A DNA stretch of 64,000 bases from Eunapius fragilis (lineage: Eukaryota > Porifera > Demospongiae > Spongillida > Spongillidae): assembly GCA_963681505.1 (NCBI GenBank), contig OY811971.1, positions 979,501 through 1,043,500 on the forward strand. The letters run 5' to 3'. Of the stretch, positions 1 to 64,000 are shown piece after piece (position 1 is the stretch's first letter; each line of letters begins with the position of its first letter). A program made the position numbers and the translations under genes. The notes beneath the pieces were generated by a model that saw only the letters and a program-made list of their open reading frames with translations, had not been told where the DNA came from and made no database searches.

Positions 1-1
1 A

Positions 2-217
2 CCACCAGCGCTACCCCCGCCGGCACCACCAGCGCTGCCCCCGCCACCACCGCCGCCTGTGCTCCCTCCCTGGCCTGCATGGCCACTGCCACCCTGGCAG
101 AACGCAGCATGGCGGGGAGGCCGAGGAGGAGGACGTCCCCGCAGGAGACGAGGGCGCGGGCGAGGACAACTAATAATTAATACTACAAATTCATATAATT
201 ATTATTATTATTATTAA
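2..217 (+). CDS. 3' end of a Pro-rich then Arg/Gly-rich protein (partial)
   Basis: One plus-strand frame (starting at base 2) reads a proline-rich stretch, then Trp/Pro-rich residues, then an RGG/RG-type tail rich in Arg and Gly, and stops at 215-217. The other two plus frames are also open to 173 and 180 because the DNA is GC-rich and repetitive, so the frame choice is a judgement: I prefer this one because composition changes in an ordered way. The 5' part is outside the window. Function unknown. RG-rich tails often bind nucleic acid, but nothing more can be said. Confidence 0.3.
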   Translation, partial: PPALPPPAPPALPPPPPPPVLPPWPAWPLPPWQNAAWRGGRGGGRPRRRRGRGRGQLIINTTNSYNYYYYY

Positions 218-442
218 AGTTATTTAATGAAAATGATACAACGTATACAATATTTACAGTTTTAAGCTACACTGGAACGGAGAAGGTGAGGAGACTAACA
301 TCCAGTTGCCATTGAACGGGACAGCAGAGCTCTGGCATTCGCTCTAACTAGGACCAGGTTTAACCTGCCATAGAGAGCCGAAGTGACCTGGGACTTGCAA
401 CAATTTGATCTAATTGCCTACGGTGAAAAAAAACCTATGAAA

Positions 443-962
443 CAAGTAAATAAAAACATTCTCTAACGAGAGAGTTGTTGGTATATAGGATTGACCAATG
501 GTGGTGTAAAAAGCACGGAAACAAGAGTGACAGAAATTTTACTCGAAAATTGAAATTGGCCTATATTTAGCACGCTCACAAAATAACAGCGCATGCCTGA
601 GTAATGTGCTAAATATAGGCCAATTTCAATTTTCGAGTAAAATTTCTGTCACTCTTGTTTCCGTGCTTTTTACACCACCATTGGTCAATCCTATATACCA
701 ACAACTCTCTCGTTAGAGAATGTTTTTGTTTACTTGTCTAACAATTAAGACGATTGACAAATTTTCTTCCAGCGAGGAAAACGAGCTTTTTTTGTTGACT
801 GGAACAAAACATTAAAATGACCGTCTTTGCCTTCTTGTTCGATAGGAACGAAGAGCTAAACTGTCCGTTTCTTTGTACGTGAGTTATACGCGGGTCGCGT
901 TTTTATAATGATTTCACGACCAGGGTCAATTCCTATATAGGAACTACTAACTTAGTTCCTGA
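443..962 (-). mobile_element. Non-autonomous Helitron-like element C1 with giant foldback end
   Basis: Read on the minus strand, the element starts TC at 962-961 directly after an A, followed by a short imperfect hairpin (AGGAACTA...TAGTTCCT). It ends CTTG at 446-443 directly before a T. The 3' half is a nearly perfect foldback: about 130 bases from 443 are repeated inverted up to 737, with a loop of some 30 bases. The arms carry the signature GGTGGTGTAAAAAGC then GGAAACAAG, shared with other elements in this window. No coding sequence was seen. The A|T insertion site and TC start fit Helitrons; CTTG instead of CTRR and the hairpin size do not fit the usual description. Confidence 0.65.
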
Positions 963-963
963 T

Positions 964-1270
964 AACTCTAAAAAGCGAAGTATCATTCAATTTCCACGGA
1001 GACTGTCCCATATAAATATAGCGAACTATCATTTTCTCGGAAACTGTCCCATAATCGATTTTGATGACATCTGTAATGAAATAATTATAAACACCCAGTT
1101 CAGCACATGCAATTATCCTCTTCATCCTTTTTATGCAAGTACCCTACCCCGAACAAATCATTTCACAATGTTTGCAAAATAACTTTTGTTATCCAAACAG
1201 AACTAACAGCATCAAGTATGCTCTAACTGTTTCATGTAGTGTTAAAGAACTAAAGCAAATGTATACACTA
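964..1270. other. AT-rich intergenic stretch, nothing recognised
   Basis: Between the Helitron-like element and the stop codon of the GTPase gene. It would contain the 3' untranslated region of the minus-strand gene. No open frame, repeat pair or RNA gene was recognised. Confidence 0.4.
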
Positions 1271-2131
1271 TCACAGTAGCAAAGTTATACCTCTCTTAGA
1301 GCCATACAACTGTCTTGTCATTTTTCTCTTCAAGTGTTGACCACTCTGAATAGGTAACGTTTCCATAGCAAACCTGTGCCGTACGCTTCTGGTGTTTTGT
1401 AATGTGGTAACTTCATTGGCAACATGGACCTGCGTTTCCTGCCTAAAAATTTTACCCAAAAAAAAGCTATTCATTAATTTATCCTTAATCACAGGAACAG
1501 TTGGGCCAGCAACTTGGATTGTTTGCTTTTCTTCGAAACTATATATTTCAGCTTTTGCTTTCTCAGCCTGTGATTTTATAATATTTGCTGCTGCTGTTGC
1601 TTTGGCTGCTTCTGCTATAACTATATCAGCCTGTGCCTTTGTAGTGGCTGCTGTTACTATAGCTGCATCTGCCGTTGTTTTCTCTGCCTCTGCTTTTTTA
1701 ATATCTGCCTCTGCTATTTTAATATCTGCCAGTGCTTTCATATTAGCTGCTGTTGCTGTTACTTTCGCTGCCTCTGCCGTTGCGTGCGCTGCCGCAGCTG
1801 TTACTATATCAGCTTGTGCTTTTGCATGATCATCATTTGCTTTCTGAGATGTTATTTCATAATCTGCTTTTATTCGTGCTATTTCTGCTTTAGCTGCCAT
1901 TTGGTTCATTTGATTTTCCTTCACAGCTTCAGTTATTTTCTTTTCCGATTCCTTTTTAGCTTTCTCTATTTCCTCCGTGACGTCCTTTGCCCTCCTCTCT
2001 GCCAACTCGGTAGCATACTTTGCTGCATTAATGTCGTCCTGAGCTTTCTTCTTAGCAGCTACTGCACTCATCCTATCCTCCTCTGCCTTCATCAAATTCC
2101 TTTCTGCGGTCTCCTTCGCTTCTACTGCCAT
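1271..2131 (-). CDS. Alanine-rich helical tail of the AIG1-like protein (frameshifted continuation)
   Basis: The frame opens within the coiled coil left by the upstream GTPase frame and continues with Lys/Glu/Ala-rich heptads. It then holds about 130 residues of nearly regular alanine-rich repeats (ADI, AEA, AKA, TAA words) of TolA/LEA-like helical character, followed by a non-repetitive tail of about 90 residues. Its first Met (2131) lies 10 bases inside the upstream frame, so this is probably not a separate gene but the C-terminal half of the same protein after a one-base shift at the A-run near 2140. The last 40 residues look less protein-like, and an unrecognised intron near 1390 is possible. 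Confidence 0.55.
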   Translation of the reverse strand: MAVEAKETAERNLMKAEEDRMSAVAAKKKAQDDINAAKYATELAERRAKDVTEEIEKAKKESEKKITEAVKENQMNQMAAKAEIARIKADYEITSQKANDDHAKAQADIVTAAAAHATAEAAKVTATAANMKALADIKIAEADIKKAEAEKTTADAAIVTAATTKAQADIVIAEAAKATAAANIIKSQAEKAKAEIYSFEEKQTIQVAGPTVPVIKDKLMNSFFLGKIFRQETQVHVANEVTTLQNTRSVRHRFAMETLPIQSGQHLKRKMTRQLYGSKRGITLLL

Positions 2132-3018
2132 TTCGTAGCTTTTTTTGCACTCTCTCCCTCTTCCAATGCTTCCATCCTATCGTCCTCTGCATTCTTTGCA
2201 ACTTCTTCCGCCTTCTTCTTCTCCTCCACCGCTACCTTCGTTTCGTCCTCTGCCTTCACTTTAGCGTCCTCTGCTTCCTTTCGCTTTGTTTCAGCTTCAC
2301 GTGCAAGCTTCCTATCCTTGTATTCCCCTGGTTTTGAGCCGTCAGTACTAACCTCAGGTTTTGCTCGGGACCAGCGTATAATCTCACGCAATGTTGAGTC
2401 CCTATTCGTCATTAAGGTTTTCATGCCATCATCTGATATCGTCACAAATGGCCTCTCACGTAATTTTTCTGGGTTTAGGTCTACTTGCCATGAAGGAAAG
2501 CTATTAGACTCAGTGCAGTCGACACCAGTTCTTCGTGAAATAATGTCTGCAAGTTCTAAGGTTTTCTTTGCTAATGCAGCGGGAGTCACCATACCTGACG
2601 CCTTAGTGAATACGATACCCATGTTCTTCAAACAGCCTGGACCAAACGAGTCATATAGAAGCTTCACTGCGTCCTGCATTCCGGAATCGAACCGTGGGGC
2701 TTCCTCGTTAATGACCAAACAAAAGCCGTTCACGGATTTCAGGTCTGCAACACGTTGAAAAATACTTACGATGTTCTCCTCGTCCTTTGAAACCCCATCC
2801 GTATCCATTAAACCTGGTGTGTCCATCACTAGGCAACTCGGATTGCCACCTGTGATGGCAACTGGAGCGTGCGTGTGTGACGAAACTGCAGACGAATCCA
2901 CAAATAATGCATTGGCAATAGCTTCAGAGTTAACGTCCAGACGAAGCGCTAGATTTCGACATAATAATGATTTTCCGTCGCCAGTACGTCCAATGACGAC
3001 TATTTTGCAGGCTGCCAT
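2122..3018 (-). CDS. AIG1/GIMAP-like GTPase, N-terminal part
   Basis: The protein begins with a P-loop, GRTGDGKS at residues 10-17, after a hydrophobic beta strand. It has a Walker-B/G3 motif DTPGLMD near residue 67 and the AIG1-style downstream helix region. The G4 position reads FTKAS rather than the family's usual motif, so guanine specificity may be altered. From about residue 225 it becomes a charged coiled coil (Lys/Glu/Ala). Start chosen at 3018 because the P-loop then lies at the usual distance from the N terminus. The frame ends at 2122 just after a run of seven A (minus strand), and the next frame (1271-2131) continues the same helical composition. The reading frame is therefore probably broken by one base, either a real lesion or a homopolymer sequencing error. 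GIMAP/AIG1 proteins act in immune-cell survival and plant defence; the role here is unknown. Confidence 0.75.
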   Translation of the reverse strand: MAACKIVVIGRTGDGKSLLCRNLALRLDVNSEAIANALFVDSSAVSSHTHAPVAITGGNPSCLVMDTPGLMDTDGVSKDEENIVSIFQRVADLKSVNGFCLVINEEAPRFDSGMQDAVKLLYDSFGPGCLKNMGIVFTKASGMVTPAALAKKTLELADIISRRTGVDCTESNSFPSWQVDLNPEKLRERPFVTISDDGMKTLMTNRDSTLREIIRWSRAKPEVSTDGSKPGEYKDRKLAREAETKRKEAEDAKVKAEDETKVAVEEKKKAEEVAKNAEDDRMEALEEGESAKKATKWQ

Positions 3019-3199
3019 ACTTTACTAAAAATGATCAAAGCGCTTTAAATGTGCATGGATCAGACAGATTTAGGCCGGTAAAATAACCCGCGGGGAGTGG
3101 GATAAATTTGCCCACTAACAGGAAGTAGAATGGGTCATAAGACATTAGACATGCATGTGGTAAGGTTTCCTCATGGCACGTTCTATGGTAGCCTCGTCC

Positions 3200-3250
3200 C
3201 CAGGCCCTATTTTAATATTAAAGTTAGCGGGGACAAAAAATAGGGCCTGG
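3200..3250. repeat. Short inverted repeat (CCAGGCCCTATTTT)
   Basis: CCAGGCCCTATTTT at 3200 is repeated inverted as AAAATAGGGCCTGG ending at 3250, with a short AT-rich loop. It may be a very small foldback MITE. It lies upstream of the AIG1-like gene start. Confidence 0.5.
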
Positions 3251-3449
3251 AATCGATTGGCAAGGTCTTGGTGCGCATGCGCTAGCCACTCTCCAGAATC
3301 TGGAGAATCGTGCACTGTTGTACTTTGGTTTGTAATCTTTTCCGTATATTTATTCGGTTCTCCGCGTAAGCTTTACCTCGTCGTATATGCGTCGCCCGTG
3401 GATTTGCGTAGCGCTCTATTTCGAAATAAAACAAAATCAATGCTAAGAA

Positions 3450-3593
3450 ATGGAGACAAGGAAAGAGTCAAGGTCTTGCAGGATTTGTGGCAGTGTTGTG
3501 CCTCCCACACATTGGGTAGCACTCTTTTCTACAAAATCTTTGAATTCAGGTCTTGCAGAAAGGCTCAGCAAGGTTGCTGATGTCCCAGTGAAC
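3450..3593 (+). CDS. Possible first exon with a CRICG Cys finger (zf-AD-like start)
   Basis: A Met in good context opens a frame with a CRICG motif, followed some 15 residues later by an ALFST...GLAERLSKVADVPV pattern. This spacing resembles the first half of zf-AD-like modules (CRxCG, aliphatic-Phe-Ser, Leu-rich helix, V-x-V). The second Cys pair of such a module is absent, so the exon would have to be spliced; no clear donor was found, although a weak GT follows the VP codons. The opposite strand is also open here but is simple GSH-rich repeat. Weak call. Confidence 0.25.
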
Positions 3594-3622
3594 TTAGTCA
3601 ATCCGTCATCTGGAGCCACTGG

Positions 3623-3680
3623 GTGGCTCCCTTGAGTGTGGCTCCCTTGAGAGTGGCTCCCTTGAGAGTGGCTCCCGTGT
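3623..3680. repeat. 15-bp minisatellite (GTGGCTCCCTTGAGA)
   Basis: Four adjacent near-identical copies of GTGGCTCCCTTGAGA. It creates the GSHSQ-type repeats in the minus-strand frame, so that frame is not evidence for a gene. Confidence 0.7.
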
Positions 3681-3703
3681 TCATTGTTCTCACATTGCCT
3701 CAA

Positions 3704-4813
3704 AGGCTTTTGGTCTTACTTCGCGCTGCATTAATAAAGGTTTTTTCTCCAATGATCCTCAAATCCTGGTTAAAATATGTGTAAGACCACAGTAGAATAC
3801 AACTCTGTAAAATGAGTCCCTTGGTTAATCTCATGCAGGTATCAAATGTGTTAAACAAGCGCTGTTAACAGTTCTTCACCACGCAAACCTGCTTACATTT
3901 CATACATGTCAGTCTTGAGTTATTCTGACAGGCTTCTTAACGTTGGACTCGAATCATTTGAGTATCATGCATTTTGGATATTTTCTGCCTTAGCTTATTG
4001 ACCTCAATACTGATGACGGTTCTTATTGCACAAGAATGAGTATAAACCTCGCCGTTCATGTCGTTGTTACTTTTCCAGCAATAGAGTGCATAATCAATAT
4101 CTGAAACTCGCTTCCACAGGATGCCATTTCAGCTCAGAAAGCTCACATCCTTAAGTTGTTATTGTACATTCACAAACATGAAGGCAAGCAATGGCACATG
4201 CATGATAAGCTCTTACTAACTGCCTATTTAAAGTTTACAAAATTTAAAGTTTACAAAGTAAGGTCATACTGAAATAATAATCCTATTGTTGGTCAGTTGA
4301 GTGATTTCCCATTGTAGTAACACACAGTACAGATGCAGTAGCGTACCATTATAAGTGGGGGGGGGAGGGAGGTGGGTGGGGAGAGCTTCCATAATACAAT
4401 TCAGAACAGACAATTGCAACAATCAGCGTCAGATGGCAGCAGTGCTCAAGACGAAACATGAATTGGTGGAGCAGCATGAGGTAAGTAAATGAGAGTTATA
4501 GAGCAGCTTTGACGTTAGCTAAATTTGTGAGGTCACCAGCCTACGATTGTCACGCTGAATGGTGCGCTGCACAATGCACTGAGCTGTTCTCAAAAAGCTT
4601 TAAGGCTTCCCTAAAAGGACTAAGTATACTTTCAAATACGTTTGAGGTTTGTACCTAGACAACCTTATCACTGCTCATGTAGACCTGTTCAGCGTGTACA
4701 CAAAGTCAACAACCTATATAGCTGTATGTTCGTTCGTTTACTGCTGCCATCTGATGCAGGTAGAAAATTTTAATTATGTATAGCCTGCATAAGATCACAT
4801 TTTTACTACATGC
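3704..4813. other. Non-coding stretch, no gene recognised
   Basis: AT-rich DNA without a convincing frame on either strand. It has a G-rich tract near 4357-4382. The last 200 bases may be 5' flank, or upstream exon, of the transposase that follows. Confidence 0.35.
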
Positions 4814-5826
4814 ATGTTGAAAATTACACATCTAATCCTACACAATAAGAAAAATGTCCAAGAAGAGATTGAACACAGCAGTGTTATTATAGAATGTGCG
4901 GAACAGAGGCATTTTACACAGCATGTGCAAGTAGAAAAGAAAGCCATAAACACTGATGTAGGAACGGGAAGTAGGTTTTTCTCAACATCAAGCCCATTTG
5001 AAATGCTTAAAGGTGATGATTCCCAAACACACTTCTATACATCACTCAGTTCCTACAAATTGTTCGAGACAATATTGACTCTTTTGAATCCATTAATTTC
5101 AATGAATAATGATACTTGCAAGCTGTCACATGGGGATGAATTGCTTTTGGTTTGTATAAAATTGCGACTAGCAATGCCTCATGAAGACTTATCTTATCGA
5201 TTTAGAATTGCTGTTTCTTCAGTTAGTAAAATATTTCATCGTTGGATAGATGTTATGCCTAGAGAACTGCATCGTCTGATATGCTGGCCAGATCGAACAA
5301 AAATTCAACAAACACTGCATGCCTGATTGCTTCAAGCCTATGTATTCTCATGCTACTTGTATAATAGATTGCTCAGAAATATTTCTGGAGCGACCATCCT
5401 CATTGTTGGCTAGAGCTCAGACATATTCTCAATACAAACATCACAATACTGTAAAGTTTTGATGGCTATCAGTCCAATAGGAGCAATAATTTTCTTATCT
5501 AAGTGTTGGGGTGGACGAGTTTCAGACAGCCAACTTTGGTTTCTATAACTACCTTATCCCAGGAGATCTAGTACTAGCCGACAGAGGCTTTAACATTGCT
5601 GATGATTTGGCTTTGCATGGGGCGTCTCTTGTTTTGCCTTCTTTTACCAAATGTAAAGTTGAAGTCAGCAGATCATTTTCTCAAGTGCAAATTCATGTTG
5701 AGCGAGCAATAGGAAGGTTGAAACACCTCAAGCTTCTTCAGTTGAGACTACCTATTTCTATGATTAAAACATCTAAGGATACACATCTTTTAACAATTGA
5801 CAAGATTCTTTTTATTGTCCAGCTTA
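4814..5826 (+). pseudogene. DDE transposase of the ISL2EU/Harbinger type (DDE_Tnp_4), broken
   Basis: The first frame (4814-5326) gives a linker followed by the helix-turn-helix domain typical upstream of DDE_Tnp_4 (FYT...F..IL...L then LRLAMPHEDLSYRF.....VSKIF..WI). Coding similarity continues after a frameshift near 5322 with [22 protein letters not shown] (first catalytic Asp). A stop lies at about 5460, then comes GAIIFLSKCWGGRVSD, a deletion near 5520, and finally the frame from 5511 with VLADRGF (second Asp) and QIHVERAIGRLKHLK (catalytic Glu). All three DDE residues are recognisable, but there are at least two shifts and a stop, so it is inactive. A THAP domain, usual in ISL2EU proteins, was not seen upstream. 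The C-terminal few codons are separated by a Helitron-like insertion and may resume after 7142. Confidence 0.75.
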
Positions 5827-7141
5827 TACGAGAAGGTTGGTGGTATATAGGAATCAAAGGTGATGGTGGTGTAAAAAGCAAGGGAACAAGGTTTCTGATT
5901 GAAAAGGAAAAATGAAATAGACCCACGTTGTCATATAAATGTGCTTGCTAATATAGGTCTATTTCATTTTTCCTTTTCAGTCAGAAACCTTGTTCCCTTG
6001 CTTTTTACACCACCATCACCTTTGATTCCTATATACCACCAACCTTCTCGTATAGAGAATGTTTTTATTACTTTTTTCCTAAATTTTTCTGGTGGATTTG
6101 GTACTGTGTTTAGTTCTTGAAACATATATACCCAGGTAGCAAAAACGTCAACTTGTGTGATCATGACATATTTATTTTTGAATCTGCAATTTTGATGAGG
6201 TGTACCATTATACTAGTCCCCAGCCTACCTCCATTGAGGACCAAAGGGTGGCAAAAGCGAAGCCATATGATACATAGGATAAATGTACCCTAAGTAAACT
6301 GATCTCACACTATTACCACGCACCGCAATACATTACCAAATTGACGTAAGCAACTTTGGCAGTGCATACTATACTATAAAGCGGAGAGAGACGCAGTATC
6401 TACCGCTGTAACTACAGAAACATTTCCTTCCATTTTAGCGATATACCATGTATGCTCATAATTTATAGATCCAACATTTATCGATGCTGTAACGTACCTT
6501 TAGGTGGTCGTTTTGTTGGTCCTTTCGGTACGCGCTTGACATGCACACGTTTGGCAGATCTGGCAGCATCTGCATGGATCGTTCCACATTTAGATGCTCG
6601 AATTGTCCTTGAGATGGCATGGTATTAAAAATGAAAACCATCGAATTTGATAACGCTGGTTAATTTATACCGGTGCGTCATGACCATTGTGATAGCTGAT
6701 ATAACGTGCTATTTGTAGATCAACACGAATTAAGGAACTACTCGCTTTATTTAATTGCCCGATCGGTTAGGCGTCTAACAGACACCCGAAGATAACCTGC
6801 GAACGCATCCTGAAGCGATTGGTACACTTGGCGTGCTTTACAACCGTTCCTGTCCTGAGTTATACTATCCCGAAGGAAGAAGAATAAGAATAAGAAGAAG
6901 AAGCCGACGGAGGAGAAATTTTAGGTACGGACGATGGGGACGAGTATTTTTGTTCTCTAGAAGTACACCGTCTTATGACACAGATACAGCGCAGAGATGT
7001 TCCCTTTTTTGACATCGCTCGATTGCCACTAAGAGCGAAGTGACCCGATTCTTAAATGTCCCGCTAGACGTGAGTGACGTTTTATAATGACATTCATGAT
7101 ACTGCAGTATTCCTATTGGAACCTACTCGCGTAGGTTCCGA
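5827..7141 (-). mobile_element. Helitron-like element A1 (inserted in the transposase tail)
   Basis: Its 5' end is TC at 7141-7140, after an A, with the hairpin GGAACCTAC-GCGA-GTAGGTTCC (minus strand). Its 3' half carries a foldback with arms at about 5827-5921 and 5957-6054, bearing GGTGGTGTAAAAAGC and GGGAACAAGG. The insertion lies between A (5826) and T (7142) of the ISL2EU pseudogene. It lacks the terminal CTTG seen in complete copies, so the extreme 3' end seems truncated. The body is about 85-90% similar by eye to element A2 (20311-22729, excluding the nested insertion). No gene was recognised inside. Confidence 0.65.
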
Positions 7142-7336
7142 TCCTTCCTTGGTCTACTGACATTCATCAAATATTGTGAATGCATTACAACTGTTTTATG
7201 CATCAAATATGTCGTATAGTCCCCTCTCCCTCCATCCCTCCTCCCCTTTCAATCCCTCCTCCCCTCTCCCTCCCTCCTCCCCTTTCCCTTCCTCCTCTTT
7301 TCCTTCCTCATCACCACCCTTCTCCTCTTACCCCAG
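7142..7336 (+). other. CT-rich intron-like stretch ending in a splice acceptor
   Basis: After the Helitron end, the DNA is a CCCTCC-type pyrimidine tract running into CCCCAG at 7331-7336, the acceptor I propose for the nephrocystin-4-like exon. The bases 7142-7160 may encode the last codons of the ISL2EU transposase. Confidence 0.4.
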
Positions 7337-7498
7337 TACCCCCTAAGGGCTCAGACCATTGCCTCTGTCTTGGATGGACCATCCTGTCCATCTTTAACCA
7401 CACCATGAAGGCGACCTCAGAAGGAGGCGGGGCACTAAGACTTCCACTGTACAAGGGAACACCAAGGATGTTGTTCTCAATGCCTCATCCCATGATGG
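7337..7498 (+). CDS. Nephrocystin-4-like exon 1 of 2 seen
   Basis: Bounded by a CCCCAG acceptor and a G|GTAACC donor. The frame encodes a PKGSD..L..GWTILSIF segment, a Ser/Gly linker, then RLPLYKGTPRMLF. This closely follows the vertebrate NPHP4 order (..L..GFGILRIF.., linker, RLRLYHGTPRALL) as I remember the family. Nephrocystin-4 is a ciliary transition-zone scaffold. Phase: two bases in, one base out. The exon is flanked by CT-rich introns. No other NPHP4 exons were found further left, so the 5' part is either absent or too diverged to recognise. Confidence 0.6.
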
Positions 7499-7499
7499 G

Positions 7500-8520
7500 T
7501 AACCACATACCTCCTCCTCCCCATCTTCCTCCCTTCCCCCTCCTCCCCTCTCCCTCTCCCTCTGCTGCTCTCTCTGCGGCTTGAATTCTCTTGTCCCTTT
7601 CCTCTTGTCTCTCCCTCACCCTCCACCTCCTAATGTACGTCACTCGTCCCCAGACGCAGGTGGGGTAGTGCCCATCCCTTCCTGTCCTGCTGCCTCCGCC
7701 CCCACCCCATACTGGCCAGGGGTGCCCATCTCTTTCCTCCTAACGTCCTCGTCACATACCAAGACGAGATACCTGGTCTTGTCCACACCACCGTGTACAA
7801 AGGTAAGAAGACCACCAGCATACCCCGTGCAGGTATAAGGGTCAACACAAAGCACGCCCCTTCCAATGTTAATGCTTTGGTGATTACATCATATAGACCA
7901 TGATGGTGAAGGTGTGAGCTTTACCTTCACATGCACATGTAACAATGTGATGTGTTTACATATAGCTGCCCCCCCCCCCCCCCCCCCTCCCTCCGTATTA
8001 TATAAATGGTTTGTGTTGATGCATACTACTTGTTACATCTAATTGTGAATGCTGTGGTAAACTTCTTAAAAATAAAATGATACCCCTACAGTGGTGCATG
8101 ACTGTGAAAAGATGTACGCAGAAATGTTCACTTGAGGTTACCGCACACATGTGTACATTTATGATATGAGTGGAGAGAGGAGCAGTGGGGAGGGAGGGAA
8201 GGAGGGGAGGAGGAGGGAGGGAGGGGAGGATGAGGGAAGGGGAGGGGAGGAGGAGGGGAGAAGGGAGGAGGGTGGGGAGAAGGGTGGGGAGGAGGAGGAG
8301 GGAGGGGAGGAAGGGGTAGAGAAACTTGTACATATATGTAATACCTTCCATGTATGTCGCTGAGTACACCTTTGTTCTGTGGTAGGTTACATTTTGCAGT
8401 TATGTGACATCCCTCTTCCTCCCTCCCCTTCCCCTCCTCCTCCCTCCCCTCCCCCTCCTCCTCCCTCCCCCTCCTCCTCCTTCCCCTCCCCCTCCTCCTC
8501 TGCTACTTAGGGATAATTGC
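7500..8520. repeat. CT/GA-rich low-complexity DNA around the NPHP4-like exons
   Basis: Pyrimidine-rich CCTCC tracts at 7500-7570 and 8410-8505, a C-run near 7970-7987, and a purine-rich GGGAGGA tract at 8180-8310. They produce proline/leucine or Gly/Glu/Arg open frames that are not genes. Confidence 0.7.
7654..7802 (+). CDS. Nephrocystin-4-like exon 2 of 2 seen
   Basis: Bounded by CCCCAG and G|GTAAGA. One frame encodes LRPHPILARGAHLFPPNVLV followed by an IPGL motif. The vertebrate family has KPHPALEPAFHLLPENLLV...IPGL at the same place. The order and spacing to the preceding exon are right, which makes the pair convincing. The oddity is that the phase does not match: the preceding exon leaves one base and every AG acceptor here also supplies one base, so the joined message would be out of frame. 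Either the gene is decayed, a base is missing from the assembly, or I have a boundary wrong. No later NPHP4 exon was recognised. Confidence 0.55.
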
Positions 8521-8790
8521 ACATCATCTTGACAAGCTCCTCATTACCAGTAATAATTACAGCACAAGTGTTCATATGCAATGTCAAGTGTATATATACT
8601 ATGAAAAAGGAGAGTGACAGTAGAGGACCCTGATCAGAGCTATGCATGTTAAAGCTACTAGGCAAAGATATTGGCAAGCCCTGTATTCTTGCTAATTCTG
8701 CTGCTTCACCCCTTTACGAAAATTGGTCAGGTCAGGACGGACCACTTTGTGCTACCGAAAGTGGTCCGAGTCATAGGAGGGATCATTGAA
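8521..8790. other. Unassigned DNA
   Basis: Nothing recognised. A plus-strand frame near 8700-8790 runs into the G homopolymer and does not resemble a known domain. Confidence 0.3.

Positions 8791-8832
<42 letters not shown>
8791..8832. repeat. 42-base G homopolymer
   Basis: An uninterrupted G run directly visible in the sequence. Its length is likely to vary between individuals and to be unreliable in the assembly. A second G run of 18 bases ends at 9367. Confidence 0.9.
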
Positions 8833-8834
<2 letters not shown>

Positions 8835-9508
8835 TTGAAGGAGGGATGTGGGCATTGAGAAGTGAAGAGAATTATGATGCGAAGATGAGGCAAGATCAGT
8901 AGGTGTGTGGTGCACTTGGACGTGGTTGTGACCAGTGGAGATGATGTTGCCTCTCCCCAAACTATGTTAATTCAACTCCAAATATGTAGAGACTTATTAC
9001 TGATTTCAAACCCTTCCTCGGCGAGGTGAATATACTGCATGCCTCCTATGAAGCTAATGTAGCTGTGTGTGATGGATGGCAGCAATGCCCTCAGCTGATC
9101 ATGCATGTAGCTGAGGGCATATGGGTGTAGACTGCTGATGTTACATGGTTTGAGTTTATGCAACTCAGCAAACTTATTAATCATTTTTACCTGCTCCACA
9201 CCAACAGAGTCACCGGACACTGGATACGGTTGGAGGACAACTTGTGACATAAATCAAGCATCCGTTCTAGTGAGTGCCACATCAATAGAGTTGGTGTGGA
9301 ATTCAGTTTCTTATACTGATTCTTATACTGAATTAGATTTCAAGCAGGGAGCGGGGGGGGGGGGGGGGCATTAATAACCTTTTACCTTCCCCTGTTCCCT
9401 TTCGCGCATGCACATGAATTAATTACTGAATTAAAAAGACCCTCAGCCCACGGGTGTTCCGACCCATTGAATTGAGGGACAATAAGTCCTACGCCCCAAA
9501 AATTTTAA

Positions 9509-9713
9509 ATGGCAATTACCTCACCTAGCAATGGTTGTAATGATTTGTACCCGTTGGAATTCGTTGTACAGTTACTGAATGGAACATGTGATGACTCTTT
9601 AGACGAAGTATTCTTGAAGATGAACCTGTGCTCTACTGAACGAGGCATGTTTGGGCATCAAAGATGGTTTTGGTCTGAAGAAGTGTCGTTCATAAGTGGC
9701 CTGCTTACGCAGA
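9509..9713 (+). CDS. Possible first coding exon, unknown protein
   Basis: An ATG after an AAAATTTTAA leader opens 68 codons of balanced composition (acidic, with FVVQLL, CSTERGMFGHQRWFW). It could end at a GC-AGAC|GTAGGT donor. No domain recognised and no second exon found. It may equally be chance. Confidence 0.2.
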
Positions 9714-9718
9714 CGTAG

Positions 9719-10883
9719 GTTCTTAAAACTAGTTCGTCCGGGACGTGCGAACTTCCAGTTGAGAAACGATTTTTACAAAGATATTTTACGTAGATTGAGC
9801 TTTGGTTTTATGTTACTCTTTTTCTGAGACGTGACTTTTATGCTTCAAAAGTAACGTGCAAACATTGTCAAGTGGAATAGGGAACGTGTGTGTTGTGTTT
9901 GTGTACGTGAATATAAATCCACTATACTATGAAGCAGAAGTGTGTTTTGGGGTATATGTTTTGCTCTCTTTGTTGGTGGCTGAGCATGGATTGAGTCGGG
10001 AGCAAAACTTATGAAGGGCTCTTTGATGATGCACGTAACCTTTTTTCTTTAATTTGTTTCTGATTGAACTGTAGGTGGTTTAAAGTGCATTGAGATGATG
10101 GGTAAATCAATTCAGCACCTTACTCACCCAGCATGCCAAATCCAAAGTTGTATCTTCTCACCCACTTAACTGTGTGCTCCTCTAATAGGTGCATTTCGGG
10201 TGAGATATTTTCATTGGGGAAATTGGTTCATAAAGGAAAGTACATCTATTAAAAGACATTGGTCATAGATGGAGTGGCATGCTCCAAGTCTAGCAAATGT
10301 CCCTTATATTTGTCTGCAACCAGCTGAACATCCATGAGGAGAACAGGATATGGCTGGGCCACATTTTTAAAATAGACAACCACAAGACTTTCAGGTTAGT
10401 AGGCTATATAACGATAACAATTAGTTTCATGTTATTGAAGTATATGTACAATTGTCTGACCTTCAAGTCTTGTGAATGGGGTTGCCCCCAAAGTATTTAT
10501 TCCAATGTTCTGAAGTGCTGCATCAAGACATTTCACAAATGGACCATCATGTGATATCCTTGATGATCTTTTCAATAGTTTACAAATTACTGCTTTATGT
10601 GCTTCAATTGTGGTTTGTTCTGACAGTTCCTGAAGACTTCAAACTATTGAATTGGATTTACTCTAGTTGCAATCTGCAAAACATTTGGCTCTGGGCTTTC
10701 AGACAGCATTCTTTGAATTATGTGTACTCAGTATCCATTTCACATGGAGGAGATAAAGTGTTGCAAACATGTGAGAGGTACGTTCCTGCTGAAATGTTTG
10801 ATCCGTTTTACATGAGTGGCATTAAAGCAGTTCATCACTTTGGAGGGACAAGAAGACATCAGGAACTGCATTTATGCTGTCCG
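9719..10883. other. Unassigned DNA left of transposon X
   Basis: Frames at 10297-10554 and 10476-10964 on the plus strand have no recognisable motif, and the second runs into the terminal repeat of transposon X. Nothing else seen. Confidence 0.3.
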
Positions 10884-11359
10884 AGGGTAATTCTACATCC
10901 TGTGGGCCCATTTATTGACACCTATGTTTCAATTTGGTACACTTGTTCATTTCATGTATCTTAGTATATAGTTTCAATCTATTATAACTTACAAGGTTCG
11001 GTTCATAAACTATAAGGTGTGAAAAGTTAGACCACAAACGTAAACAATGCCCAGTATCTATTTAACCGTTATGGCTATGGCTACAATGGTTTTATAGACT
11101 GTGACAGTCATACTGAGGCTTGAAGTTGGTGCAATGACATGGCCATAGCTCCTACTGGGCTCACACCAAGCAGCATTTTATCGTTTCATTCATTTATATC
11201 TTAAAAGAACAATTTCAAATATTTTTATTTTTAGAGATAATGAAAGTGCGGGTCGTTCTGTACTTGTTTTTGCTATTTCCAGGAGGGGATGAAACTTGGT
11301 TTCATTGCTATACTCTTTTGAACAAAGACTGTCTATCGTGAAGTTATAGTTGCTAATTG
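10884..11359 (+). repeat. Left terminal inverted repeat of transposon X
   Basis: About 476 bases beginning AGGGTAATTCTACATCC, repeated inverted at 23729-24205 with perhaps 88-90% identity by eye. The pair flanks the transposase-like pseudogene X symmetrically (about 420 bp beyond its stop, about 520 bp beyond its start), which is why I read it as a long TIR. No target duplication could be assigned at the outer ends. Confidence 0.6.
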
Positions 11360-11779
11360 GCCTCATACTAATCTTATCATAGCATGTGCATGCCTATATA
11401 AACAATCAAACCGGCCTTTAAAGCTTTATGCATGATTTTCAATACGTTTATAGTACCGACCTTTCAGAGGTGAGTGTAACTGTGATGATCACATTGTACC
11501 CTCATTAAAGGCATGCAGCATGCAATGATTTAGGCATGTGTGTAGTAGTGTCTCTACGCAACTTACATTTTCATACAAGATGAGCGTTTAATCTAATCAA
11601 AGAATTCCAACACAACTATATAAATTCAACAATTTTAGGCTCTTTTAGTTACACGTCTCTTATTGACTATCAAACTGCTGGAGTAGTACTAGAACAAATG
11701 ATTTGGAAATTGATTTAATATAGTGCAATTTTTGTGTGTCTACTATCCTTTTTGACTGAGCAAATCTGGCTTTCAAAGA

Positions 11780-11966
11780 TTATGCATCATCCTCATATTC
11801 TTCATTTGTCACATAACAAAACGACATACTCTTTATTTCTCTTACTGCAAATTCATATAGTTGTTTTGAATTCAGTATGTGATTTTCATATAGGCCTTGA
11901 AGGCTAGCTTTTGTAGCAAGGCGCTTCAATGTACCTGCAATCCCATCTGCACATGTTTTTCCGTGT
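11780..11966 (-). pseudogene. Transposon X transposase, C-terminal fragment
   Basis: Minus-strand frame reading through the Ty3-like element's target site. It starts within the ATSHGK motif, continues CADGIAGTLKRLATKA, and ends in an acidic EEYEDD tail with a stop at 11780-11782. ATSHGK...DGxGGxxKR is a hallmark of a transposase-like family common in cnidarian, sponge and insect genomes, usually listed only as uncharacterised. The coding sequence joins perfectly to 18316 once the retrotransposon and one GTGT are removed. Confidence 0.65.
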
Positions 11967-12149
11967 TGTGATAGAGCGTAGCCCTACCCCTCTAAGTTCA
12001 CTGTTTCAGAACTCTTGATTTTTACCAGTTACTCGTATATTTATACACATTATCAATGCAAGCGTCATAACACCCTCTTGAATATAGGTCACTACCTATT
12101 CAGCTATGCATGAAAGTAAGTTCAGTGCAAGGTTCGTCACCTTGTCACA
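11967..12149 (-). repeat. 3' LTR of the Gmr1-like element
   Basis: 183 bp, TGTGATAGAG...CTTGTCACA. Preceded (in element sense) by a purine tract AGGGAGGTGGAA at 12150-12161, the likely polypurine tract. Confidence 0.9.
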
Positions 12150-12175
12150 TTCCACCTCCCTACTCCGGCAACAAA

Positions 12176-13060
12176 CTAGGTTGTTGCTGCTCTGGACAGA
12201 GTATCCGCATTCATATTCATCTTTCCCGATCTGTGTACCACTTCATATTGGTAGGGCTGGAGCGATAAACTCCAACGACACAGACACAGGTTGCTCTCCT
12301 TTAATCGATCAAGCCATTCCAAAGAGCGATGATCTGTTTGGATCATGAATTTTCTTCCCAATAAGTACACCCGAAATGCGCTGATAGCTAACTTTATAGC
12401 CAAGCACTCCTTCTCCACCGTTGAATAACACTCTTCTCTGCTGTAGTATCCCACCGGGTGCTCCTCCCCATCTTCTCCGATCTGACTTAAAACCGCTCCT
12501 GCTCCCCTGTCTGAAGCATCTGTCTGTAAAATGAATGGCTTTAAGAAGTCTGGACTACTCAGAATAGAACTTCCACATAATCGGTCTTTTAGCTCTTTAA
12601 AAGCATTGTTACATGCCTCACTCCACTGCACTATGTTTGGTGCAGACTTCCGAGTTAAGTCAGTCAACGGTGCTGCCACTGTTGCATAATCCGGGATGAA
12701 TCTCCGGTAGTAGCCGGTTAAGCCCAAGAAGCCTCTCACTTGAGTCTTAGTTTCCAATCTGGCAAACGATTGCACCGCCTCGACCTTGCTTACTTCTGGT
12801 TGGATCACACCGTTTCCAACTACATGTCCCAGGTAGACACATTGCTTCATACCGAACTGACACTTGTCAACCTTAACCGTCAACCCAGCTTCTCCTATAC
12901 GGTTTAGAATCTCCCCCAATTGCTTTAGGTGATCTTCCCAAGTAGTGCTGAAGATGACCAGGTCATCGAGATAAACCGCAGCAAACTCTTGACAACCCTT
13001 TATCAGCTGGTCCATTAGTCTCTGGAACGATGCTGGCGCTCCACTAAGACCGAAGGGCAT
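12176..13060 (-). pseudogene. RT (C-terminal half) and RNase H of the Gmr1-like element
   Basis: The frame opens with MPFGLSGAPASFQRLM, followed by the catalytic YLDD near residue 31, the thumb/connection (YLGHVV, RGFLGLTGYYRRFI), then RNase H with QTDASDRGAGAVLSQ, the Glu helix around EKECLAIKLAISAFRVYL and QTDHRSLEWL. It ends just inside the polypurine tract. Uninterrupted for 294 codons. The hAT at 13064-14091 separates it from the N-terminal RT half, with the insertion directly next to the MPFG codons. Confidence 0.9.
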
Positions 13061-13341
13061 AACCAGGGTTGCCGAAAGTCAGGCCAGGGTCCGGCCTGTG
13101 ACCTGAAGGTCAGGCCAGGCCTCCGGCCCGTGGCCTGAAAGGTCGACCCGAAAGATGCAGTTATTAAATTTCATGTTAAAATTATTAAATATTAATTTAC
13201 AATATATGCATATGAGACATGTAACGTGACGCGCGTGACGTTTATTCATTCTTTAGCGCCGTCACTAGCGCTACGAATATAGCTTCAGGTGACTGTGGTG
13301 GGACTGGTGGCTCCTCTGTAGCAGATATATCTCATAAGCTT

Positions 13342-13545
13342 GTGTCTCCTATAAACCCAGACCGCTGGGTTTATAACACTGATGAGCTTATCAGGTACCC
13401 GCAACGACGCAAACAACCCTCCGTGGTGTGGGCACATTTCAAATTGTACAAATGTCATGAAAAGAGAGGATATGAAGGGTTTACTGACAAAGCTTGGTGC
13501 AACCACTGCCACAAGCCCTTTGTCGAACGACCTATATATACGTAG
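13342..13545 (+). CDS. BED-type zinc finger ORF of the hAT element
   Basis: 67 codons with SVVWAHFKLY, then CNHCHKPF, matching the BED finger pattern (W..F, CxxC, with H-H expected downstream). Hat transposases use this finger to bind DNA. The frame stops shortly after the CxxC pair, so the final His pair is absent or in another frame. Confidence 0.55.
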   Translation: MSPINPDRWVYNTDELIRYPQRRKQPSVVWAHFKLYKCHEKRGYEGFTDKAWCNHCHKPFVERPIYT

Positions 13546-13630
13546 AGAAGTTAAGGATGAGTTTGATGCTTGGCTTTCAGTTCCCGAAACACGACAAGTG
13601 AATGCTACTTCTCCTATAGATCATAGATAG

Positions 13631-13830
13631 TACTATCAATGTATAGATCCGCTTGCATGGTGGAAATTGCACGACTCGTGTTTTCCAAGAATTTCTAAGC
13701 TTGCAAGAAAGTACTAGCTTGGCCTCATCTGCACCATCTGAGCTGGTATTTCTAGAGCCAAGCTTATTCAACAGCGTCAAAGATGGAATCTTCTTCTCCA
13801 GCAGCTGGAGGCGTGCATAATGCTTAAGCA
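13631..13830 (+). pseudogene. hAT C-terminal dimerisation remnant
   Basis: A plus-strand frame reads DPLAWWKLH...FPRISKLARKYL, and after a one-base shift ASSAPSELVF. This is the recognisable start of the hAT C-terminal dimerisation domain (DPLxWWK...P.la.lArkyL....S...E..F). It ends in stops within 60 codons. Confidence 0.6.
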
Positions 13831-14132
13831 CAATGCATGGGTGCTGAACAGTTAGATTAGTTACGTCTGAACCGGTCTCGGCGGTCTGGTTCATCTTCAC
13901 AACTTATTGATGTATGCGGCATATCGTGTGACTGATTAATTCACGTATATAATCTTGAGATAATATTATTTAATAATCTAATTACATCTTTAATAAGTGG
14001 CCTTTCAGGCCGGGTTCCGGCCTGAAGGTCAGGCCAGAAGGTCCGGCCTGAACGGTCGGCCTGAAAGGTCGGCCGGCCTTCGGCAACCCTGGGCATAACC
14101 CTGAACTGAAAAAGCCCTCCTGGAGTGACAAA

Positions 14133-14608
14133 CAGCCCCGGATCCAGCATAGGCTCGGGGGGGGGGCGGCCGCCCCCCCCATTCATACGAAATGCCGCCC
14201 TCTGGGACCAATTGCCGCCCCCCCCGCTCCATTCCCCACGCACTATCACGCGCGCGCGCACAAATATAAATCATCGTACGGCAAGCGCCCCCCCCCCCCC
14301 CCCCCCCCCACTTTTCGTATCGGACCTGAAGCAGACTGCACTCCCCCCCCCCCCCCCCGCGCTTTTCACATCGGGCCTAAAACGGACAGCACCCCCCCCC
14401 CCCCCCTCCGCTTTTCACATCGGGCCTAAAACGGACAGCACCCCCCCCCCCCCCCCCCCCCCCGCTTTTGGATCGGGCCTAAAACGGACAGCACCCCCCC
14501 CCCCCCGCTTTTCGTATCCGCCCCTGGCTTCGCATGTATTCATTGTCAATGTGCCGCCCCTCCAGTAAAACCGCCCCCCCCCTTAGCCAAATCCTGGATC
14601 CGGGGCTG
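14133..14608. mobile_element. hAT MITE with poly-C minisatellite
   Basis: The termini are CAGCCCCGGATCCAG and its complement, with an 8-bp target duplication GTGACAAA at 14125-14132 and 14609-14616. The body has about four tandem units of roughly 50 bases, each a C-run followed by GCTTTTCACATCGGGCCTAA, plus a G/C inverted pair near 14156-14180. There is no coding capacity. It is inserted in the RT gene only 34 bp from the other hAT. Confidence 0.85.
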
Positions 14609-14655
14609 GTGACAAACGCTGTCTTGTGGCGATCCTGAACAGCCACTGGCATCTG

Positions 14656-15150
14656 TCAATAACCCTTCGTAAGGTCCAACGTTGAAATGAACCTGGCTTT
14701 GCCCAATCGATCAATTAGCTCGTCTACTCTGGGCATCGGGTATGCTTCCACCTCCGTCACTGCATTCAATCGTCTGTAGTCTATGCACATTCTCAGACTT
14801 CCATCTTTCTTTTTCACCATCACGATCGGTGAAGACCACTCACTTGCTGACGGTTCAATTATTCCGCTTTCCTCCATCTCCTTCAGCTCCTTAGCTACAT
14901 CTTCTCTGTAGGCATGAGGTAGCCGATATGCCGGCAACCGAACTGGCCTTGCATCACCCGTCTATAGATGATGCTCCCGCATGTTCGTCCGCCCTGGCTT
15001 CTTGCTGAAAACCTTGTGTTTCCCCAACAATGTCAGAAATTGTTTTCGCTTCACCTCATCTAGCTGTTCTCCAAAAGTATATGTAGGTTCTCGTACCTCC
15101 TTATCCCAGAATTGTACATCTGAGTCTTCTTCCATCACCACCTCTTCCAT
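14656..15150 (-). pseudogene. RT N-terminal half of the Gmr1-like element
   Basis: The frame carries the acidic linker, LPAYRLPHAYRE, then SGIIEPSASEWSSPIVMVKKKDG, MCIDYRRLN and FISTLDLTKGY with the first catalytic Asp. It follows the integrase C-terminus directly, confirming the IN-RT order. An in-frame TAG at 14962-14964 interrupts it. Confidence 0.85.
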
Positions 15151-16186
15151 GTAGTTACTCCATCTGGTTTCCTCACCTGAAACGCTTTCAACATGTTGAC
15201 ATGGAACACTCTCCGCCTTTTCCTGCGGTCGTGCATGTCAATTTGATATGTCACCTTGCCCTCTCGCTTCACCACTAAGTAGGGTCCTTGCCACTGTGCT
15301 AAGAGTTTGTCTGTTGTTGGTAACAACACCAGTACAGGATCTCCCACCTCAAACTGCCGAACTCTTGCCCCCTGATCGTACCAGTGTTTCTGCTTTTCTT
15401 GGGCCATCTCCGAGTTCTCCTTCACCAGGTCAGCCATCGCCTTCAGCCTTTCTTGCGTCTCCAATACAAAACTCAGAACTGTCTCATCACTTCTTGCTCC
15501 TGCCTCCCACGTTTCTTTTAGGACATCCAGGGGTCCTCTTACATCTCGACCATAAAGTAATTCAAATGGAGAAAACCCTGTCAAGGATTGTGGCACTTCT
15601 CTATATGCGAACAGGAGATAGGGTATCATTCGATCCCAATCCTTTCCACCATCTGTCACTGTTTTCCTTAACATCTCCTTCAAGGTCTTATTAAAACGTT
15701 CCACCAAGCCATCTGTCTGGGGGTGGTAGGGACTTGTCCGAATTGGATGGACATGCAGCAATCGATACAGTTCAGCTAGCAACTGAGATGTGAAATTGCT
15801 ACCCTGATCTGTAAGAATGTCCCGAGGTACTCCCACTCGTGCAAACACTTTGATCAATTCCTCCGCGATGTGTTCGGCATCGATGCTTCGAAGAGGAATC
15901 GCTTCCGGGTATCGTGTGGCATAATCGCATATGACCAGAACATAGCGATTTCCCGACTTGCTCCTGGGTAAAGGTCCCACAATATCCATCGCTATCCGAC
16001 TGAACGGTTCTGAAATGATCGGTAGCGTGCTTTACTCACCCTATGCTGGGAAGTTTTCTGGCATGTAGGGCAGCTCCTACAAAATTCTTCAACATCCTTG
16101 AAGACTCCTGGCCAGTAGAACCTCCTCAGTAAACGTTGCCTGATCTTTTCACTTCCGAGATGTCCCGAAATAGGAATCTCGTGCAT
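15135..16186 (-). pseudogene. Integrase of the Gmr1-like element
   Basis: The HHCC zinc domain (HEIPISGHLG ... CRSCPTCQ) is encoded at 15992-16186. After a frameshift near 15990 the catalytic core follows, with MDIVGPLP (Asp), LTDQGSNF (Asp) and YHPQTDGLVERFNKTL (Glu), then a C-terminal GEVTYQIDM/RVFHVNMLK region of the gypsy type. All DDE residues are present. Position upstream of RT is the unusual point. Confidence 0.9.
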
Positions 16187-16351
16187 GTGCCAGCTTCAGT
16201 ACGGTCCTTCTGCATTTCTCTGGCAATATTAACTGTTCAATCTCCCTTTCTACTCCGCATCCTGCTGGTGTCCATGCACCGTCTGTACAACAGGCCTCCT
16301 CTCTTGAAAAACATACTCTCCGTTTCCTCTGACTCGGCTACTTCCCTAGCT

Positions 16352-16900
16352 CTAGTCAGCGATATGTCCTGCTCCTGGAGTCTTCATCTCCTCCATTGTA
16401 ATATCTGGTACTCGAGGTTCCAAAGTTCCATCGTCATCCAACGTTGCCTTCTGATGGGAAGCCACCAACTGCTCCGCCTTCTGCCTGTGAGCTGAAGCCA
16501 ACCCATGATCTGCATCTGCGGGTGGTGAATCCTCGTTTAGCACCTTGGACCGTACACCTGACTGTACTTCTTTTCCCCTTCTAAAAATCTCTTCTTCCAG
16601 TTCTTGTCTAGCCCTTGCTCTTGTTACTACTACCATTCCATCACCACCTGCAACTTTATCAGTGATGTTTCTCGGAACACTCCTTCCAAGCAGATTACTC
16701 AACTGCTTAACATCCGTCCCCAGTAAGACATCAACAGGTAAAGTATCCGCCACGGCCGCCTCTACTCGAATCGGGGTGCCATCCACTTCCATCCTGTTAT
16801 CTGCTAATGGGTACAGTTCAGTATCACCGTGCGCACATCGTACGGACACCATTTTCCCTCCCAACATTCTCTCCTGCGGTACCCATCGCTTTTTAACCAT
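16352..16900 (-). pseudogene. Aspartic protease region and linker of the Gmr1-like element
   Basis: The frame starts just downstream of where the protease active site should be and shows the beta strands and the VDVLLGTDV flap-like motif of retropepsins (near residue 58). The codons of the active-site triad itself are disrupted by a small deletion near 16905, which shifts the frame relative to gag. A long charged linker follows towards the integrase. Confidence 0.65.
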
Positions 16901-18022
16901 GGTTCGGGAGCAACCTGTCCAGCAATATATTCTTCACCTTCTGGCTTTCCACCGATCCAGAACGGTTCAGACTTGTATCTTTTACTTTCTGACATCTTTG
17001 CTCCTGGAAGAGTAAAGCTCTTTTTTTCTGGACGACTCCATGACATGTGCCCTACTTTTCCGCAATGGTAGCAGCGCATTGTTCTCTCTTTCTCTTTTCC
17101 GGACTGCTGCGAAGCCGAAAGCCTTTTGCGACACTCCTCCGTCGAGTGCCCTATTAGACCGCAGAAACCGCATTTTCGCAACGGCACCTCCTGCGTCGAC
17201 TTCTTTCGCGGATCTTGTGTTAAGATCTTCTCCTGTCCTGGCTCCTGCAATCGCGCCTGTTCATATTCGTCGGCAAATTCACCTGCTGCAACGCAGGTCT
17301 TTGGACTACGCTCCATAACGCGAAGTTTCTTTTCGGTATTCCCCAAAGTCTTGTAGAATTGTTCCTTGCCGACAATTTCTTGCAAGTCCTCCTTAGACGT
17401 GCAGCCCTTTAGCCATTTCCGTTGTAGTTCCATCAACTTAACGGCCAGTTCTCTATTCGTCTCTCCGTCGCTCCGAACTGTAGATCGGAACCGTCTGCGA
17501 TACGCTTCCTCATTAATATCGTACCGGACTAGAATAGCATTCTTGATTGCTTCGTAGCTAGTCATCTGCATCCACTGTTGGAAGAGCGGCAAACGCCAGC
17601 TGAGCCTTTCCTGTTAGCTGAGGTGCCAAGTAATGAGGCCAACGTTCCTTGTCCATGATCCTCTCAAAAGTGATAAGATATGCCTCGATATCATCCTTTT
17701 CCGAGAGAGGGACCAATTTAATGCTCAGCTCGGGTTTTCCGCGCCCGATTCCTTCCTCGTCTTTGGGTCTCTCTACTAGCCTGACTAGTATCTCCATTCG
17801 CCTCTGCATTTCCTCCTCTCTGGCATCTCTTTCTCCCTGAAGCCGTCTTCGCTCCGTTATCCATTCTTGCTCACGAACAGCCCTTTCTTCTTCTCGCATA
17901 CGCCTTTCAGCCGCTATCTCCTCTTCTCTCCTCTTTCTATCGTCCGCCAACGCCTTTAACGCTGACTCAAGTGCTTCTGCCATATCTGATCCTTTGTAGC
18001 TCCTTCCTGAGCGTGTTGTCAT
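16804..18022 (-). pseudogene. gag of the Gmr1-like element
   Basis: The first frame (17558-18022) has an N-terminal Arg/Glu-rich coiled coil then a retroviral-gag/SCAN-like start (DDIEAYLITFERIM). After a shift near 17575 the second frame (to 16804) completes the capsid helices and gives two zinc knuckles, CGFCGLIGHSTEEC and CYHCGKVGHMSWSR. In the second knuckle the last Cys is replaced by Arg. Confidence 0.8.
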
Positions 18023-18104
18023 CCACCGTATAAGGATGATCAGGCCAGCCGTTCCCCTTTGACTGACGCCGTAGTACAGTCGGGCAGACTTTCCCGACGA
18101 TCAG

Positions 18105-18122
18105 ATCCCGCTTCTGACACCA
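18105..18122 (-). other. Primer binding site, tRNA-Leu type
   Basis: TGGTGTCAGAAGCGGGAT (minus strand) lies two bases from the 5' LTR. Its complement matches the 3' end of a tRNA-Leu (acceptor GTCAGxA class, ending ACACCA). The same site, with one or two changes, is used by both other Ty3 elements in the window. Confidence 0.75.
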
Positions 18123-18124
18123 AA

Positions 18125-18311
18125 TGTGATAGAGCGTAGCCCTATACCCCTCTAAGTTCACTGTTTCAGAACTCTTAATTTTTACCAGTTACTCGTATAT
18201 TTATACACAGTATCAATGCAAGCGTCATAACACCCTCTTGAATATAGGTCACTCTACCTATTCAGCTATGCATGAAAGTAAGTTCAGCGCAAGGTTCGTC
18301 ACCTTGTCACA
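18125..18311 (-). repeat. 5' LTR of the Gmr1-like element
   Basis: 187 bp, TGTGATAG...TTGTCACA, followed by the second GTGT target copy at 18312-18315. Confidence 0.9.
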
Positions 18312-18433
18312 GTGTGAAGTTGCAAAGAAGTGCCACTCTGCCTGTACACCAAAATCTTCCATGTGATAGCACAGATTGATAAAGTTTTTTGTATTTTATT
18401 ATTGAGCAGCACATCCATAAGACACATAGATTA
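18312..18433 (-). pseudogene. Transposon X transposase, internal fragment
   Basis: Encodes the stretch leading into ATSHGK: NLCYHMEDFGVQAEWHFF, preceded by a YGCAAQ-like region (family: FSDG.A.QYKN) that contains two consecutive stops. It lies between the Helitron B insertion (18434) and the Ty3-like insertion. Confidence 0.65.
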
Positions 18434-19666
18434 TCAGGACCTACGTTAGTAGGTCCTATGTAGGATTTGAAGTGTGATGAATACGATTAGCAAAACACAA
18501 GATTCCACTATTGCCGTTGCACCGTAGAATCAGTTGGACTTTAGCGAGCGTATTTGGATACAGCCAACAATTACCTACAATGTAATAAAACTGCCGACGC
18601 TTAGAAAGCTCAGACAACAGAGATAACGCTCTCTCGTTCCCACACTCGAACCTGAAAAAAAGTTTCTCCATCTTCTTCCGGATCTGATAAGATAAGATTT
18701 GCTCGGATAAGAGGTTTATTGCATTGCATCTTTGTCACGATTGAAGTATAATGTTAGCCGTTATGCGGAAGCACTAGAACCAACAAGTTAGAAACTTATT
18801 GTCGAGTTAGATTTGTTTTATTATGTTAGTAACGAGAGTTATGCTTGACACAAATTTCAATCTCTAGCAAACTTAGTTTTGTTAGTATAGACCACAACAG
18901 ATTTTATCAGCCTTTGGAAGACATAAAAGTGGGCGGGAACGTGTGGTTGAACACGTTCTATATTTCATATAGTGCGCTATTACAGTTTTTGTCACGGTTG
19001 TACGGTGTACCAAAAGCTTGACGTGCCTGGTTTGTTTTCTTTAAAATGCCGTCACGTCGCTCGCGAAGAGAAATGAATCGCTCAAAGAAGATCGCAAAGT
19101 TAAATGATGGCTGTTGTGTTGGCGAGTCGCAAAGATATTGAGGAGCGTGACAGTTTTCAAGAAGCGCATGAAAAAAAGAAGACTTGCGACAGGAAACACT
19201 ACAAAGCCGATCCTGAGAGTTAGAAGGATAGCATGAAGGCCCTATGCATGTGAGCAGATCAAACGGTCTTACGATAGAGTATGATTCTAAGGTTGCCCAA
19301 TACATGCCTCAATATGCATATATACTTCCTCCTTCGTTTGTTTTCATGCATAAAAATGTGTGAAACAAGATATAAAAATTTAATTAAAATAAAATTGGTG
19401 ATGTAGGATTTGTAGACAGCAATTGAGTAAAAAGTAAGGAAACAAGGAATTACGGATATTAGGCATTCATTTAATTATAAATATTACAGACCTACATTAT
19501 TTAGCAAATCTACCTCCTTGAAATTCTGTGCTAAATGTAGGTATGTAATATTTATAATTAAATGAATGCCTAATATCCGTAATTCCTTGTTTCCTTACTT
19601 TTTACTCAATTGCTGTCTACAAATCCTACATCACCAATTTTATTTTAATTAAATTTTTATATCTTG
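18434..19666 (+). mobile_element. Helitron B, internally deleted copy
   Basis: Starts TC (18434) after A and ends CTTG (19666) before T. Just inside the 5' end is a perfect hairpin AGGACCTAC-GTTA-GTAGGTCCT. The last 300 bp form a foldback whose arms (about 19366-19490 and 19535-19666) carry GAGTAAAAAGTAAGGAAACAAGG. Excising it with no target duplication rejoins pseudogene X in frame, so the insertion point is certain. Both ends match Helitron B' (42889-47605); the copy lacks the counterpart of about 43405-46818. Confidence 0.8.
19046..19232 (+). pseudogene. Start of the Helitron tandem-repeat protein, truncated
   Basis: Begins MPSRRSRREMNRSKKIAKLND, a stereotyped N-terminus also found in Helitron B' (there without its ATG). 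A stop at 19139-19141 follows, and similarity continues in another frame to the first YKADPES unit, where another stop falls. About 30 residues remain translatable. Confidence 0.6.
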
Positions 19667-20310
19667 TCTTACTAGGCTTTCGTTCAAATGTAGCTGTTAA
19701 AAATTCTACCAGTTTTCTCTGAAACTGATGCACTGCAACTGTATCATGTTTTGTGCATTCTGATATGACTAAATAGCACTTGCTTAAAATATTTCCACTT
19801 CCATCTCTGTAGTAGCATACAAATGGGTGAATTGTTGTCTGCACCTTATTCCAATGAAACGCTTGAACAGCATCCTGGCACACACAGTTGTAATCTTGAC
19901 AAAAACTAAACATTTATTAGGTCCGAGATTTATCTTAGCTTCATTAACAGAATTTGCTTGCATATGGGCTATAAAATCATGGTATTGAAGCTTTTTAACT
20001 GCCGCACAAATGTTTCAATACATTCCTCCACTGGTTGAGTAACCGTCTCCATGGTTGAGCGATCTGTAGATGTCCATTGTTTGTACTCTATATAATCAAC
20101 CATTTTTTCTTCCGTGATATCTTGCAGTTTCTGATTAAAAACTGCTACACCAGGACATTGCTTACACTTGCTTAAATAGCAGTTGATGCTTGGAGAGTTA
20201 CATTGTATTGCAGCAAGACAATGTCTGTAGTGTAGAAAAGCACCATCACTAAGCGTGGCTATCTTACTGCCTATGAACATTAGCTGAAAGGATGCCCTTT
20301 TCATCTACAG
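19667..20310 (-). pseudogene. Transposon X transposase, central fragment
   Basis: Two frames. The first (19969-20304) has CNSPSINCYLSKCKQCPG, a Cys cluster, and YKQWTSTDRSTMET. The second (to 19667) has QDAVQAFHWNKVQTTIHPFV, LVISECTKHDTVAV and FERKPSK. These are successive blocks of one family; the block HDFIAHMQANS lies between them in a third frame. At least two frameshifts. ISEC replaces the usual ISDC, changing a residue I suspect is catalytic. Confidence 0.65.
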
Positions 20311-20883
20311 CATGTTGTCATATTTAAATGTGCGTGCTAATATAGGTCTATTTCATTTTTCCTTTTCAATCAGAAGCCTTGCTCCCTTGCTTTTTACACC
20401 ACCATCACCTTTGATTCCTATATACCACCAACCTTCTCGTGTAGAGGATGTTTTTATTACTTGTTTCCAAATTTTTTCTGGTGGATTTGGTATTGTATTT
20501 AGTTCTTGAAACGCATAGAATAAGGTAGCATAAACGTCAACTTGCGCGATCATGACATGTTTATTTTGCAATTCTGTTGAGGTGTGTACCAAATGTTACA
20601 CTAGTCCCCAGACTATCTCCATTGAGGAGCAAAGGATTGATAAAGGTTAAAAGCGAAGCCATATAATACATAGGATAAATGTACTCTAAGTAAAGTGATC
20701 TCACGCTATAATCAGATAAACCATGCACCACAATACATGACCAAATTGACGTAAGCAACTTTGGCATTATACACACATTTCAAACAGCGCATATTACTAT
20801 AAAACGGAGAGACGGAGTATCTACCGCTGTAACTAAACTATTCCTTCGATATACTGCTCATAATTTATCAATCCAACATTTAT

Positions 20884-22121
20884 TCATAGATTGACCAAGA
20901 AATTGTGACTTGGAATTGTGACTTAAGTCACAATTTTATAATCAAATTCAAAACCTTATATAAACTCTATTCCATTGATGTGGCTGATTGTGTACATAGA
21001 TTACTAGCGTACAAATTGATGAATATATTTGAATAAATAATTGCAGCAATTGTAAATGAAGTCCTGCAATGTTACCATATTGTAGGCCATTCAGCATATG
21101 CTTAGTTATGCAGCTACTACCATTCTTTGACTTACTCGTCGTCATCGGTAGGTAGCCGCCCATCGCCAACGGAAGAATCAATTAGTGCAACGTCTGCTTC
21201 ATGTGGTGAAGTAAAGCTTGGTCCAGCTTCGCCATTCTCTACAACTATTAGCGGCTTCAAGCTTCGAGTGTAAAAAGCCTTCGTAGTTGTAGCCTCGTCA
21301 AAACAAACCACATACTTTTTGCTACGTCCGCTTCCCTCCGTTCCTAGCCTTTTGCAACACCTTGTAGTTCCTTTCGGAAAAGCCTCCCGTACCTTTGGTT
21401 CGCTGGCTTATTGCCTAGAACTTCGTCTGCTCCACAAACTACCCGATCACCAACAGAGAACCCGACCATCGCTATCGCGTGCGTATCGTAGGGGAGGCGT
21501 GGAAATATCGAATTATCGCCTTGTTTGCTATCAGTTTTGACCACACCACAAAACGAACTAAGTAGTTCTATCTGCAAAATATAATTCTACAAGCTTCGAC
21601 GTTCAATCTAGTGCATAAAACGTCATAGGTACTCGTAGAAAATACTGCTACTTTACCCGTTCAAAGCTTTGTGACTTAAGTCACAATTTTATTGATCCTA
21701 GATACGCACTAGAGAATTGGTAGGGAAAACGTTATGCAACTTCTACACAACGTGTTTCCAAGCTGTTTAAATGCTATACTATGAGAGCACATGCCTCCAT
21801 CATCATTGTACATATTCTAAAAGCATCCTAGTTGATAGAATTCTCTCGGTGTATTAATTAGAAAAGTATTGTGACTTAAGTCACAATGACGCGGTATTAT
21901 ACATTTTTTGCGAGATTGCGTACAGCAAAGGCCTTGTATTGTCAATGTTAAGCGCATCCAAGTGTTGCAAAAAACATACCTAGAACACACATGCATCCAT
22001 GTATATGCGGTAAGTTTCAAAAAGTTAGTTTGCAGTTCTTTAATGTGAGATTTCCTCATTGAAAAAAATTGTGACTTAAGTCACAATTTTGGGACTTAAG
22101 TCACAATTGGTCAATCTATGA
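20884..22121. mobile_element. 1238-bp TIR element with TTAT target duplication and GTGACTTAAGTCAC array
   Basis: The terminal repeat TCATAGATTGACCAA is inverted at the two ends, flanked by TTAT (20880-20883 and 22122-22125). The related copy A1 has the uninterrupted site AACATTTATCGATG, which proves the insertion. The palindrome GTGACTTAAGTCAC, or AATTGTGACTTAAGTCACAATT, recurs at both ends and internally (about 20917, 21672, 21868, 22070, with variants nearby). It encodes part of a protein on the minus strand but no transposase. Confidence 0.8.
21132..21577 (-). pseudogene. Tudor-like/unknown domain carried by the 1238-bp element
   Basis: The first frame starts at 21577 and has VGFSVGDRVVCGADEV, RYGRLF. 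After a one-base shift near 21345 it continues with KKYVVCFDEATTTKAFYTRSLKPLIV and a Ser/Asp-rich acidic tail ending in a stop at 21132-21134. A GDxVxC...YGxL...YxVxFD...FYTRSLKPL pattern suggests a small beta-barrel reader such as a Tudor-like domain; I do not recognise the exact family. One base added to an A-run would restore the frame. It may be a captured host gene or the element's own accessory gene. Confidence 0.45.
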
Positions 22122-22729
22122 TTATCGATGCCGTAACGTACCTTTGGGTGGTCGTTATGTTGTTCCTTTCAGTACCGCGCTTGACATACGCACGTTTGTG
22201 GAATCAGAATTGTCCCTGAGATTGTATGGAAAAACCATCGAATTTGATAACGCTGGTTATTTTATACTGCTGCGTCATGAACATTGTGATAGCTGATGTA
22301 ATGTGCTATTTGTAGATCAACACCAAATAAGGTACTACTAGCTTCAGCTAATTGCGCGATCGGTTAGGCGTCTAACAGACACCGGAAGATAACATGCGGA
22401 CACATCCTGAAGCGATTGGTACACATGGTGTGCTTTACAAACGTTCCTGTCGTGAGTTATGCTATCCCGAAGGAAGAAGAAGAAGACGACGACGACGGAG
22501 AATTTTTAGGTGGGACTGGGTACGGACGATGGGGACGAGTATTTTTGTTCTCTAAAACTACACCGTCTTATGACACAGATATAACGCAGAACTGTTCTCC
22601 TTTTTGATATTGCTCGATTGGCACTAAGAGCGAAGTGATCCGACTCTTGGTCGTCTCGCTAGACGCGAGTGACGTTTTTTAATGACATTCATGATACTGC
22701 TGTATGGAGCCTACTCGCGTAGGTTCCGA

Positions 22730-23205
22730 TACCGTTAGTATTTGAAGCAATTCACTCCTCTTGTGGATTTAAATTTTTCTTTCTGTTGTGATATAATTTC
22801 ACTTTCAGAATCAAGGCTGGGATTTACACCCAGCTTTTGGGATAAACAATTGAGAATTCTCTCCAGCTTCATCTGGCGGTATGCGTTTCCATGCCTTTGG
22901 ATCTCGCGTTTTGAAATAGGTGAAACTCCAAGTAAAAGAAGTGCTTCATTCAATACCCTGCATTCACTCGAGGTATCCTGACTGCTTGAACTACGGCTGG
23001 GAGCATTGCCATTATCAGCATCCTCTGAATCATCAGGCTCTGGATTCACTTCATCACCCCCCTGAGCCAAGGTAAGTTGGGCTGGATTTAGATCCACTTC
23101 CATTTGTTCAACATTGGTTTCAGGATTGACCTCCGTGCTAACCTCACAACGTACATCCGTATCCAACTGAGCAGGCTCGTCATCTGAAGACATGCACACT
23201 TGCAC
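22730..23205 (-). pseudogene. Transposon X protein, N-terminal exon
   Basis: Starts MSSDDEPAQLDTD (or ten bases upstream). A long acidic, Ser-rich stretch is followed by an ordered region, RVLNEALLLLGVSPISKREIQRHGNAY..MKLERIL, that I associate with the N-terminal part of the same transposase-like family. The frame runs into Helitron A2 and stops within a few codons. About 40 family residues expected before the next fragment are missing. Confidence 0.5.
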
Positions 23206-23436
23206 TTACTCAGGTTGGTTTTCTGGTATTTGATGTGCAGCGTCTAGAGTTACGTGCTTGTCTGTCCAAGGTGTGGGAACCACGCAGTGCATACAGCTTT
23301 CTACGTCACGCTGAGCAAACCTTGCTTGTTTGCTGGGTTTAGGTTGAGCGAAGGAAAGCTTGCTATTAAATTCCTCGGAACTAGCATTAGGTCACTGTAT
23401 TTGGTACGAGTTTTCCTTGCGGACTTTGGGTGGCAA

Positions 23437-23532
23437 ATGAATGGATCGCAACAACGACGCAGACAAGAAAAGGTACTTGACGACATGGCTGAACGTAAAA
23501 AAAAGCAACTAAACGAGCGAAAACACTGTGTG
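23437..23532 (+). CDS. Possible small exon with GTGAGT donor, divergent from X
   Basis: 32 codons (MNGSQQRRRQEKVLDD...KKKQLNERK) between the X start and its right TIR, ending exactly at a consensus GTGAGTG donor. No downstream exon found. It may be a minor product of transposon X or chance. Confidence 0.2.
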
Positions 23533-23728
23533 GTGAGTGAATCGCTTTTATAGTCGCATATAGTACGGTACATCGAAACAAATGAGAGCCTCTTTAGCAC
23601 AAAGCGGCGATTGCGCGCTTTTGTGTGCATGCGCTGAATTAGGATGCATATGTGTTACTGCGAAAGTGGTTTTTATACTGGCGCCCATATTACGTAATAG
23701 TTTTGATACACACTTTGTTATACTAATT

Positions 23729-24205
23729 CAATTAGCAACAATAACATCAAGATTGACAGTCCTTGTTCAAAAGAGTATAACAGTGAAACCAAGTTTCATC
23801 CCGTCCTGGAAACAGCAAAACAAGTACAGAACGACCCGCACTTTTATTATCTCTAAAAATAAAAATATTTGAAATTGTACGTTTTAAGATGTAAATGAAA
23901 GAAACGATAAAATGTTGCTTGGTGTGAGCCCAGTAGGAGCTATGGCCATGCCATTGCACCTACTTCAAGCCTCAGTATGACTGTCACAGCCTTCAAAACC
24001 ATTGTGGCCATGGCCGTAAAGGCTAAATAGATACCGGGCGTTGTTTACATTTGTGGTCTAACTTTTCACACCTTACAGTTAATGAACCGAACCTTGTAAG
24101 TTATAATAGATTGAAACTATATACTAAGATAAATAAAATGAACAAGTGTACCAAGCAACAAGTGTAGGTGTCAATAAATGGGCCCACTGGATGAAGAATT
24201 ACCCT
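23729..24205 (-). repeat. Right terminal inverted repeat of transposon X
   Basis: Inverted counterpart of 10884-11359, outer end AGGGTAATTCTTCATCC. With all insertions removed, the transposon between the TIRs would be about 3.3 kb, a normal size for a one-gene DNA transposon. Confidence 0.6.
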
Positions 24206-24519
24206 GGAAGCAGTTAAAGGTGAGTTGTCATAACAACAGGGGCATGTGTTGTTTACTGACAATGTCAGGCATGTTATGATGCATCCTGCACAGACAAGAC
24301 TTCGTCATGGTAGCTCTACTGCATTGTCTGTGCAGAATACAAAGGCAGAGTGAACACTTTAGATAGTTAATTGAAAATGTTGGTGCAATGCCAATATGAG
24401 CAACTAATGACTATAGTGATTCACTTGATGTTTTCATACCTGGCGCATGTTTTGTCACATTTTATCTTCATACCACCTTTCACCTTAAAACTATTTAATG
24501 AAGCTGTTCTCGTGTGACA

Positions 24520-25845
24520 CACCTTCTTCCCAAGGTAGACACAATTTTGGCTTTACTATCAGGAGCACAAGAATTCTCAAAATTAGATGCAAATAGTGGA
24601 TTCCTCTGTCTGTCACCACATTTATAAAACCCTTCGGTCGTTATAGCTTCAATAAGTTTCCCTTTGGAATTTCAAGTGCACCAGAACATTTTCAGTGTAC
24701 ACTTGGTTCTAAGCAAACCATACGGGACCAATCAGGGGTCATTCAACATGCACAATGGTCTACTGTTAATGGGAGATCGCATTGTAGTCCCCAAGAGCAT
24801 GCAGAAAGAAACCTTTTCTAAGATACATAGTTGACACCTTGGCATACAAAGATGCCAGCTACATGCCTGACAGTCCGTTTGGTGGCCAGGTATCCCAAGA
24901 GATATAAAGACGCTGAAGTGAAGGAGTGTCAAGAATGTAGTAGACATACCTCCAAGCCTAGAGAACCAATGATTATCTCCGAAATTCCCAAGTACCCATG
25001 GCAAAAAGTCGGCTCAGACTTGTGATATTTGGAAGATGTCGAACTGTCTTCTACCACTTCATCCAATATAGCTGCTGTGCTTACGTCTGTCTTCTCTAGA
25101 TTTGGAGTCCCAGAAATTCTGGTCACAGACAATGGACCTCAGTTTGTCTCCCAAGAGATGAAAAGAGTTTGCAAAAACATATGACTTTAAACATGTCACT
25201 AGCAGCCCAAGAATACCCCTACAGAGCAAAGGACAAGCTGAACGAGCAATCCAAACAGTGAAAAGGTTGTTTAAATGCTCTCAAGACCTGTGCCTTTCTA
25301 TCCTGAACTATAATGCCTCACTCATGCCTTGGTGCAACCTAGCCCTTCGGAATTGTTGATGGGAAGGAAGCTTCGTACAAGAGTTCCACAAATCGCCAAA
25401 CATCTCCTGCCTAAGTGGCCCTTCCTCAGAGGTTTTCAACACAAAAATAAAACATTCAGGCTGAAACTATGATAGAATCCATCGTGTACGGCCACGACCA
25501 TATCTGGAGGAGGGAACAGATGTATGGGTGTCACTAGATGGGGACAAAACACCAGGATAGATTGTTGGCCCTGCCCTTGCACCCAGATCATACTTGGTAG
25601 AGACACCATCTTGTCAATTAAGACGGAACAGGAGTCATCTTACAGAAATTTCGGACAACCAGAACCCAATGAAGAAAAAACCCCACAGGACCTCCAAACT
25701 TCCCTACCCCAACCAGAACCGGAGACACAGGCACAGCCTGAGGCAGCCAGAAGTCCAATAGCTACGCGTTCCCGTACAGGAACTGCTATTAAACCTCCTC
25801 TCCGTTACGGAAGGGAAGATGTGATGGAACTGGATGTCACGTGAA
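24520..25845 (+). pseudogene. Degenerate Ty3-like pol fragment (RT, integrase, C-terminus)
   Basis: RT pieces: DTILALLSGAQEFSKLDANSGF and, in another frame, FNKFPFGISSAPEHFQ at about 24530-24700. Integrase: ECQECSRH with PKYPWQKVGSDL at 24905-25025, then FSRFGVPEILVTDNGPQFVS near 25080-25155 and SKGQAERAIQTVKR near 25220. The C-terminal tail, RSRTGTAIKPPLRY, precedes TGTGATGG at about 25821, which may open a 3' LTR, but no second LTR copy was seen. Many stops, shifts and deletions. It belongs to a gypsy clade different from the three PBS-bearing elements. Confidence 0.75.
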
Positions 25846-26402
25846 GATTCATTAATAGTTTAATTAATATCGAGGTGCACGTGTATTGAGTGTGGACTAG
25901 ATTAATTGGTAGTGTTGTATTGGAACACATCCTTCGTGTATATTACATGATCGTGTTACGCATCTTGCATGCGGGTGTATCTCACTAACCATTCTACGGA
26001 AGTGCGATTTGAAGGCCCTAAGCTCTGAGAAAATTATGATAAATAAGTACACTGACTGCTCTCATCTAATCCGTTAGCACCTAAGGAAAATATAGTTTGG
26101 TTGGGAAACTATTGATGACTGAATAACTTGACGAAATAAAATGAATGGACATGAGATACAAATGAATGGACTTTGGAAACATAATTAATGTGGAAGTACA
26201 CCTAAGCTGCAATAAAACTACTCATAAAATGCCAAATAGTCCCACATTTCAAATCCAAGAGCACCTAGTCAATGTTTCTGCAGTAAATGGATGCGTCAAT
26301 ACATTTTCTTTGGACATTGAATTACGCAATGACCGAATACCGCGCAATCCTTTTTATGGCCAATTTCGCGATATGAATTGCCCGGTTTAACGAGCCTAAA
26401 AT

Positions 26403-26532
26403 ATGACTGACGTTGGCGCAATCATGGGGCCTTCGACAAAAGTAATGGCGATCGAGGGAGGGCCTGATTTGGCTGCGGTCGATGATAGGTCACGATCAAC
26501 TGTAACGGTGGAAGATTACCGTCCGAGCGCAG
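26403..26532 (+). CDS. Possible first coding exon with GTGAGC donor
   Basis: ATG opens 43 codons (MTDVGAIMGP...VTVEDYRPSA) that end at a good G|GTGAGCG donor. The composition looks like coding DNA and GC content rises locally. No partner exon found; the following DNA is repetitive. Confidence 0.3.
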
Positions 26533-26584
26533 GTGAGCGTGGCGATTTAATTTACTGACATGCATAAGATGTCCGCTTTATCAC

Positions 26585-27160
26585 TAGGCAACGGTGGGTT
26601 TTACTCCGGACGTGACGTTTATCGCACATCCGGCAGACACCTCAAGTCTCACGCGTGAGTCTCACGCATAAGAGTACAATCTCACGCTCTCACGCATAGC
26701 CGATTTGATCTCACGCACACGTTTTTATTTTCAAAATCACAACGACACCCTTAGTATATCAATGAATTGTATCGTAAATCATACACGTACACGCAAATGA
26801 ATAAGTGTATTCAGTATTACACTAATTTACACATGCGCGAACGAAACAATGGCTGAAGAGAATAATAAAGGTACAACCTGGGACTCAGCTGGGAGTACAA
26901 TAAAGCACATTCAAGGGGCATTGTAGACTATTTTTAAACAATTCATGTTTATAAGCGTACCGAATCGTGTAGCTGTATACCGCGTATAGACTAGCGCGAG
27001 ATAAACAAATAGTTGTACTGAAAATTCTGTGAAATGTACTTAACCTTCTCAGAGATAATGTATAGAGATAATACATAGGTATTATCTCTAACCTGCTGTA
27101 TTCTACGCCTAGAACTGCTGCTGATCTCACGCTTCAGTAAAAACCCACTGCCTCACGCTT
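26585..27160. repeat. CTCACGC-rich element with short inverted ends
   Basis: CAACGGTGGGTTTTACT near 26588 is partly inverted as AGTAAAAACCCACTG near 27140. Inside, TCTCACGC is repeated at least six times (26643-26725 and 27125-27160). It resembles a small DNA element with subterminal repeats, but the ends and target duplication are unclear. Confidence 0.3.
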
Positions 27161-27186
27161 ACAAAAAAAAACCTTGCATGGAGTCC

Positions 27187-28727
27187 AGGGGCGGATTTAG
27201 GGGGGGGGGGGGGGGGGGTCTTTGGGGTCTAAAGACCCCCCCCCCCCCCCTTGGCCCCAAGTAATGAATAATTAATTACATGCGTGGTTAAGTAATTTTA
27301 CCGTGAAATGAAGCGATCGAAAAGCCGAGCTGTTCTACAGGATGTAAGCGCGTCAATTCAATGGATCTCAGATCCTTTTTCTCAGGAAACAGGTAGATCT
27401 AAGTAAACTAAATTTCTGCCTGCTAAGCATATAATATAAAACGCTCGATACACGTGTGTATTTGAATGAATCAGCTGTTGAGGCGTTGCGTTAATTACTG
27501 AGCAGCAGGAACCACCGCAGTGTGAAGAGCTAGACACAATTATCCCCGTGGATTTGTGTCATTTGCCCAATGATGAAGACTCATGCCCAAGTCAGTGTCT
27601 TACAAACGGGATCTTATCATTACTGAACGTCTTCATTGGAAGTACCCGAAGGGGCGCTTCATCCAGCAGTTGCCACTGGTGAGGATACGGGTGCACACAA
27701 TGGCGTTGCGTTAATTATTGAGCAGCAAGAACCACAGCAGTGTGAAGAGCAAGACACCCTCTCCATTGGTCAAATACATCTGCAGTTAATGCTAGCCAGT
27801 ATATTACCAATAAACATTAACTATTTGGCTGGACCCACTGAGCTTAACAATCGTTTTGAAGAAGAAACAGCAGGCATTGTTGGAGAGTTAGCACAAATTC
27901 TGCCTTATGAACTCTGTTCAGCTAAATGCCATTTCAAGGAGGTTTAAAGGATGACCTTCCTTCAGCTAAGGCATGCATTACATATCTATGGCGAACAAAA
28001 CGGAAAAGTGGAACTGTCAAAGCAAAACAGCTTGATATGCCTACAAAGGCTCTAAGTTTTGTTGACAAGGATTACTTCTCAAACATTTATGTAATCCTTG
28101 CCATATCGGCTACTCTGCCAGTAACTAGTTGTGAGCGTGAAAAGTCAATTAGCGTGCTAAAATTCGCAGCAAAAAAAAAGAAAAATTCGCAGCAAAAAAA
28201 AGAGACGCAAATCATATTTTAAATCCCAAGTGATCTCATATCTGTATTCAAACTGTTATCAGTTTGGTAGAGATAGGAGAAAAAAAAAAAAAACAGATCA
28301 CTTGTAATATGACTGATTTGCGCCTTTTTTGCTGTGAAAATTGCTGAAGACATCACTTCGAAGCATGATGGGTAATGACAGATTCAATGGTTTGGCATTG
28401 ATGCTGATTCATAGAGATGTGTCCAGAAGTGATGGTTGAAGAGTTTTCTCGTCGTTACCCACGCAGGCTTTTGCTTTTGTTCATTAACCCTTTTTCAGAG
28501 TAGCTAGCCCAAAGGTTATTCTTGATGCCGTCAATATTAAGTTGTTTAGGAACAGTATCATTGTGAAAAAGGCTTTAATTTTCATGCCAAATAAATGGAA
28601 AACTAAAAAAAGCGGCTGGGGCTGTGCCCCAGGCCCCGCCACGGGTGGGGGCACGCCCCCTCCCGCACCCACCCCCTTCATGAATTTGATCTTAGACCCC
28701 CCTTCCGGAATTCCTGGATCCGCCCCT
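27187..28727 (+). mobile_element. hAT-type element with 7-bp GGAGTCC duplication
   Basis: Inverted ends AGGGGCGGAT / ATCCGCCCCT are flanked by GGAGTCC at 27180-27186 and 28728-28734. Near the left end is a G-run/C-run foldback (27195-27255). The interior encodes hAT C-terminal residues. hAT elements normally give 8-bp duplications; an 8-bp reading is not exact here because the flank is palindromic (TGGACTCCA-like). Confidence 0.6.
27636..28222 (+). pseudogene. ZMYM1/TTF-like hAT transposase C-terminus
   Basis: Two overlapping frames. The first gives TELNNRFEEETAGIVGELAQILP; the second gives MPTKALSFVDKDYFSNIYVILAISATLPVTSCEREKSIS. The latter block (..L...D...FPNI..LL.I..TLPVTSCE.ERSFS) is the dimerisation region of the TTF/ZMYM1-like hAT family. 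The catalytic core is absent and the frame ends in an A-rich stretch, so the element is non-autonomous. Confidence 0.6.
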
Positions 28728-28941
28728 GGAGTCCATGCATCCGAAAGGGGTCCATTCCATATTGGTTGATGAGTTAATGTGCGCGCATGCTTTGCGGGAC
28801 GCACGCGTGATACCACACACATACATGTGCATAATCATAAGCAATGATTTTAAAACCTTTATCATAATTCATGCCAAATGGCGATTATCTTTCCCAAGCT
28901 GTTGTAAACAATATCAGTGTCCACAAAAACTAGGGCTGCAG

Positions 28942-31863
28942 ATGGCTCACGAGGCGACAAACGCTGTGGATGTAATCAGTGCTTCGTATGTCGAAGGCAA
29001 GGAGCGCGGTGCCGCAGTAGGTGGTGCCGTTGGAAGCATCGCAGGTCCTATGGCAACTGCAGTTGGAGAAAAGGTGGGTGGAGTAGGTGGCGGTATTGTT
29101 GGTGGAGCAGTTGGTGTTTATAGATGGTTTCGTGCTGCCAGTGAGCGTAACGTTGGGCCAGAGAGAATAACACCTACGGTTGGGCCAACCATGTACACAA
29201 TAGATGATAAAACATGGGAGATTATTTGGACTAATTTACAATCTAACGAGTCAAAAAAGAGGAGTGATTATTTAAAGCAACCGGAGGTCACTAATCAGAC
29301 GGAGGAGAGGAGAGCTAAGGAGATGTGTGATAGATATGACACAGCCATCAGAAATGGAGTGGGGATGATGTCTTGTGGAAGAGTGTGTGTTCTTGGTGTA
29401 TCTGCTGAACGAAACTGGATACCAATAGGTATAGAAAACTGCGGAATATATACACTGGACAGGAATAATACGTTGTGCCTCATGTCTGAAGAAGGACAAC
29501 TGAAGGGGTTAGCTACACTTGCAAACGCAGTTATTATTCAAAATCAGAATCCAGACCAATACAAAGATTTCAAGGAGTTGATGAAAGCCGTTAAGGCATT
29601 TCAAATAGACATTCCTCACATTCAACCTAATGTTACAGTTGAGGACAAAATCCGCATTGCAGTTAAGAATATATATTCTTCTGATTCAACAACCACACCG
29701 CCATCTTTGATCCATGCGACATGCCATTCCAGGGAACAGCTGAAGCATATGCTGCCTCTATTTATAACATCACGTTCTTTATTCATCGTAGAGGTCAATC
29801 ATGCAGAGAGAGAAGAAGCACATAGTAATGATGACAAGATAATAACTTCAGTGCGGGAAGATGTGTATCGCTGCATTGAATGCATCACCGGTACCCTGCT
29901 AGAAAAGGCACGGAAACTTTACGAAATGCTATATGACAATGAATTGCTGAATCCTGCATTGGCCAATAAATTTCTCTGCCCGTATCCCAAGATAGTTATA
30001 GTGGGAACACATATCAGTGATAACGGGCGCTCGCAGGTGCAGTCTACAATCGAAAATATAGAGAAATGGGTTCGTTTGAACTGCTCGGATGCTGCGAGGG
30101 AAAAAAAAATTACGGTTGTTAACACAGTGGATCAATCTGCTGATGACTGTATTCAAGCCCTACTTACAGACTTTATTACCAAAGATCTGATAATACCAAC
30201 TCCATTGTCATGGGAACTATTTCGTCAAATGTTCTCGTACGTTACAAAGAATGTTCCAATAATTCCAATAGAGATAGCGGCAACTATAGCCTCACTATGC
30301 GACATAGCTACTGATGACTTTCCCAGTGTGCTAAACTTTTATCACGAGCATGGAGCATTTCTCTATTATGCAGATGTTGAGTGTTTACGTAATATCATAA
30401 TTATTGATCCAAAATGGTTGCAGGAAAAGCTAAGTGTAATTCATATAGCTAACCAGCCATTGTCACCAATGTGGGAAAGGCTAACCACACAAGGCATATT
30501 GGTTGCCCCACTTTGTGAGGAATTGTGGCACTCAGAGGAGGTGAAGAATCTTCCATCTGGTATGGTGAAGTTATTGGAAAAGTATCATCTGGCTGCTCCC
30601 ATTGCTATGGACCAGGAAATGTGTGACTTTATTGGAGACAAATATTTTGTACCATTTGTATTGAAATCAAAAGGGGATGCCCAGCTTTATAAGATGCCGG
30701 ACAGGCTTTACACCGCTCCAATTCACATAACCTTCCCCAAGATTAAACATCTTCCCCCTGGCATATTTAATTGCTTGATTGTTGCCTTAGCAAGCAAAAA
30801 AAGAGGAAAAATGGCAAATGGTGAAAACGAAAATTTTAGAATTGATTTCAAATGTGAGATGTTGTGTGATCAAATTTCATTTTGGTTTGGACATGGTTTT
30901 CGTGATAAGGTTATTTTAAGAGACGAAATCACCTCAATAAGCGTAGTTGTGGAACGTTTGAAATACTGCGGAGATGAGTATCTAGCTAGCAACTTCTGGT
31001 TAACATGTCAGAAAATTTTGACTTCATTGGCAACTGCATTGAAACAAGCAGTGCAGCAAGTTTGGAACATTGAAGCCAAGCTAGCTTTTTGTTGTACCTG
31101 CCAGTCTTCAGAGGGAGGATTACCTCATTATGTTTCTATTGATACTGACACCAAAAGCACCTGCAATACCTTGAGATGTGAGGAAAATCGTGAATACACA
31201 CTTAATGGTGATGAGCACTGGTGGTTAAAAATGGCTGATACACACTATAAAGTGGGGAAAGTTTTTAAAAGTGAAGTCAATTATCTCGCAGCATCCCTTA
31301 CACAAAAAGCTGACCAGGAGAGATTAATTCAAGCACTGGAGATCACATCTGTTGGCACTGGTTCAGATTTTACACTTCTAATGAATGGGTGGGCTGATAC
31401 TACTGGGCCAGATGCTCGTATCCACTTGGTGTACCATCTCATCAGAATTAACTTGAGAGAAGTAGCAGATGGAATAAACAAGGGAAGGCATAGAACAAAC
31501 GTAAACATTGAAAATGATCCGAAGCAAGGTAAAGTACATACTATATATGCATGATTGTTCATTTAACCAATCAAATCACTTCCTTTTGCAGTGCAATATA
31601 TATTTAAGAAGTATTATGCTGATTTTTGCACGAAGCTCAATCCTAATGACATCACAGCTAAACTTTATTCAGCAGACATTATATCTAATAAAGAGAAAGA
31701 CGAAGTCATCTTCGGAGGGCCGAGGCAAAAAGCCGAAATATTAGTAAATACGTTGGAACGGGCTGTTATGAAGGACTGCAATAACTTTACTACTTTTCTG
31801 GACATTTTATGGAAAGATGGCACTTATAAAAAACTTGTAGAGGATATTTGGGCTGAATTTTAA
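28942..31863 (+). CDS. Roc/COR-like protein with death-like and CARD-like C-terminus (paralogue 1)
   Basis: Two exons, 28942-31528 and 31592-31863, with a 63-bp GTAAAG...TTGCAG intron; 952 residues. Order: a glycine-zipper segment (about 21-60, GxxxG repeats, like membrane-inserting helices); a Roc-like region without a P-loop but with PKIVIVGTHISD in the G4-like position (about 353); a COR-like block PTPLSWELFRQMF ... VLNFYHEHGAFLYY ... IIIDPKWLQE (419-490); a long region with conserved Trp/Cys; a death-like segment (about 794-862); and a CARD-like final exon (863-952, FKKYYADFC, EKDEVIF, FLDILW, LVEDI). The start was chosen at MAHEATN because the paralogue aligns from here; the upstream open frame runs out of a hAT element. 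This combination suggests a cytosolic innate-immunity or cell-death regulator. Confidence 0.8.
31529..31591 (+). other. 63-bp intron of paralogue 1
   Basis: Starts GTAAAGTACATAC and ends TCCTTTTGCAG. Base for base the same as the intron of paralogue 2 at 34430-34492. Confidence 0.85.
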
Positions 31864-33369
31864 ACGACAGGTCGAAAGACATTGTAGGATAATTTGAAAT
31901 GCATTACACTTTGTTGTGTTGTTATCGAGAGTTACCTTAACTATCATATAGGATTTGACCCCGATTATGAATGTCATTTTAAAAACGCGACCCGCTTCTA
32001 ACAAGACTCCTGACGAGCGGATGGCTTGGGTGATATGGTTTACTAGCTTTATCCTTGCTAACTTAAGTCATATTTATATCCTGGAGGCTTCACGACCATG
32101 CAGCACTAATTGCATTGATACAGAGCCACCATAACTTGGTGCACTGTGAACCTTACTAACATGAAATGGCCTGTTCTAGTAAAAGATGAAGTGGGGTTTG
32201 GGCATGTGGAGGTGTTGTGGGGGGGGGGGTTGCTAATTTGGCAGTAGTTATAGTAACAGTGCCGGCGATAAAGAGTGGGAGGAGGGAAGATGAGAGTGAC
32301 AGGACTGTTTTGCCTTTTGTGCAGCCATGCAATATCCAAAATCCACTCGATCCAGACCCCCTTCACAGTGCACTAGCTCCTGAACCCATTCCGTTACATC
32401 ACAACTGCTCCTGCTGAATCCCCTGAAATACTATCTCAATATGCCTTGCCCCGCCCCCCCCCCCACACACACACACACACACACTTCCAAGCAACAATAA
32501 ATCCCATCCCCTCACCATAGATGACAGAGGGGATTGTGTAGGGGGTATTTTAAGGTTACATTCGAGATGGGTGTGAGGAGTTGAGTAGGATCGTTTGAAA
32601 CCAATCGATAATTTAAAAGACTTTTTAAAAAGCAGTAGTGATTGCGTGCTAAAACTTTTATACACATTCAAGAAAGGAAAAAACACACTCTTGTCAACGG
32701 TAATAATAGCTGGACAGAGCTAGCAGGCTAGTGGTAGTACTCAACGATCAAGAAACAGACTATTCTCGTGAGGCTGTGGGCGCTCGCCGTTCTTTTGTGA
32801 ATTAATTCACATTCCCTTCGAAATAATGCAGGTTGTCAACCAAACGCGTGGTGCACATCACTATACTTGGACGCTAAAATGTAAGGAATGTGCTACAAGC
32901 CAGTATAGGTTTTATAGTACTAGCTTTATTTGCATACTCGATATGTTATACGGGTGGTTCTGAGCGCGTTATTGGCAAAACTAGAATGGCACGCTAAAAT
33001 ACAACCATTTTAAGTTGGGGTATCGGATTTCAGAAAGAATCACGCGCCGATTAACTAGATACTGTCCCGCAAAAAGAGCGCATCCAACATTGGGCATTAT
33101 CGCTGAACTTGGGCAAAAATAAAATCACGACCAGAACTCTTGATCCTGAAGAACTTATTAAAATACACATATACAATAACCTGCTTGCGTAATACAGTGA
33201 AACGTGCTTATCCATTTTTGTTCTAAAACGCCAGCGAATTTTCGTACCCCTTTCACGCTTCGATGTACGTGTGATTCGCAGCAGGTCGGATGGCACACAT
33301 AAAAATGCAAATATGTATGGCTCACGCGTTGCCAATCCCTTTATAATTTATCTCTGGCTGTACTAACCT
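31864..33369. other. Spacer between the convergent paralogues, left part
   Basis: 3' untranslated sequence similar to that of paralogue 2 for about 70 bases, then unassigned DNA with a G-run (32219-32230) and a CA/GT microsatellite near 32463-32484. No gene recognised. Confidence 0.4.
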
Positions 33370-33710
33370 GTCCAGACTTCAAAAAGCCCTTCATACTGCA
33401 AACAAATGCCTCCGACAGAGGGGCAGGGCGGTGCTTTGTCGTCAGGGTGACGACGCAGAAGAACACCAACTACTACTTCAGTAGAAAATTTCTGCCTTCT
33501 GTTATCGAAAAGGAATGCCTGGCAAATTGGCAATAATGCTAGCTGTCGCTGCTTTCGAGGTTTATCTGCTGGGACGAAGTTTTGTTATTCATACCGACCA
33601 CAGGTCGCTTGAGTGGCTCGATAAGCTGAAGAATTATAACCCTCGTCTGTGTAGGTGGAGCTTAGCAGGTAGTTTGCTGCAAAAGAAGAGAAATGATGTG
33701 TGACGGATGC
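33370..33710 (+). pseudogene. Ty3 RNase H fragment
   Basis: Frame one reads PDFKKPFILQTNASDRGAG (first catalytic Asp replaced by Asn) and VIEKECLA. After a shift the next frame reads AAFEVYLLGRSFVIHTDHRSLEWLDKLK..CRWSL. Closest within the window to the RNase H of the Gmr1-like element (AFRVYLLGRKF). Truncated at both ends, with no LTR seen. Confidence 0.75.
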
Positions 33711-34160
33711 CGTCACTTGGGACTTGTGAAATGTGTATTTTCAGTGCGCATGCGCATTATAAGGTATAAATTATCGAAGAAAAGGAACCTTTTTTTGCCT
33801 CACTGTTGTCAATCTATACGTACGATCCGCTACATTTCCCCCGCCCCCTCCCCGGATCCACCGCTGGGTTTTGTTTGCAGCAGCTTTACATATGTAACCT
33901 ATATCGTGAACAATGCAACTAAATCAAAAAACTTATTGCGAAAGAGATTTGATGGGTGTATTAGTCCATGTGAAAGCAAGTACATTCAGCAACCTCTCTC
34001 TTTGAATAAAACCAGCCACTGGTTAATTCTTCTGTTATGATGCATTGTAGAAACGGCCAGCACGAGATAATGTATCGGGTTAGTATGTTACACAACATTG
34101 CTATAACAATACAAAATGTAATGCATTCAAACCATCCTACAATGTCTTTCGACCTGTCGT
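33711..34160. other. Spacer between the convergent paralogues, right part
   Basis: Unassigned, then the 3' untranslated sequence of paralogue 2 (from about 34090, matching 31864-31935 inverted). Confidence 0.35.
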
Positions 34161-37130
34161 TTAAAATTCAGCCCAAATATCCTCTACAAGTTTTTTATAA
34201 GTGCCATCTTTCCATAAAATGTCCAGAAAAGTAATAAAGGTTTTGTAGTCCTTCGTAACAGCTCGTTCCAACGTATTTACTAACACTTCTTGCCTCGTCC
34301 CTATTGCGAAGATGACTTCATCTTTCTCTCTTGTAGATATAACGTCTGCTGAATAAATTTTAGCTGTGATTTCATCGGAATTGAGCGTCGTGCAAAAATC
34401 AGAATAATACTTCTTAAATATATATTGCACTGCAAAAGGAAGTGATTTGATTGGTTAAATGAACAATCATGCATATATAGTATGTACTTTACCTTGCTTC
34501 GGATCATTTTCAATGTTTACATTTGTTCTATGCCTTCCCTTGTTTATTCCATCTGCTACTTCTCTCAAGTTAATTCTGATGAGATGGTACACCAAGTGGA
34601 TACGAGCATCTGGCCCAGTAGTATCAGCCCACCCACTCATTAGAAGTGTAAAATCTGAACCAGTGCCAACAGATGTGATCTCCAGTGCTTGAATTAATCT
34701 CTCCTGGTCAGCTTTTTGTGTAAGGGATGTTGCGAGATAATTGATTTCACTTTTAAAAATTTTCCCCACTTTATAGTGTGTATCAGCCATTTTTAACCAC
34801 CAGTGCTCATCACCATTAAGTGTGTATTCACGATTTTCCTCACATCTCAGGGTATTGCAGGTGCTTTTGGTGTCAGTATCAATAGAAACATAATGAGGTA
34901 ATCCTCCCTCTGAAGACTGGCAGGTACAACAAAAAGCTAGCTTGGCTTCAATGTTCCAAACTTGTTGCACTGCTTGTTTCAATGCAGTTGTCAATGAAGT
35001 CAAAATTTTCTGACATGTTAACCAGAAGTTGCTAGCTAGATACTCATCTCCGCAGTATTTCAAACGTTCCACAACTACGCTTATTGAGGTGATTTCGCCT
35101 CTTAAAATAACCTTATCACGAAAACCACGTCCAAACCAAAATGAAATTTGATCACACAACATCTCACTTTTGAAATCAATTTTAAACTTTTCATTTTCAA
35201 CATTAGCTATTCTTACTTTTTTTCTGCTTGCTAAGGCAACAGTCAAGCAATTAAATATGCCAGGGGGAAGATGTTTAATCTTGGGGAAGGTTATGTGAAG
35301 TGGAGCAGTGTAAAGCCTGTCCGGCATCTTATTAAGCTGAGCAGTATCCCGTTTAGATTTCAATACAAATGGTAGAAAATATTTGTCTCCAATAACGTCA
35401 TACATTTCATGTTCAATATCAATGGGAGAAGCTAAATAATATTTTTCCAATAATTTTATCATACCAGTTGGAAGATTCTCTACTTCCTCTGAGCGCCACA
35501 CTTCCTCACAAAGTGGGACAACCAATACGCCTTGTGTGGTTAGCCTCTTCCACATAGGTGATGAAGACTGATCGACAGGGGTAAAAATCTTGTTTAGCAT
35601 TTCTTGCAACCATTTTGGATCAATAATTATGATATTACTTAAATACTCAACATCAGCATAATAGAGAAATGCTCCATGCTCGTGATAAAAGTTTAGCACA
35701 CTGGGAAACTCATCAGTAGCTATGTCGCATATTGAAGCTATCGTTGCTGCCTTCTCTATTGGAATTATTGGAACATTCTTTGTAACGTACGAGAACATTT
35801 GACGAAATAGTTCCCATGACAATGGAGTTGGTATTTTCAGATCATGGCTAATAAAGTTTGCAATTTGTGCTTGAATATCATCAGAAAGCTGATCCACTTT
35901 TGCTATTATATTTTCCCTGCAAGCATCCGAGCAGTTCAAAATAACCCATCTCTTTATATTTTCGATTGTAGACTGCACTTGCGAGCGTTCTTTATCAGAG
36001 ATGTATGTTCCCACCATAACTATCTTGGGATACGGGCAGAGGTATTGATTGGCCTTTTCGGGATTCAATTCTTTCTCTTTCAGCTTTGCGTACAGTGCAC
36101 GCGCCTTTTCAGACAGGGCACCTGTGATGCATTCAATGCAGCGATACGCATCTTCCCGCTCTAAAGTTATTATCTTGCCATCATTAATATGTGCTTCTTC
36201 TTTCTCTGCATGATTGACCTCTACGATGAATAAAGAACGTGATGTTATAAATAGAGGCAGCATATACTTCAGCTGTTCCCAGGAATGGCTCGTCGCATGG
36301 ATCAAAGCTGGCGGGGTGGTTGGTGGATCAGAAGGATGATTTATAACGCCATTCTTAATACTGGTAATTATATCCTTAACTCTAATGCAGATTTTGTCAT
36401 CAACTGTAGCATCAGATGTAATGATAGACGGGACACCTCGAAATGCAGTTTGGAACTTGCTCGCTGATTTCTTCCCTACCTCTCTGATAAGTTTGTATTT
36501 TCTTGGATTTTTTATAACAACATCACATACAAGTGTAGCTAACCCCTTCAGTTGTTCCTCTTGTGACATTGGGCACAACATATTATTCTTGTCCAATGTA
36601 TGCATACCGCGGATTTGATGTATATCTATTGGCACCAGTGATTTTATCCAGTTTCGTTCAGCAGATACACCAAGAACGCACACTCTTCCACAAGACATTT
36701 TCGCCACTCCATTTTTGATCGCTTCATCGTACGTAGCATGCATTTGTTCAACTCTCCTTTCCTCCGTCTGATTAGTGATCACATGGTGCTTTAGATAATC
36801 ACACTTACGCTTTGTCTCTAGACTAGATGCTTCAACATTATTCCAAATCTCCCGCCATGCTTCATCAGTTATTCCGGTTGGACCGCTTGGTCCATCTTTA
36901 TGCCCACTAAACAATGCAAACAAACCGGCTACTCCACCAACAATGCCGCCACCTACCAAACCCACCGTTGCTCCAATTGCAGTACCCACAGGACCTGCAG
37001 CTAAAGTTCCAACGGCACCTAGTGCGGCAACACCAAGCCCCGCGCCTCCGGCAATCGAAGCACCGATTTTCACTCCTTTAGGAACTTCGTTTTCAAAAAA
37101 AATGTTTTCCATCTCACGTCTGCCAGCCAT
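34161..37130 (-). CDS. Roc/COR-like protein with death-like and CARD-like C-terminus (paralogue 2)
   Basis: Two exons, 37130-34493 and 34429-34161, with a 63-bp intron; 968 residues. It has the same architecture as paralogue 1: glycine-zipper segment (about 15-65, GAGLGVAALGAVGTLAAG), no P-loop, PKIVMVGTYISD, COR block, death-like segment, CARD-like last exon. It is convergent with paralogue 1 with a 2.3-kb spacer. The N-terminal halves differ strongly in the zipper and the Roc-like region, while the stretch from the COR end to the exon 1 end is nearly identical. Start chosen at MAGRREMEN, matching paralogue 1; an upstream in-frame Met (37151) is possible. Upstream flanks of the two genes are also similar for about 160 bp. 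Confidence 0.8.
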
Positions 37131-37526
37131 CTGCAGCAAGTTAACGCCCAAGATTTGTGGTTACCGATATTGTTTTGGGAAAGATAATCGCCATGTGGCA
37201 TGAATTATGACAAGCGTTTAAAAATCATAGCTATGAGTATGTGTGCGGTATCACGCGCGCGTCTGCAAACGCATGCGCGCGCAACTCATCAACCAACATA
37301 GTCAACAAGTGAATTAAATTGAAGTTGGACTGTGAGTAATTATGCTGTGTAAGCCTCTTTACACGTTCAAATACAAAATGAGTCACTGAACGCATAGAGG
37401 AACGTGAAGCCATATTTGAACGCATCGGTGTTCAGAAGTTAAGCCTCTTTCCTCTCCTCCCTCCCTCCCTTCCTCCCTCCCTCCCTTAATATCCCAGCAT
37501 AACATCACTTCAAGAGCCGGGATTTT
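37131..37526. other. 5' flank of paralogue 2 and CT-rich tract
   Basis: Bases 37131-37300 resemble the 5' flank of paralogue 1 (28770-28941), so they may hold the shared promoter or a non-coding first exon. 37445-37487 is a CCCTCC tract. Confidence 0.4.
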
Positions 37527-37861
37527 GGTATATGTTACCTGGTATGGCAGTACAAACTACTGATTATAGAAAGCACATGGAAGTGCTGAAGTCTGTACTG
37601 AGTCCAAGGTACTGGAACACCATTATGGAGTGAGGCAGGATATGGGATAGGGACAGCTAAGACGGTCGGCTCCATGTTCATGCCCTGTTAATTAATGTAT
37701 ACTAATGCATAGTCCATCTCAAAGAAGGTCGGCACCTGTCCCTATTCTATTTCCCTGCCCCGCTCCATAAAGGTGTTCCAGTATACCTTGGACTCAGTAC
37801 AGACTCCAGCACTTCCATGTGCGGCTTCCATGTGCGGCTTTCTTTAATCTGTTGTTTGCAC
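37527..37861. repeat. Foldback repeat family F, cut by the assembly gap
   Basis: The block around AAGCACATGGAAGTGCTGAAGT (37570-37625) is repeated inverted at 37765-37860. The right arm runs into the N gap. A diverged partial copy lies at 57060-57215. Confidence 0.65.
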
Positions 37862-38061
37862 NNNNNNNNNNNNNNNNNNNNNNNNNNNNNNNNNNNNNNN
37901 NNNNNNNNNNNNNNNNNNNNNNNNNNNNNNNNNNNNNNNNNNNNNNNNNNNNNNNNNNNNNNNNNNNNNNNNNNNNNNNNNNNNNNNNNNNNNNNNNNNN
38001 NNNNNNNNNNNNNNNNNNNNNNNNNNNNNNNNNNNNNNNNNNNNNNNNNNNNNNNNNNNNN
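37862..38061. other. Assembly gap (200 N)
   Basis: Exactly 200 N, probably a placeholder of unknown size. It lies between two foldback repeats, sequences that commonly defeat assembly. Confidence 0.95.
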
Positions 38062-38308
38062 AAGTTGGTGGGATATAGGAATTGGAGGCAAAGGTGGTGT
38101 AAAAAGGAGGGGAACAAGGTTTTGAGAAAAGGTAACCCTAAGTAATCCTATATTTAGCACTTCTGTTACATTTACACGTGCTAAATATAGGATTTTTGTC
38201 TCATAACCCGATTCTCAAAACGATGTTCCCCTCCTTCTTACACCACGTCTGCCTCCAATTCATATATCCCACCAACTTTCTCGTCAGAGAATGTTTTTTC
38301 TTTACTTG
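38062..38308 (+). mobile_element. 3' foldback end of a Helitron-like element D
   Basis: Arms of about 100 bases (38062-38160 and 38175-38285) with GGTGGTGTAAAAAGG and GGGGAACAAGG, then GAGAATGTTTTTTC and a final CTTG (38305-38308) followed by T. The 5' end is in or beyond the N gap. Confidence 0.65.
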
Positions 38309-39344
38309 TATAGGTTGGATTTCAAAGGACTTTTGTGAGGGAAGGGTTTGAACCGGTGCGTATATGTGTATGTGTTTGTGACTTGATCAGCTGAACAGGA
38401 TACCCTTACGATGAAAGTGTCACCCCTCAAACCCATTGATGTTAGATATGATAACCACAGGATTGCACACACGCGAGGAATGTAATTGTGTCTATAGAAA
38501 TTCAGTCTAAATCATATCTCTTTGATTTCTATTCGTCATATTATATAGGCATGCCCTGACAAAGAAATCGTGGTGTGCTAACCGTACCATCACCATTTAG
38601 CTAGCTTGTCTACACGTGATTTCCAGGGGCCTTGATCTACCACAATCAATAATAGTGATAGGGTACCAATAAAACTCAATGTCACTGCATACAAGGCTTT
38701 TGCCTCATCAAGAGCTAAACCTTTGTGAGAAGAGGTAACCTAAGTAATCCTATATTTAGCAATTCTTTTTGTTCTGTTACATTTACACGTGCTAAATATA
38801 AGATTTTGGTCTCATAACCCTATTCTCAAAACTATGTTCACCTCCTTACACTACCTCTGCCTCCAATTCATATATCCCACCAACTTTCTAGTCAGAGAAT
38901 GTTTTTTCTTTACTTGTATAGGTTGGATTTCAAAAGGCTTTTTGTGAGGGAAGGGTTTGAACCGGTGCGTATATGTGTGTGCATGTGTGTGTAATGTATG
39001 TGTGTGCCACTGGATCAGCTGAACAGGATACCCTTACCATGAAAGTGTCACCCCTCAAACCCATTGATGTTAGATATGATAACCACAGGATTGCACACAC
39101 GAGGAATGTAATTGTGTCTATATAAATCATATCTCTTTGATTTCCATTCGTCATATTATATAGGCATGCCCTGACAAAGAAATCTTGGTGTGCTAACCGT
39201 ACCATCACCATTTAGCTAGCTTGTCTACACGTGATTTCCAGGGGCCTTGATCTACCACAATCAATAATAGTGATAGGGTACCAATGAAACTCAATGTCAC
39301 TACATACAAGGCTTTCGCCTATTCATGAGCTAAACCTTTGTGCA
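38127..39344 (+). repeat. Tandem duplication, about 600-bp unit, spanning a Helitron 3' end
   Basis: Unit 1 (about 38127-38728) and unit 2 (about 38729-39344) are collinear: part of the foldback, the CTTG|T end, GTTTGAACCGGTGCG, a GT-rich stretch, then GCTAGCTTGTCTACACG and so on. Unit 2 has a partly deleted foldback. The junction is AACCTTTGTG-AGAAGAGGTAACC. Confidence 0.8.
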
Positions 39345-40218
39345 CTTAAAGACCATCACCTAAAGTTTGGAATCTTTCCATGTTTATAAACGTGCTTTTT
39401 TTTTTTCAAAAACTCTCTCGATGGCATTTGCATTGTTCATAGTCCTCGACCAATTGTGAATGCGCAACTTACTCAAAATCACATACCCCGTGCTTATGTA
39501 ACCTGCATTGCAGGCATTACTAACTACGTTCACACTAAACTAGTTTGACCATGCAGCACCCATCGTGCAACGCCTAAGGATAATCACTCACTGTACATAC
39601 GAGACCACGTTAGATATATATGTGGGATATGTGTCTAGCAAAATCCCCCTTCTAGGTAGTTTTTCATGTTTTCAAATTTTTTGATTTTCTGTGAACTCCT
39701 AAGGGTTTCTATCAATGGTCCTTACGCATCCACAATTGGGCTAAGTTAAAAAGCCAATGAATTTATAAATTTCAATGCTTTTCTTTTGCTCGTCCTGGAA
39801 AATCAGATAAGTATCGCAATAGACACTGTTCCACATACCGGTAAATTATTATTATGTAGATGCGAAAGCTTTTGTACATTGCAAGTACCTGTTAGTGGAG
39901 TGGATGTGATGGGATCAGAATATACCTCTGCAGCCCTGGATTGGAATGCTTGCTTGCGGAGAAAGATCCGCTTAAATACATGCAAGCCACCCATGCATAG
40001 GACAGCCAAGCGAAAACACGATTAATTGAAGGTAGAAACCCACAAGCGTTGGGCCGCGATATGTATAAATAGCATCGACCACAATTACTTACGCAGGGTT
40101 AGCGAGTGTTGGCAAGACCTTATGGTCGAGGTATGGTGTTTCCAGTGGCTTGGGGTCCCTCACCATCTCCTCCCCAAGACCAAGCTCGCGGAGAGTGGTA
40201 CATGTTCACAGCATGTAC
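39345..40218. other. Unassigned DNA
   Basis: No gene recognised. A plus-strand frame at 39786-40025 lacks any motif. Confidence 0.3.
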
Positions 40219-40325
40219 GTAAGGCCGGTGTCAGAGGCATAAATGACTCCCAAGCATAAATGACTCCCCCGGTCATTTACGCCTAAGGTGTAAATGACTC
40301 CTCCTAGGCATATATGACTCCCCAC
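40219..40325 (+). repeat. GGCATAAATGACTCC tandem repeat
   Basis: Motif GGCATAAATGACTCC or GGTGTAAATGACTCC occurs four to five times in about 100 bases, with one inverted GGTCATTTACGCC in the middle. Contains TGACTCC, which resembles bZIP half sites, but this is only a resemblance. Confidence 0.6.
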
Positions 40326-40675
40326 GTGAATTCCATAGCCAGGTGTAGTTTTTGAAGTGAGAAAGCTTGCATGGACAAGGACGTGACAGCTCTAGCGCCA
40401 CCTACCGATAAACTTGTCTCCAATCTGGCTTCTGTTGACTTGGTGGTGTCACTCAGCAGATTCATTCAAACAGAGAGGAGAAATTGCTGTACACGCCCTA
40501 CGCCCAGGGGTTACTACGGAGTGACCAGGTGTAGGGGTCCACTCTTTTGTGCTTTATTTTCCCCCCTTTGTTTCTCTCACTCGGAGTGCTCAAATTCATC
40601 GATACCTTTTGATGGTTCCTTGTGTATGTATGGATTGAAGACATCAACGAGCTAATTATTGGCATCAAACTGTAA

Positions 40676-40740
40676 CAAGTAAATAAAAACATTCTCTAAC
40701 GAGAGATAGGATTGGCCAATGGCGGCGTAGAAACAAGAGT
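40676..40740 (-). repeat. Truncated Helitron-like 3' terminus
   Basis: CAAGTAAATAAAAACATTCTCTAACGAGAG matches the outer 3' arm of element C1 (443-475), followed by a shortened GGATTGGCCAATGGCGGCG...GAAACAAGAGTGA. The rest of the element is absent. Confidence 0.6.
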
Positions 40741-41385
40741 GATTTTCCACACTTGTAAATAATCTCTTCATATATACAGTTTACAAAGAATGGGGTTTTC
40801 ATAACCAATGGTGAAGGAGTGCAGGGTCTTCAGTGCATGTAGAGTATAACATCTTCATAATATATATACAAGGACTTATTGCCATGCTTCAAGTCACCGA
40901 TTCCTGAAGTGAAGAGCAATTGATCCTCTACCCGAGATATGTAGTTATGAAAGACAAGCAAAGCCTTAGATTAAGGCTTTGGAAAAAGCCCATTCATGAC
41001 AGGTAATATGGTTTAATGAGTTTTTGTGGGTATGATGAACTATAGATGCACTCAGGCATCAACACATATCATTTGCCACTTTACTTGAAACATGTCACAA
41101 AAATGAGGTCAGCCACAAATGTTTGTAAAACCATTTGTCATGAGTTATCTCCTGCAGGAACATCGAGGTTGATTTGTCAGAAAACCATTAATTCTATCTT
41201 TTTCAATGTTCACATTGATGGAATATGAGACAAGGTTTTCAAAAAAATTAACGTTAGTGAACTAAAGTGCTTTTTTAGAAAATGGCCTATTGATAACTGT
41301 CACGTTGTAAGTTTTAAATTGCACCCTGGGTGAATGAGATTTGTACTCTGTTTTATTTGTACTCTATTTTTGTTTATGCAAATAG

Positions 41386-41484
41386 GTGGACGCAGTCGAG
41401 CATTATCTGTATGGTAGTGCCATTGATGAGGGTGATGGAGGCAACAGAGCAAACATCCTTGCCTTAGATGTTTTGTATCCAGAG
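41386..41484 (+). CDS. Phase-0 33-codon exon of an unknown gene
   Basis: Bounded by an AAATAG acceptor and an AG|GTATGT donor, open through all 33 codons, with an acidic protein-like sequence containing EHYLYGSAIDEG and NILALDVLYP. No domain recognised and no neighbouring exon found. The good splice signals on both sides are the main support. Confidence 0.4.
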
Positions 41485-42129
41485 GTATGTAAATTGTGTG
41501 AGTTATAAATAATATCACATCAGGCGTCTATTACATGTATGAAGTTGGGGTGATCTGTTTGATTTCAAGCGAGCAAGGGATGAAACGGGAAGTAGCAACA
41601 AAGTAAAACGTTATGCCCTGATTGTTATTTGTGTTTTTGTGTAATGAAATGATACATGCTGATAACTTTATACTTTCAAAGGCTAGTCGCACAACCAACA
41701 GGGACGGGGCCATGCAATGCAAATTGGCGTGATTTGTATTTTACTTATTTTTGCATGTTGCATGCATGTGCGCGTCGCGTGATTCACAACACAACTTCCT
41801 GGCTATATAATAGCTCCCCATATTCCAGCATCTATAGATCTTTAGGTCTATTGTATTCGCGCGCCCGCGCGAGCACACACACGACAAAGCATGTATGTAC
41901 GTTGCACCAGAGATATCGATAGTATTTGCACCAGAGATAATATTTCATTCCCACTCACAACACCATTCTATAGCTTTGGTCTGTGCAGAGGCAAAGGTCC
42001 ACTGAACATATTTAATTTGGCCTCGTCTTTATTATTATTTAATTTAATTTTCTGTTGTATCCTGAAAAAAATGTAATAATAAGTACCGTATCAATTAAAA
42101 ACCAGAGATAACATACAATAATACATCAA
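41485..42129. other. Unassigned DNA
   Basis: Nothing recognised between the small exon and the CA microsatellite. Confidence 0.3.
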
Positions 42130-42206
42130 ACACCACTCCACACGCACATACACCTAGCTGCACGCACACACACATGTGCACACACAAACGCAGGCACGCA
42201 CGCACA

Positions 42207-42261
<55 letters not shown>

Positions 42262-42355
42262 ACACACGCACGCACACAAACAAACACACACATATACACA
42301 CACACGCATACACGCACACACATACATTTAAGGGGGGGGGGGGGGGGGGGGGGGG
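42130..42355. repeat. CA/CG microsatellite followed by a G run
   Basis: CACACA with CACGCA variants from about 42130 to 42330, then a run of 24 G (42332-42355). Cys/Val- or Thr/His-rich frames across it are artefacts. Confidence 0.9.
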
Positions 42356-42661
42356 ATAAATTATTTGGAGGATTAACTATTTTGGAATAATTTATCCAGG
42401 GGGTAAACAATTTCGGAATTGATTACCCGTATGATCAAATGTTACGAGGGATATTCTATACCGTGACACCGGCACACCAACTAATAAAATTAATGTATAA
42501 TTAGGACCTGCGGTGCATAGATGAATTATACCTGGCACGTATGGTCGTCTTATGAACCCATAAAGCTCATGCATAGTATCAAGTTGCTGCCTTCCTTCAG
42601 CAAATGAGGAACTAGTAGCTAATTATGTGTTCGGCCAGACAAATTTTTTCAATTTTTCAAG

Positions 42662-42872
42662 TTTGGCCGAGAATTTGTAAGCTCAGTGATCACAGAGATT
42701 CTTAATGATTGGCCACGGCAAGGTCAACTGGTCAGTGGAAGGCCTTGCCTCCCACAATCCCAAAGTGTAGTTGAGCAAACTCATTACACATTGGAGCGGA
42801 TACTGTCTGCCAAAGTAGCAGAGCAGAAAACTTGTAAATCTCCATGGTCAAGGTGGCTGCCTTATATTGTTT
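42662..42872 (+). CDS. Ginger1-like integrase core, exon fragment
   Basis: Acceptor TTTTTCAAG at 42661, donor T|GTAAGT at 42873. Encodes FGREFVSSVITEILNDWP, then SGRPCLPQSQSVVEQTHYTLER with the catalytic Glu, and WLPYIV. This is the second half of a Gypsy-type integrase core (DNGREF...GRPRHPQSQG.VER...). It joins in phase to 47651. The zinc domain and first Asp region expected upstream were not found. Elements of this kind with a C-terminal Ulp1 protease are called Ginger1. Confidence 0.65.
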
Positions 42873-43819
42873 GTAAGTGTAAATATAACAAGATATAAAA
42901 ATTTAATTAAAATAAAATTGGTGATGTAGGATTTGTAGACAGCAATTGAGTAAAAAGTAAGGAAACAAGGAATTACGGATATTAGGCATTCATTTAATAA
43001 TAAATATTACAGACCTACATTTTTTAGCAAATCTACGTCCTTCAAATTCTGTGCTAAATGTAGGTATGTAATGTTTATAATTAAATGAATGCCTAATATC
43101 CGTAATTCCTTGTTTCCTTACTTTTTACTCAATTGCTGTCTACAAATCCTACATCACCAATTTTATTTTAATTAAATTTTTATATCTTGTTTCCTTACTT
43201 TTTACTCAATTTGCTGTCTACAAATCCTACATCACCAATTTTATTTTAATCAATTAAATTTTTATATCTTGTTTCGCACATTTTTATGCATGAGAATAAA
43301 CGAAGGAGGAAGTATATATGCATATTGAGGCATGTATTGGGCAACCTTAAAATAGAATCATACTCTATCGTAGCACAAGAGACAGTTTGATCTGCTCGAA
43401 CAGCAAGGGTGGGGTGCAATGGGTGGAGCAGGGCACGCCTACTCCCAGCGAGGCGCTGTACATGTAAGCCGGGATCCGCCTCTGGTAATAAGCTAAAATT
43501 ATAAACATGTATTATATCAGAGATACATGTATTGAATAATCGTGCCGTGTAATGCAAGATTACTTCGCATGGTGAGGAAGTATTCATCCCAGCGCAATCA
43601 CATGCCATGCTCTTAACTAAACTGTCTTAACTTGGTCGGAAAATCGATACGGCGCAAACGGTAGCCCTGCTATACAGCATTCAAAAACATTAGTTGTAAT
43701 TATAATAAATATACGTATTCTTCGACACAAGGTGAAGTCCACCCCTTCCCCTTCCTCGCCGCCTTCTATATGGCCGAGCTCTGGAAGGCCCCCAGTATGG
43801 ATGGGGCCATATTCCCCAT

Positions 43820-44700
43820 GGGGTGGGGCCAGCGGTGGCGCAGGTGGGAGCAGCGGAGCAGGGGCCAGCGGTGGAGCTGGGGCAAGCAGAGCGTGGGCCA
43901 GTGGAGCAGGGGCCAGCAGTGGCACAGGTGGGAGCAGCGGAGCAGGGGCCAGCAGTGGCGCAGGTGGGAGCAGCAGAGCTGGGGCCAGCGGTGGCACAGG
44001 TGGCAGCGGAGCAGGGGCCAGCAATGGCGTAGGTGGGAGCAGCGGAGCAGAGGCCAGCAGGGAGCAGCAGAGCAGGGGCCAGCAGTGGAGCTGGGGCAAG
44101 CAGAGCAGGGGCCAGCGGAGCAGGGGCCAGCAGTGGCGCAGGTGGGAGCAGCAGAGCAGGGGCCAGCAGTGGCACAGGTGGGAGCAGCAGAGCTGGGGCC
44201 GGCGGTGGCGCAGGTGGGAGCAGCGGAACTGGGGGCAGTGGCGAGCTGGGGCCAGCGGAGCAGGGGCCAGCAGTGGCGCAGGTGGGAGCAGCAGAGCAGG
44301 GGCCAGCAATGGCGTAGGTGGGAGCAGCGGAGCAGGGGCCAGCAGTGGCGCAGGTGCGAGCAGCGGAGCAGGGGCCGGCGGTGGCGCAGGTGGGAGCAGC
44401 GGAACTGGGGGCAGTGGCGAGCTGGGGCCAGCGGAGCAGGGGCCAGCAGTGGCGCAGGTGGGAGCAGCAGAGCAGGGGCCAGCAGTGGCACAGGTGGGAG
44501 CAGCAGAGCTGGGGCCGGCGGTGGCGCAGGTGGGAGCAGCGGAACTGGGGGCAGTGGCGAGCTGGGGCCAGCGGAGCAGGGGCCAGCAGTGGCGCAGGTG
44601 GGAGCAGCAGAGCAGGGGCCAGCAGTGGCACAGGTGGGAGCAGCGGAGCTGGGGGCAGTGGCGGAGCTGGGGCCAGAGGTGGGGCAAGCGGGAGCAGGAC
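43820..44700. repeat. 36-bp minisatellite inside Helitron B'
   Basis: About 25 units of a GC-rich 36-bp repeat built from GGTGGGAGCAGCAGAGCAGGG and GCCAGCAGTGGC words, in higher-order patterns. Because the unit is a multiple of three and stop-free, long frames are open on both strands (for example plus 43732-44715, minus 43617-44687). G-tracts on the plus strand are dense enough to suggest G-quadruplexes. None of the frames has flanking protein-like sequence that would make it a credible gene. Confidence 0.85.
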
Positions 44701-45491
44701 TGGAGCAGGGACTAGGACCGGTATCAGAGAGTAGGGAGGGCCCTCCTCACCCGAGTCAACAGCAAACAGATTCTCAGCTTTTTCTGCCGTGACCTACAAG
44801 GGTAATAATATAGACATAATGCCATGCATGCAAATCCTATGTACACCTCAATAACTCTTCCATATCTTTAAGTAAAGAGTGAGTGAGAAAAGTTGCTTTA
44901 TATAAACCAAAACTGAGGGAAGGATTAAATTATTGGAACGGCCTCCCATAGTAAATGTGTTGAACAAACCAACTATATATGCGATGGTGGGGGTGGGGCT
45001 GAATTAAGACGGCCTGCATTTCAAATGGCTAGTGTTTGCTGATATATGTGACAATGCACACAATCATGTGTAGAGAGAGACCTAGGGTTGCTGCCACTTT
45101 AACTTATGCATGGGTAAAAATATTTAAAATACATAAATTACAATGATGTACTTGAGAACACAGAGATGCTCAGGTTTGCAGCCATAGAGATGTTAAGACC
45201 ACATGCTGGGACACCACATGGAATCATGCAGGAAGTTAGTTAGTCTGCAAAGCATAAATCGCTTATCCAAATTGAAACTGTTAGAAAAGAGCTGCATGTA
45301 ATAGGTAACTGGTTCCAGCTGAAAACAGGAGAACATCATGGAAGATGGTTGGTGGTCCATGTGCATGTTTTAGCAGCCATAGAAGCTAGGTTTTAGACCA
45401 CACACTGTGCCACCATATATGGAGGAAGGGGCAGGCTTGTGGTTTTATGAATGCAAAGTTGCAAGATAAATGTTGACACAGAGAAACATGT

Positions 45492-45990
45492 TCACATGCC
45501 ATGCAGCTGTAGACTACATGACATATGAACACATACATGGGAAGGAGGCAGGCCTATTTTTAAGAGCAGTTTTGTTAAGAGAACGTACAGCAACTGATAG
45601 GATTGTGAGTTAAGTATAACATATGATACTTGTACATGTTTGACTGGTGTGTAAGAACTATCATAAAAATACGGCTCTGAACCCACCGTGTGAAAACGCT
45701 CCCAACTGTCTACATTGGAATGTGAAAAACTCAAAGAATTGATGGAGCGCGCACCTTTAATGAGCACCCCAGCATGTACTCTACGCAGGCTCAAAGCTTT
45801 GCTTACCAAAGCATTTGTGCAAATCTCAGCTACTGCTTCACTAGCAGTTCGTGTGAGCACCTTTTTAGCTAGACAGGGATTAACTTTATTGAAAGCATCA
45901 TTCAACTGTCCAAGTAATGAGCTGTTGTTATGAAGGGCTTTATTTAGCTCACCCTTGTATACACTAGGACTAGGCTCAAACAGAGAGTAT
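45492..45990 (-). pseudogene. Fragment of Helitron-type polyprotein (region before the Helitron-like N domain)
   Basis: A minus-strand frame opens after a CCCTTTAG acceptor-like site at 45991. It encodes YSLFEPSPSVYKGELNKAL, LRRVHAGVLIKGARSINSL, then HTVGSEPYFYDSSYTPVKH. From memory, sponge Helitron-like proteins with short tandem repeats have the same blocks (LRxxHxGxLLKxxxSLxSL ... HTxSSEPFFYDSAY) just upstream of the Helitron-like N domain. It should be checked by search. Downstream domains are missing. Confidence 0.5.
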
Positions 45991-46453
45991 CTAAAGGGAG
46001 AAGAATTGAAAAACAGAAGTTAAAATGAATGTTTGGGGCAGTGCAAGAGAAAACTGGGCTTATGTGATTTTTAACATTTCTTCAATTCATTTTGCAGTAT
46101 CGTTGCGACCTTGAAAGCTCTGTCCTTCAAACTTACTACATATATTACCGGACCATTTTATTAATAATTCAGCGCTTTGTAGCTCTATGATACACTATTC
46201 AATTTTGGATGCGTAAGAACCGAGAGCGCTATCCTGTATCCAAAAACTGTTAAAAATTTGCAAAAGCCCAATTTTCTCTTGCACTGCTCCATATGTATTG
46301 TGGGCGTTATTCGTTTTCCTATCTACATGTAACTCGCAGACGAACACACGCACACGATATACAATACGTACATCGGTCCCTTGCGTGTATGACATATTGC
46401 ACCCAAACATTGCAAACACTCCTACCTCATAGGATTTCTTTTCCTGCAGCTGT

Positions 46454-47068
46454 TTATCCTAGAGATAATTCTCTTGGCCTTTGGATTTGCCTGATATTGA
46501 TCTTGTTTGCATTGGAGGCTAAAATCAGTTCTCGATTTTGATCATAGTAGGCCTTCACGCTATCCTTCTTACTTTCCGGATCAAGGCAGTATTGGGCCTT
46601 CGCGCTCTCCTTCTTACTTTCCGGATCAAGGCAGTATTGGGCCTTCGCGGTCTCCTTCTTACTTTCCGGAACAAGCCGGTATTGGGCCTTCGCGCTATCC
46701 TTCTTACTTTCCGGATCAAGGCAGTATTGGGCCTTCGCGGTCTCCTTCTTACTTTCCGGAACAAGCCAATATTGGGCCTTCGCGCTCTCCTTCTTACTTT
46801 CCGGATCAAGGCAGTATTGGGCCTTCATGCTATCCTTCTTACTCTCAGGATCGGCTTTGTAGCGCTTCCTGTCGCAAGTCTTTTTTTCATGCGCTTCTTG
46901 AAAACTGTCACGCTCCTCAATATCTTGCGACTCGCCAACACAACTGTCATCATTTAACTTTGCGATCTTCTTTGCACGATTCTTTTCTCTTCGCGATCGA
47001 CGTGATGGCTTTTGAAGAAAACAAACCAGACACGTCAAGCTTTTGGTACAACCGTACAACCGTGACAA
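46454..47068 (-). CDS. Helitron protein with 14-residue DPESKK repeats
   Basis: Encodes PSRRSRREKNRAKKIAKLND, an acidic stretch, then seven copies of a 14-residue unit, KAQYxLDPESKKxS, and a tail ending in PRELSLG. The unit is typical of sponge Helitron-like proteins. In Helitron B the ATG lies directly before PSRR; here that codon is changed, so translation would have to start about 20 codons upstream (47068) or be lost. It is basic and likely helical; DNA binding is plausible but unproven. Confidence 0.6.
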   Translation of the reverse strand: MSRLYGCTKSLTCLVCFLQKPSRRSRREKNRAKKIAKLNDDSCVGESQDIEERDSFQEAHEKKTCDRKRYKADPESKKDSMKAQYCLDPESKKESAKAQYWLVPESKKETAKAQYCLDPESKKDSAKAQYRLVPESKKETAKAQYCLDPESKKESAKAQYCLDPESKKDSVKAYYDQNRELILASNANKINIRQIQRPRELSLG

Positions 47069-47603
47069 AAATTGAATAGTAACTCACACGTTCCCGCCCA
47101 CTTTTATGTCTTCCAAAGGCCGATAAAATCTGTTGTGGGCTATACTAACAAAACTAAGTTTGCTAGAGATTGAAATTTGTGTCAAGCATAACTCCCCTTG
47201 CGAAAATAATAAAACAAATCCAACTCGGCAGTAAGTTTCTAACTTGTTGGTTCTAGTGCTTCCTCATAACGGCTAACATTACGCTTCAATCGTGACAAAG
47301 ATACAGTGCAATAAACCTCTTATCCGACCGAATCTTATCTTATCAGATCCGGAAGAAGAAGAAGAAGAAGGAGAAACTTTTTTTCAGGTTCGAGTGTGGG
47401 AACGAGAGAGCGTTATCTCTGTTGTCTGAGCTTTCTAAGCGTCGGCAGTTTTATTACATTGTAGGTAATTGTTGGCTGTATCCAAATACGCTCGCTAAAG
47501 TCCAACTGATTCTACGGTGCAACGGCAATAGTGGAATCTGGTGTTTTTCTAATCGTATTCATCACACTTCAAATCCTACATAGGACCTACTAACGTAGGT
47601 CCT

Positions 47604-47605
47604 GA
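47604..47605 (-). other. 5' terminus (TC) of Helitron B'
   Basis: First two bases of the element on the minus strand, preceded by host A and followed by the 9-bp-stem hairpin. The same arrangement occurs at 962, 7141, 18434 and 22729. Confidence 0.7.
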
Positions 47606-47650
47606 TGTTGCTTATACATGCACTGTACAAAGAACCTTTACTTTTTTTAG

Positions 47651-47797
47651 ACACCATGAATACGCAGGTACATGAAACAACCAAAGCAATGCCATATGAG
47701 CTTTTATTTGACCAGCCCCCCAAGGTCAATTATAATCCCTGAACCACGGTTGAAGGGTACATTTGATGAAGAACAACTTGATGAAAAGGATGGTGAT
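47651..47797 (+). pseudogene. Ginger1-like integrase, next exon, left of the Ty3 insertion
   Basis: The acceptor CTTTTTTTAG is followed by AC, completing a Tyr codon with the upstream exon. Encodes TMNTQVHETTKAMPYELLFDQPP, the conserved NTxxHxxTxxxPYExxFGxxP block after the integrase core. A one-base shift near 47738 is followed by an acidic region that continues beyond the Ty3 element at 53091. Confidence 0.6.
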
Positions 47798-48007
47798 TGT
47801 AACGATGACAACGGCTGAACTCTGCTAGCGACAGCCTGACGGCAGAACTTTCGAGAACTATAGTGCCGTGTGCATTAGTGAACAATGGTTGGTTGTAAGT
47901 AGAACAGTATATAATCGTGTGTATTGTATGCGTGTGGGTGTTCTGCGCTATTATCAAGTTTATAGTCTGTTTGAGACTGAGGTTGCGCTACGCGGGGTTG
48001 CGCTACA
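47798..48007 (+). repeat. 5' LTR of the intact Ty3 element
   Basis: 210 bp, TGTAACGATG...GCGCTACA, containing AGTATATAA near 47910 as a possible TATA box. Confidence 0.95.
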
Positions 48008-48009
48008 AT

Positions 48010-48027
48010 TGGTGTCAGGAGTGGGAT
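48010..48027 (+). other. Primer binding site, tRNA-Leu type
   Basis: TGGTGTCAGGAGTGGGAT two bases after the LTR; complement of a tRNA-Leu 3' end with acceptor GTCAGGA. Confidence 0.75.
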
Positions 48028-51000
48028 GTCTGAAGAAGAGAACATGGACACCTCTGGGGGACCGGCCTCGGGTTCTGCGGGGACAACCAATGTTGTCGTT
48101 GAAAGGGTTGTCAGAATGGCGCTTAGGCCGCCTCCACGTTTCGGCGCTAAAGGCGATTGGAAGCTGTGGTTATCAAGGTTCGAAATGTATGCTACTCAGG
48201 CGAAGATTGCGGAGGACAGCTGGACAAAGGAACTACTCTCGCTGTTAGAGGACGAGCCTTACCGCGTGGTTACGCACCACGGGCTAGCTCAGACGGATGA
48301 CTACGACGCGGTATGTGATTGCATTCAGCGGTCTTATGCTCCTTTAGGTAGCGAGCTGGAGTGGCAGTTGAAGGTGCGCACTAGGGTGCAGAAAGTCGGG
48401 GAGTCATTAATGGAGTTCTGTGGCGCCCTGCGGGGCATGGCAGATAAAGCGTTTCCTGGATGGCCGGCTGAACAACTGCAGGACCTGCTGCGCAATCAGT
48501 TCATTCAGGGTGTTCTTTCTTCGTCGGTGCAGCTAGCGCTGATGAAAGAAGAGCCAAAAACCTTGGACGATGCATTGAAATTAGCCAGTAAGCACGAGAT
48601 GGTTGAAATGGCACAGAAGCAGTTGCAGGCGTTGAGGCAGAAAGAAGTTGTGGCATCTACAGAAGGTGAGAGCGCTAATTCTGAATTGGTTACAGCTACA
48701 CTGCGCCGGGATAAAGAACGAAGTGAAGTGGAGACTCTGAGACGAGAAGTACAAAGGTTATCTGATGAGCTGAAAGGTGTGCAGCGGGGAGCAGGGGATA
48801 AGAGCGAAGAACGGGGGAAAACGGGTCCGGCGTGCTGGAATTGCAAGTCTCGCGGACATGTAAGAAAGGATTGTCCAAAGAATGCACACGGAAGAAGGCA
48901 GTTAAAGTGTTGGGGATGCGGTGAGTTTGGGCATCTTCAGCGTGATTGTTTAAAACGACGTGGTGTCGTGCAAGCGGTAAGCTCATCTATGATGATTCAG
49001 GGAGAGGTTGCAGGGAGAGTGACCAGAATGCTCATTGATACTGGTTCTGGGGTAACACTGATTAGGGAAGATGTATGGCGGGATGTATTAAAAAGTGGAG
49101 GATATGGTTACCATCTAAAAGATCTTAACCATCCTGTGGTTGCAGCAAATGGGCAGCAATTGAACTTGCTAGGTCAAGTTGAATTGCCTTTGCATATTGG
49201 AAGCATACATACTAATTTCCCATTCTTAGTGGCTAGCCAGTTGACACAAGAGTGCTTAGTTGGAGCTGATTTTCTTTCCAAGTTTAACTGCCAACTAGAT
49301 TTAGGGGCAGGAGTACTTGTAGTAGGAACTGAGGCATTGAGCATGGAGACGGATAAAAGGCGACCATCAGTTGGAGTATGTAATGTACAACTTATGGAGC
49401 AGGTGGAGGTTCCTGGGTCATCTCAAATGCGAATTCTCACTGCATGCAAAGGTGGCCTATTTGGTATACAGGGTTCTGTATTGTTAGAGCCCAATGCTGC
49501 ATTCATGGAACGTCATGGCTTGATGGTGGCTAGATCTGTCTCATGTGTGGGTAAAGGGTCTAATGAAGTACTTGTCCAGTTGCTTAATCCTTCTCCTTTC
49601 CCTGTGGTTCTACATAAGCAGGAGGTGGTAGGCACACTGTGTCCTTTGGAGGAACACAGTAGCATGGCATGCTCAGCTGGAGTGGATGCCAATAACACTG
49701 GTGTTCAGAGCATTGTCAAGCAGTTGGTCGATAAGGTGGCAGACGGTGTTACAGACAATGAGAAGGATGAGTTAAAACAGCTGCTATTGAAGTATAGGGG
49801 TATTTTGTCACAATGTGAGGGTGATCTAGGGAGAACAGATTTAGTGTACCATCACATTGATACTGGGGATCATAAAGGAATTAAGCAGTCAGGTCGTAGG
49901 TTGCCTATTCATCAGAGGGAAGAAGTGAAAGAATTGTTGGATGACATGTTAGGAAGGAAGGTGATAGAACCCAGTCAGGGGTCATGGTCAGCCCCAGTAG
50001 TGTTAGTCAAAAAGAAGGATGGGTCCACACGATTTTGTGTGGACTTCAGACGCTTGAATGCTGTGACCAAGAAGGATGCACAACCACTACCTCGTATTGA
50101 CGAAACACTGGATGTCCTGGGGTCTGCACGGTGGTTCTCCTGCCTTGATCTTACAAGTGGATACTGGCAAGTGGAGGTGGCACCAGGAGACCGTGAGAAA
50201 ACGGCATTTGTTACTCCATATGGTCTATTTCAGTTCCGTGTCATGCCTTTTGGTCTAACAAATGCTCCTGCCACTTTTCAGCGTCTAATGGAGCGAGTAC
50301 TAGCAGGACTCCACTGGACCACATGTCTTATCTACCTGGATGATATTTTGATTTTCAGTGCAACAGTCCAACAACATTTCTCAAGGTTGCATGAGATCTT
50401 TGACCGTCTGAAGCAGGCTGGTTTGAAAATAAAACCCAGTAAGTGTTTGTTGTTGCAAAAGAACATAAAATATTTAGGGCACGTTGTGTCAGAGCATGGT
50501 ATTAAAACTGATCCAGACAAAACAAGGTGTATTGCTGATTGGCCTACTCCATCCTGTCTGCAAGAATTGAAACAATTTTTGGGGTTAGCATCATATTATA
50601 GACGATTTGTCAAAAATTTTGCTGCTATAGTAGCCCCTTTAGTAAAGCTTACTGAAAAGGGTCATACATGGCATTGGTCATCTGATTGTGATGCTGCATT
50701 TTTCCTGGTGAAGGAATGTCTGGTAACAGCACCCATATTAGGCTACCCTGTGTTCAACCAGCCATTTATTGTAGACACAGATGCTAGTGGGGAGGGGCTT
50801 GGCGCTGTTCTTTCACAGTATATTTCAGGTGGGGAACGTGTCATTGCTTTTGCAAGCAGGTCCCTGTCAAAAGCTGAAAGGAAGTACTGTGCTACAAGGC
50901 GTGAAATGCTAGCTTTAGTATGGGCAATCAAACATTTTCGTCCATATCTATATGGCAGGCGTTTTACAGTGCGGACAGACCATGCTTCTTTGCGGTGGTT

Positions 51001-52873
51001 GCAGAGTTTCCATGAACCAGAGGGTCAAATTGCTAGATGGCTGGAGTGCCTTTCTGAATATGATTTTGAGGTGGTTCATCGCCCTGGTACAAAGCATACT
51101 AATGCTGATGCCCTGTCTCGTATGCCTTGCCCTCAGTGTCAGTTATTGGTTCAACAGGTTGCTACAGTACCATCTGACATCTGGCTGCCATGTTGGACTC
51201 TGAAAGAACTTGCTGAAGAACAAAGACAGGACCCCAGCATTAGGCAAGTTATTCAATGGCTGGAAAATGAATGTATCCCCCCAGTTTTTCCAAAGCATCT
51301 GTCCTCACATACTCAAGCATTGTGGGCTCAGTCTTATTATCTGGTTCTGCACAATGGGGTGTTGTATCGGCAGTGGGAAGATGTTCCTTGCAAGGGGCTT
51401 CATAGAAGGTTGCAGTTAGTTCTCCCTCCTAATTTGGTCCCAGTGTTATTAGAAGCCTTGCATAGTTCTATTAGGGGAGGTCATTTTGGAACTAATAAGA
51501 CCCTTGCAAAGGTGCGCGAACGTTTTTACTGGGTAGGGCAACGCAAAGATGTAGCTGCTTGGTGTTCTGGTTGTCTGTCCTGTGCATCTAGGAAGCCTCC
51601 ACCTGCTAAATCACGTGCACCCCTGCAGCTTGATCCTGTAGAACGACCACTGCAACGTGTGGCGATGGATATCATGGGGCCTTTACCTGAAACCCCGAGT
51701 GGCAACAAATATGTTCTTGTTATTGCTGATTATTTTACTAAATGGACGGAAGCCTACCCAATACCTAACATGGAGGCAATAACGGTAGCTAAATGTTTGG
51801 TGAACGAATTTATTTGTCGTTTTGGTGTGCCTGAACAATTGCACTCAGACCAAGGTAGAAATTTTGAAAGTAAGGTCATTAAGAACATATGTGACCTTCT
51901 TCAAATTCGAAAAACTCGCACATCTGCATATCACCCTCAATCGGATGGCTTAGTCGAACGATTTAACAGAACTCTGTTAAATTTGTTGAGCACTGCTGTT
52001 GGTGACGCGGAACGTGATTGGGATGTGCACTTGCCATTATTGATGTTCGCGTATCGTACATCTGTGCATGAGACCAATGGAGTAACACCTTTTGAGATGA
52101 TGTTTGGGAGGGAGGTGGTATTGCCGGAGCATTTAATGTTTAATCTACCAGTTAGTATTGAGCAGGTCCCACAGGAAAGTGTCGAATATGTGGACCATCT
52201 GAAGAAAAGGTTCCAGCTGGTGTATCAGTATGTCAGACAGCATGCACAGAAAGGCATGCAGCGTCAGAAGACTGGGTACGATCAGAAAGAGAATACACCG
52301 TGTGTCTTTCAGAGGGGGGGTCATGTATGGCTCTACACCCCTGCTGTTCCAAGAGGAAAGTCTCCCAAATTTCATCGACCGTGGCAAGGACCGTATGAAA
52401 TATTGCGCAAAAAGGGAGAAGTCACATACGATATCCGACGACTGGCACATCCACGAAAAAGATTAATAGTGCATTACAATCGATTGAAACCGTTTTTGCA
52501 GGCAACACCTCATGGAGAACAGGAGTCAAGAGAGGAGGATGAGATGGCAACACCACGGGATGAACAGGAATCAGACGAGGAGGAGGAGATTAAGAAAGAG
52601 CCGCAGGGTTCACAGGCTGATTCACAGGATGAGCAATATTTATACGTGGAAACTAGGAGGCCAGAGCAGAGGCCAGCAGTAGAGGAACACGTACCCCCGC
52701 CTCTACTTATAGCCCCCGCACCCCCACAGCCACCACAGCCGCCTGCTGAGCCAGAACTACCTGAACCTGGAGAACGGTTGCGTCGTTCAACTCGGAACAG
52801 ACATCCTCCAGATTGGTATGGGCAGGTAGTTGTTCATTCTGTACTCACCTATACAAACAGTTTCATTGGATAG
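48026..52873 (+). CDS. Ty3 gag-pol polyprotein, 1615 residues
   Basis: Gag capsid-like helices (about 35-190), coiled coil, and two zinc knuckles CWNCKSRGHVRKDC and CWGCGEFGHLQRDC (about 270-315). Retropepsin LIDTGSGVTLI near 336. RT with [19 protein letters not shown] and YLDD near 769. RNase H VDTDASGEGLGAVLSQ near 915 and RTDHASLRWL near 985. Integrase HHCC (about 1150-1190), then Asp in AMDIMGPLP (about 1213), Asp in HSDQGRNF (about 1273), Glu in SDGLVERFN (about 1309), and a C-terminal VHYNRLKPFL motif. A Glu/Pro-rich tail ends in RSTRNRHPPDWY. No stop or shift; single-frame gag-pol. The start at 48026 overlaps the PBS by two bases; the next Met (ENMDTSG) is an alternative. Confidence 0.95.
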   Translation: MSEEENMDTSGGPASGSAGTTNVVVERVVRMALRPPPRFGAKGDWKLWLSRFEMYATQAKIAEDSWTKELLSLLEDEPYRVVTHHGLAQTDDYDAVCDCIQRSYAPLGSELEWQLKVRTRVQKVGESLMEFCGALRGMADKAFPGWPAEQLQDLLRNQFIQGVLSSSVQLALMKEEPKTLDDALKLASKHEMVEMAQKQLQALRQKEVVASTEGESANSELVTATLRRDKERSEVETLRREVQRLSDELKGVQRGAGDKSEERGKTGPACWNCKSRGHVRKDCPKNAHGRRQLKCWGCGEFGHLQRDCLKRRGVVQAVSSSMMIQGEVAGRVTRMLIDTGSGVTLIREDVWRDVLKSGGYGYHLKDLNHPVVAANGQQLNLLGQVELPLHIGSIHTNFPFLVASQLTQECLVGADFLSKFNCQLDLGAGVLVVGTEALSMETDKRRPSVGVCNVQLMEQVEVPGSSQMRILTACKGGLFGIQGSVLLEPNAAFMERHGLMVARSVSCVGKGSNEVLVQLLNPSPFPVVLHKQEVVGTLCPLEEHSSMACSAGVDANNTGVQSIVKQLVDKVADGVTDNEKDELKQLLLKYRGILSQCEGDLGRTDLVYHHIDTGDHKGIKQSGRRLPIHQREEVKELLDDMLGRKVIEPSQGSWSAPVVLVKKKDGSTRFCVDFRRLNAVTKKDAQPLPRIDETLDVLGSARWFSCLDLTSGYWQVEVAPGDREKTAFVTPYGLFQFRVMPFGLTNAPATFQRLMERVLAGLHWTTCLIYLDDILIFSATVQQHFSRLHEIFDRLKQAGLKIKPSKCLLLQKNIKYLGHVVSEHGIKTDPDKTRCIADWPTPSCLQELKQFLGLASYYRRFVKNFAAIVAPLVKLTEKGHTWHWSSDCDAAFFLVKECLVTAPILGYPVFNQPFIVDTDASGEGLGAVLSQYISGGERVIAFASRSLSKAERKYCATRREMLALVWAIKHFRPYLYGRRFTVRTDHASLRWLQSFHEPEGQIARWLECLSEYDFEVVHRPGTKHTNADALSRMPCPQCQLLVQQVATVPSDIWLPCWTLKELAEEQRQDPSIRQVIQWLENECIPPVFPKHLSSHTQALWAQSYYLVLHNGVLYRQWEDVPCKGLHRRLQLVLPPNLVPVLLEALHSSIRGGHFGTNKTLAKVRERFYWVGQRKDVAAWCSGCLSCASRKPPPAKSRAPLQLDPVERPLQRVAMDIMGPLPETPSGNKYVLVIADYFTKWTEAYPIPNMEAITVAKCLVNEFICRFGVPEQLHSDQGRNFESKVIKNICDLLQIRKTRTSAYHPQSDGLVERFNRTLLNLLSTAVGDAERDWDVHLPLLMFAYRTSVHETNGVTPFEMMFGREVVLPEHLMFNLPVSIEQVPQESVEYVDHLKKRFQLVYQYVRQHAQKGMQRQKTGYDQKENTPCVFQRGGHVWLYTPAVPRGKSPKFHRPWQGPYEILRKKGEVTYDIRRLAHPRKRLIVHYNRLKPFLQATPHGEQESREEDEMATPRDEQESDEEEEIKKEPQGSQADSQDEQYLYVETRRPEQRPAVEEHVPPPLLIAPAPPQPPQPPAEPELPEPGERLRRSTRNRHPPDWYGQVVVHSVLTYTNSFIG

Positions 52874-52880
52874 GGAGCTG

Positions 52881-53090
52881 TGTAACGATGACAACGGCTG
52901 AACTCTGCTAGCGACAGCCTGACGGCAGAACTTTCGAGAACTATAGTGCCGTGTGCATTAGTGAACAATGGTTGGTTGTAAGTAGAACAGTATATAATCG
53001 TGTGTATTGTATGCGTGTGGGTGTTCTGCGCTATTATCAAGTTTATAGTCTGTTTGAGACTGAGGTTGCGCTACGCGGGGTTGCGCTACA
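52881..53090 (+). repeat. 3' LTR of the intact Ty3 element
   Basis: 210 bp, identical to the 5' LTR; preceded by the short purine tract ATAGGGAGCTG. Confidence 0.95.
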
Positions 53091-54115
53091 GTGATGATGA
53101 AGTGGTCAAAGAAGAGGTAGAGTGCAATATTGATGAATCAAGTGCTGAAGACCTCAAACAGGAAACATACAATGAAGAAGATAAGAATGAGCTGCTGAAG
53201 TGTGAAATGAGTATGCAGCAACAGGTAATGCAGCAGCTCACAGATCCACATAATCATAATCCTCTCTTTGTACAATTTAGGGAAATGTCACTGCATTGGC
53301 AGCTAACACTCGGGCGGAGCTTGCTGCAGATGCAGAGGATACCAGTGAACCAACTGGGCTTGAAGAAACACATTCAGAGTCATTATTGCCTAGATCCCTG
53401 TCACTCAAAAGAAACATCTGGAGATACGTAAGAAGGCAGATGCTGCATACTTAAAAGTTATAGAAAAGATGGGGCAAAAGTATTCCAAGCACAATGGGCA
53501 CCACATTAATCAGGTTGCAGTAGAAGATAATGTCAGCGTCCGAATGCCACGCATTGATCGAGCTACACTGACATACAACGTTTGCAATGTATCATTGTAG
53601 AGATAGTGGGCAAGGCTTGTACCATGTATCGTCTTTGCTGTAAGGTAGGAGTGCTGAATACCTGCTATGGTGCTGGGGATCTGGAGCTTTTCACTGGTTC
53701 CTTTGAGTTTGCAAAAGAGAGCTGGAGAACAATGCCGTAATATCCCTAAGAGAAGCATCAAAATTGCAGGCTTCTTGGGAATAGTTTTACCAAAAACAGG
53801 TGCACTTGCAAGTCAGGAAGTGCAACACAAAACGCTGCAGTTGTGTACGAAACAACATTGAATGTAGCAATCATTGCCACCATGGATCAATTTGTGACAA
53901 TAAAGAGTGTAAAATCGCTACTGATTGGAAGAGCAAAGGAGCTGATCATGAAGAAGTGTGTAGTATTAATGCCTCTTTACAAAGGGATATTGATGATTCA
54001 TTGGCTTGCGGTATCATTTGTGATGACTCTGATATTGCACCACAGAATGATATAGTACCAGTGAGTGCTGGTGCTCATTTTGCAAGGGTGAGCAGAAAAA
54101 AGGAGTTTTGTACCA
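53091..54115 (+). pseudogene. Ginger1-like protein, middle part
   Basis: Acidic linker, then (in changing frames) LEIRKKADAAYLKVIEKMGQKY, NVSVRMPRIDRA, and a Cys-rich block KCNTKRCSCVRNNIECSNHCHHGSICDN near 53815-53905. The order RKKADxxY / VSVRxPRIDRA / CNTKRCxCKKxxxxCSSxCH is familiar from integrase-ULP1 transposon proteins in cnidarians and sponges. There are stops near 53600 and several shifts. Confidence 0.55.
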
Positions 54116-54712
54116 GTGATGCATGACAGCATATCTTTTTCCCTCTACATTCAGAGACATAGGAGTGGAGTCTGGTTTTCTGCAGAGATGAGAAAAATCA
54201 TAGAAACTGGAGAGTGGCTTACTGATCAGCACATGTCTCTTGCACAAGAAATTCTGAAGGGTCAATTCTCACATATTGATGGACGGCAAAGAACATTATT
54301 GGTGCAGATTGACGGATTCATTCCAATTAAAGGCGAAGCTATTCAAATACATCTTGTTTCTGACTCACATTGGGTAACATCTTCTAGCCTTGGTGGTAAA
54401 GTTACTGTGTATGATTGCCGTAAGTGCAATGGCCATTTGTCATCCACTATAACTCATCAGTTATGTCAAGTATACAGAACAATGATTGAGGAAAGTGATG
54501 ATAACCAAAATGCCTACTTAGCTGTGCATATTCCACAAGTACAAAGGCAGTGTGCTAGCAATGACTGCGGTATTTTTCCTATTGCCTTTGCATTACATGC
54601 AGCACTTGGCCACTGTGTGGGAGATATTACATTTGATCAAAGCAAGATGAGAAACCATCTCCTGCAGTGTTTCAAAACAAGAAAACTAACACCATGCGTT
54701 CCCTACTGTTAA
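54116..54712 (+). CDS. Ulp1-like cysteine protease domain of the Ginger1-like transposon
   Basis: 198 codons uninterrupted. After an N-terminal helix pair (WLTDQHMSLAQEILK) come IHLVSDSHWVTSSS (catalytic His), KVTVYDCRK (Asp) and VQRQCASNDCGIFPIAFA (Gln and catalytic Cys). This is the complete C48/Ulp1 catalytic set in the right order. In Ginger1 transposons such a domain follows the integrase. Here it seems undamaged although the upstream integrase is not. The first Met may not be the true start if the domain is joined to the preceding Cys-rich block. Confidence 0.75.
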   Translation: MMHDSISFSLYIQRHRSGVWFSAEMRKIIETGEWLTDQHMSLAQEILKGQFSHIDGRQRTLLVQIDGFIPIKGEAIQIHLVSDSHWVTSSSLGGKVTVYDCRKCNGHLSSTITHQLCQVYRTMIEESDDNQNAYLAVHIPQVQRQCASNDCGIFPIAFALHAALGHCVGDITFDQSKMRNHLLQCFKTRKLTPCVPYC

Positions 54713-54759
54713 TAAGAAAGCAAGATAAAGAGCAGAGAGTTATTTTGAAGTGAAAGAAG

Positions 54760-54972
54760 ATGTCTTCTGCCACCTGTATGATGCCCGATACGTACGGAGA
54801 TATGGTGCAATGTGGCACATGTCAAAGGTGGTACCATTTAAAATGTGCTAACTTACTCAGGTTTCCTTCTGAAGACGAGTGGTGCTGTTGTGACATTATA
54901 TTGCTATTTTGTATTAGTAACATTGCACTGATTTCATTAAAAGCATTTGAATTAATCATAATCATTATCTAA
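54760..54972 (+). CDS. PHD-like zinc finger of the Ginger1-like transposon
   Basis: MVQCGTCQRWYHLKCANL, then DEWCCC, fits the core of a PHD finger (C..C..W.H..C....W.C). The first Cys pair is incomplete (one Cys before MMPDTYGD). It follows the Ulp1 frame by 47 bases in another frame, so a spliced or shifted fusion is likely. Confidence 0.5.
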   Translation: MSSATCMMPDTYGDMVQCGTCQRWYHLKCANLLRFPSEDEWCCCDIILLFCISNIALISLKAFELIIIII

Positions 54973-55125
54973 GCTGTTGTGCAACCTGCTAATTAATTTT
55001 TTACTTTTGCGTTTTAGTCTTGTACGTATTACTACATGCAGTTATGTAATAAATCAAGTAGATCTATGCTGAAAAAATAAATAAAACGCATTAGTAAACA
55101 ACTATAGTACATTAAGACTATGGTT
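54973..55125. other. AT-rich 3' region
   Basis: Likely 3' untranslated part of the Ginger1-like element. AATAAA-type signals near 55048 and 55077. Confidence 0.35.
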
Positions 55126-55262
55126 GCGCAGGCCGACCGGTTCCGTAACCTGACACACTGGTAATGCATCGGGCCAACCGGTTACGTAACCGGACAACCG
55201 GTTACGTAACGGGTGGCACGTTACGCAACCGTCCAAGTTACGCATCCGTGCGGAACACATAC
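55126..55262. repeat. CCGGTTACGTAACCGG palindrome cluster
   Basis: CCGGTTCCGTAACC, CCGGTTACGTAACCGG, CCGGTTACGTAACGG, GTTACGCAACCG and GTTACGCATCCG in 130 bases. Possibly the subterminal region of the right end of the Ginger1-like transposon. No matching left end was found. Confidence 0.5.
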
Positions 55263-57059
55263 ACTGCAACACTGGAACGGCAAGACGCCCATATATATTA
55301 GAGAAATGTTGTAGTATTAAGTGTTGCAAATAGGAAGTTAGTACATGTGTATCTGTTTGACTTCTTTGATGTAGACCTATTTCAACGTACATGCATGTAC
55401 AATAACGTAGAGTAACTTCATTCCATAACGCGTTTTTTTTTTGTTTTTTTTTTGTTTTTTTTTCATTAATAATAACAATAATGATCAGATAGGTATACAT
55501 AAAAAGTAAATGACGGATAAGATTTCAAAGTTCAATTGGAGATCCTGCTTTCTGAGCAGGAAAGGTCGATGGCCTCACAGAACATGTTTGTTGGTCTGAT
55601 TGCAGAACGCGTAGTCAATTACCCCCCCTCCCCCCCCCCCCCCCCCCCTCTCTGCCACGCCCGTTGTACGTCTGCCCCTACATCTCTCCATGCAGAGCCG
55701 GCATGGCATTGTAACAACTGCAACACTGACGTTCTGCTATATGTATTACTACTATACGGCGAATGCATCTGCTTACATAAATAACGCATGTGCGCTTTAT
55801 TTAATAACATGTACACGGCATTGCATGACTGTGTACACGTGATGTGGGGGCACCCCTACATTACCTTGTACCAATAGAACCACGAATCTCAACTAAACAA
55901 TGCTGTCTTTGCACGCATGCACGTGCACATCGTAGCTCAGCTCAGGTGATTTAGAAAAGTATGTCGCTCAGCATGGTTAAGAAAGTGATTAAAATCTGCA
56001 TGATAAGCAATTCAAACTACAATACAGACCTTCTGCAGCGCGTGTCTTAAGTTATATCCGTCACGGTGCACCGTGTAGATATTTTTTTAACTTTGCACGT
56101 CATAATGTGGGAACGAGATAAATAAGCGGACGTGAACGAACTGCCTAATTGCAGCTCTCCACGTCTGACCCCAGACTGCTGCATCTGCATGTGTCCCCGA
56201 TACACGCTGTCTCCCAGCACCGCGTCAGCATGCATGGCTTCTCCGGTCCTTCTAAGTATCAAAGGCTCGGGCGGCGACCTGTATGCCATACTTCTGCATG
56301 CAGCCTGGCGTAATGTTAAGTCGTCACTCTTATATAGTTCATGCTATGGGCATAGGACTAGGCTAGTTGTTGATCCATAATCTTTGCCTAGGCTTAAACG
56401 TAGCTCTGATCTGCATGGGTCCTCTACTGCCACCCTGGACCTTATATACACTTGGCATTCCATATGAACACTTGCATACTCTATTCACGCTATGGAGGTA
56501 TTAATTATTATTGTGACATGACTCCTCGCATGGACTGGGGACGAAGAGCTTGACAATATGTTGTGCTATTATTCGTAAGTAGCAGCTACCAACATTAATC
56601 TTGTAATCATGCAGTAAGCCTTAATTCTTCCTGCGATGAGTTGCTTACTGGCGCCCACGCGTGTTTGAATTCTCTGATGTAGACCTATTTCAACGCACAT
56701 ACAACTTACTGGTAATGATTACCTTCCATTACATGCATTCAAAAGTGCTGCAAGTGGCTATCAGTTGAAGATGAGTGTCCAATTCCTGCATCTCCGAATG
56801 TAGTTTTCTGCACATACCTTCATGGACCTCCATCTTGGTACTGAATATATATCTTGTGGCATGTATATGTAATTTCACGATGCATTGTGGCAGAACATAT
56901 TCCTCAAATGGCCAACAGATGTCCACAAACACAGGAAGAACATGAGAGGCAGATGCCAGCCCATCAAGTGAATTGTGAAGGTACAAGTTACCATCTGCGA
57001 GCCTCACCCCACCTCCTACTCAATACCCATGCACACACCCTCCCTCCCATGTTTTTGTC
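55263..57059. other. Unassigned DNA
   Basis: T-rich tract at 55432-55466, C-run at 55621-55650. Frames at 56047-56289 (minus) and 56854-57066 (plus) have no recognisable motif. No gene called. Confidence 0.3.
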
Positions 57060-57215
57060 CTGTTAATTAATGTACATAATGATATTAGTCCACCTCTAAG
57101 AAGGTCGGTTCCTCTCCTTGCCTCACTTCCATATATTAAGGTGTTCCAGTACCTTGGATTCGGTACACTTTCCATACATGTGCTTTCTTTAATCAGCTGT
57201 TTGTACTGCCATATA
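57060..57215. repeat. Partial copy of foldback repeat family F
   Basis: Resembles 37685-37861: GTTAATTAATGTA, AAGAAGGTCGG, GGTGTTCCAGTA.CCTTGGA, CATGTG.TTTCTTTAATC. Only one arm is present. Confidence 0.6.
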
Positions 57216-57608
57216 TCAGCTAACGCCCATGCACATCCTCTAGAAGTGATGCATGCTGGGATGTTAGTGGTGAAATCTAACCACTATAGTGAATAGAGGG
57301 AGAGATGGAGAGCAGAGAGGGAGGGAGGGATGTGGGTGGTTGGAAGGGAAGACATGCATTCGGTGCATGCAATAAAGATATCAGCAATGGATCACACATG
57401 CAGATTTGGATGCACATTACAGAGCCCTTGTATGCAGAGATGATTTTATCATTTCAGACAGTGCCTAGATCTTGTTGTGGAAGTTTATCAAACAGCAAGC
57501 GCAGATAATTGTGCTCTATAATTGTGCAAACATAATACTATCAAAATAAATGCATGATTGATATGCGAAAAAATTTATATATTTCAGTATACAAAATACA
57601 TGAAATGG

Positions 57609-59700
57609 TTACATGACACTGATGCTATGGTAGTGGTCCTTTCTTGGGTGGCGGTCCATCAAGCCCTCGTAGCAGATGGGACTGTCGCTGACGTCTGACG
57701 GCACGTTCGAAGCATTCTTCTCCACAGTGTAGCTCATGACGGAGAGCTCTGCCTCGCACGAACTCCTCAACCTCCTCCTGATTCTGGTCACGCCGAGCCA
57801 CACAAACACAGCGGCAGGGTACGCCCAGGGCACGAGGACGAGGAAGTGCAGGAGTATCGACGCGGCTAAAGGCGGGAGCCCGGTGCTGTTGAGAAGGGAG
57901 ACGAGGGCCAGGTCGAATAGGAGCAGGGCGTCCACCACGTTCAGCCAGGACCTCTTGTACGGCTGCAGGACGGTGTGTAAGACGGCCGTGAAGACGGTGA
58001 GGACCTGGAGAAAGAAGACGCTACTGGCCTCTGTGGACAAGCACAGGACTGGAACCATGAACACGGCCTGGCGTGCGATGAAGTAGAAGCTGGCCACCCA
58101 CCTGGACCCTCTCCTATAGCAAGTTTGGTACTCGCTGAGCATTCCGTTGTTACACGGCCTGTTCTGAGAGCTCCTCAGTCTCTCCACGAGGGGCCCAAAC
58201 GCCAACACCAGCACGGATGGCAGGAGCAGCACGCACTCCACTACCAGGGCCAGGAGGACATGGGGGAGGTGCTTAGCTTCGTCAAATAGCTCCGCGCTGG
58301 GCTCCACGGCAACGTAGAGGCGACTGTTTAGGCTGACGGGGGTGAGCAGCTTCAGACTGACCTCGCTGAGGGAGGAGAAGACGAGCACGAAGAGGAGACA
58401 GTTTATCTGCACGCTCGGTATCTTGTTGAGTGAGGTGCGTGGAAACCTCTTGCAGCTCCACTTCACCACGGAGAGCACTAACATCACCAGGAGGAAGACA
58501 AGAGGGTGGACTCGGGCCGGTGGAGATAACGGAGGGTCCAGTAGCCCAGGTTGTCCAATGACTCTAATGCGCACCACTCTATCAGCCCCAGGAACCTTGG
58601 GTTCAGCTGCACAATGCCCGAAAATACGTCGACTGCAGTCTTTAGGAAGAGGGAGGGAGGGTTTGAGGGGAGCAGAAGTGGCACGACGCTGAAGTAGTAA
58701 ATGAAAGCGAAAGTGCATCCGGTTCCTAGCTTTGCATTCAATTGGAGGATTACCGTTGCGAATACAATAATGGCTACCCAGAATAGGATGATGCAGAAAG
58801 TGAAGAAGACAGTATGCAGAGCGGAGCATGTCTGAGAAGGGACGCACTGCAAGGCATCGTACGTGAACGAATGGTTGTACCTGCACCTGGAGCAGAGAAC
58901 TCCGCCCCTGTTGTTGCTGCACTGGTCGTCTTGGTTACCAGACAGCAAACAGAACGAGCTTAGCGCATCGCACGCTTGCGAGCATCGCTTTCCCGTGAAC
59001 TGGCAGTGCTACGGGGAGCAGGGAGCGACAGTGTTCATGGTGTCATTTCCCCCACCCTGAAGCTCGCCGTACCAGAATCCTTTCTGGATGCACACTTCCA
59101 GCGTGGTCCTGTTGCAGAGCATCCTCTCTGAGGCGAAGCAGGAATATATCTGCCTGGACGGATCAAATACGAACCCCAGCCTGGTGATGAAGCTGACGTG
59201 GATGAAGAAATAGATGTTCGCTAGGTCGGTCAGGCCAAGATATATCTCCGACATCCCGTTCAGGTCCTGGAGGTATATGTTAGTGTATATCGGGCCTTCT
59301 CTGACGACCACGGAGGCCGTACCGTTGAAGCTCACAACAGGCTGCATGGTCCTGGGATCGAGACGCGAGCTGCAACGCTGTCTCCGCGACGTTGTTGTAA
59401 CAATCGGTAGTTGTGGCGTTGATGGTGATGTACTGCTCGTACATCACTTCCATCTTGTAAGCGTCTGATCCGATACGCACCGCGGGTGGGTGGAATTCCA
59501 CGGAGGTTCACGTCGATGCGACGTCGCCACGGAGCCATAGTCCCTCAGTGACGCTTGCTATCAAGCGCTTGCAATGTTCGTCCACGGCACCTGCGAGGTA
59601 CCTCCCTCGTCCGGTTGTTGCCGAGCTCGACGCGGGCTTCCGCTGACCACACCTCCGCGGGGTCGATGCGTCTTCGTAGCTGAATCAATGCGCAGTTAGA
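57609..59700 (-). pseudogene. Multi-pass membrane protein of a sponge/cnidarian receptor-like family, broken
   Basis: In minus sense: an upstream Arg-rich coding-like stretch (59540-59700); a beta-rich ectodomain (about 59510-59012, EQYITINATTTDCYNN, then in another frame NIYLQDLNGMSEIYLGL); a Cys-rich module FTGKRCSQAC...CSNNRGGVLCSRCRYNHSF; and at least seven hydrophobic segments (HTVFFTFCIILFWVAIIVFA onward) with a Cys/Arg-rich cytoplasmic loop and a Ser-rich tail ending at 57609. The C-NNRxGxLCxxC...CxxC module followed by multiple membrane spans is typical of a large invertebrate family without a settled function. Lesions: a shift near 59345, an in-frame TAG at 59009-59011, and a shift near 58505. 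GC-rich compared with its surroundings. Confidence 0.6.
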
Positions 59701-60216
59701 CACCAGTTGGGTTACTTTAATAAAGATGCGGCCTGGGAACGAGGCTTGGCTAGGCTAACAGGGAACGTGCGAACGTGTATATCCCTTTGGATCGCATGGC
59801 CGTACGCAGCCTTTAGGAAAGGGAGGGGGGGGGGGGGGGTCGAATTTTGTTTATAGGTGACCTTAATTACAATAATATATATTTTGAGTGTTATTTCCAT
59901 TTTGTTCATCGATGCTTTGTACGATTCTATTCCGATAATATATATCCATTGGCGCTATAAAGTAAGTTGCATAACTAACTAAGGGAGACCGATTAATTAC
60001 TACAACAAGCATATCAATATTTTTGACCCTTTCCACTCCATCATGAAAACCAATCTAATACACTTGCATTGACTAAAGACAATATTGGCACAGGATTGTT
60101 ATCTGATTAGAATTTGCTCGTGCATGCATTCATAAATCATGCAGACATTATTTGCAATACGGTCGTTGTTGCTTAACTGAGCATAGTACTTTTTTGTTTC
60201 CCATACCACATAGCAG
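59701..60216. other. Unassigned DNA
   Basis: G-run near 59823-59839; no gene recognised. May hold the 5' region of the membrane-protein gene. Confidence 0.3.
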
Positions 60217-60504
60217 ATCGGAGAGATGCATCAGGGTCATTGCTGTCCAGTGAAACGTATGTCTATGACATATCAGCGCATGCAGCTACACCACCAGTTA
60301 TTCCAATCATAACTACATCCATTGATTCCTTAAATGTAACAGCAGAAATTGGTGAGTTCAAGAATGATGTTGGACTATTCTTAATCGGTCAACAGCCACC
60401 ATACGGACTCCAAGCAATGACTTTAGACCAAAAGTATCATTTGCTAAAGCATCTTTTTGTACCTTCTATAGATCATACTTTTCCTGAGGAATACATGGGA
60501 GGAT
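60217..60504 (+). CDS. Exon resembling the N-terminus of TTF/ZMYM1-like hAT transposases
   Basis: Acceptor CATAGCAG, donor GGAT|GTGAGT, open throughout (96 codons, phase 2 in, 1 out). Contains GEFKNDVGLFLIGQQPPYGL and LLKHLFVPSIDHTFPEEYMGG. The DVGxFL...L....K..LL......P pattern stands just before the TTF-type finger in such hAT proteins. The following exon would be displaced by the Ty3 remnant at 60664. It could also be a domesticated gene. Confidence 0.45.
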
Positions 60505-60663
60505 GTGAGTGAGAGATGTGGTGTTCAGGCTGAAGTACAGAGAGATGCATCTTTGGCTATATACACTCATTGTGCATGTATGGCATCGTCTCAACCTAGT
60601 GACCAGTCGCTCATGTTTTAAATACGTTACATGATTGATAAAGTGAAATCATGTTGTTGCTTT

Positions 60664-60791
60664 TGTAGCGCATGCGCAATGTATAGCCGCTTGGTGTGTA
60701 GACATGCGCAGTGAGTCCATCACTGTGCTTATAATGCTGTGCTAATTTGTACAAGTTTGATTCCGCTATCATTAAATCATTGGCTGCTACA
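60664..60791 (+). repeat. 5' LTR of the truncated Ty3 element
   Basis: Inferred from TG...CA ends and the PBS (TGGTGTCAGAAGTGGGAT) at 60794-60811. No second copy is in the window, so the 5' boundary is an estimate. Confidence 0.6.
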
Positions 60792-60832
60792 ATTGGTGTC
60801 AGAAGTGGGATCTTACGCTAGCCGAAACACGG

Positions 60833-61768
60833 ATGGCTAAAAAGGAGGGCGAGCCTCACGTCCCGCCTGAAAAGGAAGGCAGGAAGGCTGTTCGTTTCAG
60901 CGCTAGGCCACCACCGCGGTTTGCGAAAGGCTCCGACTTCAACCTCTGGGTTCAAAGACTGGAACTTTACTTCAAGGAAGCCGACGTTCCAGCGGAAAAG
61001 AGAGGCGAAGAACTGGTGTCGCTTCTTGAAGACGATGCCTTCAGGATAGTAAGCCAATTGAGTTTTGTTGGCGGTGATGGGGTAGAATATGACGCGGTGA
61101 AGACGTGCTTAAAGGAGCAGTTTGCACCCAGAGGAGTCGAACTTGAGTGGCAGCGTAAGCTTCATTCAGCCTATCAAGAGAGGCAGGAGACGCTGTTGGA
61201 GTTTTCGGGGCGGCTTCGGATGCTAGTGGACAAGGCTTACTCGTCGTAGTCTGCAGACAGACGACTGGAAATGGCGCGTCAGCAATTTGTTCATGGTGTT
61301 TCCTCTCCCTCTATACAGATGAGGCTGTTGAAAAAGGGGCCTGGGACCCTAGAGGCTGCACTGGAACTGGCTAGACAGTGGGAGTCAGCCGAATTAGCTC
61401 AACGAAGCCTCCGCGGGGAGAAGCAGGTGCAAGGTAGTTTTGCTACTTCAGAGGAGCAGCCGCAGCAGCCTCTATTGGTGCAAGGTGCACAGTCTACAGT
61501 GGAAGAGTTAGCGTTGCAGGTTCAACAGTTGTCCCAGCAGTTAAGTAAGCTGCAGGCCGGACGAGAAGCTGGGGAAAATAAAAGCAGTTCAAGAAGGGCC
61601 ATAGTCTGTTGGAACTGCAAGAAAACAGGTCATGTTCGGCGCAACTGCCCTCAGCGGCAGGAGCGGTCAAGTGACGGCAGGAAGGATAGGTCAGTGAAGT
61701 ATACATCAGCCGTGGCATGTGCGTTAACACTGCAGGGTATGGTTGAGAGGCGGCCATATGTTGGTTGA
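60833..61768 (+). pseudogene. gag of the truncated Ty3 element
   Basis: Capsid-like region FSARPPPRFAKGSDFNLWVQRLELYF, an in-frame TAG at 61247-61249, then the rest of capsid, a Gln-rich coiled coil, and one zinc knuckle CWNCKKTGHVRRNC near 61610. Only one knuckle, against two in the intact relative. The frame shifts near 61750 before the protease. Confidence 0.85.
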
Positions 61769-62768
61769 TACGGGGTCTTCAGTTACCCTGTTGCATGAAA
61801 GAGTGTGGAATGATATTGCGGGTGGCAAAAAGCTCAACGCGTCGCAATGCCCAGTAATGGCTGTCAATGGGGAATCCCTCAGCCTATGTGGACAAACAAA
61901 GGTTGACCTTAAGGTGGGCAGACATGTTAGAAACCATACTGTCCTTGTAGTACAGGGTATGACACAAGAGTGCTTGCTGGGAACAGATTTCTTGGAACAA
62001 TACCAATGTGTTATTGATGTAAGGGGGAGGACAATGGTAATGGAGGGAGAGACAATACCATTAGACAGGATGTCTGGGCGGTGCATGGCGACCTGTCATG
62101 TTTTTGTCCAGGAGACGACTGTCATTCCACCTTATCATGAGGTGCGATTACAGGTTCAGCTGGAAGATGAGAACACAAATGGGGATTATGTGGGATTGTT
62201 TCAGCCAAAAACGGAGATGTCTACTCATCATGGTCTTCTATTTGCCTGTTCTGTGTCCCCTGTCCATAATGGCAAGGCAGTCGTTCAGCTTGTGAACCCG
62301 TCTTCTGTTCCTGCCACCTTACACAGTCAGGAGAAGGTTGGTCAAGTGTCTCCATTGGAAGAACTGGATGGAGTTAATATGGTTGAGCCTGCACTGGACG
62401 CCAACCCTCCAAGCAGATCTCCAAAAGTTGTTGGTAAAGCAGTGGAGGAACTTATGGGTGATGTATCTGGGTTGTCAAGGGAGGAGCATGCTAAGCTTAA
62501 AAGAATATTACATCAGTTCGCAGATGTTATTTCCATAGGTGACGGAGATTTAGGACATATTAATGTCCTGCGGCACAAAATTGACACAGGAGACGCCTTT
62601 CCAGTACATCAACCAGCAAGAAGGCTTCCATTTAATCAGCGTGACATGGTTCAGAAGATGCTCCAAGGAATGCTTCGTCAGGGAAATGTGGAACCATCAG
62701 GAGGAGCCTGGACCTCCCCTATCGTCTTGGTAAAAAAGAAAGATGGTTCCTTCAGGTTTTTGTGTTGA
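61743..62768 (+). pseudogene. Protease and start of RT of the truncated Ty3 element
   Basis: Retropepsin LVDTGSSVTLL near residue 7, then a linker, then RT from HQPARRLPFNQRDMV through [17 protein letters not shown], where an extra T shifts the frame (62760). Confidence 0.85.
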
Positions 62769-63400
62769 TTTTCGCCGCCTAAATAGTGTTACAAAAATAG
62801 ATGTTCACCCCCTTCCCAGGATCGATGACGCCTTGGACACTCTGGCTGGCTCTAGGTGGTTTTCAACGCTGGACTTAGCGAGTGGCTATTAGCAGGTCGA
62901 GATGGATCCAGCCGACCGAGAGAAAACCGCTATCGTCACTCCGTTCGGTTTCGAGTGCCTTCCAGCGTTTAATGAGTATGATATTGGCAGGTCTTAGTTG
63001 GGTGACTTGTTTGGTGTATCTTGACGATATCATCATATTCAGTCAAACAGTCGAAGAACACTTGCAGCGGCTCCATGGAGGTGCTTTGCAGGCTAAAGGA
63101 GGCGGGGCTGAAGATAAAACCTAGCAAGTGTCATTTGCTGTGCAAGAGTGTGCGCTACCTAGGGTATGTTGTTTCAGAAGATGGTATTGCAGCAGATCCT
63201 GAAAAGATCAAATGTGTTTATAATTGGCCTACCCCCACTGATCATGAGAGTCTGCGGCTTTTTAGGGTTTGCCTCCTACTATCGCAAATTTATCAACCAC
63301 TTTGCAGACATCGCTGTGCCACTTCATGCATTAACGGAGAAAACGAAACCGTGGCTTTGGACTATGCTGTGTGACGAGGCATTTCGTACGTAACAGCATG
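62769..63400 (+). pseudogene. RT palm remainder of the truncated Ty3 element
   Basis: In successive frames: [19 protein letters not shown], a TAG in place of Trp (62891), a deletion that removes the MPFG region near 62955, YLDDIIIFSQTVEEHLQRL near 63020, and GFASYYRKFINHFADIA near 63260. Ends at about 63390. Confidence 0.8.
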
Positions 63401-64000
63401 ACCCAGTCCAGTAGACGTTACAGCGATCCGCTTCATTCCTGGAATCCAGCTTTATGACTATGACATCGATGGCCAACCAAATGACGAAACGTTAATTAAA
63501 GACGCCTAAGAGACCAGTGGAGGCCTCGGAGGGTTTTGGAAAACATGAGGATGGTCCAGATGTCTAAATAATCTATGGTCCAGATGCTAGGCCATTTATA
63601 CAACAGAAAAATGGATCACCCGCTTTTTTTTTTCACGACAAACGCAGAGCATAGTTACGTAGCAAATGGTACTACCATATGTAGAATTGATGTAGCTATC
63701 TGAAACAAGTATTAGATATGAGATAAAAGTTTTGCCAGGGTGGTTTTATCGGTTAGTTCATGGAGATGTCAAAAACGTAAAATGTGGAGTTACTCTAAAA
63801 CCCTCTAACCTATACGCCTCCAACACACCTCACCGACGTAAAACTTTGTGCTGCATCTGGCCATCCTACTTAATTATTTAAAAAGGGAAATTTAGGGGAG
63901 TTGTATCGGTTAATTGTTAAAAAAAGCTGTAAGCCCGCCAAATTCTGTATCTCGGGGTTCTAAAAGGGCTATAAACATGGTGGCAAGTTTGCCTGAATGT
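63401..64000. other. Unassigned DNA to the window edge
   Basis: No frame or repeat recognised. Confidence 0.3.

What the first reader, a model, noticed from the sequence alone, without database searches (positions are those of the whole stretch)
28942..37130. Convergent pair of Roc/COR-like, death/CARD-like genes with a glycine zipper
Both genes combine a GxxxG-rich N-terminal segment, a Roc-like region lacking a P-loop, a COR-like block and death-fold C-terminus. I know no named family with this order. The zipper could insert into membranes, as in some cell-death executors, making a self-contained sensor-executor plausible.
Basis: partly seen in the sequence, partly recalled or inferred. Interest (0 to 1): 0.85.

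Follow-up and report, generated by a model that had tools for sequence, protein, structure and literature searches.

The report
Dead-GTPase ROCO proteins with Death-CARD tails
Two mirror-image animal genes encode probable immune or cell-death signalling proteins whose GTP-binding switch has decayed and which start with a membrane-like glycine zipper.

Summary
The window lies in a 219 Mb eukaryotic, probably animal, genome and holds an inverted pair of two-exon genes. Each encodes a glycine-zipper N-terminus, a GTPase-fold Roc without nucleotide motifs, COR-A, COR-B, Death, and a CARD in exon 2. COR-A passes Pfam; the model matches Roc-COR of C. tepidum Roco and LRRK2; the CARD model matches APAF-1 CARD. 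Death is sub-threshold in the cluster but above Pfam's cut-off in two C3 paralogues. Both genes belong to a cluster of intact and broken copies in the first 1.6 Mb of a 25 Mb contig. A C3 relative keeps the P-loop and C21/C23 relatives keep G1, G3 and G4, so the motifs were probably lost stepwise; the dead Roc is under purifying selection. Precedent: Trichoplax ROCO proteins with CARD and Death domains (PMC4104024). New, as far as I found: a nucleotide-dead Roc combined with a zipper. Likeliest role: a membrane-tethered dimeric scaffold that nucleates Death/CARD signalling (inferred). The executor idea is unproven; 5 of 15 cluster loci show a zipper.

The parts
28942..31528 (+). Gene A exon 1: zipper, linker, dead Roc, COR-A, COR-B, Death
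   Evidence: Open frame, Pfam COR-A, relatives; start ATG inferred, frame open upstream to 28735
28996..29130 (+). Gene A glycine zipper (residues 19-63)
   Evidence: GxxxG count against shuffles, maximum 19-residue hydropathy 1.30
29359..30201 (+). Gene A Roc-like region without G1, G3, G4 motifs (limits approximate)
   Evidence: Alignment with outgroup relatives; fold taken from the model of gene B
30202..30609 (+). Gene A COR-A (residues 421-556)
   Evidence: Pfam PF16095 E 2.9e-11
30610..31242 (+). Gene A COR-B region (limits approximate)
   Evidence: By alignment with gene B and the model match of COR to residue 782 of B
31243..31528 (+). Gene A Death domain (limits approximate)
   Evidence: Sub-threshold Pfam matches in 8 of 13 pieces; C3 paralogue exons over cut-off
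31529..31591 (+). Gene A phase-1 GT-AG intron (inferred)
   Evidence: Sequence; similarly placed CARD exons in paralogues
31592..31863 (+). Gene A exon 2: CARD
   Evidence: Pfam CARD E 2.7e-4, below cut-off; model and Foldseek
34493..37130 (-). Gene B exon 1: zipper, linker, dead Roc, COR-A, COR-B, Death
   Evidence: Open frame, Pfam COR-A, model
36909..37076 (-). Gene B glycine zipper (residues 19-74)
   Evidence: GxxxG count, maximum 19-residue hydropathy 2.06
35826..36707 (-). Gene B Roc-like region (residues 142-435), GTPase fold without nucleotide motifs
35418..35825 (-). Gene B COR-A (residues 436-571)
   Evidence: Pfam PF16095 E 5e-13
34785..35417 (-). Gene B COR-B (residues 572-782, limits approximate)
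34493..34784 (-). Gene B Death domain (limits approximate)
   Evidence: Pfam Death E 0.023 for the cut-out piece, below cut-off; homology to C3 exons over cut-off
34430..34492 (-). Gene B phase-1 GT-AG intron (inferred)
   Evidence: Sequence
34161..34429 (-). Gene B exon 2: CARD
   Evidence: Pfam CARD E 5.1e-3, below cut-off; 81% identical to gene A's CARD exon

Best explanation
The pair belong to a tandemly amplified family of pseudo-ROCO proteins in a eukaryotic, probably animal, genome. Shown by sequence and model: the domain order, absence of the Roc nucleotide motifs beside relatives in the same genome that keep them, a GTPase fold in the model, purifying selection on the dead Roc, and intact and broken copies in one cluster. 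Inferred: the dead Roc with COR works as a nucleotide-independent, mostly dimeric scaffold; the zipper, where present, anchors it in a membrane or packs copies together; clustering then brings Death and CARD domains together and nucleates a caspase-type or NF-kB-type assembly, in innate immunity, cell death or self/non-self recognition.
Against: No expression, partner, ligand or output was seen. The zipper is visible in 5 of 15 C1 loci and its model is disordered. Mean pLDDT is 66.6. Death is weak in the cluster copies and its profile found no death-domain chain in the PDB. dN/dS in the Death region reaches 0.98 and 1.50 in close pairs with few changes. No CARD-bearing caspase was found in the six caspase loci read.
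Confidence: 0.45

Rival explanations
1. Sensor-executor: on activation the zipper hairpins assemble into a membrane pore that kills the cell directly, with Death and CARD helping the assembly.
For: Hydrophobic, glycine-zipper N-terminus in both genes, in L022 and in P0011, P0013, P0016.
Against: Visible in 5 of 15 C1 loci; gene A's segment has 6 charged residues and a hydropathy maximum of 1.30; no pore activity can be tested here.
Confidence: 0.12
2. Regulatory decoy: the pseudo-ROCO pairs with working ROCO, Death or CARD proteins of the same genome and dampens or tunes them.
For: Nucleotide site lost but fold conserved; at least 102 COR-A and 150 Death places in the genome offer partners.
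Against: Keeps both recruitment domains intact, which fits a signalling platform as well; no pairing was tested.
Confidence: 0.2
3. Zipper as a soluble packing or low-complexity tail with no membrane role.
For: Residues 1-102 are modelled with pLDDT under 50; borderline hydropathy in gene A, and GxxxG spacing of gene B within shuffles at p 0.076.
Against: 7 of 8 segments tested exceed shuffles at p 0.033 or less, and gene B's hydropathy maximum is 2.06 (segments cut by eye).
Confidence: 0.15
4. Decaying duplicates without function.
For: 7 of 15 C1 loci are broken or truncated.
Against: 8 of 15 keep a long open exon 1; dN/dS below 1 in Roc and COR-A in 28 of 28 pairs.
Confidence: 0.08

Closest known systems
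ROCO proteins of Trichoplax adhaerens with CARD and Death domains (PMC4104024, section 5 part 1 read)
   Same: Roc-COR combined with CARD and Death domains, expanded in an early animal
   Different: The text names no glycine zipper and no dead Roc; I could not compare sequences
DAPK1 group of ROCO proteins (PMC6337361 and PMC6320773, passages)
   Same: Roc-COR followed by a Death domain, no LRR
   Different: DAPK1 has a kinase and ankyrin repeats in front, and a Roc that binds GTP; here a CARD follows and Pfam found no kinase in exon 1
Chlorobium tepidum Roco, LRRK2, LRRK1
   Same: Best structural matches of the Roc-COR part
   Different: LRR and, for LRRK, kinase; working nucleotide site
APAF-1 and NLR-type CARD proteins
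   Same: CARD beside a nucleotide-fold oligomerisation module; APAF-1 CARD has the highest TM-scores to the CARD model
   Different: No NACHT or NB-ARC match in genes A and B; CARD is C-terminal
Pfam glycine-zipper segments (PF13488, PF13441)
   Same: Weak, sub-threshold matches of the zipper in P0017 (E 0.015 and 0.082)
   Different: Below cut-off; genes A and B gave none

Membership tests
ROCO | COR domain | tested here: met
   PF16095 over cut-off in both genes and matched in 17 of 17 aligned members
ROCO | Roc fold directly before COR | tested here: met
   Foldseek and VIA matches over residues 121-783; the alignment given to the model held canonical relatives P0019-P0021
ROCO | Nucleotide-binding motifs G1, G3, G4 of a working Roc | tested here: not met
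   G1 0 of 15, G3 0 of 15, G4 0 of 16 cluster-type rows with letters; outgroup rows 4 of 4, 3 of 4 and 4 of 5. Hence pseudo-ROCO
DAPK1 group | N-terminal kinase and ankyrin repeats | tested here: inconclusive
   No match in exon 1; unseen upstream exons cannot be excluded
DAPK1 group | Death domain after COR | tested here: met
   Homology to C3 exons over Pfam's cut-off; sub-threshold in the cluster copies
LRR-ROCO and LRRK | LRR before Roc | tested here: inconclusive
   No LRR match in exon 1; transcripts unknown
CARD superfamily | CARD profile and fold | tested here: met
   9 of 10 family CARDs match at E<=1, best 4.8e-7, window copies below cut-off; APAF-1 CARD TM 0.79
NLR and APAF-1 (STAND ATPases) | NACHT or NB-ARC domain | tested here: not met
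   No match in genes A and B at E<=1; P0017 gives weak P-loop-driven matches only
Glycine-zipper pore formers | Membrane insertion and pore formation | not testable with these tools
   Only spacing and hydropathy were measured
Trichoplax CARD/Death ROCO proteins | Common descent with this family | not tested
   No placozoan sequences were at hand

The most novel reading that the evidence does not exclude
One polypeptide in which a nucleotide-dead Roc-COR dimer gates a membrane-permeabilising glycine-zipper hairpin and carries its own Death and CARD domains: a one-protein animal death device, amplified like an immune or allorecognition locus.
Probability: 0.12. Interest if true: 0.85.

Novelty: new variant of a known kind. 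Interest (0 to 1): 0.55.

Why it matters
ROCO proteins are studied as GTPases whose nucleotide cycle drives dimerisation. Here the Roc-COR fold is kept under selection after the nucleotide site was lost, and the same genome holds intermediates (G1 kept on C3; G1, G3 and G4 kept on C21 and C23). That is a natural experiment on what Roc-COR does without GTP. It also adds a ROCO branch to the Death and CARD genes that this genome holds in large numbers, tied to a probable membrane segment.

Tried and rejected
Prokaryotic or viral origin: scans of viral contigs and genome contigs with the family alignment gave no relative. Subtelomeric position: no run of telomere-type repeats in the first 9 kb of the contig, so only 'near the contig start' is claimed. 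CARD exon relatives elsewhere: only the window's own two among predicted proteins. CARD-caspase partner: tblastn of the two CARDs found no CARD in the six caspase loci; 24 caspase places were listed and 6 read. Vinculin, SseD and pentatricopeptide matches and a tape-measure match of the zipper were dismissed as composition or chance. The Death profile found no death-domain chain in the PDB. Zipper as a feature of every copy: rejected, 5 of 15 C1 loci; my composition filter missed two of these, which searches showed. Of the Death matches listed (150 of 380 candidates scored) none overlaps a C1 copy of this family. Species identification through papain-family genes failed because the loci were not delivered. 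Pseudo-GTPase literature showed no ROCO paper by title.

Full report
Setting. The window is G000:C1:979501-1043500 of a 218.9 Mb genome in 24 contigs. Apparent GT-AG introns, a gypsy-like retroelement, caspases and many Death and CARD exons speak for an animal. A sponge or similar early-branching animal is my guess; the species was not established.

The genes. Gene A (28942-31863, +) and gene B (37130-34161, -) are convergent two-exon genes in an inverted repeat of 82.8% identity over 3283 columns, intron included. Synonymous divergence between them is uneven along the gene: 0.45 in the zipper region, 0.71 in the linker, 0.28 in Roc, 0.29 in COR-A, 0.06 in COR-B, 0.016 in the Death region and 0.08 in the CARD. 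This suggests gene conversion of the 3' half, which is inference. The zipper region has dN/dS 0.96 in this single pair, which is not evidence of positive selection by itself.

Loss of the nucleotide site. In one search, G1 is present in 4 of 4 outgroup rows with letters there (P0017, P0019, P0020, P0021) and in 0 of 15 cluster-type rows. G3 is present in 3 of 4 outgroup rows (missing in P0017) and 0 of 15. The G4-like aspartate is present in 4 of 5 outgroup rows (not P0018) and 0 of 16; in many cluster-type rows an aspartate stands one residue later. P0017 is the open frame of the C3 locus L022 of the same genome, with zipper, G1 and THGD but no G3. L025, L026 and L028 on C21 and C23 keep all three; L027 shows no G1 in its frame and L024 has lost G1. 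The tree puts P0017 outside a group of 17 (support of the group of 18: 97/97), c23_2964k next (98/96), and the 16 cluster-type rows together (100/100). P0017 and c23_2964k are long branches, so their order is less sure. The simplest reading is stepwise loss.

Family and cluster. The search with gene B exon 1 gave 54 matches in the genome, with 51 of 88 candidates scored; the strong ones lie in C1:19412-1608897, and short pieces reach 1614035, on a 24,992,492-base contig. I examined 15 C1 loci (13 fetched, plus A and B). A CARD exon follows exon 1 in 12 of 15, in 2 of 2 C3 loci, and in 0 of 5 C21/C23 loci at E 1e-4. Eight of 15 have a long open exon-1 frame (A, B, L009, L011, L012, L013, L014, L016), although L012's zipper lies in another frame than its body; seven are broken or truncated (L010, L015, L017, L018, L019, L020, L021). 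In the 28 pairs of the eight, dN/dS is 0.15-0.78 in the dead Roc, 0.18-0.36 in COR-A and 0.08-0.78 in COR-B; in the Death region it runs from 0.31 to 1.50, the high values from close pairs with few changes, and one pair (A, B) has no synonymous change there. Of 16 proteins found besides gene B, P0002 is gene A; P0003-P0008 match or nearly match C1 copies of this genome by eye; P0017 is L022; P0009-P0016 have no intact match and so probably come from a related species. The direct test (P0011 against this genome) did not complete. P0011 and P0016 report the same longest contig length, which hints at clustering there too.

The zipper. It is visible in A, B, L012, L015 and L019 (5 of 15 C1 loci), in L022 (1 of 2 C3 loci; the hit in L023 starts only at residue 290), and in P0011, P0013 and P0016, with a weaker Ala/Gly-rich segment in P0012. 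I saw none in the fetched upstream DNA of the other C1 loci, but an unrecognised 5' exon cannot be excluded. In 7 of 8 segments tested, GxxxG pairs exceed composition-matched shuffles at p 0.033 or less; gene B is the exception at 0.076.

Genome context. COR-A has 102 places at E<=1e-3, 49 of them over the cut-off (150 of 161 candidates scored), including a large group on C2 that is mostly below the cut-off. The one C2 copy read has G1- and G3-like motifs. Death has at least 150 places. The ROCO superfamily is broadly expanded here, and the dead branch is one part of it.

Literature. Read: section 5 part 1 of PMC4104024 (at least 17 Trichoplax ROCO genes with CARD and Death among the partners; 'no clear examples' of isolated ROC or COR domains). 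Passages only: PMC6337361 and PMC6320773 (three ROCO groups, COR-mediated dimers, a DAPK1 P-loop change that raises its kinase activity), PMC11378527, PMC5094078, PMC8195603, PMC12909245. Listing only: PMC11052575. No held paper has both 'Roco' and 'glycine zipper'. The searches showed no such family in the titles and abstract starts listed; searches had more papers (336 and 208) than the 20 and 12 shown. Most subscription papers are not held.

Mechanism. In C. [quoted passage not shown] By analogy, a Roc that cannot bind nucleotide would leave the COR dimer standing. With a membrane-seeking N-terminus this would be a pre-assembled platform whose Death and CARD domains need only clustering. 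Nothing here shows a ligand, a partner or an output.

Noticed in passing
window 48026-52873 (+): Gypsy-type retroelement polyprotein of 1615 codons with protease, RT, RNase H and integrase matches.
   Followed up: no
window 43899-44658 and 46550-46852: Minisatellite arrays of 36-base and 45-base units.
   Followed up: no
own genome, C2:5.6-17.2 Mb: A large group of COR-A places in open frames of roughly 300-770 codons, mostly below Pfam's cut-off; the one copy read (L038) has P-loop-like and DSGGQ motifs.
   Followed up: partly
L012, L015, L017, L022 (start of the open frame): Frames begin with MG (L017 with MGCGSS), like N-acylated proteins (motif recalled, untested): another possible route to membranes in this family.
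   Followed up: no
L042, L043, L044 (C19): Caspase frames with neighbouring frames that look like double-stranded-RNA-binding domains (my reading, no profile run).
   Followed up: no
own genome, C13:933033-934675: Two caspase frames facing each other, one behind a frame that looks like a DED pair (by eye).
   Followed up: no
window 28759-31920 and 34105-37299: Inverted repeat whose synonymous divergence drops from about 0.5-0.7 at the 5' end to below 0.1 at the 3' end of the genes, as gene conversion would leave it.
   Followed up: partly
window, about 37860-38060: A run of N upstream of gene B.
   Followed up: no
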